From NCBI RefSeq assembly GCF_001187785.1, contig NZ_CP012154.1:1482501-1546500 (forward strand): 64,000 nucleotides of DNA, in the 5' to 3' direction. This DNA comes from Wenzhouxiangella marina (GTDB lineage: Bacteria > Pseudomonadota > Gammaproteobacteria > Xanthomonadales > Wenzhouxiangellaceae). A model generated the notes under the pieces. The model saw only the letters and a program-made list of their open reading frames with translations, did no database searches and was not told the origin of the DNA. The position numbers and the translations under genes were made by a program. This document shows positions 1 to 64,000 of the stretch, one piece after another. Every line of letters starts with the position of its first letter. The stretch's first letter is position 1.

Positions 1-294
1 CTCGGCCTCGGACAGCTCGCCTTCGTCGGCCACGACCGCGTCCGCCGCCACCAGGCGTCGAGTGACTCCATCGGCGAGGTGGTATTCCCACAGATCCATG
101 AGATCACGATCGTCCTCCCGGGCGCGGACGAAGGTCACGCGATCGCCGGCCGGTGAGAGTTCGGCCTGTCGCAGGCTCGGGCCTGACAGATCCGGTGAAT
201 CGAAAATGCGCTCGAGCGTCAGCTCTTCGGCGTGAATGGTCATGGGTAGGGTGATCAGAGCAGCCAGGACAAGGGCGGGTCGGGGGAATCGCAT
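1..294 (-). CDS. S9 family dipeptidyl peptidase IV-like protein, N-terminal part (cut by window edge)
   Basis: The reading frame is open from an ATG at 294 to the left window edge (98 codons), so only the N-terminus is present. It begins with a hydrophobic signal peptide ending near IHAEE, followed by text typical of the N-terminus of secreted S9B dipeptidyl peptidases: LTLERIF, SPDLSG, then SPAGDRVTFVRAR and DLWEYHLADG, the start of a beta-propeller blade. Family members cleave X-Pro dipeptides from peptides in the periplasm or outside the cell. The catalytic alpha/beta-hydrolase domain lies outside the window. The gene points away from the diguanylate cyclase, with about 225 bp between them in which I see no other gene. 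Confidence 0.8.
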   Translation of the reverse strand, partial: MRFPRPALVLAALITLPMTIHAEELTLERIFDSPDLSGPSLRQAELSPAGDRVTFVRAREDDRDLMDLWEYHLADGVTRRLVAADAVVADEGELSEAE

Positions 295-519
295 GGGAAC
301 GGTCGGGCGCTGGGTGTAAACCCCGTATTGTCAACGGCTTGCAGGCAGAAGGCAAATTCCGCATCCATTGCTGATTCGCGCACGCCGCATGATCAGGACA
401 TGGAGACCGTGTTCCCTCGGATCGCCCATCTGGTCGAGGCGCTCGGGCGGAGAGAGCCGGGAGCTGCGGCTCGAGCGAGCGACGGATGACTGACTGGCAG
501 AAACGGATTCGAGCGCCGA

Positions 520-1854
520 TCAGGCGGCGCTGCTGCAGCGCTTGTCCGTATCGGCTTTCGGCCCCGTGTCGTGCACGACCACCTGGTTGCGTCCCGAGGC
601 CTTGGCCTCGTAGACCGCCTGGTCGGCGATCCGGATCAGTTGCTGCAGCTCGATGGCTCGGCCCGGTGGCTTGGCGGCAACCCCCAGACTGGCGCTGATC
701 GGAATGCCCGCAGGTTTCAGTCGGGCGATGCGCTCGCGCAGCTGCTCGGCGCGATCGGCGGCATCGTTCAGACTGCAGTGCGGCAGGATCAGCAGCATCT
801 CTTCGCCACCGAAGCGCACGGCAAAGTCTTCCTGCCGGCAGGCGCTGAGCAGGCTGGCGCCGACGGAGGCCAGGACCTGATCGCCGACCAGGTGGCCGTG
901 GCTGTCATTGACTTCCTTGAAGTGATCCAGATCGATGACGATGACCGACAGGTCCATGTCGTGCCGGTTGGCGGCGGAGCTGATCTTGCTGGCGAATTCG
1001 GCCAGCGAGTTGCGGTTGTAGAGGCCGGTCAGCGGATCGGTCATGGCCATTTCGTAGAGCTGGATTCGCTGCTGCTGGACCTGATCGAAGAGCTGCTTCT
1101 GCACGATCAGATTCCGGATGCGCGAGGCCGCCTCCTCGAAGATCACCGGTTTGGTGATGAAGTCGTTGATGCCCAGGCGGAACAGCTCGACGCGGCGAAT
1201 CGCATCATCCATGCCCGACATCGCGAGGATGGGCGTTCGGATCTTGTCCGGATGCTGCTTGCGCAGCTCGCCGACCAGGGCAATCCCGCTCATGTCGCCC
1301 TCGACCAGGATGTCGGAAATGACCAGGTCATGGCGCTGCACGTCGAAGTGGTTGAAGGCTTCGGCCGCGCTGACGTAGTGGTCCACTTCCAGGCCCATGC
1401 CCTCCAGCAGCCGGGTCATGACCTTGGTGACGGTCTTGCTGTCCTCCACGTACAACACGCGCCCGCTCAACACCTGATTGTCATGGACGGCCATTCGGGA
1501 TGCCCGGTAGAACAGGTCTTCGATGCCGGTCTTCGGACAGATGTCGGTGACGCCGGCTTCGAAGGCCCGCTTTCGCGTCGCATTGTCCTGCGCCGAGGTC
1601 AGCAGCACGATCGGGATCTCGCGGCTGCGGGGCAGGGTACGGACCTGGCGCGTGAAACGAATGCCGTCGATGTCCGGCAGGGACAGGGAAACGCAGATGA
1701 AGTCGATCGCCTGATTCTGGAGAATTTCCAGCCCGGACAGACCGTCGGTCGCGATCAGGGGCTCGTGCCCGGCATGCAGCACCATCCGCTCCCAGACGGA
1801 CCTGAACACCTTGGAATGATCGACAAAAAGTACGCGCAAGTTCGCGATCCTCAT
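520..1854 (-). CDS. Diguanylate cyclase with two receiver domains (REC-REC-GGDEF)
   Basis: This 444-residue protein reads as receiver (about 5-125), receiver (about 131-250) and GGDEF domain (about 270-430). The GGDEF signature is GGEEM at 349-353, and an intact inhibitory I-site (RQED, 340-343) lies five residues upstream, so an active, product-inhibited c-di-GMP synthase is expected. The second receiver has the phospho-acceptor Asp181 (VISDI) and the switch Lys235. In the first receiver the position equivalent to the acceptor Asp is Ser56 (VSLSLPDIDG), so it probably cannot be phosphorylated in the usual way. No histidine kinase is adjacent. The layout resembles PleD, with the degenerate receiver first rather than second. 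It is divergent from efpL. Confidence 0.9.
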   Translation of the reverse strand: MRIANLRVLFVDHSKVFRSVWERMVLHAGHEPLIATDGLSGLEILQNQAIDFICVSLSLPDIDGIRFTRQVRTLPRSREIPIVLLTSAQDNATRKRAFEAGVTDICPKTGIEDLFYRASRMAVHDNQVLSGRVLYVEDSKTVTKVMTRLLEGMGLEVDHYVSAAEAFNHFDVQRHDLVISDILVEGDMSGIALVGELRKQHPDKIRTPILAMSGMDDAIRRVELFRLGINDFITKPVIFEEAASRIRNLIVQKQLFDQVQQQRIQLYEMAMTDPLTGLYNRNSLAEFASKISSAANRHDMDLSVIVIDLDHFKEVNDSHGHLVGDQVLASVGASLLSACRQEDFAVRFGGEEMLLILPHCSLNDAADRAEQLRERIARLKPAGIPISASLGVAAKPPGRAIELQQLIRIADQAVYEAKASGRNQVVVHDTGPKADTDKRCSSAA

Positions 1855-2019
1855 CGCAGAATGAGCCGGGATCAGCCAAGCTCATCACGCAAAACGCCCG
1901 ACTCGGGGCAAAACAGCTTGAACATACCACAAGCCTGGCTAAAACCCCAAGAAATGGCCATCGGGTATTGATAAATAGGGTACGCTTCGCGTTTTTCCAC
2001 ACTGCCGGAGACCCTCTTC

Positions 2020-2586
2020 ATGCCCAAGGCCTCTGAAATCAAGCGCGGACAGGTCATCGACCAAGATGGCACGGTGTTCGCAGTGCGTCAGATCGACCGT
2101 TCGGCGCCGACCGCCCGCGGTGGCGGCACCTTGTACCGATTCAAGCTGGAAGCCATTCCCTCCGGCGATCGTCGCGAAGTCACCTTCAAGGGCGACGATA
2201 TGCTCCGCGAGGCCGATCTCGTTCGACGTCAGAGCGAGTTTTCCTATCGTGACGGCGAGAGCTTCGTGTTCATGGACAGCGAGGACTACACCCAGTACCT
2301 GCTGTCCGAGTCCGATGTCGGAGATGCGGCCGATTACATCACCGATGGACTGCAGGGCATCTACGTGCTGATCATCGCCGAGCAGCCCGTCGCCATCCAG
2401 TTGCCGCAGTCGGTGGTGCTCGAGGTGACCGACACGGCACCGGTGATGAAGGGGGCGACGGCCAGCCGTTCGGCCAAACCGGCGACCCTGGAGACCGGCC
2501 TGGAAATCCAGGTGCCGGACTACATCACCCCGGGCGAGAAGGTGAAGGTCAACACCGAAACCGGCGAATTCATGAGTCGAGCCTGA
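2020..2586 (+). CDS. efpL: Elongation factor P-like protein EfpL (YeiP)
   Basis: This 188-residue, three-beta-barrel EF-P paralogue relieves ribosome stalling at polyproline and related motifs. The text matches YeiP closely: MPKASEIKRGQV at the start, SPTARG-like loop APTARGGG, FKGDDM, FMDSEDYTQY, KPATLETGLEIQVP and a C-terminal FMSRA. Canonical EF-P carries a modified Lys or Arg at the tip of the first loop inside a PGKG-type sequence; here the tip is Arg33 in TARGGG, which is the EfpL-type loop. It sits directly upstream of tyrA with a 10-bp gap and the two may be co-transcribed. The start is ATG at 2020. Confidence 0.93.
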   Translation: MPKASEIKRGQVIDQDGTVFAVRQIDRSAPTARGGGTLYRFKLEAIPSGDRREVTFKGDDMLREADLVRRQSEFSYRDGESFVFMDSEDYTQYLLSESDVGDAADYITDGLQGIYVLIIAEQPVAIQLPQSVVLEVTDTAPVMKGATASRSAKPATLETGLEIQVPDYITPGEKVKVNTETGEFMSRA

Positions 2587-2596
2587 CGGGCCAGGC

Positions 2597-3706
2597 ATGA
2601 GCAAGGCCGACCGAACGCCTGAATCGATCGAGGCGCTGCGCAAGCGCCTCGATTCGATCGACGCCACCCTGGTCACCCTCGCCGCCGAACGCCAGCGAAT
2701 CGTCTCCGAGATCGGTCGGAGCAAGCAGAGCGAGGGCCGACAGCTGCGGGATTTCCGACGCGAGCGGGAAGTCCTCGATCATGTGCGGGCACGGGCCTTG
2801 TCCGAAGGCCTCGATCCCGAGCTGGCCGAGGACCTGCTCAAGCGCCTGATCGAGGCCTCGCTGACGCGTCAGGAGCAGGAGCGCGGTCGCCTGTCCGGCC
2901 GCGGTTCGGGCCGCCGCGCGCTGGTGATCGGTGCGGCGGGCCGACTGGGTCGCTGGCTGTCCGCCTTTCTCGATAACCAGGGTTTCGACCTGCTACTGGC
3001 CGATCCGAGCTATGCCCTGGACGGTGAAAATCGCTTCCGTGACTGGCGTGATGCCCCGAAGCATGTCGACCTCGTTGTGCTGGCCACCCCGATCGCGGTG
3101 ACGGCGGAACTGCTCGAGGCGCTGGCCGCCGCGGGGCATCCCGGCCTGGTGATCGATGTCGCCTCGATCAAGAGCCCCTTGATCGGGCCCTTGCGGCGAG
3201 CCACTGCGGCCGGTCTGTCGGTCTGCTCGGTGCATCCGATGTTCGGTCCGTCCACGCAGCTGCTCTCTGGGCGCCACGTCCTGTTCATGGATGTCGGCTG
3301 CCCGGCGGCCGTGGACCAGGCCGAGGCCTTGTTCTCGGAAACGATGGCCGAACTCAAGCGCATCGATATCGAGCAGCATGATCGCCTGATCGCCTGGGTG
3401 CTCGGTCTCTCCCACGCCCTCAATATCGCCTTCTTCAGCGCCCTGGCCGAGTCCGGGGTGCCGGCCGAGGAACTCGCGTCCCTGTCCAGCACGACCTTCG
3501 ATCGGCAGCTGGCGATTGCCCGCGACGTCGCCTCGGAAAGTCCCGAACTCTACTTCGAGATCCAGCGCCTCAACGAGCACGGGGCGGTCTCCAGGGAGGC
3601 ATTGTCCAGCGCCTTGAAGACCTTGACGGAGCGACTGGCGCAGGACGATGAGGCGGGGTTCAGGCGGTTGATGCTGCAGGGACGGGACTACCTGGAAAAG
3701 CTCTGA
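2597..3706 (+). CDS. tyrA: Bifunctional chorismate mutase / prephenate dehydrogenase
   Basis: This 369-residue TyrA fusion is of the enteric type. Residues about 8-95 are an AroQ chorismate mutase helix bundle (LRKRLDSID, ERQRIVSEIGRSK, LLKRLIEASL). From about 108 there is a Rossmann prephenate dehydrogenase domain (ALVIGAAGRLGRWL), with the hallmark HPMFGPS and the catalytic-region His in LGLSHALN. It would convert chorismate to prephenate and then to 4-hydroxyphenylpyruvate in tyrosine synthesis, in the cytosol. The length matches E. coli TyrA (about 373). No other aromatic gene is adjacent, and the upstream neighbour is efpL. Confidence 0.93.
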   Translation: MSKADRTPESIEALRKRLDSIDATLVTLAAERQRIVSEIGRSKQSEGRQLRDFRREREVLDHVRARALSEGLDPELAEDLLKRLIEASLTRQEQERGRLSGRGSGRRALVIGAAGRLGRWLSAFLDNQGFDLLLADPSYALDGENRFRDWRDAPKHVDLVVLATPIAVTAELLEALAAAGHPGLVIDVASIKSPLIGPLRRATAAGLSVCSVHPMFGPSTQLLSGRHVLFMDVGCPAAVDQAEALFSETMAELKRIDIEQHDRLIAWVLGLSHALNIAFFSALAESGVPAEELASLSSTTFDRQLAIARDVASESPELYFEIQRLNEHGAVSREALSSALKTLTERLAQDDEAGFRRLMLQGRDYLEKL

Positions 3707-3762
3707 CCGCCTTCCTTTCGCTTCGCTAGACTGGGGGAGGTTCAGAGACGGAGTGTTCTGCC

Positions 3763-4101
3763 ATGGCGACCGATCCGAGTTTCATCGAGCACGCGCTCGA
3801 TCAATCCGGCCTGGCCGGGCGCTTGACGGCGCGCAAGATGTTCGGCGAGTACGGGTTTCACCTCGACGGCAAGTTCGTTGCGATGGCCTGTGACAACAGT
3901 TTCTTCATCAAGGCCACGCCGGCGCTCGCCCGTCATGGGCTCGATTTGCCGATGCGACCGCCGTATCCGGGCGCCAAGGACTACCCGGTGGCCGATGAGT
4001 TGCTGGATGCTCCCGAGCAGCTGCGGGGCTTGCTGATCGATACGGCCGCTGAATTGCCGCCGCCGAAGCCCAAGGCCAGGAAGCCGAGGGTAGAAAGCTG
4101 A
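3763..4101 (+). CDS. TfoX N-terminal domain family protein
   Basis: This 112-residue protein consists of a TfoX-N domain alone: LTARKMFGEYGFHLDGKFVAMACDN near the N-terminus and YPGAKDYPVADELLDAPEQL toward the C-terminus, then a Pro/Lys-rich tail. In TfoX/Sxy proteins this domain precedes a C-terminal DNA-binding half linked to competence. The single-domain form is common and of unknown function, so a competence role should not be assumed. A GGAG about 13 nt upstream supports the ATG at 3763. The following MAPEG gene starts only about 17 bp after its stop. Confidence 0.8.
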   Translation: MATDPSFIEHALDQSGLAGRLTARKMFGEYGFHLDGKFVAMACDNSFFIKATPALARHGLDLPMRPPYPGAKDYPVADELLDAPEQLRGLLIDTAAELPPPKPKARKPRVES

Positions 4102-4118
4102 GCGTTTCACCGACCCTG

Positions 4119-4517
4119 TTGCTGCCGATGGCGGCCCATCTGTTCTGGGCCGCCTGGCTCTACGCGCTGCTGACGGTCCTCCGTGCCCCGGCGGTCTGGG
4201 GCCTGGGCGCCTCCACGGCAATCGCCCGGACCGCCAGCCGATACGAGCCGCGGGTCAGCGCCAATCTGTCGAACCAGTTCGAATGGCCGCTGTTCTTTCA
4301 TGTCGTCTGTCTGGTGCTGATGGCGCAGAACGACGGCCAGACCGGCATCGTGATCGGTCTGGCCTGGGTCTTCGTGGCTGGCCGCATCCTGCACAGCGTG
4401 GTGCAGGTGCTGACCGGCAACGTCCGTCTTCGGGGGCTCGTTTTCATGATCAACTTCCTGGCCGTGCTGGGCCTCTGGATCGTCGCTCTTCAAGAGGCAT
4501 TCGTGGCGACGGCATGA
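4119..4517 (+). CDS. MAPEG family membrane protein
   Basis: This integral membrane protein of about 132 residues has four predicted transmembrane segments: AAHLFWAAWLYALLTVLRA, LFFHVVCLVLMAQ, IVIGLAWVFVAGRILHSVV and LVFMINFLAVLGLWIVAL. The motif NLSNQFEWPLFFHV followed by AGRILHS is typical of the MAPEG family (membrane-associated proteins in eicosanoid and glutathione metabolism). Bacterial members are poorly characterised, so substrate and reaction are unknown. The first in-frame start is TTG at 4119; ATG at 4128 is an equally plausible start that shortens the protein by three residues. It follows the TfoX-N gene closely. Confidence 0.8.
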   Translation: MLPMAAHLFWAAWLYALLTVLRAPAVWGLGASTAIARTASRYEPRVSANLSNQFEWPLFFHVVCLVLMAQNDGQTGIVIGLAWVFVAGRILHSVVQVLTGNVRLRGLVFMINFLAVLGLWIVALQEAFVATA

Positions 4518-4584
4518 GCGGGGTGCATTGCTTTCGATGCTTGATGTAGGCTGGTCGCATCGGCACCTAGCGCTGACAGACCGA

Positions 4585-5346
4585 ATGACGAGACTGCGAG
4601 CAAACGCCTGGCGTGGCCCATTGATTGCGATTTCCATGGGTCTGGCCGCCTGCGCCACCGTGTCACCGGAGCCGGCCTCGACGACGGGTCCGGCAAGGGC
4701 CTATCCGATCGATCTTGCGCCGGCTCGCATGGACCAACTGCCGCCAGCGCTGGCCCCGTTCCAGCACGAGTGGCCGGCCTACTGGAAGGGCACCGTTCGA
4801 GGCATTCGATCGGCCCGGGAAACGGCCGTATCGGCCTGGCTGGTCGAGCTGCTCGATCCGCCGGAGCGCCTGGGCGACTACTGCGTCGCCAAGGGCCTAG
4901 TCTGGCGCTATGAAGTCACCGCCGCTGGCCTCGAAGCCCATGGCAGCACCGCGACCTCGAGTGCTCGACGTGAGCCCGTGGGCGTGGACTGCCTGGCCAC
5001 CGTCGATCAGTCCTATTTCTCCGTGGATCCGGCCCTGATGAAGGACTTGCCGGCCATCCTCTCGGGCGCAGCCGCAGCCTTTGCCTGTCTCGGCGGAAAT
5101 GAAGCCGATCCCGACCTCTGCCGGAGCGGTCGGATCTCCAGGGCCCTGGTGCGCATGGTCTCCAGGGTCGATGCCTTCGAGCCGGTCAGTCTTGCGCAGG
5201 GTTCGGGCTCCTCGGCATCCAGGTCGGCGCGCTTGTCCTACCTCTACCGTGGTGAATCAGGACTTTTCCTGATCCGCGTTCGTCTGCGCGAGCGTGACGG
5301 TGCCTGGTTCATGACGGATGCCGAGGCGATTCCGGTCGACGCTTGA
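4585..5346 (+). CDS. Hypothetical lipoprotein
   Basis: I do not recognise a family. Starting from ATG 4585 the protein is 253 residues and begins with a basic stretch and a hydrophobic segment ending in a lipobox (GLAAC), so it is probably a lipid-anchored envelope protein. The frame is open 57 bp further upstream, but that start would bury the signal. The mature part is rich in Ala and Arg, has four or five cysteines (for example DYC, VDC, FACLGG, DLC) that could form disulfides in the periplasm, and ends in a beta-rich section. It is convergent with the alcohol dehydrogenase, with about 10 bp between stops. Confidence 0.65.
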   Translation: MTRLRANAWRGPLIAISMGLAACATVSPEPASTTGPARAYPIDLAPARMDQLPPALAPFQHEWPAYWKGTVRGIRSARETAVSAWLVELLDPPERLGDYCVAKGLVWRYEVTAAGLEAHGSTATSSARREPVGVDCLATVDQSYFSVDPALMKDLPAILSGAAAAFACLGGNEADPDLCRSGRISRALVRMVSRVDAFEPVSLAQGSGSSASRSARLSYLYRGESGLFLIRVRLRERDGAWFMTDAEAIPVDA

Positions 5347-5356
5347 CCGGCCGCTT

Positions 5357-6412
5357 TCAGGCAAGGGGTTCATGGCTGCTGGCGTGCTCACCCGGTTGCA
5401 GCACGAAGGCACCGCGAAATCGGCCGAATCGAATCCGTTTCAGAGCGTCATTGGCCTGTTCGAGCGGGAGCTCGCTGACTTCGGGGCGGAAACCGTGCTC
5501 GGCGGCGGCCGCCAGGAAGGCTTCGATATCGGCCCGCGTGACGTTGGCCACCGACTTGATCTCCTTTTCCTTCCAGAGCTGGCTGGGATAATCGAGCTCG
5601 ACCAGGCGCTGACGGTCGCCGGGTTCCTTGGCGATGGCGTTGATGACCAATCGCCCGCCGGGCGCGAGCCGGGTCAACGCGGCGAGCACCGTCTCCCAGA
5701 CCGGCGTCGTGTCGATGATGGCGTCCGGCGCTGCGGGTGGCTGCTCGTGGGTGTCACCGGCCCAGTGGGCGCCGAGCTCGATGGCTTGACGGCGTTGGTC
5801 GGGGTCTCGGGCGAAGACGAAGACCGGGGTGTCGGGCAGCAGTGCCCGGGCCAGGCTCAGGACCAGATGGTTCGAGGCGCCGAAGCCGGTCAGCCCCAGC
5901 ACCTGCCCGTTGACCAGATCGGCCAGCTTCAGACTGCGGAAGCCGATGGCCCCGGCGCAGAGCATGGGGGCTGCATGGATCGGGTCGAGCGATTTCGGGA
6001 TGGGCACGGCGAAGGCGGCCGGGATGGTCATGAATTCGGCATAGCCGCCGTCGCGATCGCAGCCCGTGCCCTGAAATTCCGGGCAGAGGTTTTCCTCGCC
6101 GCGTTCGCACCATCGACAATGACCGCAGGCCGAGGCGATCCAGCCGACGCCGACCCGCTGGCCCAGTCGCCGAGCAGGAACATCCCTGCCGCATTCGATC
6201 ACGGTGCCGATGACCTGATGGCCTGGGATACGGGGCAGGGTCGTGGGCACTCGTCCCTCGATCTGGTCCAGTTCCGTGTGGCAGACGGCGCAGGCTTCGA
6301 TCCGGAGCTTCAATTCGCCTGACGCCGGGGACGGCGCAAGCACTTCGACCTCGACCAGGGGCTCCGAATCCGGTCGTATCGGGCCGATCGACTGTAGCTG
6401 CATTGCGCGCAT
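5357..6412 (-). CDS. Zinc-dependent alcohol dehydrogenase family protein
   Basis: This 351-residue medium-chain dehydrogenase has a catalytic zinc ligand region (CAVCHTELD, then PGHQVIG) and a structural zinc motif with four cysteines in CGHCRWCERGEENLC. The nucleotide-binding stretch VLGLTGFGASNHLVL differs from the classic GxGxxG. The pattern fits the cond-IV type of zinc alcohol dehydrogenases related to AdhP. It would oxidise alcohols or reduce aldehydes with NAD(P); the true substrate cannot be read from sequence. I chose ATG 6412, preceded by AGTAGG; a TTG at 6418 and an ATG at 6403 are alternatives. Imperfect repeats lie immediately upstream of the start. Confidence 0.88.
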   Translation of the reverse strand: MRAMQLQSIGPIRPDSEPLVEVEVLAPSPASGELKLRIEACAVCHTELDQIEGRVPTTLPRIPGHQVIGTVIECGRDVPARRLGQRVGVGWIASACGHCRWCERGEENLCPEFQGTGCDRDGGYAEFMTIPAAFAVPIPKSLDPIHAAPMLCAGAIGFRSLKLADLVNGQVLGLTGFGASNHLVLSLARALLPDTPVFVFARDPDQRRQAIELGAHWAGDTHEQPPAAPDAIIDTTPVWETVLAALTRLAPGGRLVINAIAKEPGDRQRLVELDYPSQLWKEKEIKSVANVTRADIEAFLAAAAEHGFRPEVSELPLEQANDALKRIRFGRFRGAFVLQPGEHASSHEPLA

Positions 6413-6415
6413 GGC

Positions 6416-6478
6416 CAACCTACTGAGAGATCACACCTAGGCCTGACTGGGGACAACCTGCTGAGACTGCACACCTAG
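6416..6478. repeat. Two imperfect 25-nt direct repeats (possible IS or MITE end scar)
   Basis: Copies at 6416-6440 and 6454-6478 both begin CAACCT and end CACACCTAG and agree at about 21 of 25 positions. They are separated by 13 bp. They sit immediately upstream of the alcohol dehydrogenase start. They resemble leftover ends of a transposable element, but no transposase is nearby. Confidence 0.45.
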
Positions 6479-6596
6479 TGTACCCCGTCACTCATTCTGC
6501 AACTTTCAGCGAGTCGACCGGACCAGAAGTCGCTCGCGAGCCTTGATGCCTGGTTACACTGCGGTCCGGATCCAGGCAAGTTCGATGAGGTGAGCG

Positions 6597-6776
6597 ATGA
6601 ATGGCGCAGGCGTATTGCAGATCATGGGGTTGGTCCTGCTGCTTCTCGGCGGGCTGGGCATTGCCTGGCAGATGACCGGCGACGCGCCGCCGGTGGTCTG
6701 GCTGGGGGCGATCGGCCCGATCATCATGGGGATCGCGCTGCTGTTGATCGGGCGATCCCTGCGGCGGGAGAAATAG
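6597..6776 (+). CDS. Small two-TM membrane protein (59 aa)
   Basis: A short open frame runs from ATG 6597 to TAG 6776, preceded by a GAGG about 7 nt upstream. It encodes two hydrophobic segments (roughly residues 5-25 and 34-52: MGLVLLLLGGLGIAW and LGAIGPIIMGIALLLIG) joined by a short loop and ending in a basic tail (RSLRREK), which fits an inner-membrane small protein with both ends in the cytosol. I cannot name a function. The coding potential is supported by the ribosome-binding site, the balanced two-helix pattern and the position in an otherwise empty gap. Confidence 0.6.
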   Translation: MNGAGVLQIMGLVLLLLGGLGIAWQMTGDAPPVVWLGAIGPIIMGIALLLIGRSLRREK

Positions 6777-6852
6777 CTGCGGCTTCGACCAGGGAGGATG
6801 CAGGCCCTGGCTGCAAGGCGCGGGGAATGCCGCCCCGCACCCGATCAGGAAA

Positions 6853-7998
6853 TCAGGTGTTTCTCGACAGCTCCCGGCCGATGAGCATCCGTCGGATTTC
6901 GTTGGTGCCGGCGCCGATGTCGTAGAGCTTGGCATCGCGCAGCAGACGGCCGGTGGGGTATTCGTTGATGTAGCCGTTGCCGCCGAGGGCCTGGATGGCT
7001 TCGAGGGCGACCTTGACCGCGCTGGTCGAGGCGTGCAGCAGGCAGGCGGCGGTGTCGACGCGCGACTTCTCGCCACGATCGTAATCGGCGGCGACCTGAT
7101 AGGCGAAGCCGCGCGAGCTCTGCATCATCGCGTACATGTCGCCGATCTTGGCCTGCATCAGGCCGAACTCGGCCAGGGTGCGGCCGAACTGCTTGCGCTC
7201 GCGGATATAGGGCAGCACCTGATCCATTGCGGCCTGCATGATGCCGATCGGGCCGCCGGAAAGCACCAGGCGCTCGGAGTTGAGGCCCGACATCAGGATC
7301 TTCACGCCCTGATTGACTTCGCCGAGCACGTTGGCCTCGGGGATCTCGCAGTTGTCGAACACCAGTTCGCAGGTGTTGGATCCGCGCATGCCCAGCTTGT
7401 CGAGCTTCTGGGCCTTGGAAAAGCCCGCCATGCCCTTTTCGATGATGAAGGCGGTCATGCAGCGGCTGCCGGCTTCCGGGCCGGCGGTGCGCATGTAGAC
7501 CAGAGCGACATCGCATTCTGGACCGTTCGTGATCCACATCTTCGAGCCGTTGGCGACCCAGACATCGCCGTGCCGTTCGGCTCGGCAGCTCATCGAACCG
7601 ACCACGTCGGATCCGGCACCCGGCTCGGACATGGCCAGTGCGCCCTTCCACTCGCCGCTGACCAGCTTCGGCACGTACGTCTGGCGCTGTGCCTCGTTGC
7701 CGTTGCGGCACAGGTTGTCCAGGCAGAGATTGGAGTGCGCGCCGTAGGACAGGCCGACGGAGGCGGAGGCCCGGGAAATCTCTTCCATGGCGACCAGATG
7801 CGCCAGGTAGCCCATGTCCGAGCCGCCGTAGGCTTCCGGAATGGTGATGCCCAGCAGGCCCATCTGCCCCAGTTCTTCCCAGAGGTCCTGCGGGAACTCG
7901 TTGGACTGGTCGATGTGCTCGGCGCGCGGTGCGATCGATTCCTCGGCGAAGCGGCGAACCGACTCGCGCAGCATTTCGATGTCTTCGGACAGCTTCAT
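6853..7998 (-). CDS. ivd: Isovaleryl-CoA dehydrogenase
   Basis: This 381-residue FAD acyl-CoA dehydrogenase oxidises isovaleryl-CoA to 3-methylcrotonyl-CoA in leucine catabolism, passing electrons to ETF. Family signatures are AMSEPGAGSDVVGS, KMWITNG and the C-terminal QALGGNGYINEYP and DIGAGTNEIRRMLIGREL. The catalytic Glu242 lies in SERLVLSGGP, the position characteristic of isovaleryl-CoA dehydrogenase rather than of short- or medium-chain enzymes. A leucine dehydrogenase gene lies just upstream on the same strand, consistent with leucine breakdown. The usual partner genes (methylcrotonyl-CoA carboxylase, enoyl hydratase, HMG-CoA lyase) are not in the window. Confidence 0.93.
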   Translation of the reverse strand: MKLSEDIEMLRESVRRFAEESIAPRAEHIDQSNEFPQDLWEELGQMGLLGITIPEAYGGSDMGYLAHLVAMEEISRASASVGLSYGAHSNLCLDNLCRNGNEAQRQTYVPKLVSGEWKGALAMSEPGAGSDVVGSMSCRAERHGDVWVANGSKMWITNGPECDVALVYMRTAGPEAGSRCMTAFIIEKGMAGFSKAQKLDKLGMRGSNTCELVFDNCEIPEANVLGEVNQGVKILMSGLNSERLVLSGGPIGIMQAAMDQVLPYIRERKQFGRTLAEFGLMQAKIGDMYAMMQSSRGFAYQVAADYDRGEKSRVDTAACLLHASTSAVKVALEAIQALGGNGYINEYPTGRLLRDAKLYDIGAGTNEIRRMLIGRELSRNT

Positions 7999-8035
7999 GT
8001 TCGGGTGCCTCGGAAAGTCTGCAGAGCTTGAGGAA

Positions 8036-8162
8036 ACCGCAGATTACGCAGATGTGCGCAGATGAAGAAACAAGGCCTCGGGCTCGAGCCCTTCTGATCG
8101 CTGGTGAACATTTCCGATCAAGGAGCGGGAGTAATCTGCGTCCAATCTGCGTAATCTGCGGT
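8036..8162. repeat. Inverted-repeat element with 18-bp perfect arms
   Basis: An 18-bp sequence starting ACCGCAGATTACG at 8036-8053 is repeated exactly in inverse orientation at 8145-8162, with further partial similarity extending inward on both arms (CGCAGAT units), so about 30 nt per side is related. The unit between the arms is about 90 bp. It fills the gap between ivd and the leucine dehydrogenase. CGCAGATTACGCAGAT-type repeats recur in many environmental genomes, but I recognise no named element. Confidence 0.7.
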
Positions 8163-8170
8163 CCCAGACC

Positions 8171-9274
8171 CTAGTTGTGGCCGCGTTCGCGGCCCGGGAA
8201 GCGGTGCGAGCGACCCATGAACGGCAGCTTCAGCTTGCCGATCGTGTTGATGCGCTCTTCGGCCATGCGGTCGGCCGCTTTCCAGCTCGGGATGCCATCG
8301 CGCTCGGCGATCTGGAAGATCTTCGAGACGTTGTAGTAGATGGTGCGCATCATGCGCTTGGCGCGTTCGCGGTTGTAGCCTTCGAACTCGATCGAGACGT
8401 TCATCAGGCCACCGGCGTTGACGGCGTAGTCCGGCGCGTAGAGGATGCCGCGGCGCTCCAGTTCGTCACCGCACTCTTCCGTGGCCAGCTGGTTGTTGGC
8501 GGCACCGCAGACGATCTTGAACTTGAAGCGCGGGATGGTCTGCTCGTTGACGATCGCACCCAGGGCGGTCGGGCAGAACACGTCGGCGTCCACGTCGTAG
8601 ATCTCGTCCAGGGCGACGGCTTCGCAGCCCAGATCGACGGCCGCCTGCACGGCCTCTTCGTTAATGTCGGTGACGAAGACCTTGGCACCCTCGTTGCGCA
8701 GCAGCTTGACCAGCTCCATGCCCACGTGGCCGACGCCCTGAACGGCGTAGCTGTAGTCGCCGACTTCCTCGTTGTTGAACTTGTGCGAGAGCGAGGCACG
8801 GATGCCCTGCAGGGTGCCGAAGGCGGTGAACGGCGAGGGATCGCCCGAGCCACCGTGGACCTGATGCACGCCGACGCAATTGTCGGTTTCCTGGAACACG
8901 TATTCCATGTCGTTGACGTCGATGCCGACATCTTCCGCAGTGATGTAGCGGCCGTTCATTGAATCGATGAAGCGGCCGAAGGCGCGGAACAGGGCCTCGG
9001 ACTTGTCACTGCGCGGATCGCCGATGAGCACGGATTTGCCACCACCCAGGTTCAGACCGGCCACGGCGGCCTTGTAGGTCATGCCGCGCGACAGACGGAG
9101 CACGTCGTCGAGCGCTTCCTGTTCGGTCGCGTAGGGCCACATGCGCAGGCCGCCCAGGGCCGGGCCCAGGGTCGTGTTGTGAATGGCGATGATGCCTTTC
9201 AGGCCCGCTTCCTTGTTGTGGCAGAACACGACCTGCTCATGCTCGGTCGTATGGATGGTTTCGAACAGATTCAT
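8171..9274 (-). CDS. Leucine dehydrogenase (Glu/Leu/Phe/Val dehydrogenase family)
   Basis: This 367-residue NAD-dependent amino-acid dehydrogenase deaminates leucine and other branched-chain amino acids to 2-oxo acids. It has the N-terminal substrate domain with GPALGGLRMWPY and GLNLGGGKSVLIGDP (the catalytic lysine region), ITAEDVG, and a C-terminal Rossmann domain (VQGVGHVGMELVKLL). Later motifs are CPTALGAIVN, CGAANNQL and APDYAVNAGGL. The frame is open further upstream to 9403, but the ATG at 9274 with GGAGGAA seven nt upstream gives the normal start MNLFETI. With the neighbouring isovaleryl-CoA dehydrogenase it forms the entry of a leucine degradation route. Confidence 0.92.
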   Translation of the reverse strand: MNLFETIHTTEHEQVVFCHNKEAGLKGIIAIHNTTLGPALGGLRMWPYATEQEALDDVLRLSRGMTYKAAVAGLNLGGGKSVLIGDPRSDKSEALFRAFGRFIDSMNGRYITAEDVGIDVNDMEYVFQETDNCVGVHQVHGGSGDPSPFTAFGTLQGIRASLSHKFNNEEVGDYSYAVQGVGHVGMELVKLLRNEGAKVFVTDINEEAVQAAVDLGCEAVALDEIYDVDADVFCPTALGAIVNEQTIPRFKFKIVCGAANNQLATEECGDELERRGILYAPDYAVNAGGLMNVSIEFEGYNRERAKRMMRTIYYNVSKIFQIAERDGIPSWKAADRMAEERINTIGKLKLPFMGRSHRFPGRERGHN

Positions 9275-9532
9275 TGAGATTCCTCCAGGGCCTGCGCATT
9301 TTTCGGTCGCAGGCGATTGAGCCGACCCCCGATCGTCGGCCGGAACGAAAAAATGGAAGAGCAGGGGGAGGGAAATCGAGTCCCGTCCTGCCGCTGCGCC
9401 CAACGGTCGGCTCGAGGCCGCGCCAGTTCGGGCAGCCGCTTATTTTAGCGGGAAACGTGACGCCGTGCACGAAGGTGGTCGTCGGCGTCCGGGGGAGTTC
9501 ATTGCAGCCTCGATTCGACGGGCGGAGGAATC

Positions 9533-10105
9533 TCAGTCGCTGGAGGGGAGCTCGATCTGCACGCTGAATGCGCCGCGCAAGCTGCCCGGTCCGAAGCCGG
9601 TCGCCTGGTCTTCAGGGTAGCGTTGCTCGATGGCCTGGCGCAGTTCGGGCGCGATCTCCGAGCCGTGGCAGGCGAGGCAGAGCCCGTCGGTCGGGATGGC
9701 CTTCATCCAGTGGCCGACGCGGCGGTCGTCGAGGCGGCGGATGGCGAAGCGCTCCAGATTGCCCGGGGCCTCGCCCGCGGCCAATCGAGCCTCGAACTCC
9801 GCCAGAATTCGCTGTTCCCAGGCATCGGGGCGATTGTCGGGGTTGCGGACGCGCAGCGCCGTGCGCCCCACGGAACCTTGGTCACCGGACAGCTCCTCGG
9901 CAATGGCCGGGGCCTGCCGCTGGCAGACTTCGATCGCCGCGATCAGACCTTCCGACTCGATGGCGGTCAGCAGGGCCTGCTTGAGCTGGGTGCCAAGCTG
10001 CTGCGCGCTCTGGCGCGCCTCGCCGACCCAGGGCGGAGGCGCGTCCTGTGCGAAGGTCGGTGCGGCCAGGCAGAGCAGAGCCAGGCTCAGGCCACGCAAC
10101 CCCAT
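9533..10105 (-). CDS. Periplasmic c-type haem protein, DUF3365 (Tll0287-like)
   Basis: This 190-residue protein has an N-terminal signal peptide (LSLALLCLAAPTFAQ) and one haem-c motif CLACHG near the C-terminus, preceded by HWMKAIPTDG. The overall pattern (VCQRQAPAIAEEL, RTALRVRNPDNRPD, WEQRILAEFEA) is that of DUF3365 proteins, small periplasmic haem or sensor domains. Its start overlaps the stop of the DUF2892 gene by one base, so they form one operon behind the promoter at 10336-10364. A redox or sulfur-related role is inferred from the neighbouring ArsR/BigR-type regulator. Confidence 0.82.
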   Translation of the reverse strand: MGLRGLSLALLCLAAPTFAQDAPPPWVGEARQSAQQLGTQLKQALLTAIESEGLIAAIEVCQRQAPAIAEELSGDQGSVGRTALRVRNPDNRPDAWEQRILAEFEARLAAGEAPGNLERFAIRRLDDRRVGHWMKAIPTDGLCLACHGSEIAPELRQAIEQRYPEDQATGFGPGSLRGAFSVQIELPSSD

Positions 10106-10308
10106 CAGTTGAAGGCGTGTCCGGGTTTGCGGCCCATGGCCTTGAGGATCATGGCCAGCGGACAGAAGCCGGTGAAGGCCGCCTGGAACATGTTCAGGCC
10201 GACGAAGGCGGTCAGCCAGAGCCAGTAGACGCTATGGACCTGGGACAGGCCGAGGCTGAGCAGGATCACGAGTCCGGCGAAGGCAAAAACGATGCGGTCG
10301 ATGTTCAT
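10105..10308 (-). CDS. DUF2892 inner-membrane protein (YgaP TM-domain-like)
   Basis: From ATG 10308 this is a 67-residue membrane protein with two helices: [17 protein letters not shown] and [42 protein letters not shown] is the family signature. DUF2892 forms the membrane part of YgaP-type rhodaneses and also occurs alone. An ATG at 10320 is possible but would leave almost no leader behind the mapped promoter, and 10308 has GGAA eight nt upstream. It precedes the haem protein, overlapping it by one base. An ArsR/BigR-type regulator gene is 450 bp away, a pairing that recalls ygaV-ygaP. Confidence 0.8.
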
Positions 10309-10335
10309 GTCGAATTCCATCTGGAAACCGACCTA

Positions 10336-10364
10336 AATATAAGAACAAACTAATATTAAATCAA
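10336..10364 (-). promoter_or_regulatory. Sigma70-type promoter with palindromic operator candidate
   Basis: On the minus strand TTGATT (10364-10359) and TATATT (10341-10336) are separated by exactly 17 bp and point into the DUF2892 gene. The spacer contains the perfect palindrome TAATATTA (10351-10358). The region is strikingly AT-rich for this sequence. An operator overlapping the promoter is what a BigR/SqrR-type repressor would use; assignment to the ArsR protein at 10761-11099 is inference. Confidence 0.6.
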
Positions 10365-10472
10365 GCAGAATCTTCAGCAAGGTCTCGATTCGGGAACGAT
10401 GGGGAAGTCGATACAATCCGGCCTCGCCCGCGAATGGGGGCGAATCCCGCCAACCGACGATTCCTGGAAGCC

Positions 10473-10760
10473 ATGGACTTCATTCTGCCGATCCTGCTCG
10501 CCGTCTTCTTCATCCACCTGCTGGTTTTCGCCCGCCTGGGTCTGAAGCGACGCGAGTTCTACTACCTGGCGCTGGTGGTCACCTTCACGCTGCTCTGTGC
10601 CAGCATCCTGCTGCGCATGTTCGCACCGGAACTCGCGCTGGGCTCCTGGAACCTCGCCTGGGTACTCAGGGTGGGTGCCTGGCTGTCCGCCCTGGTGTCG
10701 ATCAGCTGGACCCTGAGCCGCATCCTGCGGCGCCGACGCGAGCGTCAGCCTGGCGATTGA
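10473..10760 (+). CDS. Hypothetical small membrane protein
   Basis: From ATG 10473, preceded by TGGAAG, the protein is 95 residues with three hydrophobic segments: FILPILLAVFFIHLLVFARL, FYYLALVVTFTLLCASILLRM and WVLRVGAWLSALVSISWTL, ending in a strongly basic tail (RILRRRRERQ). An in-frame ATG at 10434 would add 13 non-hydrophobic residues. I do not recognise the family. It is divergent from the DUF2892 operon and its stop abuts the stop of the ArsR gene with no gap, so the pair is tightly convergent. Confidence 0.6.
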   Translation: MDFILPILLAVFFIHLLVFARLGLKRREFYYLALVVTFTLLCASILLRMFAPELALGSWNLAWVLRVGAWLSALVSISWTLSRILRRRRERQPGD

Positions 10761-11099
10761 TCAATCGACCTTGCAGAACTGCTCGTAGAGCACCGCCATC
10801 ACCGCCTGGACTTCCTGGCTGGCCAGGGAGTAGTGGATGGTCTGCTGCTCTCGGCGGGTCTTGACCAGACCGCTGTTGCGCAGCACGGCCAGGTGCTGGG
10901 ACAGGGCGGACTGACTCAGGGGCAGGTGGGCGTTGAGCTCGCTCACCGACATTTCCTGATCGAGCAGATGGCAGAGGATCATCAGACGATGCGGATTGGC
11001 CATCATTTTCAGGAATTGCGCCGCATCCTCGGCATGGCGACCCATTTCCTCGATCGGCAATTGATCCAAACGATGGGTTTTGCAGGCGGTTTCGCTCAT
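10761..11099 (-). CDS. ArsR/SmtB family regulator, BigR/SqrR/YgaV-like
   Basis: This 112-residue winged-helix repressor has the ArsR core: [47 protein letters not shown] and [13 protein letters not shown]. Cys43 (MILC) and Cys109 (EQFC) are spaced 66 residues apart, the spacing of the persulfide-sensing dithiol pair in BigR and SqrR, and no classic metal-binding motif is visible. It would release DNA on forming a disulfide or polysulfide bridge. The likely target is the DUF2892-DUF3365 operon; the icmF promoter in the divergent upstream region is another possibility. Metal sensing cannot be excluded from sequence alone. Confidence 0.85.
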
Positions 11100-11245
11100 G
11101 TCGTCGTGTCTTCCAGACCAGTGTTCAGGGGTGGGGCCGTGCCTTCCGGGCGAATCCCGGGGCGCTTCGCAGGGACTTCTCGGCGTGGCGACTCCACCGA
11201 GTTAAAATACTGAATTCCGTCGTCATCCGCCACTGTGTGTACATT

Positions 11246-14200
11246 ATGAGCCAGTCCGCCGAGTCCTTCACCGCCGTCGACGCCCCACGTTCCGACGCGC
11301 CGCTTCGCTTCGTCACGGCCGCCAGCCTGTTCGATGGTCACGATGCCGCGATCAATCTGATGCGTCGATTGATCCAGGCCGAGGGCTGCGAGGTCATCCA
11401 CCTGGGCCACAACCGTTCCGTGGCCGACATCGTGCGGGCCGCGATCTGTGAAGACGCCGATGGTATCGCCATCAGCTCCTACCAGGGCGGGCACAACGAG
11501 TACTTCAAGTACATGGTCGACATGCTCGATGAGCTCGGCGCCGGTCATATCCAGGTCTTCGGTGGCGGCGGTGGCACGATCACGCCCGACGAGATCCGGG
11601 CGCTCCAGGCGCAGGGCGTCAATCGCATCTATCACCCGGATGACGGGATGAAGATGGGGCTGAAGGAAATGATCGAAGACCTGGTCGAGCGCACGCGTTC
11701 GGCACGCGCCCAGCGCATGGCCGGAACCATCGACAACGGTGACGGCCCCGATGCCAGGCTGGCCGCGACCCTGTCCGCCATCGAGACCGGCGCGATTTCC
11801 GAACACGAGCTGGCCCGCCTTCGCAAGGTTGCGGCGGATCGGTCCGAGGTGCCGGTGGTTGGCCTGACCGGCACGGGCGGTGCGGGCAAGTCCTCGGTCA
11901 CTGACGAGCTGCTCAACCGCTTTCTGCAGTATTTCCCGGACATGCGCATCGCCGTGCTGGCCGTGGACCCGACCCGTCGACGCACCGGCGGCGCCTTGCT
12001 GGGGGACCGCATCCGCATGAATTCCCTGCGATCGGAGCGGGTGTTCATGCGCTCCATGGCCACCCGTCGCCAGCACCTGGCCGTGTCCGAGGTGGTGGCC
12101 GATTCCCTGGCGGCGATGAAGGCGGCGGACTTCGATCTGGTCATTCTGGAAACCGCCGGCATCGGCCAGTCGGATTCCGAAGTGGTCGATCTGGTCGATT
12201 TCCCGATCTACGTGATGACCTCCGACTACGGTGCCGCCAGCCAGCTGGAGAAGATCGACATGCTCGACTTCGCCGAGCTGGTGATCCTGAACAAGTTCGA
12301 CCGCCAGGGCTCGCGCGACGCCCTGCGTGACGTTCGCAAGCAGTGGAAGCGCAACCGCCTGGCCTTCCAGCTGGCCGACGAGGACGTGCCCGTCTTCCCG
12401 ACCATCGCCAGCCAGTTCAACGATCCGGGCGTGACCTGGATGTTCGCCGGGCTCTGCCGACTCCTGCGCGAAGGCCCAGCGGCGGGCGCAGAGGATAAGC
12501 TCAGGAACTACGGCAGCGAACGCTGCGATTTCAGCCCGGCCGTCGAGCTGGCGGACCACGAGCCCAAGCCCTCGGTGCTGATTCCGGGTCAGCGCGTGCG
12601 CTACCTCGCCGAGATCGCCGAGCAGGGCCGGGGCATCAACGTGGACATCCTGGCCTGGGCCGAGGAGGCCCGGCGGGCCCAGCATTACTTCGAAGTGATC
12701 CGCGAGCTTTCAGCGGACTTCGATGGCGCCGCCATGGTGCCGATCGCCGAGGCATCGGTGGCCGCGGCCGACGCCGCTCTGAAGACCCTGATGGAGCGCT
12801 ACAACGAGGCTCTGAAAGCGGTTCCCGAGGCCGCGCGCGATCTGCTCAAGGCCTGGCCCGAGCTGAAGGCCTCGGTGGAGGCCGACGAGTACAGCTACGA
12901 GGTGCGAGGTCGCACGATCACCGGCTCGAACTACCGCGAGTCCCTGTCGCGCCTGCAGATTCCGAAGATCGCCGCGCCCCAGACCTCGGACTGGGGCGAT
13001 CTGCTGGTCTTCCTGATGAAGGAGAACCTGCCGGGTCACTACCCCTACACCGGTGGCGTCTATCCCTACCGCCGGACCAACGAAGACCCGATCCGCATGT
13101 TCGCCGGCGAAGGCACGCCGGAGCGGACCAACCGCCGTTTCCACTACGTTTCCGAAGGTCAGCCGGCCAAGCGCCTGTCGACGGCCTTCGACTCGGTCAC
13201 GCTCTACGGCGAGGACCCGCACGAGCGGCCCGACATCTACGGCAAGGTCGGCAACTCCGGCGTCTCGATCGCGACCCTCGATGACATGAAGAAGCTCTAC
13301 TCGGGCTTCGATCTGAGCGCGCCGAACACCTCCGTGTCGATGACCATCAACGGCCCGGCGCCGATGCTGATGGCGATGTTCATGAACACGGCCATCGACC
13401 AGCAGGTCGAAAAGCACCTGAAGGCATCTGGGCAATGGGAGGCGGCGCAGGGAAAACGCGCCGAACTGCTGGGTCAGGACCTGCCCGAGTACTCTGGCGA
13501 TCTGCCGAAGACCAACGACGGCCTCGGTCTCGGTCTGCTCGGCGTGACCGGGGATCAGCTCCTCGACGCCGAGACCTATCAGAAGATCAAGGCGGACACG
13601 CTCAAGACCGTCCGCGGCACGGTGCAGGCGGACATCCTGAAGGAGGACCAGGCCCAGAACACCTGCATCTTCTCCACCGAGTTCGCCATGCACATGATGG
13701 GCGACATCCAGCAGTACTTCATCGACCACGGCGTGCGCAACTTCTACTCCGTGTCGATCTCCGGATATCACATCGCCGAGGCCGGCGCGAACCCGATCAG
13801 CCAGCTGGCCTTCACCCTGTCCAACGGCTTCACCATCGTCGAGTACTACCTGGCCCGGGGCATGGATATCAATGAGTTCGCGCCGAACCTGAGCTTCTTC
13901 TTCTCCAACGGCATGGATCCGGAATACACGGTCATCGGCCGGGTGGCGCGGCGCATCTGGGCGCGGGCCATGCGCGAGCGCTACGGCGCCAACCAGCGCT
14001 CGCAGATGATGAAGTACCACATCCAGACCTCGGGTCGTTCCCTGCACGCCCAGGAAATCCAGTTCAACGACATCCGCACCACCCTGCAGGCCCTGTACGC
14101 GATCTTCGATAACTGCAACAGCCTGCACACGAACGCCTACGACGAGGCGATCACGACGCCGACGGAGGAGTCCGTGCGCCGGGCCGTGGCGATCCAGATG

Positions 14201-14716
14201 ATCATCAACAAGGAGCTCGGCCTGAACTTCTGCGAGAACCCCTGGCAGGGCAGCTTCATCGTCGACCAGCTCACGGATCTGGTCGAAGAAGCGGTCTATC
14301 AGGAGTTCGAACGCATCTCCGAGCGCGGCGGCGTGCTGGGCGCGATGGACACGATGTACCAGCGCGGCAAGATCCAGGAAGAGTCCCTGTACTACGAGCA
14401 CAAGAAGCACGACGGCTCGCTGCCCCTGGTCGGCGTCAACACCTTCCTGCCGCCGGAGGGCTCGGCCCAGGAGGGCGGCGAGATCGAATTGGCGCGTTCC
14501 ACCGAGGCGGAGAAGCAGCAGCAGGTCCACAACGTCCGCGCCTTCCAGGGCCGCAATTCCGAGACCGCCGAGGCGGCCCTGAAGCAACTACAGGAGGTGG
14601 CCCGCCAGCGCGGCAACACCTTCGAGGCCCTGATGGAGGCCGTCAAGCGCTGCTCGCTCGGCCAGATCAGCCACTCGCTCTACGAGGTCGGTGGCGAGTA
14701 CCGCAGGAACATGTAA
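11246..14716 (+). CDS. icmF: Fused isobutyryl-CoA mutase IcmF (B12-binding / MeaB-like GTPase / mutase)
   Basis: This 1156-residue protein has three parts in IcmF order: an N-terminal cobalamin-binding domain ([13 protein letters not shown] and the GGGG stretch of residues), a G-protein chaperone domain of the MeaB type ([12 protein letters not shown] as Walker A, then [22 protein letters not shown]), and a C-terminal TIM-barrel acyl-CoA mutase. Substrate-pocket residues are Phe619 (IRMFAGEG) and Gln804 (DQAQNT), as in isobutyryl-CoA mutases; methylmalonyl-CoA mutase has Tyr and Arg there. It would interconvert isobutyryl-CoA and n-butyryl-CoA, and IcmF enzymes are also reported to act weakly on isovaleryl-CoA. 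I chose ATG 11246 over the in-frame GTG at 11237. Confidence 0.92.
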
Positions 14717-14746
14717 CGGTGCTGTGAAAAGGCTTCGGACTAGCCC

Positions 14747-14941
14747 ATGAGCACCTCTCGCCCATCGGATTACTCAGTCTCTGAATGCTCGTTTGACGCT
14801 GCCAGTCGCGCTGCGGAGGAGGACTTCCTGCGCAAGACACCTCGGCAACGACTGGCGTGGCTCGAGTCCGCCCAGCAGTTGTTTCGTGTCGGGCAACAGC
14901 GAGCTGGGCAGGCCGGAGTCGAAGCACGCCGGCATCGGTGA
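14747..14941 (+). CDS. Small conserved-looking ORF, possible remnant
   Basis: A 64-residue open frame follows icmF by 30 bp. Its middle (DFLRKTPRQRLAWLESAQQLF) resembles the short helical proteins often paired with nucleotidyltransferases or found in toxin-antitoxin-like modules, but no partner gene follows and the C-terminus is low-complexity (GQQRAGQAGVEARRHR). There is no convincing ribosome-binding site. It may be a degraded leftover of such a module or a chance frame. Confidence 0.35.
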   Translation: MSTSRPSDYSVSECSFDAASRAAEEDFLRKTPRQRLAWLESAQQLFRVGQQRAGQAGVEARRHR

Positions 14942-14973
14942 CATGTCGGAAAAGCCAGGGGGAAGAGGCGCGT

Positions 14974-15750
14974 TCAGGCTCGTTTCGATAGGGTCGCCAG
15001 GATCACATCCCAGACCTTCGGGTTGATGGCCATGCCCAGGTGGCTGACGTCGAGTTCGACATGCCGGACCCTCGGGTTGGCTTCATCCAGCGCGGCCTGA
15101 TAGCCGACGATGGCATCCGAGCGGCTGACAATCGCCGTGACCGGCACCTGGATCGGCGTCTGGCTTCGACGCTCCACCTGCCGCTCGATCCAGTCCAGAT
15201 CAAGCCCGCGGCCCGCCAGGCGATCGGCCGCCGCGGTGTATTTCGGCCCGCCCAGCACCGGGGAGCCCAGGGTAATGACCTGACTGATCAGCTCCGGGCA
15301 TTCGCGTGCCGCTTCGCGGGCGATGGTGCCGCCGAGGCTCCAGCCGATCAGGGTCAGCTTCGAATCGAGGGCGGCGGCCCGCTGCTGCGCTCGCGCGATC
15401 AAGCGATCGCAGAGCAGGGGCACGCCGGCTTCGCCGCGATAGCGCGGCAGGGGCTCGAGTTGCCAGCCCTCGCTGACGTCGTCCAGGCGATGGCGAATGT
15501 CCAGTCCGGCCAGATTCCGGCCCAGCCCCCAGTCTTCCGCGTGGATGCCATGGCGAGCGAGCTGTCGCTTGAGCGGTCGCATGAAGGCCTCGCTGGCACC
15601 GAAGCCGGGGAGCAGCAGAACGGGCTCGGTCTCGATCCGCCTCGCGCCTGGCTGCAGCCAGCGCAGCGCCATATGCACCGCGTCGCTGGCCACTCGGGCC
15701 TCTTTCCAGAGCAGTTTGCGTGGTGGGGGAGCCAGGGTCGTCATGTCCAA
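14974..15750 (-). CDS. Alpha/beta hydrolase
   Basis: This 258-residue alpha/beta-hydrolase has VLLLPGFGASE (oxyanion-hole region), the nucleophile elbow GWSLGG with its Ser, a likely acid in VSRSDAIVGY and a catalytic His in DVSHLGM. Features such as ITLGSPVLGG recall lipase or acyl-ester hydrolases that act on bulky lipids. There is no signal peptide, so it is probably cytosolic. Its start overlaps the end of the upstream marR gene by 10 bp, so the two are co-transcribed and the regulator probably controls it. Confidence 0.82.
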   Translation of the reverse strand: MDMTTLAPPPRKLLWKEARVASDAVHMALRWLQPGARRIETEPVLLLPGFGASEAFMRPLKRQLARHGIHAEDWGLGRNLAGLDIRHRLDDVSEGWQLEPLPRYRGEAGVPLLCDRLIARAQQRAAALDSKLTLIGWSLGGTIAREAARECPELISQVITLGSPVLGGPKYTAAADRLAGRGLDLDWIERQVERRSQTPIQVPVTAIVSRSDAIVGYQAALDEANPRVRHVELDVSHLGMAINPKVWDVILATLSKRA

Positions 15751-16253
15751 GATTCCTTTTCGTGAGCTTGCTGAGCGGCCTGGTGGATGGCCGCGACATC
15801 CAGACCGAGCAGGTGAAAATGCATGGTGTTCATGGTCGCGTGGGTCTGATCGAGATCCTCGCGGCTGAAGGGAGCGAGCTGGGCGCGGACGAAGGCCCGT
15901 GTGGAGCGCAGCGCTTCCCGGTGTAAACGTCGCCCGACCTCGGTCAGGCGGGCCACACGCGAGCGTCCGTCTGACTCATGGGCCTGCAGTCGCAGCAGGC
16001 CGGCCTTTTCCAGTCGCCGCAGCAGGCCGGTGACGTTGCCGCGCGTGACCAGCAGGGTCTCGGCGATGCGCTTGGGCAGGGCATCGGCGCCCAGTCGGTG
16101 GACGGCGTCCATGGTGTCGAACTGCGCTGCGCTCAGGCCGTGCAATGCGAGCAGCTCCTCGTAGCGGCGGTTGCAGGTCTGGTAGGCACGGACCACGGCC
16201 AGCCAGGTCGAACTGGCCAGAGCATCAGCTGAAGCGTCGGTCTTGTCGTTCAT
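15741..16253 (-). CDS. MarR family transcriptional regulator
   Basis: This 170-residue winged-helix protein has the MarR layout: helical dimerisation ends and a central HTH-wing (LPKRIAETLLVTRGNVTGLLRRLEKAGLL, then SDGRSRVARLTEVGRRL, the wing with its conserved D-x-R-S/R pattern). It is the first gene of a two-gene operon with the alpha/beta hydrolase. Two inverted repeats in its upstream region (16266-16303) are candidate operators, giving autoregulation. The ligand is unknown; MarR-hydrolase pairs often respond to lipid or aromatic compounds. Confidence 0.87.
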   Translation of the reverse strand: MNDKTDASADALASSTWLAVVRAYQTCNRRYEELLALHGLSAAQFDTMDAVHRLGADALPKRIAETLLVTRGNVTGLLRRLEKAGLLRLQAHESDGRSRVARLTEVGRRLHREALRSTRAFVRAQLAPFSREDLDQTHATMNTMHFHLLGLDVAAIHQAAQQAHEKESWT

Positions 16254-16265
16254 TGTTTCAGGCCA

Positions 16266-16303
16266 CTGATTTATGCATCAATCAGTTTAGTTTATCGATA
16301 AAC
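16266..16303. promoter_or_regulatory. Candidate MarR operators (two inverted repeats)
   Basis: CTGATT (16266-16271) and AATCAG (16280-16285) form an inverted repeat with an 8-nt centre. Five bases further, GTTTATCGATAAAC (16290-16303) is a perfect 14-bp palindrome. Both lie within 50 bp upstream of the marR start in an AT-rich island and also upstream of the divergent symporter gene. Binding by the adjacent MarR protein is inferred. Confidence 0.6.
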
Positions 16304-16460
16304 CATCAAGGGCTCCTTCACGCCCTCGAAACCGGCCTCCGCCGCGGTGATCGAGCGCGCCATCTCCACTCCGGTTTGCGATCCAACTTGCGACTTCAGG
16401 CCGTTTCTGTTCAACTTCCCGGGTTTTCCTCCACCAGAATTCAAAAACGAGGGTAGGGCC

Positions 16461-18053
16461 ATGAGCAATTCCCAAGCCGGCAATCTGGCCGGCCAGAAGA
16501 CCTTCTTCGGCCATCCGGTCGGACTGGGCAACCTCTTCTTCACCGAGCTGTGGGAGCGTTTCAGCTACTACGGCATGCGCGCGCTGCTGGTGCTGTTCAT
16601 GGTCGCGGCGGTCAGTGAAGGTGGGCTCGGTTTCGATGACCCGACGGCCACGGCCATCTACGGCCTCTACACCGCTGGCGTCTACCTCGCCGCGCTTCCG
16701 GGCGGCTGGCTGGCGGACCGCATCTACGGCCAGCAGAACGCCATCTGGTATGGCGGCATCATCATCGCCGCCGGACACCTGGTGCTGGCCCTGCCGGGCT
16801 TCGGTCTGATCGGGGAGCACTACGGCTTCTTCATGGGCCTGATCCTGATCGTGGTCGGCACCGGCCTGCTCAAGCCGAACATTTCCAGCTGCGTCGGGGA
16901 GTTGTATCCGGAGGGCGGCGCGCGCCGCGACGCCGGTTACGTGCTCTATTACATGGGCATCAACCTCGGCGCCTTCCTGGGGCCGCTGGTCTGCGGCTTC
17001 CTGCGCATCAACATGGGCTGGCACTGGGGCTTTGCCGCCGCGGCCGTGGGCATGATCGCCGGTCTGATCGTCTACCGCCTGACCCAGCACCACCTGGGCG
17101 ACTTCGGCAAGCTTCCGAACCCGGTCAAGCCGGGTGACGAAGGCAAGGTCAAGGCCGTCAAGCTGGCGACCTACATCGGCACCGGACTGATCTTCCTGAT
17201 CGCCGTGCTGGCCCTGGAGGGCGTGATCACGATCGACGCGCTGAGTCTGTCCCAGTACAGCGTCTTCGTGATCGTGGCGGTGGCGGCGCTGTTCTTCGGT
17301 CGCGTACTGATCGACAAGTCCCTGACCGGCCTCGAGCGCCGCCGGGTCGTGGTGCTGATCGCCCTGTTCATCGGCGCGGCCCTGTTCTGGTCGGGCTTCG
17401 AGCAGGCCGGGTCGTCCCTGAACCTGTTCGCCGAGCGCTACACGGCACGCGAGCTGCTGGGCATCGCCATCCCCGCCGAGGTCTTCCAGAGCCTGAACCC
17501 GCTCTACATCCTGATCTTCGCGCCGTTCTTCTCGGCGCTCTGGATCAACCTGGGTCGGCGCAATCTGGATCCCTCGATCCCGCTGAAGTTCGCCCTGGGC
17601 TTCCTGCAGCTGGGAATCGGTTTCGGCTTCATGTGGATCGCCGCCTCCCTGATCCAGGACGGTGGACAGGTACTGCCGACCTGGCTGCTGCTGACCTACC
17701 TGTTCCATACGACCGGTGAGCTCTGCCTGAGCCCGATCGGCCTGTCGGCGACCTCCAAGCTGGCACCGCGCAGCTACTACAGCCAGATGATGGGCATGTG
17801 GTTCTTCGGTGCCGCCCTGGGCAACCTGCTCGCCGGTCTGCTGGCCGGTGAGTTCAGCGGCGAGAACGTGGCCGAGTTCCCCGAGCGCTACCGCCAGATC
17901 GTGATCTTCTGCGGTGCGGTCACGGTGGCCTTCCTGATCGCCACGCCCTTCCTGAAGAAGATGGCCGCCCTCGATCAGGTCAAGACCGACGACGTGACCC
18001 GGGAAGACGAGCCGGGCGCCTACGAGGCGGGTGGGCCGACGGCCAAGCCCTGA
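16461..18053 (+). CDS. POT family proton-dependent oligopeptide transporter
   Basis: This 530-residue inner-membrane symporter imports di- and tripeptides with protons. The family motif ELWERFSYYGMRALLV (the E-x-x-E-R-F-x-Y-Y element) is in the first helix, followed by PGGWLADRIYGQQNAIWYGG, LKPNISSCVGELY, YYMGINLGAFLGPLVCGFL and FWSGFEQAGSSLNLFAER. Around 14 hydrophobic segments are visible, as in bacterial members with two extra helices. I chose ATG 16461, preceded by GAGGGTAGGG, although the frame is open about 110 bp upstream. A strong hairpin terminator follows. Confidence 0.92.
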   Translation: MSNSQAGNLAGQKTFFGHPVGLGNLFFTELWERFSYYGMRALLVLFMVAAVSEGGLGFDDPTATAIYGLYTAGVYLAALPGGWLADRIYGQQNAIWYGGIIIAAGHLVLALPGFGLIGEHYGFFMGLILIVVGTGLLKPNISSCVGELYPEGGARRDAGYVLYYMGINLGAFLGPLVCGFLRINMGWHWGFAAAAVGMIAGLIVYRLTQHHLGDFGKLPNPVKPGDEGKVKAVKLATYIGTGLIFLIAVLALEGVITIDALSLSQYSVFVIVAVAALFFGRVLIDKSLTGLERRRVVVLIALFIGAALFWSGFEQAGSSLNLFAERYTARELLGIAIPAEVFQSLNPLYILIFAPFFSALWINLGRRNLDPSIPLKFALGFLQLGIGFGFMWIAASLIQDGGQVLPTWLLLTYLFHTTGELCLSPIGLSATSKLAPRSYYSQMMGMWFFGAALGNLLAGLLAGEFSGENVAEFPERYRQIVIFCGAVTVAFLIATPFLKKMAALDQVKTDDVTREDEPGAYEAGGPTAKP

Positions 18054-18076
18054 TCGGCTTCATTGTCGTTCTTCAA

Positions 18077-18114
18077 CGCGGAGCAGGTTCGGACCTGCTC
18101 CGCGCTTTTCGTTT
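18077..18114 (+). terminator. Rho-independent terminator after the peptide symporter
   Basis: A 12-bp perfect stem (CGCGGAGCAGGT, 18077-18088, with its complement 18093-18104) around a TCGG loop is followed by CTTTTCGTTT. It lies between the convergent symporter and dnaE2 genes. The T-rich side favours the plus strand. Confidence 0.85.
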
Positions 18115-18118
18115 CGGG

Positions 18119-21100
18119 TCAATGGAAATCCCGCGAGCCCGCGGCGAGCGTGGCCAGGCGCTCGTCTTCGGCATGGAACCGCCTGGCGATGACATGCTGC
18201 GTGCCCTGCGCGTTCTGCAGGGTGCCGGCGACGCGCAGTAGCCGTGCATCGAGGATCTCGCGGCGATAGCGCTCGAGCAGCTTCGGCCAGACCACCACGT
18301 TGATGATGCCGGTCTCGTCTTCCAGCGACAGGAAGATGACACCCGAGGCCGTGCCCGGGCGCTGGCGGTGGGTGACCAGGCCGAGCACCTCGATCGGCGT
18401 GCCATCGTTCAGTCCAGCCAGCTCACGTGCCCGGCGCAGGCGCCGGCCGATCCGGGGCCGGATCAGGCCGGCCGGGTGCTGCTCCAGGCTCAGGCCGGTA
18501 CTGGCGTAGTCGTCGAGGAGGCTGGACTGGCGGTCCGGCGGTCGGATCGAGACCCGCTCCTCGGCGATGCTCGCCCCGGCCAGCAGGTCGCCCTGGACCG
18601 CGCTGGCCAGGGCCTGCCAGCGCGCCCGATTTCGGTGCCCGGCCAGGCCCTTGAGGGCATTGCCTTCGGCCAGGGCCTTGAGCTGGCGGCGGTCCAGGCG
18701 CGCCCGCTCGGCCAGGTCCTGGACGCTGTAGAAAGGCCGTTGCTCACGGGCAGCCACCAGGCGCTCGACCGCATCCGCGTTCATGCCCTTGATCATCCCC
18801 AGGCCAAGGCGGATGGACGTCTCTGCTTCCAGTGAACAATCCCAGCCGCTGAAGCGCACGTCGGCCGGAAGCACCCGGACGCCGTGGCGACGCACGTCGT
18901 TGATGATCTGGGCCGGGGCGTAGAAACCCATCGGCTGGCTGTTGAGCAGGGCGCAGGCAAAGGGCGCCGGATGGTGGCATTTCAGCCAGGCGGAAAAGTA
19001 GGTCAGCAGGGCAAAGCTTGCGGCATGCGATTCGGGGAAGCCGTAGTCACCGAAGCCCTGGATCTGGCGGTAGATTCGTTCGGCGAAGTCCGTTGGATAG
19101 CCGCGCCGATGCATGCCTTCGATGAGCTTGTCACGGAAGGGCTCGAGGCCGCCCCGGCGCTTCCAGGCTGCCATCGCCCGGCGCAGCTGGTCGGCTTCCC
19201 CGGGCGTGAAGCCGGCGGCGACGATGGCGATCTGCATTACCTGTTCCTGGAAGATCGGCACGCCGAGCGTGCGTTTCAGGACGGTCTCCAGCTCGGGTGA
19301 GGGATAGCGCACCCGATCGGGGTCGGTGCGTCGCTCGAGGTAGGGGTGGACCATGTCGCCCTGGATCGGTCCCGGGCGGACGATGGCGACTTCGATCACC
19401 AGGTCGTAGAAGCAGCGTGGCTTCAGACGCGGCAGCATCGCCATCTGCGCCCGCGACTCGACCTGGAACACGCCCAGGGCGTCGCCCTTGCAGAGCATGT
19501 CGTAGGTGGCCGAGTCTTCGCGGGGCAGCCTGGCCAGGCTCAGCGCCGGTTCGGGCCGGTTCCTGGCGTTGATCAGGTCGATGGCCTTGCGGATCACCGT
19601 CAGCATCCCCAGCGCCAGGCAGTCGACCTTCAACAAGCCGAGGGTCTCGAGGTCGTCCTTGTCCCACTGGATGATGGTGCGCTCGTCCATCGCCGCGTTC
19701 TCGACCGGGACCAGATGGTGCAGGGGGGCATCGCTGATGACCATGCCGCCGACGTGCTGGGAGAGGTGGCGCGGGCGGCCGACCAGCTGGCCGCTCAGGG
19801 TCATGAGCTGACGAGTGACCGGTGCATCGGGGTCGAAACCGCATTCGGCCAGGCGCTCCGGCCAGACTTCGGGCTGGTCCCACCAGGCCAGGGAGGCGGT
19901 GAGGCGGTTCATGCGCACCGGATCCAGGCCCAGGGCCCGGCCGACGTCCTTGAGCGCGCTCTTCGGTCGGTAGCTGATGACGGTGGCGGCCAGGGCGGCC
20001 CGGTCGCGCCCGTATTTCTCGTAGACGTACTGCAGCACTTCCTCGCGTCGCTCGTGCTCGAAGTCGACGTCGATATCGGGCGGTTCGTCGCGTTCCTTGG
20101 ACAGGAAGCGCTCGAACAGCAGTTGCTGCCGGGCCGGATCGACCTCGGTGACGCCTAGGCAGTAGCAGACCGCCGAGTTGGCGGCCGAGCCGCGCCCCTG
20201 GCAGAGAATGCCGCGCGAGCGAGCGAAACGGACGAGGTCGTGGACGGTCAGGAAGAAGGCCTCGACGCCCATGTCCTCGATCAGGCTCAACTCCTTCGCC
20301 ACCAGGGCTCGCACCCTGTCGGGCGGGTGTTCACCGTAGCGTTGCGTCATGCCCTCCAGGGTGAGCCGGCGCAGGTGCCGGGCCGGCGTCAGAGGGCCGG
20401 GCACGAGTTCGCTGGGGTAGCGGTAGTTCAGCTGGTCCATGGAAAAGCGGCAGCGCTCGGCCAGGCGCAGGGTTTCCTCCAGCCAATGGGCGGGGTAGAG
20501 CTTGTCGAGCGTCTCCAGGGGCCTGAGGTGGCGTTCACCGTTGGCCGCCAGGTCCAGACCGCATTCGCTCAGGGGGCGTTGTAGTTCCAGCGCGCTCAGC
20601 ACATCGGCCAGGGGGCGCTGGGCACGTTCGGCCATGCGTACATCGCCGCAGGCCAGGCGCGGCAGATCCAGCAGGCGGCCCAGTTTTTCCAGCGCCTGAA
20701 AGGCCGTGGCCTCACCCGGGCGCAGCAGGCGGCTGGCCCCCAGCCAGAGCCGGCCTTCGAAGCGTGCCTTCAGCCACTGGGCCGGCGCCAGCCAGTGATC
20801 GAGCCGTCGTTCGCGATCCGCTTCCTCGGCCGGCGACTCGAGCGCGGGCTTCCAGATCACCAGGACGCGATCCAGGGCGCCGTCGAGATCTTCCATGAGC
20901 AGTCGATAACGGCCCTTGCTCGCGCGCCGCCGGGCGGTGGTGATCAGTCGACAGATCTCGCTGTAGGCCGTCTGGTCGGGGGCCAGCAGGACCAGGCGCT
21001 GTGGCTCCCCGACGCTCAGCTCGACTTGCAGCTCACTGCCCACGATCAGTGGCAGACCGAGCTCGCGGGCGGCTTCATGGGCGCGCACGATGCCGGCCAT

Positions 21101-21232
21101 GGAGCACTCATCGGTCAGCGCCAGGGCACGGTAGCCGAGCGCATGGGCACGCTGCACCAGCTCACCGGGCAGGGCCACGGCGCGGCGGAAGCTGAAGGCG
21201 CTCAGGGCGTGCAGTTCGGCGTAGGCGACCAT
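18119..21232 (-). CDS. dnaE2: Error-prone DNA polymerase DnaE2
   Basis: This 1037-residue C-family polymerase is of the DnaE2 (ImuC) type. It has a PHP domain at the N-terminus (YAELHALSAFSFRRA, ALTDECSMAGIVRAHEAA), a polymerase core with catalytic PPDIDVDFEHERREEV (about residues 385-392), CQGRGSAANSAVCYCLG, QHVGGMVISD and FGDYGFPESHAASFA, and a C-terminal OB fold (IEVLGLVTHRQRPGT, GVIFLSLEDETG). It carries out mutagenic lesion bypass, normally with ImuA and ImuB. Neither partner gene is adjacent here. A LexA-like box at 21246-21261 suggests SOS control. Confidence 0.94.
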   Translation of the reverse strand: MVAYAELHALSAFSFRRAVALPGELVQRAHALGYRALALTDECSMAGIVRAHEAARELGLPLIVGSELQVELSVGEPQRLVLLAPDQTAYSEICRLITTARRRASKGRYRLLMEDLDGALDRVLVIWKPALESPAEEADRERRLDHWLAPAQWLKARFEGRLWLGASRLLRPGEATAFQALEKLGRLLDLPRLACGDVRMAERAQRPLADVLSALELQRPLSECGLDLAANGERHLRPLETLDKLYPAHWLEETLRLAERCRFSMDQLNYRYPSELVPGPLTPARHLRRLTLEGMTQRYGEHPPDRVRALVAKELSLIEDMGVEAFFLTVHDLVRFARSRGILCQGRGSAANSAVCYCLGVTEVDPARQQLLFERFLSKERDEPPDIDVDFEHERREEVLQYVYEKYGRDRAALAATVISYRPKSALKDVGRALGLDPVRMNRLTASLAWWDQPEVWPERLAECGFDPDAPVTRQLMTLSGQLVGRPRHLSQHVGGMVISDAPLHHLVPVENAAMDERTIIQWDKDDLETLGLLKVDCLALGMLTVIRKAIDLINARNRPEPALSLARLPREDSATYDMLCKGDALGVFQVESRAQMAMLPRLKPRCFYDLVIEVAIVRPGPIQGDMVHPYLERRTDPDRVRYPSPELETVLKRTLGVPIFQEQVMQIAIVAAGFTPGEADQLRRAMAAWKRRGGLEPFRDKLIEGMHRRGYPTDFAERIYRQIQGFGDYGFPESHAASFALLTYFSAWLKCHHPAPFACALLNSQPMGFYAPAQIINDVRRHGVRVLPADVRFSGWDCSLEAETSIRLGLGMIKGMNADAVERLVAAREQRPFYSVQDLAERARLDRRQLKALAEGNALKGLAGHRNRARWQALASAVQGDLLAGASIAEERVSIRPPDRQSSLLDDYASTGLSLEQHPAGLIRPRIGRRLRRARELAGLNDGTPIEVLGLVTHRQRPGTASGVIFLSLEDETGIINVVVWPKLLERYRREILDARLLRVAGTLQNAQGTQHVIARRFHAEDERLATLAAGSRDFH

Positions 21233-21245
21233 GTTCGGAGTATAA

Positions 21246-21261
21246 CTATATAAATGAACAG
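21246..21261 (-). promoter_or_regulatory. LexA-box candidate upstream of dnaE2
   Basis: On the minus strand the sequence reads CTGT-N8-ATAG with an AT-rich centre, one mismatch from the gammaproteobacterial SOS box CTGT-N8-ACAG, and flanking TA on the left matches as well. It ends 13 bp upstream of the dnaE2 start codon, a place where bound repressor would block transcription. DNA-damage induction of dnaE2 is known in other bacteria. Confidence 0.6.
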
Positions 21262-21358
21262 TAAAGGTGGTTTCAAAAGGGTTTTGTGTGACGGCTGCAA
21301 GCTGTGATGCCCGTCTCGCTATGGCACACTAGGCGGCCGTACGCCGCAGGGAATCGTC

Positions 21359-21946
21359 GTGTCCGAAACCAGCTCCAACACCCAGGGGGATGTCACCCAG
21401 CTGCTGAGTGAACTCAAGGGTTCACCGGACCTGATGGACCACATCCTGCCGCTGATCTACGACGACCTTCGCCAGGTCGCCCGCTGCCAGCAGGCGCGCC
21501 TGGGTTCCAGCCCGACCCTGCAGACCACCGAACTGGTCCACGAGGCCTTCATCAAGCTGCGCCAGGCCGCCGGACAGCCGATCCACAACCGCCTGCACCT
21601 CAAGCGCCTGTCCTACCTGGCCATTCGCCAGCTGATCGTCGATCACGCGCGCAGCAAACTGGCGGCCAAGCGCGGAGCCGGGCAGGCGGTGGAATCCCTC
21701 GACGATGAACTGGTGGCCGACCCGATGCTCGAAGACGAATCCTCGGTGCTGCAGGTCAACGAGGCCCTCGAGCGCCTCGAACAGAGCAACCCCGAGCTGG
21801 CCGAAGTCGTGATCGCTCGCTTCTTCGGTGGTTACACGGCCGAGGAAATCGGCGAGATGCTCGAGATTTCCGTGCGCACGGTCCAGCGCCACTGGGAGCG
21901 CGCTCGTGCCTGGCTGCTGATGGACATCCAGGCGGCCGATGAGTGA
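21359..21946 (+). CDS. ECF-type RNA polymerase sigma factor (Sig-70 X6 type)
   Basis: This 195-residue sigma factor is of the group typically linked to TPR Ser/Thr kinases. Region 2 includes LQTTELVHEAFIKLRQ and LKRLSYLAIRQLIVDHARSKLAAKRG; region 4 is VIARFFGGYTAEEIGEMLEISVRTVQRHWERARAWL. There is no extracytoplasmic anti-sigma factor gene next to it. It starts with GTG at 21359. Its last 8 bp overlap the start of the kinase gene (ATGAGTGA), so the two are translationally coupled, and the kinase is probably its regulator. The promoter set it recognises cannot be predicted from this window. Confidence 0.88.
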   Translation: MSETSSNTQGDVTQLLSELKGSPDLMDHILPLIYDDLRQVARCQQARLGSSPTLQTTELVHEAFIKLRQAAGQPIHNRLHLKRLSYLAIRQLIVDHARSKLAAKRGAGQAVESLDDELVADPMLEDESSVLQVNEALERLEQSNPELAEVVIARFFGGYTAEEIGEMLEISVRTVQRHWERARAWLLMDIQAADE

Positions 21947-24572
21947 CGCGCGTCGACCGCGCGGAGGGCGGCTGACGCCCGTCCGCCGGCGCCTGCTTGA
22001 CCGCTTGTTCGATCAGGCCCTGGAATTGCCGCCGGAGGAGCGCGGCGACTACGTCGAGCGCTGTCTGCTGCGGGCGCCGCGACTCGCCTTCTGGCTGGAG
22101 CGTCTGCTGGCGGCGGGCGCGCAGCCCACCGCCTTCGTCGACCAGTCCGCGCGCCACCTGGTCGGCAATGCCCTGGCCGAGCGCACCGATCTGTTTCCTC
22201 GCACCCTGGTCCGCGGCACGCGCATGGGCCCCTGGCGGATCCTGGCCCGGATCGGCGCCGGGGGCATGGGCGAGGTCTATCACGCCGAGCGGGCCGATGG
22301 CGCGTTCCGGATGCAGGTGGCGATCAAGCTGATCCGCTCCCGGCGTGAGAATCTGGCCCGCCTGCTCGAGACCGAACGCGAGCTGCTGGCCCGCCTCAAT
22401 CATCCCTGCATCGCGCGCCTGATCGACGGTGGTCTGGCCGAGGATGGCCGTCCCTACCTGGTCATGGAATGGGTCGACGGCCGCACCCTGGGCGAGTGGA
22501 TCCATGGCAGTGACGTGAATGCTGCACGCTGTCTCGATGTCTTCGCCGGGGTCTGCGAGGCCGTCGCCTTTGCCCACCGTGCGCTGGTCGTGCACGGCGA
22601 CATCAAGCCGGCCAATGTGGCCGTGAGTCGGGATGATCAGGTCAAGCTGCTTGATTTCGGAGTGGCCCAGCTGATGGACGTCGACACCGATGCCCGGCTG
22701 CCCAGCGCCCTGACGCCGGGCTTTGCCGCGCCGGAACAGCTGGCGGGTGAACCGGTCTCGACGGCCAGCGACATCTACAGTCTCGGCGCGGTGCTTCGCT
22801 GGATGGTCCATTCGCCGCCGGACAAGGACGACCCGGACGGCCAGCCCCGCCTGCGCGAGGCCTGGCGTGGCTTCCATCGCCTGGCCGATCTCCAGGCCGT
22901 GATCGATCAGGCCACGGCCGACAGCCCCGATCAACGCTATCCCACCGTCAATGCCCTGCTGCTCGAGCTCGATCGCCTGACCAGCGACCGCCCGGTCCGG
23001 GCCAGGCGCCTGTCCCTGCCGGGTGTGGTCCGACTCTGGGCGCGTCGTCGGCGCTGGACCGCCCTGTTCGGCGGCCTCGGTCTGATTGCCCTGGTCGCCG
23101 GTGTGAGCGGCCTGGTCTGGCAGGCGCGCATCGTAGCCCAGGAGCGCGATGTGGCCCGCCACGAGGCCGATGTCACACTGGCCGTCAAGGACCGCTTGAT
23201 CGTCTTGTTTCGCGAGGCCAGCCAGCTCAGTGGGAGCGAAGAACTCAGCGCGCGGCAACTGCTCGATGAAACGGTCATCGCTGCGGAAGAGTGGCTTCAG
23301 AACGATCCGGAGACCCTGATCGAAATCCGCCTGGCCCTGGCCGAAATTCTGATTGCACTTGATGACTGGGCGTCGGCCGAGCCGTTGCTGGCGCAGAGCG
23401 TGGCGGAAGTTCGCGGTGATAGCTCACCGGTACTGCTGGCGAAGCTCAAGCATGGCCTGGCCCAGGTTCGTCATCGTCAGGGGCGGGTCGAAGAGGGCTT
23501 CGAGCTGGCCGACGAGGCCGTTGAGTTGATCGATTCCCTGTCCGGGGAGCATCCGGAGCGCCTGGCGAGCGCGTTGCAGACGCGCGGTGCCTTGAAGCGT
23601 CTGCGTGGGGACTGGGATGGCGCCGTCGCCGATCTGCAGAGATCCAGAACCCTGGCCTCCGAGGCCTCGGCCGGCCCCCGACCGATGATGGCCTGGGCCG
23701 AATCGAATCTGGCCGCCACCTATCTCGTGGGAGGGCGGCTGGAAGAGGCCGTCGAGCACATGGAACGCGCGGAAGCGCTCTGGACCACGCTGGGCCGGGG
23801 CGAGTCCCCGGATGCCCTGACCAATCTGCAGAACCTGGCGGCGGTTCTGGATCGGCTGGGGCGTTCAGAGGAGGCGGCGCGGCGCTTCGAACGAATCATC
23901 GAATTGCGCCGAAGTCGTCTGGGAGAGTCCGCCGCCCTGGCCGCTTCGATGACCCAGTTGGGTCGTCTTCTGCTGGTTCGTGGTGATCTGGAGCGGGGCC
24001 GCGAGCTGATCGATGAGGCCCTGGTGATGATGGAGCGCTTCGTCGGGCCGGATACGGTGGACTACGCGAGCACCCTGTTCGGTGTCGGGGAGCTGAAGCT
24101 GATCGAGCGGGAGCCTGCGGCTGCGGCTGCGGCTTTTGCCAGAGCGAAGTCGATATTCACCCGGACCGTCGGTGCGGAGCATCCCTACACCCGGGTCGCA
24201 CAGTTGGGCGAGGATCGCGCGCTGGCGATCAGCGAGGATGCCGGCGATCAGCGCGAGGCGGTGCAGCGCCTGACAGCGACGATCGACAAGCTGCGCGATG
24301 CAGGTCCGGTGGCCGAGACTTTTCTGGCGCGCGGCCTGTGCGAACGCGCCGTCCTCGGTGTCCGCCTTTCCCTGCCATCGGCTGCAGAGGATGCAACCGA
24401 GTGTCTGCGCTTGCGGCAAGCACGTTCCCTGGGAGGGTGGCGCGAGCTGGAAGCGCTGGCGCTGGTGCAATTGACCCGCCAGCAGTTCGACGAATTGGCG
24501 GTGTCCGTGGAGCGAATGGCGGAGATCATGTATCCCGAGCACCCGCGGGTGGTCTGGTTGCGTCAATTCTGA
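21939..24572 (+). CDS. Transmembrane Ser/Thr protein kinase with TPR repeats (non-RD)
   Basis: This 877-residue protein has an N-terminal segment, a Hanks-type kinase domain (glycine loop IGAGGMGEVY at about 105-114, catalytic HGDIKPANV at 219, DFG at 239, then PGFAAPEQLAGEPVSTASDIYSLG), one transmembrane helix (LFGGLGLIALVAGVSGLVW, about 370-390), and a long C-terminal part with TPR_12-like helical repeats predicted to face the periplasm. The catalytic loop has HGD where most kinases have HRD, so it is a non-RD kinase that may not need activation-loop phosphorylation. Its coupling to the ECF sigma factor suggests that it phosphorylates that factor. Confidence 0.88.
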   Translation: MSDARRPRGGRLTPVRRRLLDRLFDQALELPPEERGDYVERCLLRAPRLAFWLERLLAAGAQPTAFVDQSARHLVGNALAERTDLFPRTLVRGTRMGPWRILARIGAGGMGEVYHAERADGAFRMQVAIKLIRSRRENLARLLETERELLARLNHPCIARLIDGGLAEDGRPYLVMEWVDGRTLGEWIHGSDVNAARCLDVFAGVCEAVAFAHRALVVHGDIKPANVAVSRDDQVKLLDFGVAQLMDVDTDARLPSALTPGFAAPEQLAGEPVSTASDIYSLGAVLRWMVHSPPDKDDPDGQPRLREAWRGFHRLADLQAVIDQATADSPDQRYPTVNALLLELDRLTSDRPVRARRLSLPGVVRLWARRRRWTALFGGLGLIALVAGVSGLVWQARIVAQERDVARHEADVTLAVKDRLIVLFREASQLSGSEELSARQLLDETVIAAEEWLQNDPETLIEIRLALAEILIALDDWASAEPLLAQSVAEVRGDSSPVLLAKLKHGLAQVRHRQGRVEEGFELADEAVELIDSLSGEHPERLASALQTRGALKRLRGDWDGAVADLQRSRTLASEASAGPRPMMAWAESNLAATYLVGGRLEEAVEHMERAEALWTTLGRGESPDALTNLQNLAAVLDRLGRSEEAARRFERIIELRRSRLGESAALAASMTQLGRLLLVRGDLERGRELIDEALVMMERFVGPDTVDYASTLFGVGELKLIEREPAAAAAAFARAKSIFTRTVGAEHPYTRVAQLGEDRALAISEDAGDQREAVQRLTATIDKLRDAGPVAETFLARGLCERAVLGVRLSLPSAAEDATECLRLRQARSLGGWRELEALALVQLTRQQFDELAVSVERMAEIMYPEHPRVVWLRQF

Positions 24573-24577
24573 TTCGC

Positions 24578-24599
24578 AAAAGCCTGCTAGCGCTTTTTT
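24578..24599 (+). terminator. Weak terminator candidate after the kinase gene
   Basis: AAAAGC (24578-24583) pairs with GCTTTT (24592-24597) across an eight-base loop, followed by further T residues. The stem is short and A/T rich, so confidence is modest. Confidence 0.45.
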
Positions 24600-24726
24600 G
24601 ACAGTCATCCCGGCTTTCACTTAGCCTCAGCCATGGCCCGCCATCGGCGGGGTCTCGCGCCGCTGGGGCATGCAGCGCATCCGCAGCGGCGATCTTTTGA
24701 GTTGAATACATGCAGGAGTGTTGGCG

Positions 24727-25008
24727 ATGATATTTTTTCGGAAGTTTCTTCTGGTTGCTGTGCTGTTGGGTCTCCTGGTCTGCATTTCTGCTCCGGTGAC
24801 GGCGTCGTCGGGCCAGCTTTCCAATGACAATGCCCCGACGATCCAGCAGACCTTCCTGTCCTGGACGCGCTGGTTGTTCGGGGGCTTCGCGTCTTCGGAG
24901 TCGGGCGAGGTGAGCGATCTCGCGGATCAGGCACTCGACCCCGAAGACGATGAAGGGACCGGTGATCAAGGCATCTCGGCGACCGTCACGGAGTACATCA
25001 TCCTCTGA
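24727..25008 (+). CDS. Small secreted protein of unknown function
   Basis: From ATG 24727, with AGGAG eight nt upstream, this is a 93-residue protein. Residues 1-25 are a signal peptide (FFRKFLLVAVLLGLLVCISAPVTA). The mature part is short and acidic (SWTRWLFGG, then ESGEVSDLADQALDPEDDEGTGDQG) and ends in a hydrophobic TVTEYIIL. I do not recognise the family. It follows the sigma-kinase pair by 150 bp, separated by a possible weak terminator, and may be a periplasmic partner of the kinase, but nothing in the sequence proves that. Confidence 0.6.
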   Translation: MIFFRKFLLVAVLLGLLVCISAPVTASSGQLSNDNAPTIQQTFLSWTRWLFGGFASSESGEVSDLADQALDPEDDEGTGDQGISATVTEYIIL

Positions 25009-25112
25009 TCGGCTTGGCCCGGCCGGGCGCCCGTCCGCCCGTCGCCTTCGGCGCTTGATTCCATGGTCGATCTCCCCCAGATAGCCTGTATCCAGGAACG
25101 AGTTGCAAGGCC

Positions 25113-26051
25113 GTGAAATTCAAGGACTATTACAAGGTTCTCGGGGTGGAGTCCGGCGCCAGCCAGGACGAGATCAAGCGCGCCTATCGGAAGCTGGCGC
25201 GCAAGTATCACCCCGACGTCAGCAAGGAGGCCGACGCCGAGGAACGTTTCAAGGAGGTCGGCGAGGCCTACGAGGCCTTGAAGGATCCCGACAAGCGGAA
25301 GGCCTACGATCAGGTCCGTCAGGGTGGCTGGCAGCAGGGCGATGAATTCCGCCCGCCGCCGGACTGGCAGGGCGGCTTCCAGGGCGGTGGTTTCAACCCG
25401 GAGGACCTGGCCGGCTTCAGTGACTTCTTCTCCAGCCTGTTCGGTGGCGGCTTCGGTGGCGGGCGGTCCCGCGGACCCCGGCAGGCGCCCGGCCGTGACA
25501 GCCACGCCCGGATCGAGGTCGATCTGGAAACGGCCTTCAAGGGCGGAGCGCGGCGGATCAGCCTGGCGCGCGCCGTGGTCGGCGCCGACGGTCACGTGCA
25601 TCAGCGTCCCCAGGATCTCGAAGTTCGCATCCCGGCCGGAGTCAGCGATGGCCAGCAGATCCGTCTGCGCGGCCAGGGCGAGCCTGGCTTCGGCGGCGGA
25701 CCGGCGGGCGATCTCTACCTGGAAGTCGCCTTGAAACCGCATCGTCTCTTCGAAGTGCACGGGCGGGACATCCATCTGCAGCTGCCCATCGCGCCCTGGG
25801 AAGCCGCGCTGGGTGCGAAGATCACGGTACCGACCCTGGCCGGGAAGGTGACGATGAACATTCCTCCCGGCAGTTCCAGCGGCAAGCGACTCCGCCTGAA
25901 GGGCCGCGGTCTGCCAGGAAAGAGCCCGGGCGATCAGTACGTGATTCTGAAGGTGGTGGTGCCGCCGGCCGACGATGAACGACAGGTGGAACTGTACCGT
26001 GAACTCGAGCGCGCTCAGAATTTCGATCCGCGCGCCGGGATGGAGGTCTGA
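25113..26051 (+). CDS. cbpA: Curved DNA-binding protein CbpA (DnaJ-class co-chaperone)
   Basis: This 312-residue type-II J protein starts with GTG at 25113. It has a J domain (residues 4-69 with YHPD, the HPD that activates DnaK ATPase), a Gly/Phe-rich linker ([13 protein letters not shown]), and two C-terminal beta domains ([68 protein letters not shown]). It lacks the zinc-finger region of DnaJ. It stimulates DnaK and in E. coli also binds curved DNA in stationary phase. The next gene is its inhibitor cbpM, 2 bp downstream. Confidence 0.92.
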
Positions 26052-26053
26052 CC

Positions 26054-26383
26054 ATGAATGCCAAGCGTGAGGATGTACCGCTCGTCGAACTGCTCGATCA
26101 CGACACCAGGCTCGGCATGGAGGAACTCTGTCGGGCCTGTGAATTGAGCCGCGAGGAATTGCTGACCTGGGTGGCCGAGGGCGTGGCCGAGCCTCGAGAC
26201 GCCGGGGCCGGGGAATGGCATTTCAGCCTGCGCCAGTTTCGCCGCCTGCGCACGGCCCGACGCCTGCGACGGGATCTCGACGTGGTGCCTTCCGACCTCC
26301 CGCTGGTGCTGGATCTGATCGAAGAACTCGAACAGCTGCGGCGGCGCGTTCGTTCGCTGGAGCGTCTGCTCGACGCGAGCTGA
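26054..26383 (+). CDS. cbpM: Chaperone modulator CbpM
   Basis: This 109-residue helical protein of the CbpM/MerR-HTH-like family binds the J domain of CbpA and inhibits its co-chaperone and DNA-binding activity. Seen in the sequence are an N-terminal helical DNA-binding-like fold (SREELLTWVAEGVAEP, WHFSLRQFRRLRTARRLRRDLDV) and a C-terminal coiled helix (LDLIEELEQLRRRVRSLERLL). GGAGG, located at the end of cbpA, is the ribosome-binding site, so translation is coupled to cbpA. The pairing with cbpA makes the identification secure. Confidence 0.88.
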   Translation: MNAKREDVPLVELLDHDTRLGMEELCRACELSREELLTWVAEGVAEPRDAGAGEWHFSLRQFRRLRTARRLRRDLDVVPSDLPLVLDLIEELEQLRRRVRSLERLLDAS

Positions 26384-26465
26384 GCCGCCAAGACACGCAG
26401 GTCCTTGCCAGACTCGGACCGAGTGGTCATGATCGGATGCCTGTGCCGTTACGGGGATCCTGGCC

Positions 26466-27482
26466 ATGCGACCGAATGCTTCGCGCATCAGACTGCCTTT
26501 GCTGGCTCTGATACTGCTCCTGTCTTCTGCGCAGGCCTTGGCCGATGCCAGCCGCCGCGCGCCCTGGACCGAGGACAGCCTGAGGCCGAGTCTGGCCGTG
26601 ACCATCGACGACCTGCCGGTAGGACCGCCGTCGCGTCATGATCTCGATCAGCAGACCCGGATCACCGAGCGACTGCTGGCGGTGCTTCGGGCGCGTGCCG
26701 TGCCGGCGATCGGTTTCGTCAACGAGGCCCGCCTGGAACGCGAGGGCGAGCTCGACCCGGAGCGCGTCGCCCTGCTTCGGCGCTGGTTGGATGCGGGGAT
26801 GGCGCTGGGCAATCACGGCTATGAGCACCTGAGCCTGCACCGGGTCGAGCCCGAGATCTGGATCGAGGACGCGCTCCGCGGCGATATCGTCACCCGACGC
26901 CTGCTGGCCGAACGCGGCATGACCCCGGTCTGGTTCCGTCATCCCTACCTCCACGTCGGGCGCAGCGCCGAGATCCAGCGTATGACCGCGCAGGCCCTGG
27001 CCGAGCGCGGCTATCGTATAGCTCCCGTCACGGTCGACAATGGTGAATGGGTCTACGCTGATGCCTACGCCCGGGCCTGGAACGCGAACGATCGGGAAAG
27101 CATGGAAAGGATCGGGCGAGATTACCTTCGCTATATGCTGGAAATGGTTGTTTTCTATGAGAATCAGTCCCTGGCGATCGTCGGTGAGCCGATTCCACAG
27201 ACCCTCCTGATCCATGCCAATGCCCTCAATGCCGACTATCTGGGCCCTTTGCTCGATGCCCTGAGCGAGCGAGGCTACCGCTTCGTCGACCTGGAACAGG
27301 CCACGAAGCATCCGGCTTATCAGCGTCCGATCCACGGCTACACGGGGCCCGGTGGAATCACCTGGTTGCACCGCTGGGCGCTGACGGCCGGCGTCGATGC
27401 TTCCGTGTTTCGCGGCGAGCCGGAGGTGCCTGACTGGGTTGACGCACTTCGCCATGCATCGTCGGTTGACGGTGCGAATTGA
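26466..27482 (+). CDS. Secreted polysaccharide deacetylase (NodB homology)
   Basis: This 338-residue protein has a signal peptide (LPLLALILLLSSAQALA) and a NodB domain. Metal- and active-site motifs are TIDDLP (motif 1 Asp pair), NHGYEHLSLH (motif 2, H-x3-H-x-S), and RHPYLHVG (motif 3 with Arg and Pro); LLIHANALNADY near the end carries the last conserved His. It is predicted to deacetylate an N-acetylated or O-acetylated glycan in the periplasm. The precise substrate (peptidoglycan, exopolysaccharide) is unknown. It lies alone between cbpM and deaD, both more than 40 bp away. Confidence 0.85.
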   Translation: MRPNASRIRLPLLALILLLSSAQALADASRRAPWTEDSLRPSLAVTIDDLPVGPPSRHDLDQQTRITERLLAVLRARAVPAIGFVNEARLEREGELDPERVALLRRWLDAGMALGNHGYEHLSLHRVEPEIWIEDALRGDIVTRRLLAERGMTPVWFRHPYLHVGRSAEIQRMTAQALAERGYRIAPVTVDNGEWVYADAYARAWNANDRESMERIGRDYLRYMLEMVVFYENQSLAIVGEPIPQTLLIHANALNADYLGPLLDALSERGYRFVDLEQATKHPAYQRPIHGYTGPGGITWLHRWALTAGVDASVFRGEPEVPDWVDALRHASSVDGAN

Positions 27483-27528
27483 ATTATGATGCTCGGTTCG
27501 ATAACGAACCGGGTCCTCGAGGAAGTCC

Positions 27529-29556
27529 ATGTCCGATCAACACAGGGAAGGCGAGCAGCCTTCCGAATCCCCCGAAACGGCGAGTTTCGCCGAACTCGGA
27601 CTGCCGGAAGTCCTGCTGGGTGTACTCACCGGCCTGGGCTACGAGGCCCCGTCGCCGATTCAGGCGGCCACCATTCCGGCCCTGCTGAACGGCAGCGACG
27701 TCCTTGGCCAGGCCCAGACGGGCACCGGCAAGACCGCCGCGTTCGCACTGCCCGTGCTGGCCCGTCTCAGGGCTTCGTCCCCGCGGCCGGCCGCCCTGGT
27801 GCTGGTGCCGACGCGAGAGCTCGCGATCCAGGTCGCCGAGGCCTTTCAGCGCTATGCCAGTGGTCTGGATGGTTTTCACGTCCTGCCGATCTACGGTGGC
27901 CAGGCCTACGGTCCGCAGCTGGCCGGTCTGCGCCGTGGCGCCGACGTGGTCGTGGGCACCCCGGGCCGGGTGATCGATCATCTGGACAAGGGCACGCTGG
28001 ATCTGAGTCACCTGAGCACGCTGGTCCTCGACGAAGCCGACGAGATGCTCCGCATGGGTTTCATCGACGACGTCGAGAACGTCCTGTCGAAGATGCCGAA
28101 GGACTGCCAGATCGCGCTGTTCTCGGCGACCATGCCGGCGGCCGTGGCCCGGATCGCCGAACGCTACCTGAAGGATCCCGAGCGGGTCACGATCCGCTCC
28201 AGAACCACGACGGCGGCGACGATCCGCCAGCGCTACTGGCTGGTCAGCGGCCTGCACAAGCTCGATGCCCTGACGCGCATCCTCGAGGTCGAGCCCTTCG
28301 ATGCGATGATCGTCTTCGCCCGGACCCGGGTGGCGACCGAGGAGCTGGCGCAGCGGCTCAACGCCCGTGGCTTCTCCGCGGCCGCGCTCAACGGCGACGT
28401 GCCCCAGCAGCAGCGCGAGCAGTTCGTCGAGCGACTGAAGGGCGGCGACATCGACATCCTGGTGGCCACCGACGTGGCCGCACGCGGCCTCGACGTCGAG
28501 CGCATCAGCCACGTGGTCAACTACGACATTCCCTACGACACGGAAGCCTACGTCCATCGCATCGGCCGCACCGGTCGGGCAGGGCGGGCCGGCGAGGCCA
28601 TCCTGTTCGTCGCGCCCCGGGAGCGCGGCATGCTGCGCGCCATCGAACGTGCCACCCGCCAGCCGATCGAGCCGATGGGCGTGCCCTCGGTGGCCGATGT
28701 CAACGAACAGCGCGTGCAGCGCTTCAAGAAAGCCGTTGCGCAGGCACTGGAAGAAGAGTCCCTGGACGTCTATCGGGAGGTCGTGGACGCCTGTCAGCAG
28801 GAGACGGGTGCCGAAATGAGCGACATCGCGGCGGCGCTGGCCAGGCTGCTGCGCGGCGGGGACGAACTGCTGCTCAGCGAGCCGGAACCGCTCCCCGGCC
28901 GCCATGAACGCCGCCCGGATCGTCCGCCGCGTGAGCGCAGTCGTCCGAACCAGCCCGAGGCGCCATCGGAGGAAGGCCTGCGGTCCTACCGGGTCGAAGT
29001 CGGCAATGTCCACGGCGTGCGGACCGGCAATCTGGTCGGTGCCATTGCCAATGAAGCGAATCTGGATTCGTCCCGGATCGGTCGGATCCGGATTCGCGAT
29101 CAGTTCAGTCTCGTCGAGCTGCCCGCCGATCTTCCGCAGGCGACACTCGATCTGCTGGCTCGCGTCCGGGTGGCCGGTCAGGCCCTGGACATCCGGGTCG
29201 ATACGGGGCCCGTCGGCCCCCCGCGTCGGTCCGGTGGTCCTCATCGCAAGGAAGGCAAACCACATCGCGGGCAGCGGCGCGAGGGGCCGGTGCGCGAAAG
29301 CTGGCGTCCCGATTCGGAGCGAGGGGAGCGCCCGCCCCGTGGGCGTGCCCCGAAGGCGCACTCCTCAGACCGCCCGGCCGGCAAGGGCAAGCCGACTGGA
29401 AAGCCGGGTCGCAAAGCGGATGCCGAAGGCAAGGGCGCTCGAAAGTCCGATGACAGCGACGGTCGGCGGCCACCCGTGCGCCGCGCCGTGCAGTCGCGGG
29501 CCGCGCGCAAGGCCGGTCATACGGCGCGTCGGGTCAAACCCAAGAAATCGTCCTGA
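27529..29556 (+). CDS. deaD: DEAD-box RNA helicase DeaD/CsdA
   Basis: This 675-residue ATP-dependent RNA helicase has the Q motif (SPIQAATIPALLNG), Walker A (AQTGTGKTAAFALP), DEAD (VLDEADEML), SAT (FSATMPAAVARI), HRIGRTGRAGRAGEA, and a C-terminal DbpA-type RNA-binding domain (YRVEVGNVHGVRTGNLVGAIANEANL, IGRIRIRDQFSLVELP) followed by a basic Gly/Arg/Lys-rich tail. It remodels structured RNA in ribosome assembly and cold adaptation. GAGGAAG seven nt upstream supports the start. No terminator is visible before the convergent pdsS gene. Confidence 0.92.
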   Translation: MSDQHREGEQPSESPETASFAELGLPEVLLGVLTGLGYEAPSPIQAATIPALLNGSDVLGQAQTGTGKTAAFALPVLARLRASSPRPAALVLVPTRELAIQVAEAFQRYASGLDGFHVLPIYGGQAYGPQLAGLRRGADVVVGTPGRVIDHLDKGTLDLSHLSTLVLDEADEMLRMGFIDDVENVLSKMPKDCQIALFSATMPAAVARIAERYLKDPERVTIRSRTTTAATIRQRYWLVSGLHKLDALTRILEVEPFDAMIVFARTRVATEELAQRLNARGFSAAALNGDVPQQQREQFVERLKGGDIDILVATDVAARGLDVERISHVVNYDIPYDTEAYVHRIGRTGRAGRAGEAILFVAPRERGMLRAIERATRQPIEPMGVPSVADVNEQRVQRFKKAVAQALEEESLDVYREVVDACQQETGAEMSDIAAALARLLRGGDELLLSEPEPLPGRHERRPDRPPRERSRPNQPEAPSEEGLRSYRVEVGNVHGVRTGNLVGAIANEANLDSSRIGRIRIRDQFSLVELPADLPQATLDLLARVRVAGQALDIRVDTGPVGPPRRSGGPHRKEGKPHRGQRREGPVRESWRPDSERGERPPRGRAPKAHSSDRPAGKGKPTGKPGRKADAEGKGARKSDDSDGRRPPVRRAVQSRAARKAGHTARRVKPKKSS

Positions 29557-29575
29557 TGGGTCGAGATTTCTAGTC

Positions 29576-31552
29576 TTAAGCCGGAAAGCTCACGCTGAAA
29601 CGCACGCCGCCGGGGCGGTTGCTGGCCCGGACCCGGCCCTGGTGATGTTCGGCAATCAGTCGCACGATGCTCAGGCCCAGACCGAGGTGGACACCCTGAC
29701 CACGGGTCTTGCGCACGGAGACCATGGAGTCGAACAGGGTGTCGCTGTCCTCGGGCAGGGCGGGACCCTCATTGTCGATGTGCATCACGATGCGCTGGTC
29801 GACGCGCAGGGCGGTGACCGCGATGCGGCTTCCCGGGGGGCTGAAGTCGACGGCGTTCTCGATCAGCTTGTCGAGCAGCTGAGCCAGCAGGTCCGGGGCG
29901 GCGAGTATCCGGAGCGATTCCGCGTCGGTCGATGCCCCCTTGCGCTTCGCCTGAGCGGGCAGCTCCAGCTCGAAGCGCCGTTCCGGATAGGTGTCGGCGC
30001 AGGCCTCGAGGTATGTCCTCAGAAACTCGCCCAGGTCGATCGCTTCCAGCGCTTCATGAGCGAGGCTCTCCTCGATGCGTGACGCCTGACTCATGGCGCG
30101 GAAGATCCGGTTCAGGCGGTCACTCCCTTCGCTGGCGCGTTGCCGGTAGCGTTCGATGTCGTCCAGTGCTTCGGCGTGCTCCATGTTGTCCAGCGAGGAG
30201 CGGATCATGGCCAGTGGGGTCCGCAGTTCGTGCGCCAGCTTGTCGGCCAGGGTCCTGAGGTAACTCTGATGTTCACGAAGGCGCCCGAGCAGCTGCGTGA
30301 CCGTACGACCCAGATCGCCCAGCTCGTCCCCCGATCGGGGTGGGCTGGGCGTCTGACGAACCTGTCCATCCTCGCCGACCGAGGCCTCGGCCAGGTCGCG
30401 CAGGCGTCGGATCCGAAGCGATAGCCAGGTGGCATAGGCCAGCAGCAACAGCGCGACACCCGCAAACACGCCCAGGTTGATGCTGAGCAGGCGCAGCACG
30501 GCACGGTTGCTGTCCAGCAGGAGGCGATCCGCATCCCGCTCGAGCAGCAGCACGCCGACGGTTTCTCCATCCCGTTCGATCGGCGCGGCGGCGGACAGGG
30601 TGACGCCGGGCTGGTCATCGCGCGTCGTCCAGCTGGTCGGTTCGGGCAGGGCGCTCAGGCGCACGGTCTCGGGGCCGCGCGAGGGTCCGACGCCGATCGA
30701 ATCGCTGGCCAGTCGCTCGAACAGGATGGTGTCCAGCCAGCTGGGCGAGGCCGGCTCCTGGTCTTCCGGCCCGTCGCGCCGGGCGCGGGCCAGGACCCAT
30801 CCGGACGGCAGGCTGACCCAGGCCCGGGTCCGGTCGGGGAGCAGCGAGGCCAATAGCCCATCGAGCGGGCGGTCGGGGCGCATTACGGTCAGGGCCGTGT
30901 CCGGGCCGTAGCGGCGTGCGTCCGAGTTCCGGGCCCTGTCGTCGACATCGACGACCCGCCAGCTCAGCGTCTCGATGCGCGGCTGATCGGGCACCTGAAG
31001 CTCCACCGTCCAGCCCCGCGCGCCCGGTTGCCAATAGCCCTGGACCCGGGGCCAGCCTTCGGAATTGCGCCCGCGGGATTCCACCCAGCCTGGAGCGAGC
31101 GGGGCCAGCTCCACCGTTCCGCGCAGGCCATCCGCGCGTTCGAACTCCAGTTCGAGGCGATCGCCGTCGCCGCGTCCCGGCTGGCTGTAGACCTGCCGTG
31201 GGCTGCGGACCTGGAACAGCAGCTGGAGGGTCTGCTCGTGTACCGCGGCCGTGAGGCGGGCGCCGCTGCCTGTCTCCTCGTTTGCGGGGTCGATGGCCCA
31301 GTCGTCCGGGTAGCCATCGAGGATGGGGCGCGCTTCGGGGCGACGGGCAAAGAGCAGCGGCGTGTCCGGTCCGAGCCAGGGCGTGTCGGCGCGTTCGGCC
31401 ACCAGGCGCGCGGTGGTCCTGGCGCTGTCGAACAGGGCATCGGCGTGCCCGGCGCGCAGGGTGCGTTCGACCTGGCGGGCGAACTGCCAGCCGGCCACGG
31501 GCAGGACCAGCAGCAGCAGGGCGATCAACGCCAGCTGCCAGCGAAGGCTCAT
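29576..31552 (-). CDS. pdsS: Proteobacterial dedicated sortase system histidine kinase
   Basis: This 658-residue sensor kinase has a TM helix at about 8-22, a very large periplasmic sensor (about 30-355, with a beta-rich carbohydrate-binding-like stretch: RPEARPILDGYPDDW, LEFERADGLRG), a second TM (VFAGVALLLLAYATWLSL), HAMP, then HisKA with His441 (KLAHELRTPLAMI) and a HATPase domain (LLDKLIENAVDFSP, GLGLSIVRLIAEHHQGR). The periplasmic domain and the neighbouring response regulator, VIT/vWA substrate and class GN sortase match the dedicated-sortase kinase family. Its start overlaps the stop of the regulator gene by 4 bp. The ligand is unknown. Confidence 0.88.
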   Translation of the reverse strand: MSLRWQLALIALLLLVLPVAGWQFARQVERTLRAGHADALFDSARTTARLVAERADTPWLGPDTPLLFARRPEARPILDGYPDDWAIDPANEETGSGARLTAAVHEQTLQLLFQVRSPRQVYSQPGRGDGDRLELEFERADGLRGTVELAPLAPGWVESRGRNSEGWPRVQGYWQPGARGWTVELQVPDQPRIETLSWRVVDVDDRARNSDARRYGPDTALTVMRPDRPLDGLLASLLPDRTRAWVSLPSGWVLARARRDGPEDQEPASPSWLDTILFERLASDSIGVGPSRGPETVRLSALPEPTSWTTRDDQPGVTLSAAAPIERDGETVGVLLLERDADRLLLDSNRAVLRLLSINLGVFAGVALLLLAYATWLSLRIRRLRDLAEASVGEDGQVRQTPSPPRSGDELGDLGRTVTQLLGRLREHQSYLRTLADKLAHELRTPLAMIRSSLDNMEHAEALDDIERYRQRASEGSDRLNRIFRAMSQASRIEESLAHEALEAIDLGEFLRTYLEACADTYPERRFELELPAQAKRKGASTDAESLRILAAPDLLAQLLDKLIENAVDFSPPGSRIAVTALRVDQRIVMHIDNEGPALPEDSDTLFDSMVSVRKTRGQGVHLGLGLSIVRLIAEHHQGRVRASNRPGGVRFSVSFPA

Positions 31553-32250
31553 GCGCCGGCGTGCCAGCGGTAGCCCGCCCCGTGCACCGTGCCGAGCGCC
31601 TCGAAGTCCGGGTCCACGAGCTGGAACTTGCGCCGGATGCGTTTGATGTGGGAGGTGATGGTGGTGTCGTCCACGACCAGGCTGGCCGCATCCATCAGCT
31701 GGCCCCGGCTCTTGACGTGGCCGGGGTGGCGGGCGAGGGCATGGACCATCCAGAATTCGGTCACCGTCAGCGCCACGCCCTGGCCCTGCCAGTGGACGGT
31801 CAGCGCATCGGGGTCGAGCACCAGCGCGCCCTGCTCGAGGCGCCGGTCCGGGGCGCTGCGGGTCTGCTTCAGCGCGTCGATGCGCCGGAACAGGGCGGTG
31901 ATCCGGGCCAGCAGATGGCTGGTGGAGATGTCCTTGGTCAGGTAGTCATCGGCGCCGAGGCGCAGGCCGGAGACGGCGTCGAGGTCGCTGTCGCGGGCGG
32001 TCAGGAAGATGATCGGCAGCTCGCCGGAGCGCTGGCGCAGCCAGCGACACAGCTCGAAGCCGCCTTCCGGTTCGTCGCCCAGGCCGATGTCGATGATGGC
32101 CAGGTCCGGCAGGGCCTGTTCGAAGGCGGCCTGGGCGCTGGCGCGGTCGCCGAAGCCGCGGCTCTGGAAGCCGTAGCGCTCCAGCGCGTCCCGGTAGTTC
32201 TCCCGGATCGGGGCTTCGTCTTCGATGATGGCGATCAGGCGTGAGCTCAT
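31549..32250 (-). CDS. pdsR: Proteobacterial dedicated sortase system response regulator (OmpR family)
   Basis: This 233-residue regulator has a receiver domain with phospho-acceptor Asp54 (AIIDIGLGDE) and a winged-helix DNA-binding C-terminus (VTEFWMVHALARHPGHVKSRGQLMDA and TITSHIKRIRRKFQLVD). OmpR-family proteins bind direct repeats about one helical turn apart, and three TTGCCA repeats at such spacing lie 60 bp upstream (32313-32339), in the divergent promoter region it shares with the sortase substrate. I chose ATG 32250; an open frame extends upstream to 32340 but gives an unlikely basic extension. Confidence 0.9.
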   Translation of the reverse strand: MSSRLIAIIEDEAPIRENYRDALERYGFQSRGFGDRASAQAAFEQALPDLAIIDIGLGDEPEGGFELCRWLRQRSGELPIIFLTARDSDLDAVSGLRLGADDYLTKDISTSHLLARITALFRRIDALKQTRSAPDRRLEQGALVLDPDALTVHWQGQGVALTVTEFWMVHALARHPGHVKSRGQLMDAASLVVDDTTITSHIKRIRRKFQLVDPDFEALGTVHGAGYRWHAGA

Positions 32251-32312
32251 GGCTGGGCATTGTCGGGATTCACGCGCCCGCGTACAAGCCGATCTCGAGG
32301 GTTTCCACGAAC

Positions 32313-32339
32313 TTGCCATGCCTTGCCACCGAATTGCCA
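32313..32339. promoter_or_regulatory. Candidate PdsR operator: three TTGCCA direct repeats
   Basis: TTGCCA occurs at 32313-32318, 32323-32328 and 32334-32339, so the starts are 10 and 11 bp apart, one helical turn each. They lie in the 165-bp divergent region between pdsR and the sortase substrate gene. The layout is what an OmpR-family regulator dimer or trimer binds. The assignment to PdsR is inference. Confidence 0.6.
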
Positions 32340-32415
32340 TCTTTCGGTCCGGCCAGGGTCAGCGCGGTGGATTGCAATGGGGCCATCGAATCCACCACCT
32401 TCATGGAGACCCCCG

Positions 32416-34458
32416 ATGGCCGCGTTCCACCGATCCTTCCTTGCTGTCCTTTTCGCCGCCGCCATGATCAGCGCGCGGGCTCAGTCGCCGGAGCCGAGCC
32501 CCGCCACGCTCTGGCTCGAGCATGACGGGCAGTCGAGCGCCTCGCTGGCGCTGGTGACCGATATCGACATCGAGGTCACCGGCCTGCTGGCCTACGCCCA
32601 GGTCCGGCAGCAGTTCCTCAACGACACCGCGGAGTGGGCGGAGGGTCGCTACGTGTTTCCGTTGCCCGACAACGCGGCGGTGGAGAGCCTGCGCGTCGTG
32701 ATCGGGGATCGGGTCATCGAAGGCGAGATCCAGGAACGCGAGGAAGCGCGCGCCACCTACGAGCGGGCCCGGGCGGAGGGGCGAATCGCCAGCCTGGTCG
32801 AGCAGGAGCGGGCCAATCTGTTCTCCACCCGGATCGCGAACATCGCGCCGGGTGAGCTGGTCGAGGTGCAGATCGGCTTTCGCCAGGCCGTGGAATTCGT
32901 GCACGGCGAATTCCGCCTGCGGTTCCCGATGAGCATGGCGCCGCCCTATGTGCCCGGCAATCCGACGCCCGCCGAAATGGGGTCCGCAGCCGATGGCGGT
33001 GGCTGGTCGCCGAACACCGACCGGGTTCCGGATGCCTCCAGGATCACGCCGCCGCTTGCCGGTCCCCTGGACTCGGTCAATCCCGTCGATCTGAGTGTCG
33101 AACTGACCCCGGGCGTGCCGCTGACCTGGCTCGAGTCGAGCCATCATCTGATCGACAAGCAGTTCGATCGGGGCCGCTGGACCGTCACCCTCGACGGACC
33201 CTTTGCCGACCCCCACCGCGACTTCGAACTGGTGTGGCGGCCGGCGGTGGACTCGCACGTGGAATCGGCCGTGTTCATGCAGCGCCTCGGGGGCCTCGAC
33301 CACGCTCTGGTCCTGCTGACTCCACCGCAGGACTTCGCCGCCCTGCAGACGCGGCGCGAGGTGACCCTGATCATCGATACCTCCGGCTCGATGCAGGGGC
33401 AGTCGATCGAGCAGGCGCGCAAGGCCCTGCTGTTCGCCCTCGACAGCCTGTCGGCGCAGGATCGCTTCAACCTGATCGAGTTCAACAGTGCCGCCAGTGC
33501 CCTGTTCCCGGCGCCGGTCGAGGCCAGCGCCGACCACGTCCTGCGCGCCCGCCACTTCGTCAATGCCTTGCGCGCCGACGGGGGCACGGAGATGCTTCAG
33601 CCCCTGGAGCTGGCCCTGGGCCAGCCAATCAGTCCTGGCTATCTGCCCCAGCTGGTCTTCATCACCGATGGCCAGGTCGGCAATACAACGGAGATCGTCG
33701 ATCTGGTTCGGCGTCGGATCGGTCAGGCCCGCCTGTTCACGGTCGGCATCGGGCATGGCGTCAACAGCCAGTTCCTGGGCGATCTGGCCCGCTTCGGGCG
33801 GGGCAGCGAAGTGCTGATCGCCGACCTCTGGCAGGTGCAGGGGCGGATGACCGAGCTGGTCGCGCAGCTGACCAGCCCCGTGCTGCACGATATCGAAGTG
33901 CACTGGCCGGCCGAGGTGGAAGCCGTGCCGGAGCGCATTCCCGATCTCTACACCGGCCAGCCGCTGATGGTGGTGGCACGGGCCGAGCGTCTGCGCGGTG
34001 ATGTCCTGGTCACCGGTCTGAGCGATGGCCAGCCCTGGCAGCAGGTCATCCCCCTGGAGACCTTCCAGATCGCGCCTGGCGTGGCCGCCCACTGGGGTCG
34101 GCAGGCGATCCAGCGCGAGCTCGACCGGCGTGGGCACGAACTGGCCGAGGACGAGGTCCGACGGCGCGTGCTCGACCTCGCCATCGAGTATCAACTGCTC
34201 AGCCCCTACACCAGCCTCGTGGCGGTGGATCGGACCCCCGAACGCTCTCGCGAAGCCGCCCTGCGACGCCATCAGGTCCCCGGATATCTGGCCGACAACG
34301 GTGCCGATGCCAACGCCATGCTGGCCCGGGCCATGCCGGCCACCGATGCCGGCACGGTCTCGCGCTGGTTGCGTGGTCTGCTGGCCCTGCTGATGGTCGT
34401 GCTGCTTCTGCTGCACCCCTTCATCAGTCGTCAGGGTGACGGGGAGGGTGAGTCATGA
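32416..34458 (+). CDS. Dedicated sortase substrate: VIT and vWA domain surface protein
   Basis: This 680-residue protein has a signal peptide (FLAVLFAAAMISARAQS), a VIT domain (about 30-170: VTGLLAYAQVRQQFLND, YVFPLPDNAAVESLRVV, ANIAPGELVEVQIGF), a von Willebrand factor A domain with an intact MIDAS (DTSGSMQ near residue 320), and a C-terminal TM (LLALLMVVLLLL). A sorting-like motif MPATDAG (about 640-646) lies before the TM. Canonical members carry an LPxTG-type motif and a basic tail; here the motif is degenerate and the tail (RQGDGEGES) is acidic. The stop overlaps the sortase start by 4 bp, so the enzyme and its target are translationally coupled. Confidence 0.88.
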   Translation: MAAFHRSFLAVLFAAAMISARAQSPEPSPATLWLEHDGQSSASLALVTDIDIEVTGLLAYAQVRQQFLNDTAEWAEGRYVFPLPDNAAVESLRVVIGDRVIEGEIQEREEARATYERARAEGRIASLVEQERANLFSTRIANIAPGELVEVQIGFRQAVEFVHGEFRLRFPMSMAPPYVPGNPTPAEMGSAADGGGWSPNTDRVPDASRITPPLAGPLDSVNPVDLSVELTPGVPLTWLESSHHLIDKQFDRGRWTVTLDGPFADPHRDFELVWRPAVDSHVESAVFMQRLGGLDHALVLLTPPQDFAALQTRREVTLIIDTSGSMQGQSIEQARKALLFALDSLSAQDRFNLIEFNSAASALFPAPVEASADHVLRARHFVNALRADGGTEMLQPLELALGQPISPGYLPQLVFITDGQVGNTTEIVDLVRRRIGQARLFTVGIGHGVNSQFLGDLARFGRGSEVLIADLWQVQGRMTELVAQLTSPVLHDIEVHWPAEVEAVPERIPDLYTGQPLMVVARAERLRGDVLVTGLSDGQPWQQVIPLETFQIAPGVAAHWGRQAIQRELDRRGHELAEDEVRRRVLDLAIEYQLLSPYTSLVAVDRTPERSREAALRRHQVPGYLADNGADANAMLARAMPATDAGTVSRWLRGLLALLMVVLLLLHPFISRQGDGEGES

Positions 34459-35033
34459 TTCGCCGGATTCTGATCGCTTCCCTGCTGGCCGTGGGCCTCT
34501 GGCAGCTCGGCGGCGCAGCGACCATCGAGGCCAAGGCCTGGCTGGGCCAGATCCTGCTGGAACGGGCCTGGGCGCAGTCGAGGGAAGAGGAAAGGCCGGT
34601 CAGTCCCTGGCCGGGCGCGGTCAGCCACCCCGTGGCGCGTCTTCGGGTGCCGGAGCTGGACATCGACTACCTCGTGCTCGATGGGGCGGATACCCCGGTG
34701 CTGGCCTGGGGGCCGGGCATGGAAACCGGACCGGCGGGACATCGCCTGATCGCGGCCCATCGGGACACCCATTTCCGCTTCCTGGAACACCTGGTCACCG
34801 GCGCCGAGGTGGAGCTGGAGCTGGGCGGAGGACAGACCGAGCACTGGCGCGTGGCCAGCCAGCAGGTGGTGGACTCGCGCACGACCGGCCTGAATCTGGC
34901 CGCCCCGGATCTGATGACCTGGGTCACCTGCTGGCCCTTCGACGCGATCGAGGCCGGCGGGCCCATGCGCCTGCTCGTTCAACTGGAGCGCGAAGATCGC
35001 CTGGAATCCCTGCCGACCGGAGAAACGCGATGA
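34455..35033 (+). CDS. Class GN (Gram-negative) sortase
   Basis: This 192-residue sortase has an N-terminal membrane anchor (ILIASLLAVGLWQLGG) and a sortase beta-barrel. The catalytic triad is visible as His102 (AAHRDTHFRFL), Cys159 (TWVTCWPFDA) and Arg172 (GGPMRLLVQL). The C-W-P-F-D pattern is characteristic of class GN sortases, found in Proteobacteria usually with one substrate per genome. It would cleave the sorting motif of the substrate encoded immediately upstream (4-bp overlap) and attach or release it in the envelope. It ends in a 4-bp overlap with the next small ORF. Confidence 0.92.
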   Translation: MIRRILIASLLAVGLWQLGGAATIEAKAWLGQILLERAWAQSREEERPVSPWPGAVSHPVARLRVPELDIDYLVLDGADTPVLAWGPGMETGPAGHRLIAAHRDTHFRFLEHLVTGAEVELELGGGQTEHWRVASQQVVDSRTTGLNLAAPDLMTWVTCWPFDAIEAGGPMRLLVQLEREDRLESLPTGETR

Positions 35034-35308
35034 GCACACTCTGCCTGGACGAACTCAGTACCGCGCAGCGACGGGCGCTGGACCGATCCGAAGCTCGATC
35101 GGCCGTCAAACCGCTGCTCGGGGCGCCATCGTCGCCGTCGCTGGCCGATGGCGATCACTGGTGGCAGCAGCATGATCCCGGGCGCGCCCAGCTCGAGGTC
35201 GGCAGCTCCGAGTCCTCAGCGAGCCGCGTGCAACGCGCACGGCCCCGTCATCGCGAGCCGCGGCGGCGGAAAAGGGCCCGCTTGCACGCCGCGCTGCCCG
35301 CATCGTGA
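35030..35308 (+). CDS. Small unknown protein coupled to the sortase gene
   Basis: This 92-residue ORF starts at the ATG that overlaps the sortase stop (ATGA), so translational coupling is likely. I do not recognise a family. It has no signal peptide or TM helix: an N-terminal helix ([21 protein letters not shown]), a Pro/Ser-rich middle, a W-W pair and a strongly basic, Arg-rich C-terminus. GC-rich codon use resembles its neighbours. It could be an accessory protein of the sortase system or a spurious frame. Confidence 0.5.
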
Positions 35309-35345
35309 GATAATCGGCGTCCAGTTCGAACCCGGGCCGACAGTC

Positions 35346-36350
35346 ATGTCCGACAAGCAGCGCATCTCGATCACGGTCAAGAGCGGTGAAAAGGTGGTCA
35401 AGCCCCAGGGCTTCACCGCGATCCGCGATGGCATCAAGGCCCGTGCCGGTGCCGAGCCGGCGCCGATCGGTCGCAAGCCCACCTGGCTGCGGGCGCGGCT
35501 GCCCTCGGGCGGCAAATACGAGGCGGTCAAGCGCAACGTGAACGAACACCGCCTGGCCACGGTCTGCCAGGAATCGAAGTGCCCGAATATCGGCGAGTGC
35601 TGGTCGAACGGGGTCGCGACGATCATGCTGATGGGCGATGTCTGCACCCGGGCCTGCCGCTTCTGCTCCGTCGACACCGGCAACCCGCGGGGCTGGCTCG
35701 ATCCCGAGGAGCCGGCCAATTCGGCCGAGTCCGTGCGGCTGATGGATCTGAAGTACGTGGTCCTGACCTCGGTGGACCGTGATGACCTGCCGGATGGAGG
35801 TGCAGGGCATTACGCGGCCTGCATTCGCGAGATCAAGAAGGTCAACCCCCAGACGGCGGTGGAAGCGCTGACGCCGGATTTCCAGGGTCGTCTTCACGAC
35901 GTGGAAACCGTGGTCGATTCCGGCCTGGAGGTGTTCGCCCAGAACGTCGAGACCGTTCGTCGCCTGACCCATCCCGTGCGCGATCCCCGCGCCGGCTACC
36001 AGCAGACCCTGGACGTGCTGGCCCACGCCAAGCGCCATCGCCCCGAGGTCCTGACCAAGACCAGTCTGATGCTCGGCCTGGGCGAGACCGACGAGGAAGT
36101 GATCGAGACGATGCGCGATCTGCGCGCGATCGGGGTCGACATCGTGACCTTCGGTCAGTACCTGCGCCCGACCGTCAACCACCTGCCGGTCGAGCGTTTC
36201 GTCACGCCCGAGGAGTTCCGCAAGCTGCGCGAGATCGGCCTGGAAATGGGCTTCATGGAAGTGGTGTCCGGGCCGCTGGTCCGCTCCAGCTATCGCGCCG
36301 ATCGCGTCTTCGAGAAGAACAACTGCGGCATCGACGAGTCCGCGGCCTGA
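35346..36350 (+). CDS. lipA: Lipoyl synthase
   Basis: This 334-residue radical SAM enzyme inserts two sulfurs into protein-bound octanoyl groups to make lipoamide. Seen are the auxiliary [4Fe-4S] cysteines Cys74, Cys79, Cys85 ([12 protein letters not shown]) and the radical SAM motif C-x3-C-x2-C at Cys100, Cys104, Cys107 (CTRACRFC), plus [24 protein letters not shown] and a C-terminal VRSSYRA containing the conserved Ser. lipB is not adjacent. The ATG at 35346 is 37 bp after the small sortase-linked ORF, so shared transcription is possible. Confidence 0.95.
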
Positions 36351-36363
36351 GGCGAGACGCTGC

Positions 36364-36723
36364 ATGACCAAGCGCCTCGAGCCCGAGGAGCAGGCGCGGT
36401 TCCTGGCCGCGCTGGCGGGCTTGCTCGAACAGGCCCGTCGCGAGCGACGGACCCTGACCTACCTCCAGATTGCCGATGCCCTGGCCATGCCGGGCCCGCA
36501 TCGGATCCACAAGACCACCCGCCTGATCGAACTTCTACTCAAGCAGGAAGTGACCGCAGGGCGGCTGCCTCGAGCGGCTCTGGCGGTCAGTCGTGCCCGT
36601 CCGGGTCGACCGGCGCCAGGCTTCTTCGACCGCGCCCGTCGCCTGGGCCTGTTCGACGGTCAGGATTCCGACGCCTTTCACGAGGGCCTGCTCGAACGCT
36701 TGTTCGCCGCGGACCGGGCGTGA
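36364..36723 (+). CDS. Conserved-looking hypothetical protein
   Basis: This 119-residue helical protein has no signal or TM. Visible blocks are RRTLTYLQIADALAMPGPHRIHKTTRLIELLL, which suggests a winged-helix-like or alkylguanine-transferase-like fold, and ALAVSRARPGRPAPGFFDRARRLG near the C-terminus. No catalytic PCHR-type motif of DNA methyltransferases is present. I cannot name a function. It follows lipA by 13 bp on the same strand and is probably in the same operon. Confidence 0.65.
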   Translation: MTKRLEPEEQARFLAALAGLLEQARRERRTLTYLQIADALAMPGPHRIHKTTRLIELLLKQEVTAGRLPRAALAVSRARPGRPAPGFFDRARRLGLFDGQDSDAFHEGLLERLFAADRA

Positions 36724-36797
36724 CCTCTGGCGGCTGACGCCCGGGCGGGCAGGGTGTAACATGCGCTTCCTGTGTTGATTCCATTCGAGCCGATTCC

Positions 36798-39035
36798 ATG
36801 TTCCAGACCCTGCTGTCCGTCCGCGCCCTGCGGGCGTGTGTTCTCGCCCTGTTCCTCGTCGGCCTGGCCGGCTGTGGATCAGAGACCCCGGCGCCGTCCG
36901 CCGAGCCTGCTGCTCAGCCTGCCGACCCCGTCGAAAGCGCGCCAGCGGTCGTGCTCGAACCGCCGATGGCCGAACAGCGCGAGCACGTCGTGAGCGCGCC
37001 GGCCGGAGATCGCGAGGACCCGTGGTACTGGCTACGGGACGACGAACGTGAAGATCCCGAAGTGCTGGCCTATCTGGAAGCCGAGAACGAGTACAAGGAG
37101 GCCAGCCTGGCCCACCTGAGCGGTCTGCGCGAGCGGCTGTTCGAAGAACTTCGTGGCCGGATCGTCGAGGACGATTCCTCGACGCCGATCTTCGACAACG
37201 GCTACTGGTACTACACGCGCTACGAGAGCGGCAAGGAATACCCCATCCATGCCCGCCGCGAGGGCACGATGGAGGCCGACGAAGAAATCCTGCTCGACGT
37301 CAACGTACTGGCCGAAGGCCATGACTTCTACAGCGTCGGTGATTGGGATGTCAGCCTGGACAACCGACGCCTGGCCTACCTGGAAGACAACATCGGTCGT
37401 CGTCAGTACCGCATCCTGATCAAGGACCTGGCCACGGGCGAAACCGTGGACACGGGCATCGTCGGCGCCTCCAGCCTCAGCTGGTCGGGCGATCATCGTC
37501 ACCTGTTCTACGTCGCCAACGAGCCCGAGACCCTTCGCTCCTGGCAGGTCTGGCGTCTGGACACGGCGCCCGAGTCCGTGCAGGAGGGCGAGATGCCCTT
37601 CGGTCAGGGTGATCTCGTTTACCAGGAAGACGATGCGGCCTTCTACACCGGTGTCGGTCGTACGGACTCCGGGGCCTACAACGTCATCTACCTCGGCTCG
37701 ACCGTCTCCAGCGAAATGCGAGTGCTCGAAAGCGATCAGCCGCTCGGCGAGTTCCGGGTGTTCTTCCCCCGCGAGCGCGATCACGAGTACTACATCGACC
37801 ATCACCAGGACCGCTGGATCGTCCAGACGAATTTCGAGGCGCCGAATTATCGCCTGATGACCGTCGGCCTCGACGATCACGCCGATCGCTCGCAGTGGCA
37901 GGACCTGGTGCCGCATTCGGACGAGATCTTCATCCACACCTTTACCGCCCTGGACGACATCCTGGCGATCAGCGAGCGCTCCGACGGTCTGCGTCGTCTG
38001 CGCCTGCAGGACTGGGATAGCGGTGAATCCCAGGTGCTGGCCTTCGAGGAACCCGCCTATGTCGCCTACCTGGGCTCCAACCCCGATCAGAGCTCGCCGC
38101 TGCTGCGCTTCTACTACGAGTCGATGACCACGCCGACCCAGACCTGGGATCTCAACGTGGTCACCGGCGAGCGCACCCTGCTCAAGCAGGAAGAGGTGCC
38201 CGGCGACTTCGATTCCGCCGACTACGTCACCCACTGGATGATGGTCCCGGCCCGGGATGGCGTCGAGGTTCCGGTTTCGATCATGCATCACAAGGACACG
38301 CAGCTGGATGGCAGTGCGCCGCTGTACCAGTACGCCTACGGGTCGTATGGGTCGAGCACGGAGCCGAGCTTCTCGACCAATCGCCTCAGTCTGGTCGACC
38401 GAGGTTTCGTCTTCGCCATCGCCCATGTCCGCGGCGGGCAGGAGATGGGCCGCCAATGGTACGACGATGGGCGCATGCTCAACAAGATCAATACCTTCAA
38501 CGATTTCATCGACGTTACGGCCTATCTGGTCGACGAAGGCATGGTCGATGGTGAGCGGGTCTTCGCCATGGGTGGCAGCGCCGGCGGCCTGCTGACGGGG
38601 GCGGTCGCCAACATGGCGCCCGAGCGCTACGCCGGCATCATTGCGCACGTACCGTTCGTGGATGTGGTCACGACGATGCTCGACGAGTCGATCCCCTTGA
38701 CGACCAACGAGTTCGACGAGTGGGGCAATCCGATGGATCCCGTCTACTACGAGTACATGCTCAGCTACTCGCCCTATGACAACGTGACGGCGCAGGATTA
38801 CCCGGCCATGCTGGTCACGACCGGTCTGTGGGATTCCCAGGTCCAGTACTGGGAGCCCGCCAAGTGGGTCGCCAAGCTGCGCGCCACCAAGACCGATGAC
38901 AATCCGCTGCTGCTGCACACCAACATGGAAGCCGGCCACGGCGGTGCATCCGGGCGTTTCCGTCGTCTGGAGCAGGCGGCCCTTGAATACGCCTTCGTAC
39001 TGGATCAGGCCGGTCTGGCCGAGCAGTCCGACTGA
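36798..39035 (+). CDS. ptrB: Oligopeptidase B-like S9A peptidase with lipoprotein signal
   Basis: This 745-residue S9A serine peptidase has an N-terminal beta-propeller (EDPWYWLRDDEREDPEVLAYLEAEN, YYTRYESGKEYPIHARR) and a hydrolase domain. The catalytic Ser is in MGGSAGGLL, the Asp is in the LWDSQVQYWEP region and the His is in EAGHGGASGRFR. It cleaves short peptides after basic residues. Unlike the cytosolic E. coli enzyme it begins with a signal peptide ending in a lipobox (VGLAGC), followed by a Pro/Ala linker, so it is predicted to be a lipid-anchored envelope peptidase. The next gene starts 13 bp after its stop. Confidence 0.9.
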   Translation: MFQTLLSVRALRACVLALFLVGLAGCGSETPAPSAEPAAQPADPVESAPAVVLEPPMAEQREHVVSAPAGDREDPWYWLRDDEREDPEVLAYLEAENEYKEASLAHLSGLRERLFEELRGRIVEDDSSTPIFDNGYWYYTRYESGKEYPIHARREGTMEADEEILLDVNVLAEGHDFYSVGDWDVSLDNRRLAYLEDNIGRRQYRILIKDLATGETVDTGIVGASSLSWSGDHRHLFYVANEPETLRSWQVWRLDTAPESVQEGEMPFGQGDLVYQEDDAAFYTGVGRTDSGAYNVIYLGSTVSSEMRVLESDQPLGEFRVFFPRERDHEYYIDHHQDRWIVQTNFEAPNYRLMTVGLDDHADRSQWQDLVPHSDEIFIHTFTALDDILAISERSDGLRRLRLQDWDSGESQVLAFEEPAYVAYLGSNPDQSSPLLRFYYESMTTPTQTWDLNVVTGERTLLKQEEVPGDFDSADYVTHWMMVPARDGVEVPVSIMHHKDTQLDGSAPLYQYAYGSYGSSTEPSFSTNRLSLVDRGFVFAIAHVRGGQEMGRQWYDDGRMLNKINTFNDFIDVTAYLVDEGMVDGERVFAMGGSAGGLLTGAVANMAPERYAGIIAHVPFVDVVTTMLDESIPLTTNEFDEWGNPMDPVYYEYMLSYSPYDNVTAQDYPAMLVTTGLWDSQVQYWEPAKWVAKLRATKTDDNPLLLHTNMEAGHGGASGRFRRLEQAALEYAFVLDQAGLAEQSD

Positions 39036-39048
39036 GGAGGGCGGGGCG

Positions 39049-39612
39049 ATGCGAGGGAGACTGGTCGTATTGATGACCGTGAGTGGCCTGCTTTCGGGCT
39101 GCGCCACGATGAGCCCGGAACAGTGCATGGTGGCCGACTGGTACCGCCTCGGCGAGCAGGACGCCCGCCAGGGACGCACGCCGGACTACCTGGCAGAGCG
39201 CGCCGGGGCCTGCCAGGAAGCCGGCTACGAGGCCGACACCGAGGCCTGGTACTCGGGCTTCTCCGAAGGCCTGGCGGCCTTCTGCACTCTGGACAACGGC
39301 TTCCGCTTCGGCCTGGAGGGCGGACGTTATCTCAGGACCTGTCCTCCGGGCTGGGATGCGGATTTCGAGGAAGGCTACGCCATGGGTCGCGGCATCTACG
39401 ATCTCGAACAGCGGGTCGCCCAGGGCCAGCGCGAGCTCGATAGCGTCGACGATCGAATCGAAGACGAGCTGTACAAGGAAAGCCCCGATCCGGACCGCAT
39501 CCAGGAACTGCGGCGTCAGCGCGAACGCCTGGAGCGTGGTCTGCGTGAAGACGAAGTGGAACTGGCCACGGCGCGGGGCGTGGCCATCGGTCGCGGGTTC
39601 AACGTCCAGTAG
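39049..39612 (+). CDS. DUF2799 lipoprotein
   Basis: This 187-residue lipoprotein has a signal and lipobox (VSGLLSGCATMS), then blocks typical of DUF2799 (CMVADWYRLGEQDARQGRTPDYLAERAGACQEAG, YSGFSEGLAAFCTLDNGFRFGLEGG), and a C-terminal coiled coil (ELDSVDDRIEDELYKE, RIQELRRQRERLERGL). Its role is unknown. The GAGGAGG ribosome-binding site overlaps the end of the oligopeptidase gene, and its stop shares one base with the kinase start, so the peptidase, lipoprotein and kinase form one operon. Confidence 0.82.
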   Translation: MRGRLVVLMTVSGLLSGCATMSPEQCMVADWYRLGEQDARQGRTPDYLAERAGACQEAGYEADTEAWYSGFSEGLAAFCTLDNGFRFGLEGGRYLRTCPPGWDADFEEGYAMGRGIYDLEQRVAQGQRELDSVDDRIEDELYKESPDPDRIQELRRQRERLERGLREDEVELATARGVAIGRGFNVQ

Positions 39613-42158
39613 TGGCGTCGCGTCCGCAGGCCTCGGATCAGGGGCTGCTCAGCCTGGCGGTCCGGGCCGGTCGCCTGGAACCCGGCCAGCGCGATGCCTT
39701 CCTGCGCCGCGAACTCGAAGATCGCCCCGAACTCCTCGAGCAGGCCGAGTCTCTCGTTCGCTTGCTCGAAGAGGCGACCTGCGCCCCGACGGTGGCGCGA
39801 GCCGGTGAAGCCGTGTCGGCGCTGCCGACGATTCCCGGCTTCGAACTCAACGAACTGGTCGGACATGGTGGCATGGGCAGCGTGTATCGCGCTCGCCAGC
39901 TGCACCCGGACCGCGAGGTCGCGATCAAGCTGATCCGCGCCGACCTGATGTCCGCCGAGGCCCGCCAGCGTCTCGTGCAGGAAGCCGATCTGCTGGGCCG
40001 TCTGAACCACCCGTCCATCGCCAGGATCCATGCGGCCGGGACGGTGGACTCGGCGGCCGGGGCCCAGCCCTGGCTGGCCATGGAATTGATCGATGGTCTT
40101 CCGTTGGACGCCTATCTCCAGTCCCGGTCGCTGTCGAATCGTGAGGTCATCGAGCTGATCGGAGCCATCGCCGATGGCGTCGCCCATGCGCATCAGCAGG
40201 GCGTCATCCACCGCGATCTCAAACCGGCCAATGTCCTGGTCGACGAGGCGGGTCATCCACACGTCCTGGATTTCGGCGTGGCTCGATTGACCGACGTCGA
40301 TCCTGGCCAGGCCTCGACCCTGATCCAGACCGGCGAGCTGGTCGGCACCCTCGGCTACATGGCTCCCGAGCAGATCGATGGACGGGCCGACACCCGGAGC
40401 GATATCCACGCCCTGGGCGTGATGCTCTACCAGGCCTTCGCCGGGCGGCTGCCGATCGTACTGACCGGGCTCAGCCTGATCGATGCCCTGGCGCGGCTGG
40501 CGCAGGATGAGCCCGATCCCCTCCGGCGCCTGCGACCGGACCTGGACCCGGAGCTTGACGCCCTGGTGATGCAGGCGCTCGCCCGGGACCCGGATGAGCG
40601 CTATGCCTCCGTGGCGCAGTTCAGGGAGGACATGCAGCGCTGGCTCGATCATCGCCCCCTGCTGGCCCGAAGTCCGGGTCGATGGCGGCGTGCCCGGCTG
40701 TTCGTGCGACGCCACCGCCTTGGCGTGGGGGCGGCGGCGGCGGTGGGACTGGCGGTGCTGACGGGCACCGCCCTGGCCGTGCATTTCGCCTGGCGCGAAT
40801 CGCAGGCGAGGTTCGAGGCCGAGCTGCGTGCCGAACAACTATCGGCCGTCAATCAGTTCATTCGCGACATGCTGCTGGCCGCCGACCCGGACAACACCCT
40901 GGGTGAGCGGGTGACCCTGGTCGAGGCCCTGAACGAGGCTGCGAGAATGCTGCCGCTGGACCAGCAGATGGACCCACTGGTGCGTGCCGAACTGCACCGG
41001 ACCATGGGCAGCATCCTGCTCAATCTCGGGCGCACGGAGGATGGCAGCGAGCAACTCGACTTCGCCAACGCCATCTTCCTCGACCATCCCGGCGCCCCCG
41101 GTCAGGAGCCGGATCTGGCCCGGATCGAGCAGGCCCGTGCGGCGCTGGAGGCGGGCGGGATCGAAGCTGCGCTCGAGCTCACGGGTCAGCTGGAATCGCG
41201 GATGCAGAGCTACCCCCGGGGGCACCACGTGCGCAATCACTGGGTGGCGGTGCGCACCCGCGCTCTGCTGGATGCCGGTCAGCTGGACCTGGCCGAGTCG
41301 CTGGTCGGTGCCCAGGCCGCCGAGGCCGAGGAGGTGCTGGGGGCCAGCCACAACGACACCCTGGTGCTGAAGAACTCCCTGGCGGTGATCGCCGCGCGTC
41401 GTGGTGATCATGCCCGCGAACTGAGCATTGCCCAGTCGATCGTCGATGGGCGGATCGATCGTTTCGGCAGCGATCATCCGCAGACTCTCTCGGCAATGAA
41501 CAACCTGGCCTCCGCCTTGACCAATGCCGGTCGGATCGAAGCAGCGGATGCCCTGGTCCGCGATACCCTGGCCCGTCGCCAGCGCGTTCTCGGCGAGGAA
41601 CACCCGAGCACGATCGTCAGCCGCAACAACCTGGCGGCTCTGTTGATCATGCAGGGCCAGGCCGAGGCCGCCGAGCCCGAGGCCCGGGCGGTGCTGGACT
41701 GGAACGAGCGCCGGCTGGGGCCACTGCACCCGAACACCCTGACGGCCCGCAACATTCTTGCGTTTCTGCTGGAAGATCAGGGACGGCTCGATGAGGCCGA
41801 GCCCCTGTACCGGGAGGTGCTGAGCCGGGTGCAGGCCAGTGACGACGACGGTCTCAGAACCCAGATGCTGGGCGTGGCCAACAATCTGGGGATGCTGCTG
41901 CTCAATCGCGGCCAGCCCGAGGCCGCAGTGACCGAGTTCGAGCTGCTGCTGCAGGAAGCCGAGCGTCTGCTGGGCGCCGAGCACGTGAGCTATGCGGTGT
42001 TCCGGGCGAACTACGGCTGGTGCCTGGCCGGGGCCGGCCGGACCCGCGAGGCGCGCCTGCATCTCGGCGAAAGTCTGGCGGCACTGGAGCCGGCACTGGG
42101 CTCGGACCACCCGCGCGTGGCGCAGGTCCGGCAGCGCCTGGCTTCGCTGGACGGTTGA
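39612..42158 (+). CDS. Transmembrane Ser/Thr protein kinase with TPR_12 repeats
   Basis: This 848-residue protein starts with GTG at 39612, sharing a base with the stop of the DUF2799 gene. It has a kinase domain (GHGGMGSVYRARQ, AIKLIRADL, VIHRDLKPANV with His200-Arg201-Asp202, VLDFGVARLTDV, GYMAPEQIDGR), one TM helix (VGAAAAVGLAVLTGTALAVHFAW, about 375-397), then TPR repeats of the kinesin-light-chain type (LSAMNNLASALTNAGR, ERRLGPLHPNTLTARNILAFL). Unlike the kinase at 21939 it is a normal RD kinase and has no ECF sigma factor gene beside it. The periplasmic TPRs are probably the sensor. Confidence 0.88.
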   Translation: MASRPQASDQGLLSLAVRAGRLEPGQRDAFLRRELEDRPELLEQAESLVRLLEEATCAPTVARAGEAVSALPTIPGFELNELVGHGGMGSVYRARQLHPDREVAIKLIRADLMSAEARQRLVQEADLLGRLNHPSIARIHAAGTVDSAAGAQPWLAMELIDGLPLDAYLQSRSLSNREVIELIGAIADGVAHAHQQGVIHRDLKPANVLVDEAGHPHVLDFGVARLTDVDPGQASTLIQTGELVGTLGYMAPEQIDGRADTRSDIHALGVMLYQAFAGRLPIVLTGLSLIDALARLAQDEPDPLRRLRPDLDPELDALVMQALARDPDERYASVAQFREDMQRWLDHRPLLARSPGRWRRARLFVRRHRLGVGAAAAVGLAVLTGTALAVHFAWRESQARFEAELRAEQLSAVNQFIRDMLLAADPDNTLGERVTLVEALNEAARMLPLDQQMDPLVRAELHRTMGSILLNLGRTEDGSEQLDFANAIFLDHPGAPGQEPDLARIEQARAALEAGGIEAALELTGQLESRMQSYPRGHHVRNHWVAVRTRALLDAGQLDLAESLVGAQAAEAEEVLGASHNDTLVLKNSLAVIAARRGDHARELSIAQSIVDGRIDRFGSDHPQTLSAMNNLASALTNAGRIEAADALVRDTLARRQRVLGEEHPSTIVSRNNLAALLIMQGQAEAAEPEARAVLDWNERRLGPLHPNTLTARNILAFLLEDQGRLDEAEPLYREVLSRVQASDDDGLRTQMLGVANNLGMLLLNRGQPEAAVTEFELLLQEAERLLGAEHVSYAVFRANYGWCLAGAGRTREARLHLGESLAALEPALGSDHPRVAQVRQRLASLDG

Positions 42159-42194
42159 AGGTGATCTGAATGCTTGCCGGCTCTTGAAAAGATG

Positions 42195-42222
42195 AAGGGG
42201 CCGGCCACGAGGCCGACCCCTT
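42195..42222. terminator. Hairpin between convergent genes, likely terminator
   Basis: A 12-bp stem with one mismatch (AAGGGG-CCGGCC at 42195-42206, paired with 42211-42222) closes on an ACGA loop. The plus side ends in only TTCC; on the minus strand a more T-rich stretch follows (TTCATCTTTTC). It separates the kinase from the convergent secreted protein gene. Confidence 0.55.
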
Positions 42223-42245
42223 CCGAGCGCGTGCAGGGCACTCGT

Positions 42246-44333
42246 TTACCGTGCGCTCGGTGTGCCCGAGCAAGTGGTCAGACCAAGCTGATAGAGACGA
42301 ATCATGTCGATCTGGCCCGAACCGTAGGCCGGATCGTCGGACTGGTAATCGATGGTCAGCTGGTCGCAACCCTCGAAGTCGATCCGCACGCTGCCCCAGT
42401 CCGAGCCGACCACGTCGCTGCTGTCGAACAGCTCACCGAAGGCGGCGCCTGAGTAGCGGCGCATCTCATCGATGACGATGCTGTCGCCCTCGGTGCGGCC
42501 CATGCCGAACAGCCACAGGGGATTGCCCTGGGTGTCGAAGGTCGGCCAGTAGACCACCGGCGTGTGCTGCCCATCGAGGTCGGTGATGTGGATCTGCAGG
42601 CCTTCACCGCCGCGCTCCGGGTTGAAGAAACCGCCGGAGAAGCCGTTGACGACCGTCTCACGGGTCTCGCCGCAGTCGATGCCGGCGATGTTGGACAGGC
42701 GGCTCAGTTCGATGCTGCCGTCGCCGAATCCCGCCTGGTCGCTGAAGTAGTGCACCCGGCCACCGTCGCAATCGTCGAATTCGAACAGCAGGCTGCCCCA
42801 TTCGACCAGGTCCACGTCGCCGGCGTCGAAGGCATCCCCGAAGCGCGCGCCGCGCGGCGCGAAGACCTGATCGAGGCGCATGAGGTTGCCCTCGACCGGT
42901 CCCTGGGCGATCAGCCACAGGGGCTGGCCCTCGGCATAGGTGAACCAGAACATCAGGCCGCGGCCATCGGGAAGCATGTCGATCATGAAACCTTCGCCGG
43001 AGCGGTCGGCGTTGAAGAACAGGCCGCTGTGGCCGGGTTCGACGGCAAAGCTCGGGTCCGGGTCGGTGGGCTCGCCGGGACCGGCGCTTGCTTCGCGCTG
43101 GAAGTGGTAGAAGGCGGTGAAGCCGCCGGCCGGCGCCCCGAAGGCCTTGACCAGGAGGTCCGTGCCATTGGTGGTCAGGCCGCCGCCGAAGACGTCGCTG
43201 CCATTGCTGCTGACCGGTGCCACCAGTTCCTGGATGAGCTCGTAGTCGCTGCCGCTGCGTTGGTAGATGTAGACCTTGCCGGCGGCGGGTTCGGTCTGGC
43301 GGACCCCGTTCTCGGCGCCAACGATCAGCAGATCATCGGCGAATCTGCCGATCACGCCGTAGATGTCGTTGTTTGCACGGGTGGGAGGCGTCAGTTTGCC
43401 CGACGGCTGCCACAGTCCTGCGCTGTCGCGTTCATACAGGAAGACGGCACCGGGCTCGGCGAGGTTGACCGCACCGACGGCCATGGTCTGATCCTGAACG
43501 TCGACGAAGTAGCCGAAGTTCGATTCCGAGTCCGTGGTCGTGAGGGTCTGACTCAGCACGAAGTCGTCGCCGACCCGGTCATAGACGTAGACGCGTCCCG
43601 GGCCGCCGAAGGTCTGCGCTTCCGGGGCGCCGACGATCAGCTGGTCTGCGGTCAGCTCGAAGTCCAGCCCGTAAAAAGCCGTCGACTCGGTGATCCGATC
43701 GATCTCGGCCCAGCTGTCACCGTTGCGCTGGAAGATGTAGATGCCGTCGGCACGAGCGAAGTTGAAGCCGAAGACCGTCTCGAAGGTGACCGACTGGACG
43801 GCCAGGGTGTCGCCCTCGATGTCCAGGGAGCCGCCGATGGCCCGATTGCCGCCGACGTTGGATCCGATCAGGTCGGTGACCGGCCGCCAGCCAGCGTTGA
43901 CCCCGTCGGGGTTGTAGGACGGGTCGCGCTCGAAGATCCAGACGCGCGAATCGGAGGGATTGCCCTGGCCGTCGCCACGCAGGCCCGACAGGGCGGAGAT
44001 GAACAGGGTGTCGCCGTCGAGCTCCATGTCGGCGGCGCCGAACATGTCTCCGGGGCTGCAGCTGGGCGCCTGCAGGACGGAGGCCAGCTCGAAGCGGCCC
44101 TCGGCGTTCTTGGTGTAGTGGTAGACCTCACCGCAGGTCGGGGCCGGATCGGGTTCACCGAAGCCGTGGGGCCAGGCGACGAACAGGTCGTTCTCGAACA
44201 CGCGCGAGCCCAGGCCGAAGTCTTCGACCTCGCCGCCGGCGGGCGTCAGGTCTTCGATGAACTCGAATTGTGCGAATGCCGGCAAGGACAGCATGGCCAG
44301 TGTGAAACTCAGACAGGTGATCAACTTGCGCAT
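42246..44333 (-). CDS. Secreted FG-GAP/beta-propeller-like protein with duplicated C-terminal module
   Basis: This 695-residue protein has a signal peptide (LSFTLAMLSLPAFAQ). Residues about 25-430 are beta-propeller-like blades of FG-GAP character (GLGSRVFENDLFVAW, FGAADMELDGDTLFISA, GSLDIEGDTLAVQS, VYVYDRVGDDF). Residues about 437-565 and 568-690 are two related copies of a module with SG-x-FFN-x-R-SGEG, WSGLF-like and LWLIAQGPVEG/LWLFGMGRTEG segments, each with a Cys pair. It is probably secreted or surface-exposed; binding target unknown. The upstream gene pair (FHA kinase and regulator) is on the same strand, about 115 bp away, and may control it. Confidence 0.75.
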   Translation of the reverse strand: MRKLITCLSFTLAMLSLPAFAQFEFIEDLTPAGGEVEDFGLGSRVFENDLFVAWPHGFGEPDPAPTCGEVYHYTKNAEGRFELASVLQAPSCSPGDMFGAADMELDGDTLFISALSGLRGDGQGNPSDSRVWIFERDPSYNPDGVNAGWRPVTDLIGSNVGGNRAIGGSLDIEGDTLAVQSVTFETVFGFNFARADGIYIFQRNGDSWAEIDRITESTAFYGLDFELTADQLIVGAPEAQTFGGPGRVYVYDRVGDDFVLSQTLTTTDSESNFGYFVDVQDQTMAVGAVNLAEPGAVFLYERDSAGLWQPSGKLTPPTRANNDIYGVIGRFADDLLIVGAENGVRQTEPAAGKVYIYQRSGSDYELIQELVAPVSSNGSDVFGGGLTTNGTDLLVKAFGAPAGGFTAFYHFQREASAGPGEPTDPDPSFAVEPGHSGLFFNADRSGEGFMIDMLPDGRGLMFWFTYAEGQPLWLIAQGPVEGNLMRLDQVFAPRGARFGDAFDAGDVDLVEWGSLLFEFDDCDGGRVHYFSDQAGFGDGSIELSRLSNIAGIDCGETRETVVNGFSGGFFNPERGGEGLQIHITDLDGQHTPVVYWPTFDTQGNPLWLFGMGRTEGDSIVIDEMRRYSGAAFGELFDSSDVVGSDWGSVRIDFEGCDQLTIDYQSDDPAYGSGQIDMIRLYQLGLTTCSGTPSAR

Positions 44334-44449
44334 TGGGTTCCCCTCGGATACGTGGATGAGGCTTCAGCGCTTCTCGAGCGCCGATGGGCATTGTCCGTAA
44401 GCGAGGGGAGGGCGCCTATCCCCCGAATGAGGGGGGCAGTCGCGGAGCG

Positions 44450-45076
44450 CTAGCGCAGGAGGCCGAATTCGGCCGCCTTCAGGGCGGCTTCGGCGCGGGA
44501 ATTGATGCCGAGCTTGCGATAGATGTCCTTGACGTAGCCGGCTGCCGTATGCCGCGTGATCTCGAGCAGGCGGCCGACTTCGTTCAGGGAATAGCCCTTG
44601 CCGATCAGCTGGAGCACCTCGGTTTCCCTGGGGCTGAGCGGCGTTTCAGGGGGTTCCGGATCCTGGAAGAAGCTCAGCAGTCGTCTTGCGATTCCCGGCG
44701 ACAGCGGGGGCTTGCCCTGGCTGATCTCGCGCAGCACCCGGACCAGCGCGTCCTGCCCCTGGTCCTTGGTGAAGTAGCCGTCGGCGCCCGCGCGCAGGGC
44801 CGGGAACAGATGGGCGTCGTCGGCAAAGGTGCTGGCCACGACACAGAGTGCATCCGGGTGGGCGCGCTTGATCGCCGCGATCAGGGCGGTGCCGTCGCCA
44901 TCCGGCAGGCCGAGGTCTACCAGGGCAAGGTCCGGCCGGTCCTGTGCGAGCCATTCGCGAGCGCCGGAACAGCTTTCCGTGCAGGCCACGGAGATGCCTG
45001 GAAAGGCCTCGTTCAGTGCCGCTTCCAGCCAGGCGCGGGCCGCGGGAAGGTCTTCGATGATCAGGGCCTTGTTCAT
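44450..45076 (-). CDS. NarL/FixJ family response regulator
   Basis: This 208-residue regulator has a receiver domain with Asp54 (ALVDLGLPDGDG) and a LuxR-type HTH at the C-terminus (LSPRETEVLQLIGKGYSLNEVGRLLEITRHTAAGYVKDIYRKLGINSR). It overlaps the upstream FHA-histidine kinase gene by 4 bp, making a cognate pair. I chose ATG 45076 (MNKALII); an open frame runs further upstream inside the kinase gene. The target promoter is not identifiable, though the next downstream gene (secreted propeller protein) is a candidate. Confidence 0.9.
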   Translation of the reverse strand: MNKALIIEDLPAARAWLEAALNEAFPGISVACTESCSGAREWLAQDRPDLALVDLGLPDGDGTALIAAIKRAHPDALCVVASTFADDAHLFPALRAGADGYFTKDQGQDALVRVLREISQGKPPLSPGIARRLLSFFQDPEPPETPLSPRETEVLQLIGKGYSLNEVGRLLEITRHTAAGYVKDIYRKLGINSRAEAALKAAEFGLLR

Positions 45077-46455
45077 GCGGTGCTTCCCATCAGCTTGATG
45101 TGGAAGTGGGTGATGAGCTGATCCCCCTCGACATGCCACTCCACCTGGCCTCCGAGCACCAGGCTGCGCTTGATGAGGCCGTTGATGCCTCGTCCCGGGG
45201 ACCAGTCCTCGGGTGCCTGAAAGTCTCCATCATGAGCGATCCGGACATGCAGATCTGGCGCTTGGGCATCGATCGCCACGGTAAAGCGGCTTGCGCCGGC
45301 ATGCCTGAGGCCATTGCTGAGCGCTTCCCGGATGGCTCGGCTCAGGTTGGCCGCATCGGCCGGATTCCAGTCGACGTCAGGGATGGCATCGCTCGGCGGC
45401 CATGCGAGCTCGACGCCGGCGTTCTCGAGCCGTTCGGCGGCTTCCGAACGAACCGCGGCCAGTAGTTCGGACAGGGGCTGCGGCTGACCGGCCGGCCTGG
45501 ACACGACGTCGCGGAGGTCCTGGAGCATGGCGCGGACCTCATCCGCGTCCGCCGGCGTGCGGGCGCGATAGATCTGATTGAGCAGTCGAGCGCCCAGGTC
45601 ATCATGAAGATCGGAGTAGATGCGCTCACGCTGGTCCCAGAGGGCCTGCTGGTGGTGCAGGCGCGCCAGGGCCAGGGAGCCGACGCGCAGCAGGGCCTGA
45701 CAGAAGCGCGCGGTGTCCGGTTGCTCCCTGGCTTCACCCTGGCGCGTGTCGAGGTAGAGCAGGAGATCCCCCCAGTCGTCGACCGCCTCGACGACGGCCA
45801 GAGCGCTGCTCACCTCCAGCGCGGCCACGCTGGCACTCCGGTCGCCGGCGGGAATCTGGCGAAGCTCGACCAGGCGACGAGATCTCGCGGTTTCGATCAG
45901 TTGCCGGCTGAAATCCGTCGAGCCCGGCGCGTCCGGCAGGCTGGCGAGGACGGTGGATTCCGACGTCCGGAGATCGATCAGTGCGGCTCGGCGAAAGCCG
46001 CTGCCCAGCAGCGCGGTTTCCAGGATGAATCGCTGCACCTCGAGTTCCGAGGACACTCGATTGACCCGGCTCGAGAAGTCGAGCAGGAGTTCCAGCCGCG
46101 GTGCCGCCACGCTGGCGGCCCGGGCATCCACGACCACGGTCCGCCCTTCATCCCAGGCCGACGTCTCGGCGAGCACGAAGCACCAGGGCCCGATGCCGAG
46201 GCGGTCGCCGGCGGCGAGCTCCGCCTGTTCGACCGCCTGACCGTTGACCATGATTCCGGCGCTGGAGCCGAGATCCCGGATCGTGGGCGGGTTCGTCCAA
46301 TCGATCCGCGCGTGCTGGCGAGAGATCTGCGGATCGGCAAGCACCAGATCGCAGTCGCTGCCGCGACCGATCAACCAGCTGTCCCGAGCATGGCCGGGAA
46401 AGTGCAGGCCGGGGCCTTGGATCTGTTTGAGACGCGCGACGGACTTCTCGTTCAT
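45073..46455 (-). CDS. FHA-domain sensor histidine kinase (NarX/HisKA_3 type)
   Basis: This 460-residue soluble kinase has an FHA domain (about 25-100: IGRGSDCDLVLADPQISRQHARIDW, DLGSSAGIMVNGQ), a GAF-like middle (about 125-260), a HisKA_3 dimerisation domain with phospho-acceptor His284 (SDLHDDLGARLLNQI) and an ATP-binding domain (AIREALSNGLRHAG, GRGINGLIKRS). No TM helix is present. FHA domains bind phospho-threonine, so input from a Ser/Thr kinase is a reasonable inference; two such kinases are encoded within 25 kb. Its partner regulator overlaps it by 4 bp. Confidence 0.88.
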   Translation of the reverse strand: MNEKSVARLKQIQGPGLHFPGHARDSWLIGRGSDCDLVLADPQISRQHARIDWTNPPTIRDLGSSAGIMVNGQAVEQAELAAGDRLGIGPWCFVLAETSAWDEGRTVVVDARAASVAAPRLELLLDFSSRVNRVSSELEVQRFILETALLGSGFRRAALIDLRTSESTVLASLPDAPGSTDFSRQLIETARSRRLVELRQIPAGDRSASVAALEVSSALAVVEAVDDWGDLLLYLDTRQGEAREQPDTARFCQALLRVGSLALARLHHQQALWDQRERIYSDLHDDLGARLLNQIYRARTPADADEVRAMLQDLRDVVSRPAGQPQPLSELLAAVRSEAAERLENAGVELAWPPSDAIPDVDWNPADAANLSRAIREALSNGLRHAGASRFTVAIDAQAPDLHVRIAHDGDFQAPEDWSPGRGINGLIKRSLVLGGQVEWHVEGDQLITHFHIKLMGSTA

Positions 46456-46594
46456 TGCACGCTGACGGGGCTCGTTGATGACCGCGAAAGTCTGGCACAG
46501 CCGGACGAGCCTGTCAGCGCTGCTGGACCGCCTCGATGACCGGGGAGGGCTGGCTCGTACAGCCTTCGGTGCTCCTTTCGGGCTCCCGGCAAGG

Positions 46595-47896
46595 TCAATT
46601 GTCCTGGCGTATCGGCACGCCAGCGCGCTGCAGCAGCGTGCTCAGGCGGTGAGGGTAGTCACTCGGAATGCTCCAGAGAACGGCCAGGTCCTCTGGCTGG
46701 AGCGCGCGGTCACCGGCCGCGAGGCCGCCGCGAATGGCCAGCACCACATCGCTGCTTGCCCAGGGGTGATTGAACCAGTAGCGGTGCCCCGTGATGTCGA
46801 ATCCGCGCTGATCGCTGCCTCGCGACACATCGATCACTTCCAGCCTGCGCGACGAGCGAATGGTCTCCAACTGCTCATCACTGAGGGCTTCGGATCGAAT
46901 CTGGCCGATGCGCTCGTCACCTCGCATGAACCGACGGGCCATTCGAAGCGCCCCATCGTTCGATGAGGCCGTAACGACCAGTCGCTCAGCGATGGCCTCG
47001 AGGCGTGGCAGGGCCTCGATGAACTCAGAGCCCGGCACATCGGCGGCGGCGAAGTAGATCGTCCCCAGCCGGAAGCGTTCGCGCAGGTCCGGGTGCTCGT
47101 CGGCATGTCGCTCGTGCAGCTGCGCAAGGGCTTCGGTGACCAGGCGACCACCTGCGCTCCAGGTCACGATGTGGATGCGCTCGGCGATGGATCGGTCGGC
47201 GAGTAGTTCCAGCAGCGTGCTCAGCGCGGGCGCATTGCGATAGGCCCGCTCGAGGTCGTCTCCCAGGCCGTAGCTGAAGATGTTCTGGCGCGTTGGCCAA
47301 GCGAAGGCCACGGACGTCATGTCACGGCCCATGAAATGATCCAGCTGGGCGGCGAAAACATTGGCGTTGTAGAAGTTCACCTTCGCACCGTGGACATAGA
47401 TCAGCAGATCCGGACTGCGCGAGGCCGCGATCGAGGCATTCAGGTCATCGAGCAACCAGGCTGTCGTTCCGCTCGCATCCTCGAGCTGGCCGGTCGGGGT
47501 GATCGAAAAGCGTCCGGCCTCGAGCAGTCCGGCCATGGACAGGGGCACGCTGGCCTCCCGCTCCGCCTGGCTCGATGCACGATCGAGGTCCGACCTGCTC
47601 ATGTCCGGGCCGCCGAAACCGATCATTGCCAGACCGACCGATACGTGGCTGCTCTGCCTGTTGCCGTAGTCGACGCGCTGCTGACTCTCGCTGCGTTCGC
47701 GGGTGGTGGCGAAGTAGACCTTTCGAGGTGTCCATCGCTGATTCGGTGGTATGTGTGCCAGCGGTGTCGCGCCGGTTTCGCTGTAGAGGGCGGGCGTGGG
47801 CATCAGCGGCTCGACCTCCGGCAGGCTGCAACCGACCAGTATCGAGGACAATGACAGGGCAAGGGCAACTCGGACGACGAGGCGAGAACGAGGCAT
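46595..47896 (-). CDS. DUF900 alpha/beta hydrolase lipoprotein
   Basis: This 433-residue protein has a signal peptide with a lipobox (SSILVGCSLPE) and an alpha/beta-hydrolase fold of the DUF900 family: KVYFATTRERSESQQRVDYGN, LLIYVHGAKVNFYNANVFAAQL (oxyanion region), TWSAGGRLV (nucleophile Ser), and a later DVPGSEF. The catalytic His is probably in the later DITGHRYWFNHPW stretch. It is predicted to be membrane-anchored with an unknown ester or lipid substrate. I chose ATG 47896; an in-frame ATG at 47917 adds seven residues. It stands alone, 139 bp from the kinase gene. Confidence 0.82.
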   Translation of the reverse strand: MPRSRLVVRVALALSLSSILVGCSLPEVEPLMPTPALYSETGATPLAHIPPNQRWTPRKVYFATTRERSESQQRVDYGNRQSSHVSVGLAMIGFGGPDMSRSDLDRASSQAEREASVPLSMAGLLEAGRFSITPTGQLEDASGTTAWLLDDLNASIAASRSPDLLIYVHGAKVNFYNANVFAAQLDHFMGRDMTSVAFAWPTRQNIFSYGLGDDLERAYRNAPALSTLLELLADRSIAERIHIVTWSAGGRLVTEALAQLHERHADEHPDLRERFRLGTIYFAAADVPGSEFIEALPRLEAIAERLVVTASSNDGALRMARRFMRGDERIGQIRSEALSDEQLETIRSSRRLEVIDVSRGSDQRGFDITGHRYWFNHPWASSDVVLAIRGGLAAGDRALQPEDLAVLWSIPSDYPHRLSTLLQRAGVPIRQDN

Positions 47897-48038
47897 GGTG
47901 ATCTGTTCCAGGCGCATCCAGTCGGCACTGTAACCAAGTCAGCTGAATGGAGCAATCCCGAGTCGGGCGTAAAAAAGCCCAAAACCGGGCTTGACAGGTC
48001 CAAGCCCTTTCCCGATAATGCGCGGCTTGCAGTTCAAC

Positions 48039-48115
48039 GCGCCCGTAGCTCAGCTGGATAGAGTACCTGGCTACGAACCAGGCGGTCGGAGGTTCGAATC
48101 CTTCCGGGCGCGCCA
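48039..48115 (+). tRNA. tRNA-Arg (anticodon ACG)
   Basis: A 77-nt cloverleaf with 7-bp acceptor stem GCGCCCG/CGGGCGC, anticodon loop CTACGAA and encoded CCA. A terminator hairpin follows 6 nt downstream, so it is transcribed separately from the later tRNA genes. Confidence 0.95.
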
Positions 48116-48120
48116 TTTAA

Positions 48121-48147
48121 AAAAGCCCGCTTCGGCGGGTTTTTTTA
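48121..48147 (+). terminator. Rho-independent terminator after tRNA-Arg(ACG)
   Basis: GCCCGC, loop TTCG, GCGGGT followed by at least six T residues (stem from 48125). The upstream A-run makes it potentially bidirectional. Confidence 0.85.
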
Positions 48148-48150
48148 TGC

Positions 48151-48338
48151 GCGACCGGAAGGGTTCGAACCTCCGACAATCAACAATCGGTTCGAACCGA
48201 AGGCCGATAGGCCGGAGCTCGCTGGCGCGCAGCGCCAGCAATCCTTCCGGGCGCGCACGGAGCTGCAGGTCACTAGAAGCCCCGCTTCGGCGGGGTTTTT
48301 TCGTATATGGCGCGCCCGGAAGCCGAGTCGAAGCTCCC
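48151..48338. repeat. Sense and antisense fragments of the tRNA-Arg(ACG) 3' end
   Basis: Three pieces of the T-arm/acceptor end of the tRNA-Arg at 48039-48115 lie just downstream. At 48151-48177 an inverted copy matches about 25 of 27 bases; 48240-48256 is a direct 17-nt exact copy (AATCCTTCCGGGCGCGC); at 48309-48338 there is a degenerate inverted copy beginning GGCGCGCCCGGAAG. A second terminator (48279-48301) lies between them. The 508 bp between the two tRNA genes otherwise holds nothing I can support as coding. Confidence 0.75.
48279..48301 (+). terminator. Second terminator-like hairpin downstream of tRNA-Arg(ACG)
   Basis: GCCCCGC, loop TTCG, GCGGGG and six T residues. It mirrors the hairpin at 48121-48147, suggesting that the downstream segment is a partial duplication of the tRNA-terminator unit. 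Confidence 0.8.
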
Positions 48339-48623
48339 AGGTTCGATCAGTTGCGCAGCAACTGACGACGAGCGGCGCAGCCTATGAGGCCCGCAGGGTC
48401 AAAACCGCCTTCGAGCGGTCTTGATCGATCCCTCCGACCGTGTCCCACCCGCACTCTCGTCGAAGAGGTGCGTCCATCCGTTCTGGCGAGGTTCCGGCTT
48501 CTCCGTCGATCTTTCGGGCTGCAGGCCCATCGGGCGGCCCGGAATCCAAAAATATCGCCCGCAAATCCGGCCCGAGGAGTTGACCGAACCGCCTCCCATC
48601 CGTAACATTGGCCGGCTTGGACG

Positions 48624-48700
48624 CGGGGCGTAGCGCAGCCTGGTAGCGCAACTGCTTTGGGAGCAGTAGGTCGCAGGTTCAAATCCTGCCGCCCCGACCA
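48624..48700 (+). tRNA. tRNA-Pro (anticodon TGG)
   Basis: A 77-nt cloverleaf with acceptor CGGGGCG/CGCCCCG, anticodon loop TTTGGGA and encoded CCA. It is the first of four closely spaced tRNA genes before tig. Confidence 0.95.
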
Positions 48701-48710
48701 GGTCAGGCGT

Positions 48711-48787
48711 GCGCCTGTAGCTCAACCGGATAGAGCATCGGCCTTCTAAGCCGGCGGTTGCAGGTTCGAGTCCTGCCGGGCGCGCCA
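48711..48787 (+). tRNA. tRNA-Arg (anticodon TCT)
   Basis: A 77-nt cloverleaf with acceptor GCGCCTG/CGGGCGC, anticodon loop CTTCTAA and encoded CCA, 10 bp after tRNA-Pro. Confidence 0.95.
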
Positions 48788-48858
48788 CAACCGATTTCGC
48801 GCTACAATAGTGCGCTATCGGGCCGGTCGCGAGGTCCGGAACGACAATTTGTTTTGAT

Positions 48859-48935
48859 GGTGGGCGTAGCTCAGTTGGTAGAGCACTGGATTGTGGCTCC
48901 AGAGGTCGCGGGTTCAACCCCCGTCGCTCACCCCA
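48859..48935 (+). tRNA. tRNA-His (anticodon GTG)
   Basis: The cloverleaf has acceptor GTGGGCG/CGCTCAC, anticodon loop TTGTGGC and encoded CCA. The G at 48859 is the extra G-1 of tRNA-His, opposite the discriminator C. Confidence 0.95.
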
Positions 48936-48945
48936 TTTTCAAGAT

Positions 48946-49020
48946 GGGCCGTTAGCTCAATGGTAGAGCAGCTGACTCTTAATCAGTAGGTTCGGGGTTC
49001 GAGTCCCTGACGGCCCACCA
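48946..49020 (+). tRNA. tRNA-Lys (anticodon CTT)
   Basis: A 75-nt cloverleaf with acceptor GGGCCGT/ACGGCCC, anticodon loop CTCTTAA and encoded CCA. It is the last tRNA before tig, with 83 bp between them and no clear terminator. Confidence 0.95.
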
Positions 49021-49103
49021 CCTTTTCGGGTGCCGGTGCCACGCGGCGACGCATCCTTCGACATTCCGATATTCGACAACACTCACTTCGACAAAGACCA
49101 ACC

Positions 49104-50387
49104 ATGCAGGTATCCGTGGAAAATACCGGTGATCTCGAGCGGCGCATGACCGTTCAGGTTCCGGCCGATGAAATCGACAGCCAGGTCGCTGGCCGCCTCA
49201 ATGAACTGCGCCGTGAAGTGCGCCTGAAGGGTTTCCGCCCGGGCAAGGTGCCGCTGAACGTGATTCGTCAGCGCTATGGCAAGCAGGTCCGCGACGAAGT
49301 GATGCAGCAACTGATGCAGTCGCGACTGCAGGATGCCATCGGCGAGCAGAAGCTGCGCGTGGCCGGCGTGACCCGCCTCGAGCCCAGGCCGGAAGCCGAC
49401 GGCCAGTTCGAATTCGTGGCCGACCTGGAGGTGTTCCCGGAAATGCCCGAGATCAAGGTCGACGATCTGGCGATCGAGCGTCCGGAAGCCGAAGTCCAGG
49501 ACTCGGACGTCGACGACATGATCGAGACCCTGCGGGAGCAGAAGCGGATCTGGAATGCCGTGGAACGTGCCTCGAAGGTCGGTGACCGGGTCAAGGCAGC
49601 CTACGTGGCCGAGGTCGATGGCGAGCGGGTGCCGAATACGGGGCGTCACGAAATCGCACCGGTCCTCGGCAAGCTCGAGAGCTTCCCGGAACTCGAGGGC
49701 GTGCTGACCGGCCTGTCTGCCGGCGACAAGAAGTCCCTGGAGATGAGCTTCCCCGAGTCCTATCGCCACCAGGCCCTGGCCGGCAAGAAGGCCCAGGTCG
49801 AGCTCGAGATCCAGGCGGTCGAAGAGTCCGAACTGCCGGAGGTCGATGACGCTTTCGCCAAGGAGTTCGGAGTCGAAGAAGGCGTCGACAAGCTGCGCGC
49901 CGACGTGCGCCGCAATCTGGAGCGCGAACTGCGCCAGACCGTCAGCAACCGTCTGAAGCAGGCCGTGACCGATGGTCTGCTCGAGCACTTCGGCGACATC
50001 AAGCTGCCGGATTCCAGCATCCAGCAGGAAGCCCGCCAGATGTTGATGCAGATGCAGCAGCAGATGGGTGGTCAGGGCGGCCAGTTGTCCCCGGACATGT
50101 TCCGTGAGCCGGCCGAGCGCCGTCTGCGCCTGGGCCTGTTGTTCGGAGAGTTCGCTCGCCAGAACGAGATCTCGATCGATCCCGAGCGCGTTGACGCGAA
50201 GCTCGCCGAGATCGCCGACACTTACGAGAATCCGGCGCAGATCATGGAAATCTATCGCTCCGACGAGCGCTTGATGGATCAGCTGGAGAATCTGGCCCTG
50301 GAAGAGCAGGTGGTCGACACCATCCTCGACAAGGCCAAGGTGACCGCCAAGAGCATGTCCTTCAAGGAAGTGATGGAGCAGGAATGA
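49104..50387 (+). CDS. tig: Trigger factor (ribosome-associated chaperone and PPIase)
   Basis: This 427-residue chaperone has an N-terminal ribosome-binding domain with the GFRPGKVPL signature (residues about 44-52), a central FKBP-type domain ([37 protein letters not shown]) and a C-terminal helical chaperone domain. It binds nascent chains at the ribosome exit. Its last 4 bp overlap clpP (ATGA), as in the standard tig-clpP-clpX-lon order. The upstream tRNA cluster may be co-transcribed with it. Confidence 0.96.
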
Positions 50388-50989
50388 ACGAAAAGGCGCT
50401 GAATCTGGTCCCGATGGTCGTCGAGCAGTCGGCTCGCGGCGAACGTGCCTACGACATCTACTCGCGCCTGCTCAAGGAGCGGGTGATCTTCATCGTCGGC
50501 CCGATCGAGGACTATTCCGCCAACCTGATTGTTGCCCAGCTCCTGTATCTCGAAAGCGAGAATCCGGACAAGGACATCAATATCTACATCAACTCGCCCG
50601 GCGGCTCCGTGACCGCCGGGATGGCCATCTACGACACCATGCAGTTCGTCAAGCCGGACGTGGCCACCATGTGTGTCGGCCAGGCGGCCAGCATGGGTGC
50701 CTTGCTGCTGGCCTCCGGGGCCAAGGGCAAGCGCTATGCCCTGCCGCATTCGCGCGTGATGATCCATCAGCCCCTCGGTGGCTTCCAGGGCCAGGCCTCG
50801 GACATCGATATCCATGCCCGGGAGATCCTGAAGATGAAGGACAATCTGAACGAGATCCTTCGTCATCACACCGGCCAGCCGATGGAGACGATCGAGGCCG
50901 ACACCGATCGCGACAAGTTCATGTCGGCCGAAGAGGCCTGCGAGTACGGTCTGGTCGACGAAGTCCTGAGTTCGCGCGCGTCGACATGA
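50384..50989 (+). CDS. clpP: ATP-dependent Clp protease proteolytic subunit
   Basis: This 201-residue serine peptidase forms two stacked heptamer rings. The catalytic residues are Ser103 ([10 protein letters not shown]) and His128 ([12 protein letters not shown]), with the Asp in the ADTDRDKF region near residue 177; [19 protein letters not shown] is the oxyanion and substrate strand. Translation is coupled to tig by a 4-bp overlap. clpX follows 61 bp downstream. Confidence 0.97.
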
Positions 50990-51050
50990 CCCGCGTCGTA
51001 TTCGGTTAAACTAGCCGAATGACCAGTATTGGTGGTGATCGTCCAATCCC

Positions 51051-52316
51051 ATGAGTGAGTCGACCAGCGACGGCAAGATTCTGTACTGCTCCTTCTGCGG
51101 AAAGAGCCAGCATGAAGTACGCAAACTGATCGCAGGACCCAGCGTCTACATCTGCGACGAGTGCGTCGAACTCTGCAACGACATCATCCGTGAAGAGCTC
51201 GAGGAATCGAGCCTGTCCGAGCGCGAGACCCTGCCGACGCCGCGTGAGATCCACTCGTTCCTGGACAATTACGTCATCGGTCAGAAGGACGCGAAGAAGG
51301 TCCTTTCGGTGGCCGTGTACAACCACTACAAGCGCCTCGAGTCGCACAAGCACCGCGATGACGTCGAACTGGCCAAGTCGAACATCCTGCTGATCGGCCC
51401 GACGGGCTCGGGCAAGACCCTGCTCGCTGAAACCCTGGCCCGCATGCTGAACGTGCCCTTCACGATCGCCGATGCCACCACCCTGACCGAAGCCGGTTAC
51501 GTGGGCGAGGACGTCGAGAACATCATCCAGAAGCTGCTCCAGAAGTGCGATTACGACGTCGAGAAGGCGCAGAGCGGCATCGTCTACATCGATGAGATCG
51601 ACAAGATCTCGCGCAAGGCCGAGAATCCGTCGATCACGCGCGACGTGTCGGGGGAGGGCGTGCAGCAGGCGCTGCTCAAGCTGATCGAGGGCACCATGGC
51701 TTCGGTGCCGCCGCAGGGCGGTCGCAAGCATCCGCAGCAGGAATTCCTGCAGGTCGACACGCGCAACATCCTGTTCATCTGCGGTGGGGCCTTTGCCGGT
51801 CTCGACAAGGTCATTCAGGCGCGCTCGGAGTCGGCCGGCATCGGATTCAAGGCCGAGGTGCGTAGCCAGCAGTCCGCCGATCTGTCCAGCCTGATCGCCG
51901 GCGTCGAGCCGGAAGACCTGATCCGCTTCGGTCTGATCCCGGAATTCGTCGGGCGCATGCCGGTCATCGCGACCCTGCGCGAGCTGGACGAGGACGCGCT
52001 GGTGCGGATCCTGGTCGAGCCCAAGAATGCCGTGGTCAAGCAGTTCCGCAAGCTGTTCGAGATGGACCACTGCGAGCTGGAGGTGCGCGAAGACGCGCTC
52101 CACGCCATTGCCCGCAAGGCGATGGCCCGCAAGACCGGCGCTCGCGGTCTCCGGACCATTCTGGAGAACGTGCTCCTCGACAGCATGTACGATCTGCCGT
52201 CGGCCGAGAACGTCAGCAAGATCGTGGTCGACGAGGCCGTGATCAACGGCGAGGCCGAGCCTTACATGATCTACGAGGGCAACCCGCCCCAGCAGCGCGC
52301 AGGCGGCGAAAGCTGA
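51051..52316 (+). CDS. clpX: ATP-dependent Clp protease ATP-binding subunit ClpX
   Basis: This 421-residue AAA+ unfoldase has an N-terminal zinc-binding domain (four Cys in CSFCGK and CDECVELC), Walker A GPTGSGKT, Walker B VYIDEIDK, the pore-loop region with GYVGEDVE, the IGF loop (SAGIGFKAE) that docks on ClpP, and sensor-2 GARGLRTI. It delivers tagged substrates to ClpP. The 61-bp gap from clpP contains an inverted repeat ATTCGG/CCGAAT (51000-51020) flanking TTAAACTAG that may be a separate promoter or regulatory site. Confidence 0.97.
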
Positions 52317-52354
52317 TTCCCGCTGGGGGCGCGAAACGCCGCTCCCTCGAAGCG

Positions 52355-52386
52355 CTTGAATCCCGCTGCCGCGGGAGCAATATACT
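52355..52386 (+). promoter_or_regulatory. Candidate lon promoter (heat-shock-like or sigma70)
   Basis: CTTGAA (52355-52360) matches the -35 element of both sigma32 and sigma70 promoters, and TATACT (52381-52386) fits a sigma70 -10. AGCAATAT just before it is a weak match to the sigma32 -10. The spacing for sigma70 (about 19-20 bp) is a little long. It lies about 65 bp upstream of lon. Confidence 0.4.
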
Positions 52387-52448
52387 CCTCATCGTCAAAC
52401 ATCTTCGCGGCCGAGCGATCGGCCAGCGCTGACACTCAAGGAATTCTT

Positions 52449-54872
52449 ATGACCAGCAACGCCAGCAGCGGTGCCTCCCAGTCGCCCCCGCGTCAGCCCA
52501 CCCCGGTGCTGAGCCTGCGCGATGTGGTGGTGTTCCCCCACATGGTGATCCCTCTCTTCGTCGGCCGTGAACGTTCGGTGCGGGCGCTGGAGGAGACCAT
52601 GAACGTCGACAAGCAGATTCTGCTGATCACCCAGCGTAATCCCGAAGTCGAATCGCCCGAGCCCTCCGATCTGTTCGATCACGGAACGATCGCCAGCATC
52701 CTGCAGATGCTGCGTCTGCCGGACGGCACCACCAAGGTGCTCGTCGAGGGCGTGGAGCGGGTCAAGGTGACCGAACTCGAGGAGACCGATGGCTACCTGG
52801 CCGGTCGTTGGGAGTACCTGCAGGGGCAGGCCGACGACGAGCGCCAGCTCGAAGTCACCACGCGCAGCCTGATGAGCCTGTTCGAGCAGTACGTCAAGCT
52901 CAGCCGGAAGATTCCGCCCGAACTGCTGACCACCCTGGCCGGCATCGAGGATTCCAGCCGTCTGGCCGACACGATCGCGGCGCATCTGGGCATTCGCAAC
53001 GAGGACAAGCAGCAGATCCTCGAAACCGCGTCCGTGCTGGAGCGGATGGAGCGTCTGATGGCCCTGATCGAGGGCGAGATCGACGTGCTCAAGCTCGAGA
53101 AGCGCATTCGCGGGCGCGTCAAGACGCAGATGGAAAAGAGCCAGCGCGAGTACTACCTCAACGAGCAGATGAAGGCCATCCAGAAGGAGCTGGGCGATCT
53201 CGACGAGTCCGGCAACGACCTGGGCGATCTCGAGCAGAAGATCGAAAAGGCCGGCATGCCCAAGGAGGCGCTGGAGAAGGCCCGTAGCGAATTGAACAAG
53301 CTGAAGATGATGTCGCCGATGTCGGCCGAGGCCACGGTGGTGCGCAACTACCTGGACTGGATGCTGATGATGCCGTGGAAGAAGCGCAGCAAGGTGCGCC
53401 ACGACATCAAGGCCGCCCACGACATTCTGGAACGCGATCATTACGGCCTGGAGCGGGTCAAGGAGCGGATCCTCGAGTACCTCGCCGTGCAGCAGCGCGT
53501 CAAGAAGCTCAAGGGTCCGATTCTCTGCCTGGTCGGCCCGCCCGGGGTGGGCAAGACCTCGCTGGGCAAATCGATTGCAAAGGCCACCGGACGCGAGCTG
53601 GTGCGCATGAGTCTGGGTGGCGTCAGGGACGAGGCCGAGATCCGCGGCCATCGTCGGACCTACATCGGTTCGATGCCGGGCCGCGTGCTTCAGAACATGG
53701 GCAAGGTCGGGACCAGGAACCCCCTGTTCATGCTCGACGAGCTGGACAAGATGAGCATGGACTTCCGGGGTGATCCCTCCTCGGCCCTGCTCGAAGTGCT
53801 CGATCCCGAGCAGAACAACACCTTCGGCGATCATTACCTGGAGGTCGATTTCGATCTGTCGGAGGTGATGTTCCTGGCGACGGCGAATTCCCTGAACATT
53901 CCGGGTCCGCTGCTGGATCGTATGGAAGTGATCCGGATTCCGGGTTACACGGAGGACGAGAAGCTCAATATCGCCACTCGCTATCTGCTGGGCAAGCAGA
54001 TCGAGCAGCATGGTCTCAAGCCCGAGGAGATCAGCGTCAGCGAAACCGCGATCACGGACATCATCCGCTACTACACCCGCGAGGCGGGCGTGCGGAACCT
54101 CGAGCGCGAACTGGCCAAGATCTGCCGCAAGGTAGTCAAGGAGCTGAGCCTCGATCCGAAGCTGGAGCGTCGTCAGATCACCACTCGGAATCTCGACAAG
54201 TACCTGGGCGTGCGGCGCTTCCGCTACGGACGTGCCGAAGAACAGAGCGAGATCGGTCAGGTCACGGGCCTGGCCTGGACCGAAGTGGGCGGCGAGCTGC
54301 TGCAGATCGAAGCCGCGGCGGTCCCGGGCAAGGGCAAGCTGACCCACACGGGGCAGCTGGGCAGCGTCATGCAGGAATCGGTGCAGGCGGCGCTGTCGGT
54401 CGTTCGATCCCGGGCCAGCGCCCTGGGCATCGCCGAGGATTTCCACCAGAACAAGGACATCCATATCCACGTTCCGGAAGGGGCGACGCCGAAGGATGGT
54501 CCCAGCGCAGGGATTGCCATGGTGACGGCTCTGGTTTCGGTGCTGACCGGGGTGGCCGTGCGAGCGGACGTCGCCATGACCGGGGAGATCACCCTGCGCG
54601 GCAAGGTGCTGCCGATCGGTGGCCTCAAGGAAAAGCTGCTGGCCGCTCTTCGTGGTGGCATTCGACTGGTGCTGATTCCCGAAGAGAACGAGAAGGACCT
54701 CGCCGAGATTCCCGAGCGGATCAAGAAGGACCTGGAAATCAAGCCGGTCAAATGGATCGACGAGGTGCTGGAACTCGCGCTGGTCGAGCTTCCGCAAGGT
54801 GAAGCTTCGGAGGACTCTTCCTCCGTGGCAGACCCTCAGAATGCCGGAAGTTCGCAGGTTCGAGCGCACTGA
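52449..54872 (+). CDS. lon: ATP-dependent protease Lon
   Basis: This 807-residue LonA has an N-terminal substrate-binding domain ([21 protein letters not shown]), an AAA+ domain (GPPGVGKTS Walker [11 protein letters not shown] Walker B), and a C-terminal Ser-Lys peptidase (Ser in [11 protein letters not shown], Lys in [11 protein letters not shown]). It degrades misfolded and short-lived regulatory proteins. I chose ATG 52449, with AAGGA upstream; the frame is open about 90 bp upstream but gives a start with no family similarity. hupB follows after 180 bp. Confidence 0.96.
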
Positions 54873-55052
54873 GGCAATTTTTTTCATCGAATCGGCCGTT
54901 TTTGGTCGGTTTGATGTTGATGGGGGTGGCCTCCTGAGATAACATTCCCCGCCTACAGATGGTCGGCGGCTGCCGTGTGGAACATCACCGCAGCACCTCG
55001 GGGGCTGGCCGCTGCGTGAATATCCACAAGAATCGATTTGGAGCAAGACTCA

Positions 55053-55325
55053 ATGAACAAGACTGAACTCATCGACAGCATTGCCGACGGCGCGGGACTG
55101 ACCAAGGCAGACGCTCAGCGCGCCCTGGAAGCCACGATCGACAGCATCACCGCGGCCCTGAAGAAGGGTGACAGCGTGTCTCTGGTCGGCTTCGGCACCT
55201 TCTCCGTGAAGGAGCGTGCTGCTCGTACCGGTCGCAATCCGGCCACTGGCGAGACGATCAAGATCAAGGCATCGAAAAATCCGTCATTCAAGGCTGGTAA
55301 AGGCTTCAAAGACGCGATAAAATAA
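55053..55325 (+). CDS. hupB: DNA-binding protein HU (beta-type)
   Basis: This 90-residue nucleoid protein has the HU/IHF signature [25 protein letters not shown] with the Pro that intercalates DNA in the flexible arm (NPATGE). [11 protein letters not shown] is the normal start, at ATG 55053 with GGAG upstream. It bends and compacts DNA and follows lon as in many gammaproteobacteria. Two tRNA genes begin 15 bp after its stop. Confidence 0.96.
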
Positions 55326-55339
55326 CGGGCTTACGCCCG

Positions 55340-55415
55340 GGGTGCTTAGCTCAGCTGGGAGAGCATCGCCCTTACAAGGCGAGGGTCGGAGGTTCGAGCC
55401 CTCCAGCACCCACCA
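55340..55415 (+). tRNA. tRNA-Val (anticodon TAC)
   Basis: A 76-nt cloverleaf with acceptor GGGTGCT/AGCACCC, anticodon loop CTTACAA and encoded CCA, 15 bp after hupB. Confidence 0.95.
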
Positions 55416-55424
55416 GGTTTTTTA

Positions 55425-55501
55425 GGAGTGGTAGTTCAGTTGGTTAGAATACCGGCCTGTCACGCCGGGGGTCGCGGGTTCGAGTCCCGTCCACTCCGCC
55501 A
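55425..55501 (+). tRNA. tRNA-Asp (anticodon GTC)
   Basis: A 77-nt cloverleaf with acceptor GGAGTGG/CCACTCC, anticodon loop CTGTCAC and encoded CCA, 10 bp after tRNA-Val. Confidence 0.95.
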
Positions 55502-55509
55502 TTACACTG

Positions 55510-55538
55510 CAGGGCGCCCTCGAGGCGCCCTGTTCGTT
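55510..55538 (+). terminator. Rho-independent terminator after tRNA-Asp
   Basis: CAGGGCGCC (55510-55518), loop CTCGA, GGCGCCCTG (55524-55532) followed by TTCGTTT. It ends the hupB-tRNA transcript. Confidence 0.8.
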
Positions 55539-55607
55539 TGAAGAGGTTGATTTCTCCTTTCAAGCGCTGACACGCACAGCTCGTTTCCTCAAGGATTCAC
55601 TACCACC

Positions 55608-57512
55608 ATGCTTCAGGCCATTCGTGACCGTGTAACCGGACTTGTCGCCATCGTCATCCTCGGCCTGCTGGCCATCCCGTTCATCTTCGTCGGGTTGGAA
55701 AGCTACATCCAGCGGGTTCCGGAAGACGCTGTGGCAATCGTGGGTGAGGACAAGATCACCACGACGGAATTCCAGACCAGCTTCGCCCAGTATCGGGCCA
55801 ACCTGCGCCAGCAACAGGGTGATGCCTATGACGAGATCGCGACCAACCAGCCGATCGTTCGTCGCGAACACCTGGAAGGCATGATCGATCAGCTGCTGCT
55901 GCGTCAGCATGCCGATACGCTTGGGCTGGCGGTCAGCGACCAGGCCATCCTGGACATCATCCTGGAAATTCCCGCCTTCCAGGTCGATGGCCAGTTCAAT
56001 CAGGATCAGTACCGTCAGGTGCTTCGGGCCAGCGGACGGATTCCGCGCGTGTTCGAACAGGAATTGCGCGAAGATCTGCTGGTCAATGCGCTACCGTCTT
56101 CGCTGAGTGCGTCGGCTACGCCGACGGAAGCCGAGATCGATCAGATCATTCGCCTGCGTCAGCAGACCCGTGACCTGGTCTATACCACCATCGCTCCGGC
56201 GGATTTCGAGGAGCAGGTCGAGATCACCGAGGCCGATGTCGAGCAGTTCTACGCCGACAACCCCAACGACTTCCGCACCCAGGAGCAGGTTCGTCTGTCC
56301 TGGATCGAACTGTCCGCCGATGATTTCCGCGACGAACTCGGCCTGTCCGAGGAAGAGCTGCGCCAGCGCTACGAGGCGGCCAGTCAGCGCTATCTGACGC
56401 CGGAAGCGCGCGAAGCCGCGCACATCCTGATCACGGCCGGTCAGGAGCGCAGCAACGAAGAAGCCGCTGCGCTGGCGGCCGAAATTCGACAGCGGCTCCT
56501 CGACGGCGAGGATTTCTCGGCGCTGGCGATGGAGTATTCCGACGACCCGGGTTCCGCCGCTCAGGGCGGTGACCTGGGACTGGTCGAGCGTGATCAGATG
56601 GTCGAGGCCTTCGAGTCGGCGCTGTTTGCCCTGTCCGAACCGGGCGAGATCAGCGAGGTCGTCGAATCGCGCTTCGGCTGGCATGTGATCCGTCTCGGCG
56701 AGATTCGAGAGCCGCAGGGCATGAGCTTCGAAGAAGCCCGCGACGAGATCCTGGCCGAATACGTGGACATCGAGTCCGAGCGCCTCTATGAAGAGCAGTC
56801 CGAGCGTCTGATCGACCTGATCTACGCCGACGACAGCAGCCTGGAGCCGCTGGCCGAGGCGCTGGGCGTGGAAATCCAGACCGGTGAGCCCATCACCCGG
56901 ATGGGCGGTGTGGCTCCGCTCTCCAATCCTCAGGTGGTCGAGGCCGCCTTCTCGGATCGGGTGCTGCTCGACGGCGCCGTTTCGGACCCGATCGAATACG
57001 ACGAGAACCGCTCGATCGTGATCAAGCTCGAGGAGCACCTGCCCTCGGTCGTGCGTCCGCTGGAGGAAGTCAGCGACGGCATCCGCGAGCGTCTGCGTCT
57101 GGAAGGCGCGGCCGATCTGGCGCGGGCCCGGGCGGATGCCCTGCTGGCGCGTATCGAATCGGGTGAGGTCGCCAGCTTCGAGACCCTGGCCGAGGAAGAA
57201 GGCCTGACATTGGAGACCGTCGAGGCCATGGGCCGCTTCGACTTCGAGCAAGGCCTGGACTTCGTCCGTGAAGTCTTCCGTCTGCCGCGTCCGGCCGGTG
57301 AGTCCGTGTACGACATCCTCGACAAGGGGCGTGATTTTGCCCTGGTCCGACTGGATGCCGTGGTCGACGGTGACCCGGCGGCCGCCAGCGAAGCCGAGCG
57401 CAGCGGCGCCGCGCAGCAGCTTCGCTTCATCCGCAGCGACTACGAGATCGCCGGTCTGGTCGAGTACCTTCGCTCCAACACCGAGATCGAAGTCATGGAG
57501 GAGCGCCTCTGA
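55608..57512 (+). CDS. ppiD: Periplasmic folding chaperone PpiD (parvulin-like, SurA_N)
   Basis: This 634-residue protein is anchored by one N-terminal TM helix ([19 protein letters not shown]), followed by a SurA-N-type chaperone region (residues about 40-190: [30 protein letters not shown]), a parvulin PPIase domain (about 260-360: [45 protein letters not shown]), and a C-terminal helical part. It binds nascent outer-membrane proteins near the Sec translocon. It follows hupB in the common gammaproteobacterial order and ends at a strong bidirectional terminator. Confidence 0.94.
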
Positions 57513-57535
57513 TCGAGGCCCCTTCACTGGACAAC

Positions 57536-57567
57536 AAAAAGCCCCGGTCCTGCCGGGGCTTTTTTTG
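57536..57567. terminator. Bidirectional Rho-independent terminator between ppiD and fabI
   Basis: GCCCCGG (57541-57547), loop TCCTG, CCGGGGC (57553-57559), with five A before the stem and eight T after it, so it can work on both strands. Confidence 0.9.
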
Positions 57568-57587
57568 TGGTCCGAAGGCCGGGCGGC

Positions 57588-58373
57588 TCATTCCAGACCG
57601 GCCATGCCCACGATGTTGTAGCCGGCGTCCACGTAGGTGATCTCGCCGGTCACGCCCGAGGCCAGATCCGAACACAGGAAGGCGGCGACATTGCCGACGT
57701 CTTCCGGCGTCACGCTGCGGCGCAGGGGGGCCGTGGTTTCGACATGATCGAGCATCGACCGGAACTTGGAGATCCCGGCCGCGGCCAGGGTCTTGATCGG
57801 TCCGGCCGAGATGCCGTTCACGCGGGTCCCCTCCGGCCCGAGGCCGTGCGCCAGATAGCGGACACAGGATTCCAGCGAGGCCTTGGCCAGGCCCATCACG
57901 TTGTAGCTGGGCATGGCGCGCACGGCACCCAGGTAGGACAGGGTCAGCAGCGAGCCGTTGCGCCCACGCATCATGTCGCGGCCGGCCCGCGCCAGAGCGG
58001 CGAAGCTGTAGGCCGAGATGTCATGCGCGATGCGGAAACCCTCGCGGTCGATTACGTCGGCGAACTCGCCCTCGAGCTGCTCGCGGGGAGCGAATCCCAC
58101 GGCATGCACGATGATGTCCAGGCCATCCCAGTGCTCACCCAGGGTCCGGAAGACCGCGTCGATCTGCTCGTCCTCTGCGACATCGAGGGGCATGACCAGC
58201 TTCGAGCCAGTCTGCTCGGCGATCTTGTCCACGCGTGATTTGAGTTTTTCGGTCTGGTAGGTAAAGGCCAGTTCCGCGCCCTCGCGGTGCATCGCCTCGG
58301 CGATGCCCCAGGCGATGGAGCGGGGGCTGGCAACCCCGACGATCAGGGCCTTCTTGCCCGCTAGCATTCCCAT
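57588..58373 (-). CDS. fabI: Enoyl-ACP reductase FabI (NADH)
   Basis: This 261-residue short-chain dehydrogenase reduces trans-2-enoyl-ACP, the last step of the fatty-acid elongation cycle and the target of triclosan. It has the FabI-specific nucleotide site [15 protein letters not shown], the Tyr-x6-Lys pair in [12 protein letters not shown] (catalytic Tyr and Lys), [14 protein letters not shown] and a C-terminal [16 protein letters not shown] chose ATG 58373; the open frame further upstream adds residues without family similarity. Confidence 0.95.
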
Positions 58374-58542
58374 GATGGCGTGTGGCTCCTCTAGTTGGTT
58401 GTGTTGCTTGCTTGTCTTACGGATCAAACGCGCATTGTACTCGGCACTGGCCGGGGCCGTTGTGGCGAAGCTGCGCCGTTGACATCCCTTCAGTGACCGC
58501 TGGGCTATCCTCGCTGGCGTCCTCTAATCCGGAGCTTTCAAC

Positions 58543-59082
58543 ATGAAATTGGTCGCGATCTCAGGCAGCCTGCGCCAGGCCTCCTTCAACACTCGCCTTG
58601 GCCGGCTGATGGCCGATTTGTCGCCTGCCGGGTGCGAGGTGGTTCTGAAGGGCCTGCACGGCATTCCGCTCTACAACGCCGACGACGAGGAAGCCCGGGG
58701 CATCCCCGAAGCCGTGGAAGCCCTCAGAGGGGAGATCAAGGCCGCCGATGGCCTGATCCTGATCACGCCCGAGTACAACGGGGCCATGCCTGGCGTGCTC
58801 AAGAATGCGCTGGACTGGCTGACGCGGCCCGGTGAGGAAATGAAGCCCACCTTCGGGCACCGCCCCACGGCGCTGGCCGGTGCCACCCCGGGCGCCTGGG
58901 GAACCGCCATGGCCCAATCCGGCGCCCTGATCAATCTGCGCCAGCTGGGGGTGAACCTGTTCCCGGACTTCCTGCGGGTGTCCCGGGCGGGAACGGTGCT
59001 GGGAGACGGGGAGGTGGATGCCAAACTGAGAGATCAGGTGGGCGCCTGGCTCGAGCGCTTCGTCGAGTTTGCCCGCGGCTGA
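58543..59082 (+). CDS. NAD(P)H-dependent FMN reductase
   Basis: This 179-residue flavodoxin-fold oxidoreductase has an FMN phosphate loop SGSLRQASFNTRL, the flavin ring loop TPEYNGAMPGVLKNALDWL and GATPGAWGTAMAQ. It reduces FMN or quinone-like or azo substrates with NAD(P)H; the natural substrate is unknown. GGAG precedes the start at 58543. It is followed by the tandem repeat array on the opposite strand from the downstream tRNA. Confidence 0.88.
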   Translation: MKLVAISGSLRQASFNTRLGRLMADLSPAGCEVVLKGLHGIPLYNADDEEARGIPEAVEALRGEIKAADGLILITPEYNGAMPGVLKNALDWLTRPGEEMKPTFGHRPTALAGATPGAWGTAMAQSGALINLRQLGVNLFPDFLRVSRAGTVLGDGEVDAKLRDQVGAWLERFVEFARG

Positions 59083-59100
59083 GCCCGGCCTGCCGGCGGA

Positions 59101-59579
59101 GTGGACGGAGGGCGAATCGCGCCGTCGGCGCTCGGTTCGAACCTGATTGCTATTCGTCGCAGGTTCGACAGTGCAAACGGAGAGGCGCGGGGCTTGGTGG
59201 GGTGCGCGACAAGCGATGGAATGGTGCCCCGAGCAGGAGTGCTCGGTGGACGGTGTCCACCGGCCCTTCGGGCGTTCGCTTCGCGATCGCGAGCTCGCGC
59301 CGTCGGCGCTCGGTTCGAACCTGATTGTTATTCGTCGCAGGTTCGACAGCGCAAACGGAGAGGCCGGGGGGCTTGGTGGGGTTCGCGACAACGGATGAAA
59401 TGGTGCCCCGAGCAGGAGTGCTCGGTGGACGGTGTCCACCGGCCCTTCGGGCGTTCGCTTCGCGATCGCGAGCTCGCGCCGTCGGCGCTCGGTTCGAACC
59501 TGATTGTTATTCGTCGCAGGTTCGACAGCGCAAACGGAGAGGCCGGGGGGCTTGGTGGGGTTCGCGACAACGGATGAAA
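59101..59579 (-). repeat. Tandem 179-bp rtT-like repeats with tRNA-Arg 3' ends
   Basis: Two identical 179-bp units (59222-59400 and 59401-59579) and a truncated, diverged third (59101-59221) lie directly 3' of tRNA-Arg(CCT) in its transcription direction. Each full unit contains the last 19 nt of that tRNA, including CCA (59222-59240 and 59401-59419; the real tRNA end is 59580-59598), after a roughly 160-nt spacer rich in hairpins (for example TCGAACCTG/CAGGTTCGA and GGTGGAC/GTCCACC). The T-arm sequence also appears inverted in each spacer. No credible gene lies in this 497-bp gap. Confidence 0.9.
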
Positions 59580-59656
59580 TGGTGCCCCGAGCAGGAGTCG
59601 AACCTGCGACCTGCCGCTTAGGAGGCGGCTGCTCTATCCTACTGAGCTACCGGGGC
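59580..59656 (-). tRNA. tRNA-Arg (anticodon CCT)
   Basis: A 77-nt cloverleaf on the minus strand with acceptor GCCCCGG/TCGGGGC, anticodon loop CTCCTAA and encoded CCA. It is followed by tandem repeats of its own 3' end, and the rnd gene lies immediately upstream on the same strand. Confidence 0.95.
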
Positions 59657-59689
59657 ATTCTCTGAAGAGGCTATTTTATCAGAGGCGCT

Positions 59690-60826
59690 TCATGCCTCCG
59701 GCCCCAGATGGCCGATCCATTCGCCTCGCCAGCCGTCGGCCCAGTCGGGGCGTTCGCCGAACAGCAGCCGGGTCAGTTCGCGCTTGCTGGCGAGCAGGGC
59801 AGGGTCGACGCCGAGCTCCTCGGCAATCCGTCGCACTTCGGCCTGTGCGGCCTTGATCGCATCGCGTTGCTTCGGTTCCAGGCGGATCAGCTCCAGGGGC
59901 CGTGTGATCGGCTGTGGAGTGTCCTGGAGCAGCGCTTCAAGCTCATTGCCGTAGCGACGGCGTTCGCGCGGCGGTAGCGCATCGAGCGCCTCGATCGTCT
60001 GACCGCGAGCGGCGCGCTCTGCAATGTCGACCAGGACCTCATCGCGCAGGACGAAGCTGCGAGGCAGATCGCGCTTGCGGCATTGTTGCTCCCGCCAGGT
60101 CGAGAAGCGGTCGAGCCAGCCCAGTCCGAGCTCGTCGAGGCGGCCTGCGCCTTTGACCCTGAGCAGTGGGACTTTCTCATCGCCATTGCGTGCGGCGTCC
60201 ACCAGGCGTTGGCAGTCTTCCTGAAGCCAGCCCAGTCGACCGGCCTTCTCCAGCGCTTTTTCCAGCAAGGCCTGCAGTTCCGGCAGCCAGACCACGTCGC
60301 TGGCGGCGTAGTGCAGCAGCGTGGCGGACAGCGGGCGCTTGCACCAGTCCGATCGCGCCTGGCCGCCGGCCAGTTCGACGCCGAAGCACTCCTGGACCAG
60401 TACTTCGTAGCGGCACTGGAGCGGGAAGCCCAGCATGGCGGCGGCGATCTGCGTGTCGAACAGGGGCGAAGGGACGGCCCCTGCGACCAGCTGCATGATC
60501 TCCAGGTCTTCGCCCACGCTGTGGAAGACCTTGATCGAGTCCGGGTCGTTCATGAGTTCGGTCAGCGCGGTCACGTCCTCGCGGCCGATCGGGTCGATCA
60601 ACCAGGTCTCCTGGCCGTCATGGATCTGAATCAGCCCCGGGCGTGGGTAGAAGGTGCGCTCGCGCACGAATTCGGTGTCCAGGCCAATGACTCTGGCCTG
60701 CGTCCATCGGCTCGCCGGGCCGCTCAGGCCCTCCTCCGGCGCCAGAAAACGGGCCTGCTCGGTGGCTTGTCGGGCGAGCTCGAGGGTCGAAGCGCTCGGC
60801 GTGGCGCTGGGCCGAAGATGTGACAT
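59690..60826 (-). CDS. rnd: Ribonuclease D
   Basis: This 378-residue 3'-5' exoribonuclease matures tRNA 3' ends. It has the DEDD exonuclease motifs GLDTEFVRE (Exo I), HSVGEDLEIM (Exo II) and SATLLHYAASDVVWLPEL (Exo III, DEDDy type), plus the HRDC region near the C-terminus (LPRSFVLRDEVLVDIAERAARGQT). It sits 33 bp upstream of the tRNA-Arg(CCT) gene on the same strand, so it may share a transcript with the tRNA and its 3'-end repeats. Confidence 0.94.
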   Translation of the reverse strand: MSHLRPSATPSASTLELARQATEQARFLAPEEGLSGPASRWTQARVIGLDTEFVRERTFYPRPGLIQIHDGQETWLIDPIGREDVTALTELMNDPDSIKVFHSVGEDLEIMQLVAGAVPSPLFDTQIAAAMLGFPLQCRYEVLVQECFGVELAGGQARSDWCKRPLSATLLHYAASDVVWLPELQALLEKALEKAGRLGWLQEDCQRLVDAARNGDEKVPLLRVKGAGRLDELGLGWLDRFSTWREQQCRKRDLPRSFVLRDEVLVDIAERAARGQTIEALDALPPRERRRYGNELEALLQDTPQPITRPLELIRLEPKQRDAIKAAQAEVRRIAEELGVDPALLASKRELTRLLFGERPDWADGWRGEWIGHLGPEA

Positions 60827-60984
60827 GGATCGCGTATTTCCTCGCGCAGATAAGGGGATTGGAGTTGTTCGAGACCGCCGAATCGGCTATTTTTGGCGCA
60901 CGGGAGCTCGAAATCGACTTGACAGTCTACAGACAATCATCATTCGTAGTATTTTCCAATCCACCATCGACTCAAGGGGTCTTG

Positions 60985-62805
60985 ATGAAGACTAGAGTAT
61001 TCATGCTGGCATTTGCCCTGGCGACCTTCGCCACCGGGCTGATGGCCCAGGACAACGCCGATCAGGAACAGACGGGTGCTGGCGCCTCTCAGGAGGAAGA
61101 CCGCGAAGACCGCAGTGTTCGCCGGCTTGGCGACATGGTGGGTGGCGGCGACAGCGAGTTCTCCATGGACATTCCGACCTTCGAGACGCCGGTGCAGGCG
61201 ACGCCGCAGCCGGAGGTCAGTCTGCCGGATCCGGAGCAGGATGCCGCACTGCAGAATCTGCTGACGCGCCGGGCCTTCGTTCCGGAGGACCCGGACATCC
61301 AGGCCGAACTCCGGGCATTGATGGCCGACGTGGCCGCGGACGCACGCGCGGCGCTCAACGCCGGCAATCTGGATCAGGCCCAGCGTCTGGTCAACGTCAT
61401 CGAGGTGTTCGAGCCCGAGCAGCCCATCATTGCCCAGGTGCAGAACGAAGCGGCGCGTCGCAGCAATCTGGCCAACGCCCTGGCGCGCGCCGCGGCCGCG
61501 CTTGCGGAAGGCAATTTCGTGACGCCGGAAGGCAACAGCGCCAACGATCTCTACCAGCAGGCGCTGGCCCTCGATCCTGGCAACGCGGCCGCCCAGACCG
61601 GTCTGAACAACACCTATGACGCGATCCTTGCCCGAGCGCTCGAACTGGCCCAGGATCTCGACTTCGAAGCCGCCGAGGCCATGCTCGAGCAGGCCGGCCA
61701 GGTGCGTGACGATCCCGAGGCGGTGGCCGAAGCGCGTGCCAGCATGTCCGATTTCCGCGTTCGCTACCTCGATGACCTGGACGGTCAGGTCGTCGCGGCC
61801 ATCGACGCCGGCAACTACGACGAGGCCGAAAGCCTGATCACCCGCCTGCTGGCGCTGGATTACGAGCGCGATCGCATCGAGTCCCTGCAGATGTCCCTGT
61901 CCGATGCGCGCCTCTACGGCAGCCTGGAGCCGGGTCAGGTCTTCAACGATACCCTGGAGAGCAGTTCAGCGCCCGGTCCCGACCTGGTGGTCGTCCCCGC
62001 AGGCAGCTTCATGATGGGTTCCCCGGACTCCGAGGCCGATCGCTTCGGCAACGAGGGTCCGCGCCATCGCGTGACCTTCGAGCGCGGTTTCGCGCTGGGC
62101 CGTACGGAAGTAACGGTCGCTCAGTTCGAGGCCTTCGTCAACGCCACCGGCTACCGCACCGACGCCGAGCGGGAAGGGCAGTCGCGTATCTACGATCCGC
62201 GCACCGGCCGCATGGACAGCAAGATCCGGATCACCTGGCGCAACGACTACATCGGCGAAGAAGCCGCGCCGGACCTGCCGGTGGTTCACGTGTCCTGGAA
62301 CGACGCCCAGGCCTACGTCCGCTGGCTGAGCGAGGAGACCGGGCGCAACTATCGCCTGCCGTCGGAGGCGGAGTTCGAGTATGCGCTGCGCGCCGGCAGC
62401 CAGTCTCCGTACTGGTGGGGTGAGGAGTCGCCTGAAGACAACACGGAAAACCTCACCGGCGACGGCGATTCCTCGCCGACCAACGCCAGCTGGAACGTGG
62501 CCTTCCGTCGCTACACCGACGGTTTCTGGGGCCCGGCCCCCGTGGCCAGCCTGCGTGCCAACCCCTTCGGCCTCTATGACATGGGCGGCAACGTGATGGA
62601 GTGGTTGGGCGATTGCTGGCACGACAGCTTCGTGCGCGCCCCGGACGATGGTTCGGCCTGGGTCAACCCCGGCTGCGACCGCCACGTCATCAAGGGCGGC
62701 GCCTGGTCCAGCACGCCGGCCATGGCGCGCTCGGCCTTCCGCCTGTCCAGTGCCGACGAAAGCACCGACATGCGCGTCGGATTCCGGGTCGCCCGCGACC
62801 TGTAA
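60985..62805 (+). CDS. Secreted SUMF1/FGE-fold protein with helical repeat N-terminus
   Basis: This 606-residue protein has a signal peptide (FMLAFALATFATGLMAQ), a long helical N-terminal part with TPR-like pairs (about 140-330: NLDQAQRLVNVIEV, DLYQQALALDPGNAAAQTG), then a formylglycine-generating-enzyme fold (about 345-606: VVVPAGSFMMGSPDSEADRFGNEGPRHRVTF, YRLPSEAEFEYALRAGS, YDMGGNVMEWLGDCW, HVIKGGAWSSTPAMARSAFR). The two catalytic cysteines of true FGE are absent from the GGAWSS region, so a structural or binding role is more likely. A TTGACA -35 hexamer lies at 60919-60924. A strong terminator follows. Confidence 0.85.
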   Translation: MKTRVFMLAFALATFATGLMAQDNADQEQTGAGASQEEDREDRSVRRLGDMVGGGDSEFSMDIPTFETPVQATPQPEVSLPDPEQDAALQNLLTRRAFVPEDPDIQAELRALMADVAADARAALNAGNLDQAQRLVNVIEVFEPEQPIIAQVQNEAARRSNLANALARAAAALAEGNFVTPEGNSANDLYQQALALDPGNAAAQTGLNNTYDAILARALELAQDLDFEAAEAMLEQAGQVRDDPEAVAEARASMSDFRVRYLDDLDGQVVAAIDAGNYDEAESLITRLLALDYERDRIESLQMSLSDARLYGSLEPGQVFNDTLESSSAPGPDLVVVPAGSFMMGSPDSEADRFGNEGPRHRVTFERGFALGRTEVTVAQFEAFVNATGYRTDAEREGQSRIYDPRTGRMDSKIRITWRNDYIGEEAAPDLPVVHVSWNDAQAYVRWLSEETGRNYRLPSEAEFEYALRAGSQSPYWWGEESPEDNTENLTGDGDSSPTNASWNVAFRRYTDGFWGPAPVASLRANPFGLYDMGGNVMEWLGDCWHDSFVRAPDDGSAWVNPGCDRHVIKGGAWSSTPAMARSAFRLSSADESTDMRVGFRVARDL

Positions 62806-62834
62806 TCACCAGCGCGACAGTCGTTTTCGAAGCA

Positions 62835-62861
62835 GGGCGGGCCGAAAGGTCCGCCCTTTTT
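62835..62861 (+). terminator. Rho-independent terminator after the FGE-fold gene
   Basis: GGGCGGGCC (62835-62843), loop GAAA, GGTCCGCCC (62848-62856; one G-T pair) and five T residues. Confidence 0.85.
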
Positions 62862-62959
62862 CGTAATGAGGAGTGCGGACTTCGTTCAGCAACGCTTCAG
62901 GCAGGCCCTGATACAAAGGATCCTGAAGCAGTCCACTTGACTGCCAGGAGGATGACGAA

Positions 62960-64000
62960 ATGCAGACTTTCAGACGCTGGATTCTTGCCCTTGGCCTGGC
63001 CACGACCCTGTTCGTGCCGGCCGTTTCCGCCCAGGAAGAGCCCTTCAGCCAGGCCGAACTGGATGCCATGCTGGCCCCGATCGCCCTGTACCCGGACAGC
63101 GTCCTGTCCCACGTGCTGATCGCGGCGACCTATCCGCTGGAAGTGGTGCAGGCGGCGAGATGGTCCCTGGAGAACCCGGACCTGTCCGGCGAAGCGGCCG
63201 TCATCGCCGTCGAGGATTTCGACTGGGATCCCAGCGTCAAGGCCCTGACGGCCTTTCCCGAGCTGCTGGCGCGCATGGATGAGGACATCGAATGGACCCA
63301 GCGTCTGGGCGATGCCTTCCTGATCCAGGAGGGTGAGGTGATCGCCGCCATCCAGGACCTGCGCGATCGAGCCTATGCCCAGGGTCATCTCCGCAGCAAC
63401 GAGCACGTGCGAGTCGTGCGCGAAGAGCGGGTGATCTACATCGAGCCGGCCCGAACCCGCACGGTCTACGTGCCGTACTACGACCCCTACGTGGTCTACG
63501 GCAGCTGGTGGTGGGATGCCTATCCGCCGGTGGTCTGGCACTACCGTCGCCCGAGCATCGGCGTGAGCTTCTACTGGGGCACGGGCTACCGCATCGCGCC
63601 GAGCTTCTACTTCAGCTCCTTCCACTGGGCGCGTCGCGAGGTCGTGGTCGTGCACCACCATCATTATCCGCGCGGGCGGCATTTCCGCTCAGGTCGCGAA
63701 GTCGCCCGCTACCGTGAAGCCCGGCACTGGCGCCACAACCCTCATCATCGCCGCGGCGTCGCCTATCACCGCCGCATCGACGAGGCCCGCTTCGTTGCGC
63801 GCGTGGAACGGGCTGAGCGCCGCGCTGAGCGGCACGCCCGTCCGGTGGGCGACCAGCGCCGCTGGGCGCAGTCCCAGCGCCGTGAGCTCAATCTGAGAGA
63901 GCGTCAGACCTCGCCGGACCGCAGTCAGCGCGTGCTGGCCGGGACCGAGCGGGTCCGCACCCAGTCCGAGCCGCGCCTGCGTGGTAACGGGCAGGCGAGT
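62960..64000 (+). CDS. DUF3300 secreted protein (cut by window edge)
   Basis: The frame is open from ATG 62960, preceded by AGGAGG, through the window edge (347 codons so far). It has a signal peptide (WILALGLATTLFVPAVSA) and the DUF3300 core: AELDAMLAPIALYPDSVLSHVLIAATYPLEVVQAAR, DWDPSVKALTAFPELLARM. From about residue 165 it becomes Trp/Tyr-rich (YVPYYDPYVVYGSWWWDAYPP), then strongly His/Arg-rich. Members are exported proteins of unknown function. The C-terminus lies outside the window. Confidence 0.85.
   Translation, partial: MQTFRRWILALGLATTLFVPAVSAQEEPFSQAELDAMLAPIALYPDSVLSHVLIAATYPLEVVQAARWSLENPDLSGEAAVIAVEDFDWDPSVKALTAFPELLARMDEDIEWTQRLGDAFLIQEGEVIAAIQDLRDRAYAQGHLRSNEHVRVVREERVIYIEPARTRTVYVPYYDPYVVYGSWWWDAYPPVVWHYRRPSIGVSFYWGTGYRIAPSFYFSSFHWARREVVVVHHHHYPRGRHFRSGREVARYREARHWRHNPHHRRGVAYHRRIDEARFVARVERAERRAERHARPVGDQRRWAQSQRRELNLRERQTSPDRSQRVLAGTERVRTQSEPRLRGNGQAS

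Follow-up and report, generated by a model that had tools for sequence, protein, structure and literature searches.

The tandem repeats that follow tRNA-Arg(CCT) in Wenzhouxiangella marina are rtT-type units. The class has as its core a module with four hairpins, roughly 45-100 nt long, which splits the T-loop of duplicated tRNA 3' ends at the nt 57/58 boundary. We consider it somewhat probable that the module is a T-loop-specific hairpin element, which was amplified as DNA via 19-nt tails and is transcribed as a passenger at some loci. The rtT repeats were reportedly described in 1991 and, to our knowledge, have stayed an oddity of tRNA operons without a settled function; the E. coli rtT RNA is freed by processing of the tRNA transcript. 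An anatomy shared over many tRNAs and taxa gives a comparative handle on what rtT is, as the comparison locates the boundary (nt 57/58) and separates the parts that follow the host tRNA from those that are common.

The array behind tRNA-Arg(CCT)

The intact tRNA-Arg(CCT) that anchors the array lies on the minus strand of the window (the whole stretch of 64,000 nt that was analysed) at 59580..59656 (ARAGORN; RF00005, 68.7 bits). It is followed, in its direction of transcription and on the same strand, by unit 1 (59401..59579) and unit 2 (59222..59400), which are both 179 nt long and identical letter for letter, and by unit 3 (59117..59221, end approximate), which lacks its 3' part from a point within the module's first hairpin. 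At the end of both full units, nt 58-76 of the tRNA recur without a mismatch as the 19-nt tail ACTCCTGCTCGGGGCACCA (59401..59419 and 59222..59240, minus strand). These results bear out the sequence-only reading, which had described a pair of identical 179-bp units plus a shortened one behind this tRNA. Read in the tRNA direction, a unit consists of a spacer, a 14-nt T-arm antisense, an A/T-rich loop GAATAACAAT, the T-arm 5' half CAGGTTCGA, a 74-nt cluster of four hairpins and ACTCCTGCTCGGGGCACCA. Since the last part is tRNA nt 58-76, the sense half and the tail together make up a tRNA 3' end with the module in its T-loop at 57/58; the module lies between TTCGA and ACTCC, at 59420..59493 in unit 1 and at 59241..59314 in unit 2 (minus strand). 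The complement of the tRNA T-arm, which the same reading had placed in the repeats, was found as the 14-nt sequence GTCGAACCTGCGAC in all three units, at 59513..59526 (inverted repeat I4), 59334..59347 (I3) and 59156..59169 (I2), all on the minus strand; in the predicted fold, this antisense spans the T-arm only and folds on the sense T-arm half.

No intrinsic terminator was found between tRNA-Arg(CCT) and its units. The neighbouring gene is RNase D-like, in line with the rnd named in the sequence-only reading, but units occur at many tRNAs and the adjacency therefore looks incidental. An assembly collapse or duplication, which had been named as a possible source of the repeats, is unlikely, since the genome is a single contig and the same structure is present in the separate assemblies of congeners. 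The open reading frames across the repeats were judged mechanical.

Relation to E. coli rtT

The E. coli K-12 tyrT locus reads GGGGAAGGATGAGAAGCTTCGAC-C-AAGGTTCGA-[hairpins]-ATCCTTCCCCCACCACCA, in which the copy again starts at nt 58. Like the array of W. marina, E. coli rtT (RttR; tyrT, RF00391) is built of units that measure about 178 nt, stand in tandem behind a tRNA and carry a 19-nt tail from nt 58, and it has the antisense arm, the sense T-arm half and four hairpins in the same order, the third of them of the CCCGAAGGGC type. The two arrays differ in their tRNA (tRNA-Tyr versus tRNA-Arg(CCT)) and in the GGATGAGAA motif of E. coli rtT, which was absent from the Arg and Thr units scanned, those behind tRNA-Arg(CCT) included. 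Several Ser units and one from Bacteroidales carry this motif. Closure of the whole fold by antisense-tail pairing occurs in RF00391 and is possible at the Arg(ACG) and Ser loci, whereas the antisense behind tRNA-Arg(CCT) is limited to the T-arm.

We built a covariance model, R1, from 20 Wenzhouxiangellaceae modules only, with the GGTTCGA flank included. R1 recovered all four rtT units of K-12 (E 5.2e-9, 1.9e-8, 2.9e-8 and 4.9e-6). In the W. marina array, it gave 90.2 bits in unit 1 (59410-59502) and in unit 2 (59231-59323), a score that is not independent because the unit is one of the 20 training sequences, and 29.5 bits over 59047-59145 at unit 3. In the opposite direction, RF00391 matched both full units at 16.2 bits (E 3.3, permissive threshold), which is below its gathering cut-off of 45 bits; membership in RF00391 was therefore rejected, and we class the units as rtT-type, not as RF00391 members. 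The same family model gave 27.0 bits with the Gln(CTG) unit of this genome and eight full-length matches in 64 kb of related loci, all eight on units (best 43.8 bits, E 3.3e-5, at L137). The test from R1 to K-12 rtT is stronger than that from RF00391 to the W. marina units. The likeness to rtT named in the sequence-only reading thus extends to the unit anatomy, the nt-58 boundary and covariance-model matches in both directions.

In Salmonella, rtT is a 175-bp VNTR (PMC2658671). According to PMC4986893, RtT is already known at several tRNAs in Enterobacterales and Pasteurellaceae, E. coli rtT and the Pasteurellaceae RtTs are expressed, and the RtT RNAs Arrc20 and Arrc21 of Actinobacillus pleuropneumoniae, beside Asn and Lys tRNAs, were detected on northern blots. 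These two resemble the present units in that they belong to the RtT family, adjoin other tRNAs and are expressed, but they are described upstream of the tRNA genes, in passages that do not give the T-loop anatomy. Literature searches for the wider class gave RtT in E. coli, Salmonella and Pasteurellaceae only. Judged by the searchable literature, the new points are the shared anatomy and its boundary at nt 57/58, the upstream and D-loop forms, and the occurrence in Wenzhouxiangellaceae, other families and Bacteroidales and at tmRNA.

A common anatomy at many tRNAs

Among 131 distinct tRNAs, 60 downstream tail copies started at nt 58 (39), nt 59 (16), nt 60 (4) or nt 61 (1). A copy of at least 13 nt of the own tail was found downstream of 43 of the 131 tRNAs, a rate that is biased as the loci were partly picked by pattern, compared to 4 of 1310 mismatched pairs of tail and locus; these copies are not due to chance. 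In 25 of 60 units, the longest antisense match to the own tRNA was 14 nt or longer, compared to 8 of 1200 mismatched pairings. The flanks of the module, namely the tail copy of nt 58-76 and the antisense arm, track the sequence of the host tRNA. The array behind tRNA-Arg(CCT) shows the class features, with a tail from nt 58 to the 3' end, a four-hairpin module in the T-loop and antisense of its own tRNA before the module. In upstream-type copies, the order is tRNA nt 1-57, module, about nt 58-66 and intact tRNA.

The window holds a second array on the plus strand, anchored by tRNA-Arg(ACG) (48039..48115, ARAGORN). A 29-nt antisense of the 3' third of this tRNA, 93% complementary, lies at 48149..48177 (inverted repeat I1), and the sense T-arm, a short hairpin module and a 17-nt tail copy (48240-48256) follow at 48187..48256 (R1 37.7 bits, E 6.6e-7). 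Behind them is a decayed second unit with its own terminator (48257..48436; 22.3 bits, E 0.008 at 48338-48436 with the broader model R2). Within 48116-48436, an intrinsic terminator separates the tRNA from the unit.

The whole genome (3.68 Mb, single contig, 41 tRNAs) provided an unbiased scan, in which 5 of 41 tRNAs had downstream own-tail copies of 17-19 nt from nt 58. An 11-nt copy was found at Ser(TGA), and three more tRNAs had degenerate copies (Ser(GGA), Gln(CTG) and Glu(TTC)). Downstream copies starting at nt 58 are present in the genome at Arg(ACG), Arg(CCG) (three copies), Thr(CGT), Ser(GCT) and Ser(TGA), and modules at about ten tRNAs (Arg x3, Ser x4, Thr x2, Gln, Glu). Every genome match to the module core at E < 0.01 was at a tRNA or a tRNA fragment, which supports the reading as a hairpin element. 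The same reading is supported by a displaced 3' half of tRNA-Thr(TGT), behind which an array of two units is still recognisable while the intact gene is about 8 kb off (L104, C1:3050000-3066000). This region looks like a tRNA-inserted island.

Insertions are also found outside the downstream layout. Upstream of the intact tRNA-Ser(CGA) are two 264-bp tandem repeats of a pseudo-tRNA-Ser (L097, oriented 2285-2800; C1:1641200-1641716, minus strand), with hairpin inserts in the D-loop at GGTCGA^AT and in the T-loop at GGTTCGA^AT, both of which are TCGA^AT. Serial module insertions at a single junction were found in unit 3 of Arg(CCG) and at Ser(GGA). A pattern match at 865108 (L039) looked like coding sequence by eye and was rejected as a unit. 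A duplication of a different kind was seen at tRNA-Leu(CAG), where a full 40-nt copy of its own 3' half lies 118 nt downstream (L101, oriented 2019-2176).

Spread among bacteria

About 85,000 species genomes were searched for the exact module-start pattern, which turned up at 53 loci. Nearly all are in Wenzhouxiangellaceae and adjoin tRNAs, three are in Bacteroidales, where a split tRNA-Cys copy lies ahead of the real gene, and the others are off tRNAs and look like chance. Among 393 Bacteroidales genomes, five had the pattern, one of them in the downstream layout with a tail copy starting past the T-loop. R1 matched 35 of 43 genomes of Wenzhouxiangellaceae and 24 of 368 other Gammaproteobacteria, in 19 families. 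All 26 R1 loci outside the family were, by eye, T-loop-split tRNA arms, toward which the GGTTCGA flank of R1 is biased, so that independent support comes from the neighbouring intact tRNAs, which most of these loci have nearby on the same strand. R2 matched 49 of 398 Pseudomonadota genomes, a result that extends the class and does not prove it, as R2 was trained on R1's own matches. Its matches include one family whose genomes measure 3.7-5.1 Mb and whose units follow Tyr, Lys and Pro tRNAs. Another matched family, from a second proteobacterial class, has them behind tmRNA and behind Ser, Gln and Asp tRNAs. The rtT-type units behind tmRNA (ssrA) use the T-loop of its tRNA-like domain (L328, L330, L333, L337).

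The search of related genomes for repeats of a tRNA's own 3' end, which had been proposed as a check, thus found them in Wenzhouxiangellaceae, other Gammaproteobacteria, a second class and Bacteroidales. Of the two options that the sequence-only reading had left, a wider class stands, since modules occur at many tRNAs in many genomes, and convergent amplification at one locus is not needed. The units beside tmRNA and in Bacteroidales also support the reading as an element. The split pseudo-tRNA copies and tail repeats carry a risk for annotation, as they could be miscalled as tRNAs or attachment sites.

Presence is patchy. At the orthologous tRNA-Arg(CCT) of congeners, 9 of 19 loci had units, 1 had a remnant and 9 had none. 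At tyrT, 0 to 5 annotated RtT copies were found in 40 listed E. coli records; E. coli TUM14697 and E20 had no RtT there and an intact tRNA-Tyr. In these two strains (L338, L339), desaturase genes lie directly downstream of tRNA-Tyr. The patchy presence at tRNA-Arg(CCT) and the varying copy number at E. coli tyrT and in the Salmonella VNTR (PMC2658671) argue for an element acting at the DNA level, and the shared anatomy, together with natural E. coli that lack rtT, makes the selfish-element and small-RNA views directly testable.

Conserved structure and the small-RNA explanation

The covariance analysis of the units, another proposed check, showed compensatory pairing, besides the recovery of K-12 rtT by the Wenzhouxiangellaceae-only model. 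In one alignment, 90.7% of cells pair and 92 cells were double-changed compared to 34 in shuffles; in an alignment of 82 modules, which was fitted to the model and so leans toward pairing, there were 414 double-changed cells compared to 132 in shuffles. The loops are strand-asymmetric, with GNA in 90 of 124 triloops and TNC in 0 of 124, and the sense strand folded better against shuffles (z -2.9) than the other strand (z -1.5).

These features are what the main rival, a regulatory RNA, would lead one to expect. In this explanation, the units would be transcribed together with the tRNA and cleaved at every CCA to give a functional class of small RNAs, whose folded form would act in trans, in tRNA metabolism or the stringent response, along the lines put forward for E. 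coli rtT. The rtT architecture, the strong compensatory pairing, the better folding of the sense strand, the strand-specific loops and the lack of a terminator between tRNA-Arg(CCT) and its units are all consistent with it, as are the northern-blot signals of the A. pleuropneumoniae RNAs (PMC4986893). However, an intrinsic terminator stands in the unit's own spacer, ahead of the module, in 25 of 54 units examined, many congeners and some natural E. coli strains lack the units altogether, and truncated and decayed copies are common. The spacer terminators in about half of the units and the 0 to 5 copies in E. coli disfavour an essential RNA, and we regard the small-RNA explanation as rather unlikely.

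Two further comparisons were set aside. The scarcity of G-U pairs in the stems was rejected as proof of folding at the DNA level, since it does not discriminate: the hairpins had 2.0%, and in neighbouring tRNAs the acceptor stems had 1.9% and the T-stems 6.9%. Grouping the modules by genome or by tRNA was likewise rejected as a sign of transposition because the differences in median identity were too small (0.458 for the same genome and different tRNAs, 0.443 for unrelated modules, 0.479 for the same tRNA across genomes); with gaps of this size, recent bursts were not seen.

Origin of the units

In the reading that we favour, a mobile or copied hairpin module would enter tRNA-like loops at TCGA^A(T), and the survivors would be those in which an intact tRNA stands beside a split partial copy. 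The 19-nt tails could then allow unequal exchange, by which units would expand or contract. Where no terminator intervenes, as behind tRNA-Arg(CCT), read-through from the tRNA may yield a passenger RNA that tRNA processing could release, as with E. coli rtT. An element at the DNA level is supported by the fixed insertion point in many unrelated tRNAs together with D-loop insertions at the same target, and by serial insertion at one junction and truncated ends. On the other hand, the module could not be linked to any transposase, integrase or reverse transcriptase, a cleanly joined empty/filled pair is missing from the evidence and module identity gave no recent bursts, while compensatory structure and strand-asymmetric loops are also expected of a selected RNA; these points count against the element reading. 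More tentatively, rtT may belong to a family of mobile hairpins, not recognised before, that would specifically target the T-loop (and D-loop) in tRNA-like sequences of Pseudomonadota and Bacteroidota, tmRNA among them, with the tRNA tails keeping the host tRNA intact; we hold this wider claim possible rather than probable.

Integrases that target tRNAs leave direct repeats from the T-loop to CCA. The units might accordingly be miniature integrative elements, non-autonomous and moved in trans by a tyrosine integrase with a T-loop crossover, in which the 19-nt tails would be attL/attR. The T-loop-to-CCA repeats fit this idea, and the tyrT flank holds other genes in E. coli strains without rtT. 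The upstream-type copies, however, do not fit a simple att product, and matches were absent from 50,697 records of phages, from 72,556 of plasmids and from the module-start pattern scan of viral contigs, which makes such an origin improbable. Known tRNA-targeting integrative elements share the tRNA 3'-end direct repeats and the T-loop boundary but differ from rtT-type units, which measure about 125-200 nt, have no evident gene and carry a hairpin module inside the T-loop.

Copying errors offer another route: template switching at tRNA hairpins could give inverted and direct tail copies, with the hairpins as neutral debris. A unit does read sense, antisense and sense of one tRNA 3' end, and at Ser and Gln loci, long palindromes extend across the terminator. 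Such errors leave unexplained the four-hairpin order that is common to E. coli and, in part, Bacteroidales, and we consider them a very improbable source.

Like the hairpin element favoured here, REP elements with their RAYT transposases have short palindromes and stable hairpins; the module differs in that it lacks their tag and is confined to tRNAs in its own genome. A RAYT/REP origin was rejected, since the Y1 transposase of this genome adjoins GTAG-type palindromes of other sequence, of the GTAGGTCGGGG type, of which the module has none. This transposase is divergent and RAYT-like, and the GTAG-type palindromes flank it (L235, C1:2855081-2855401).
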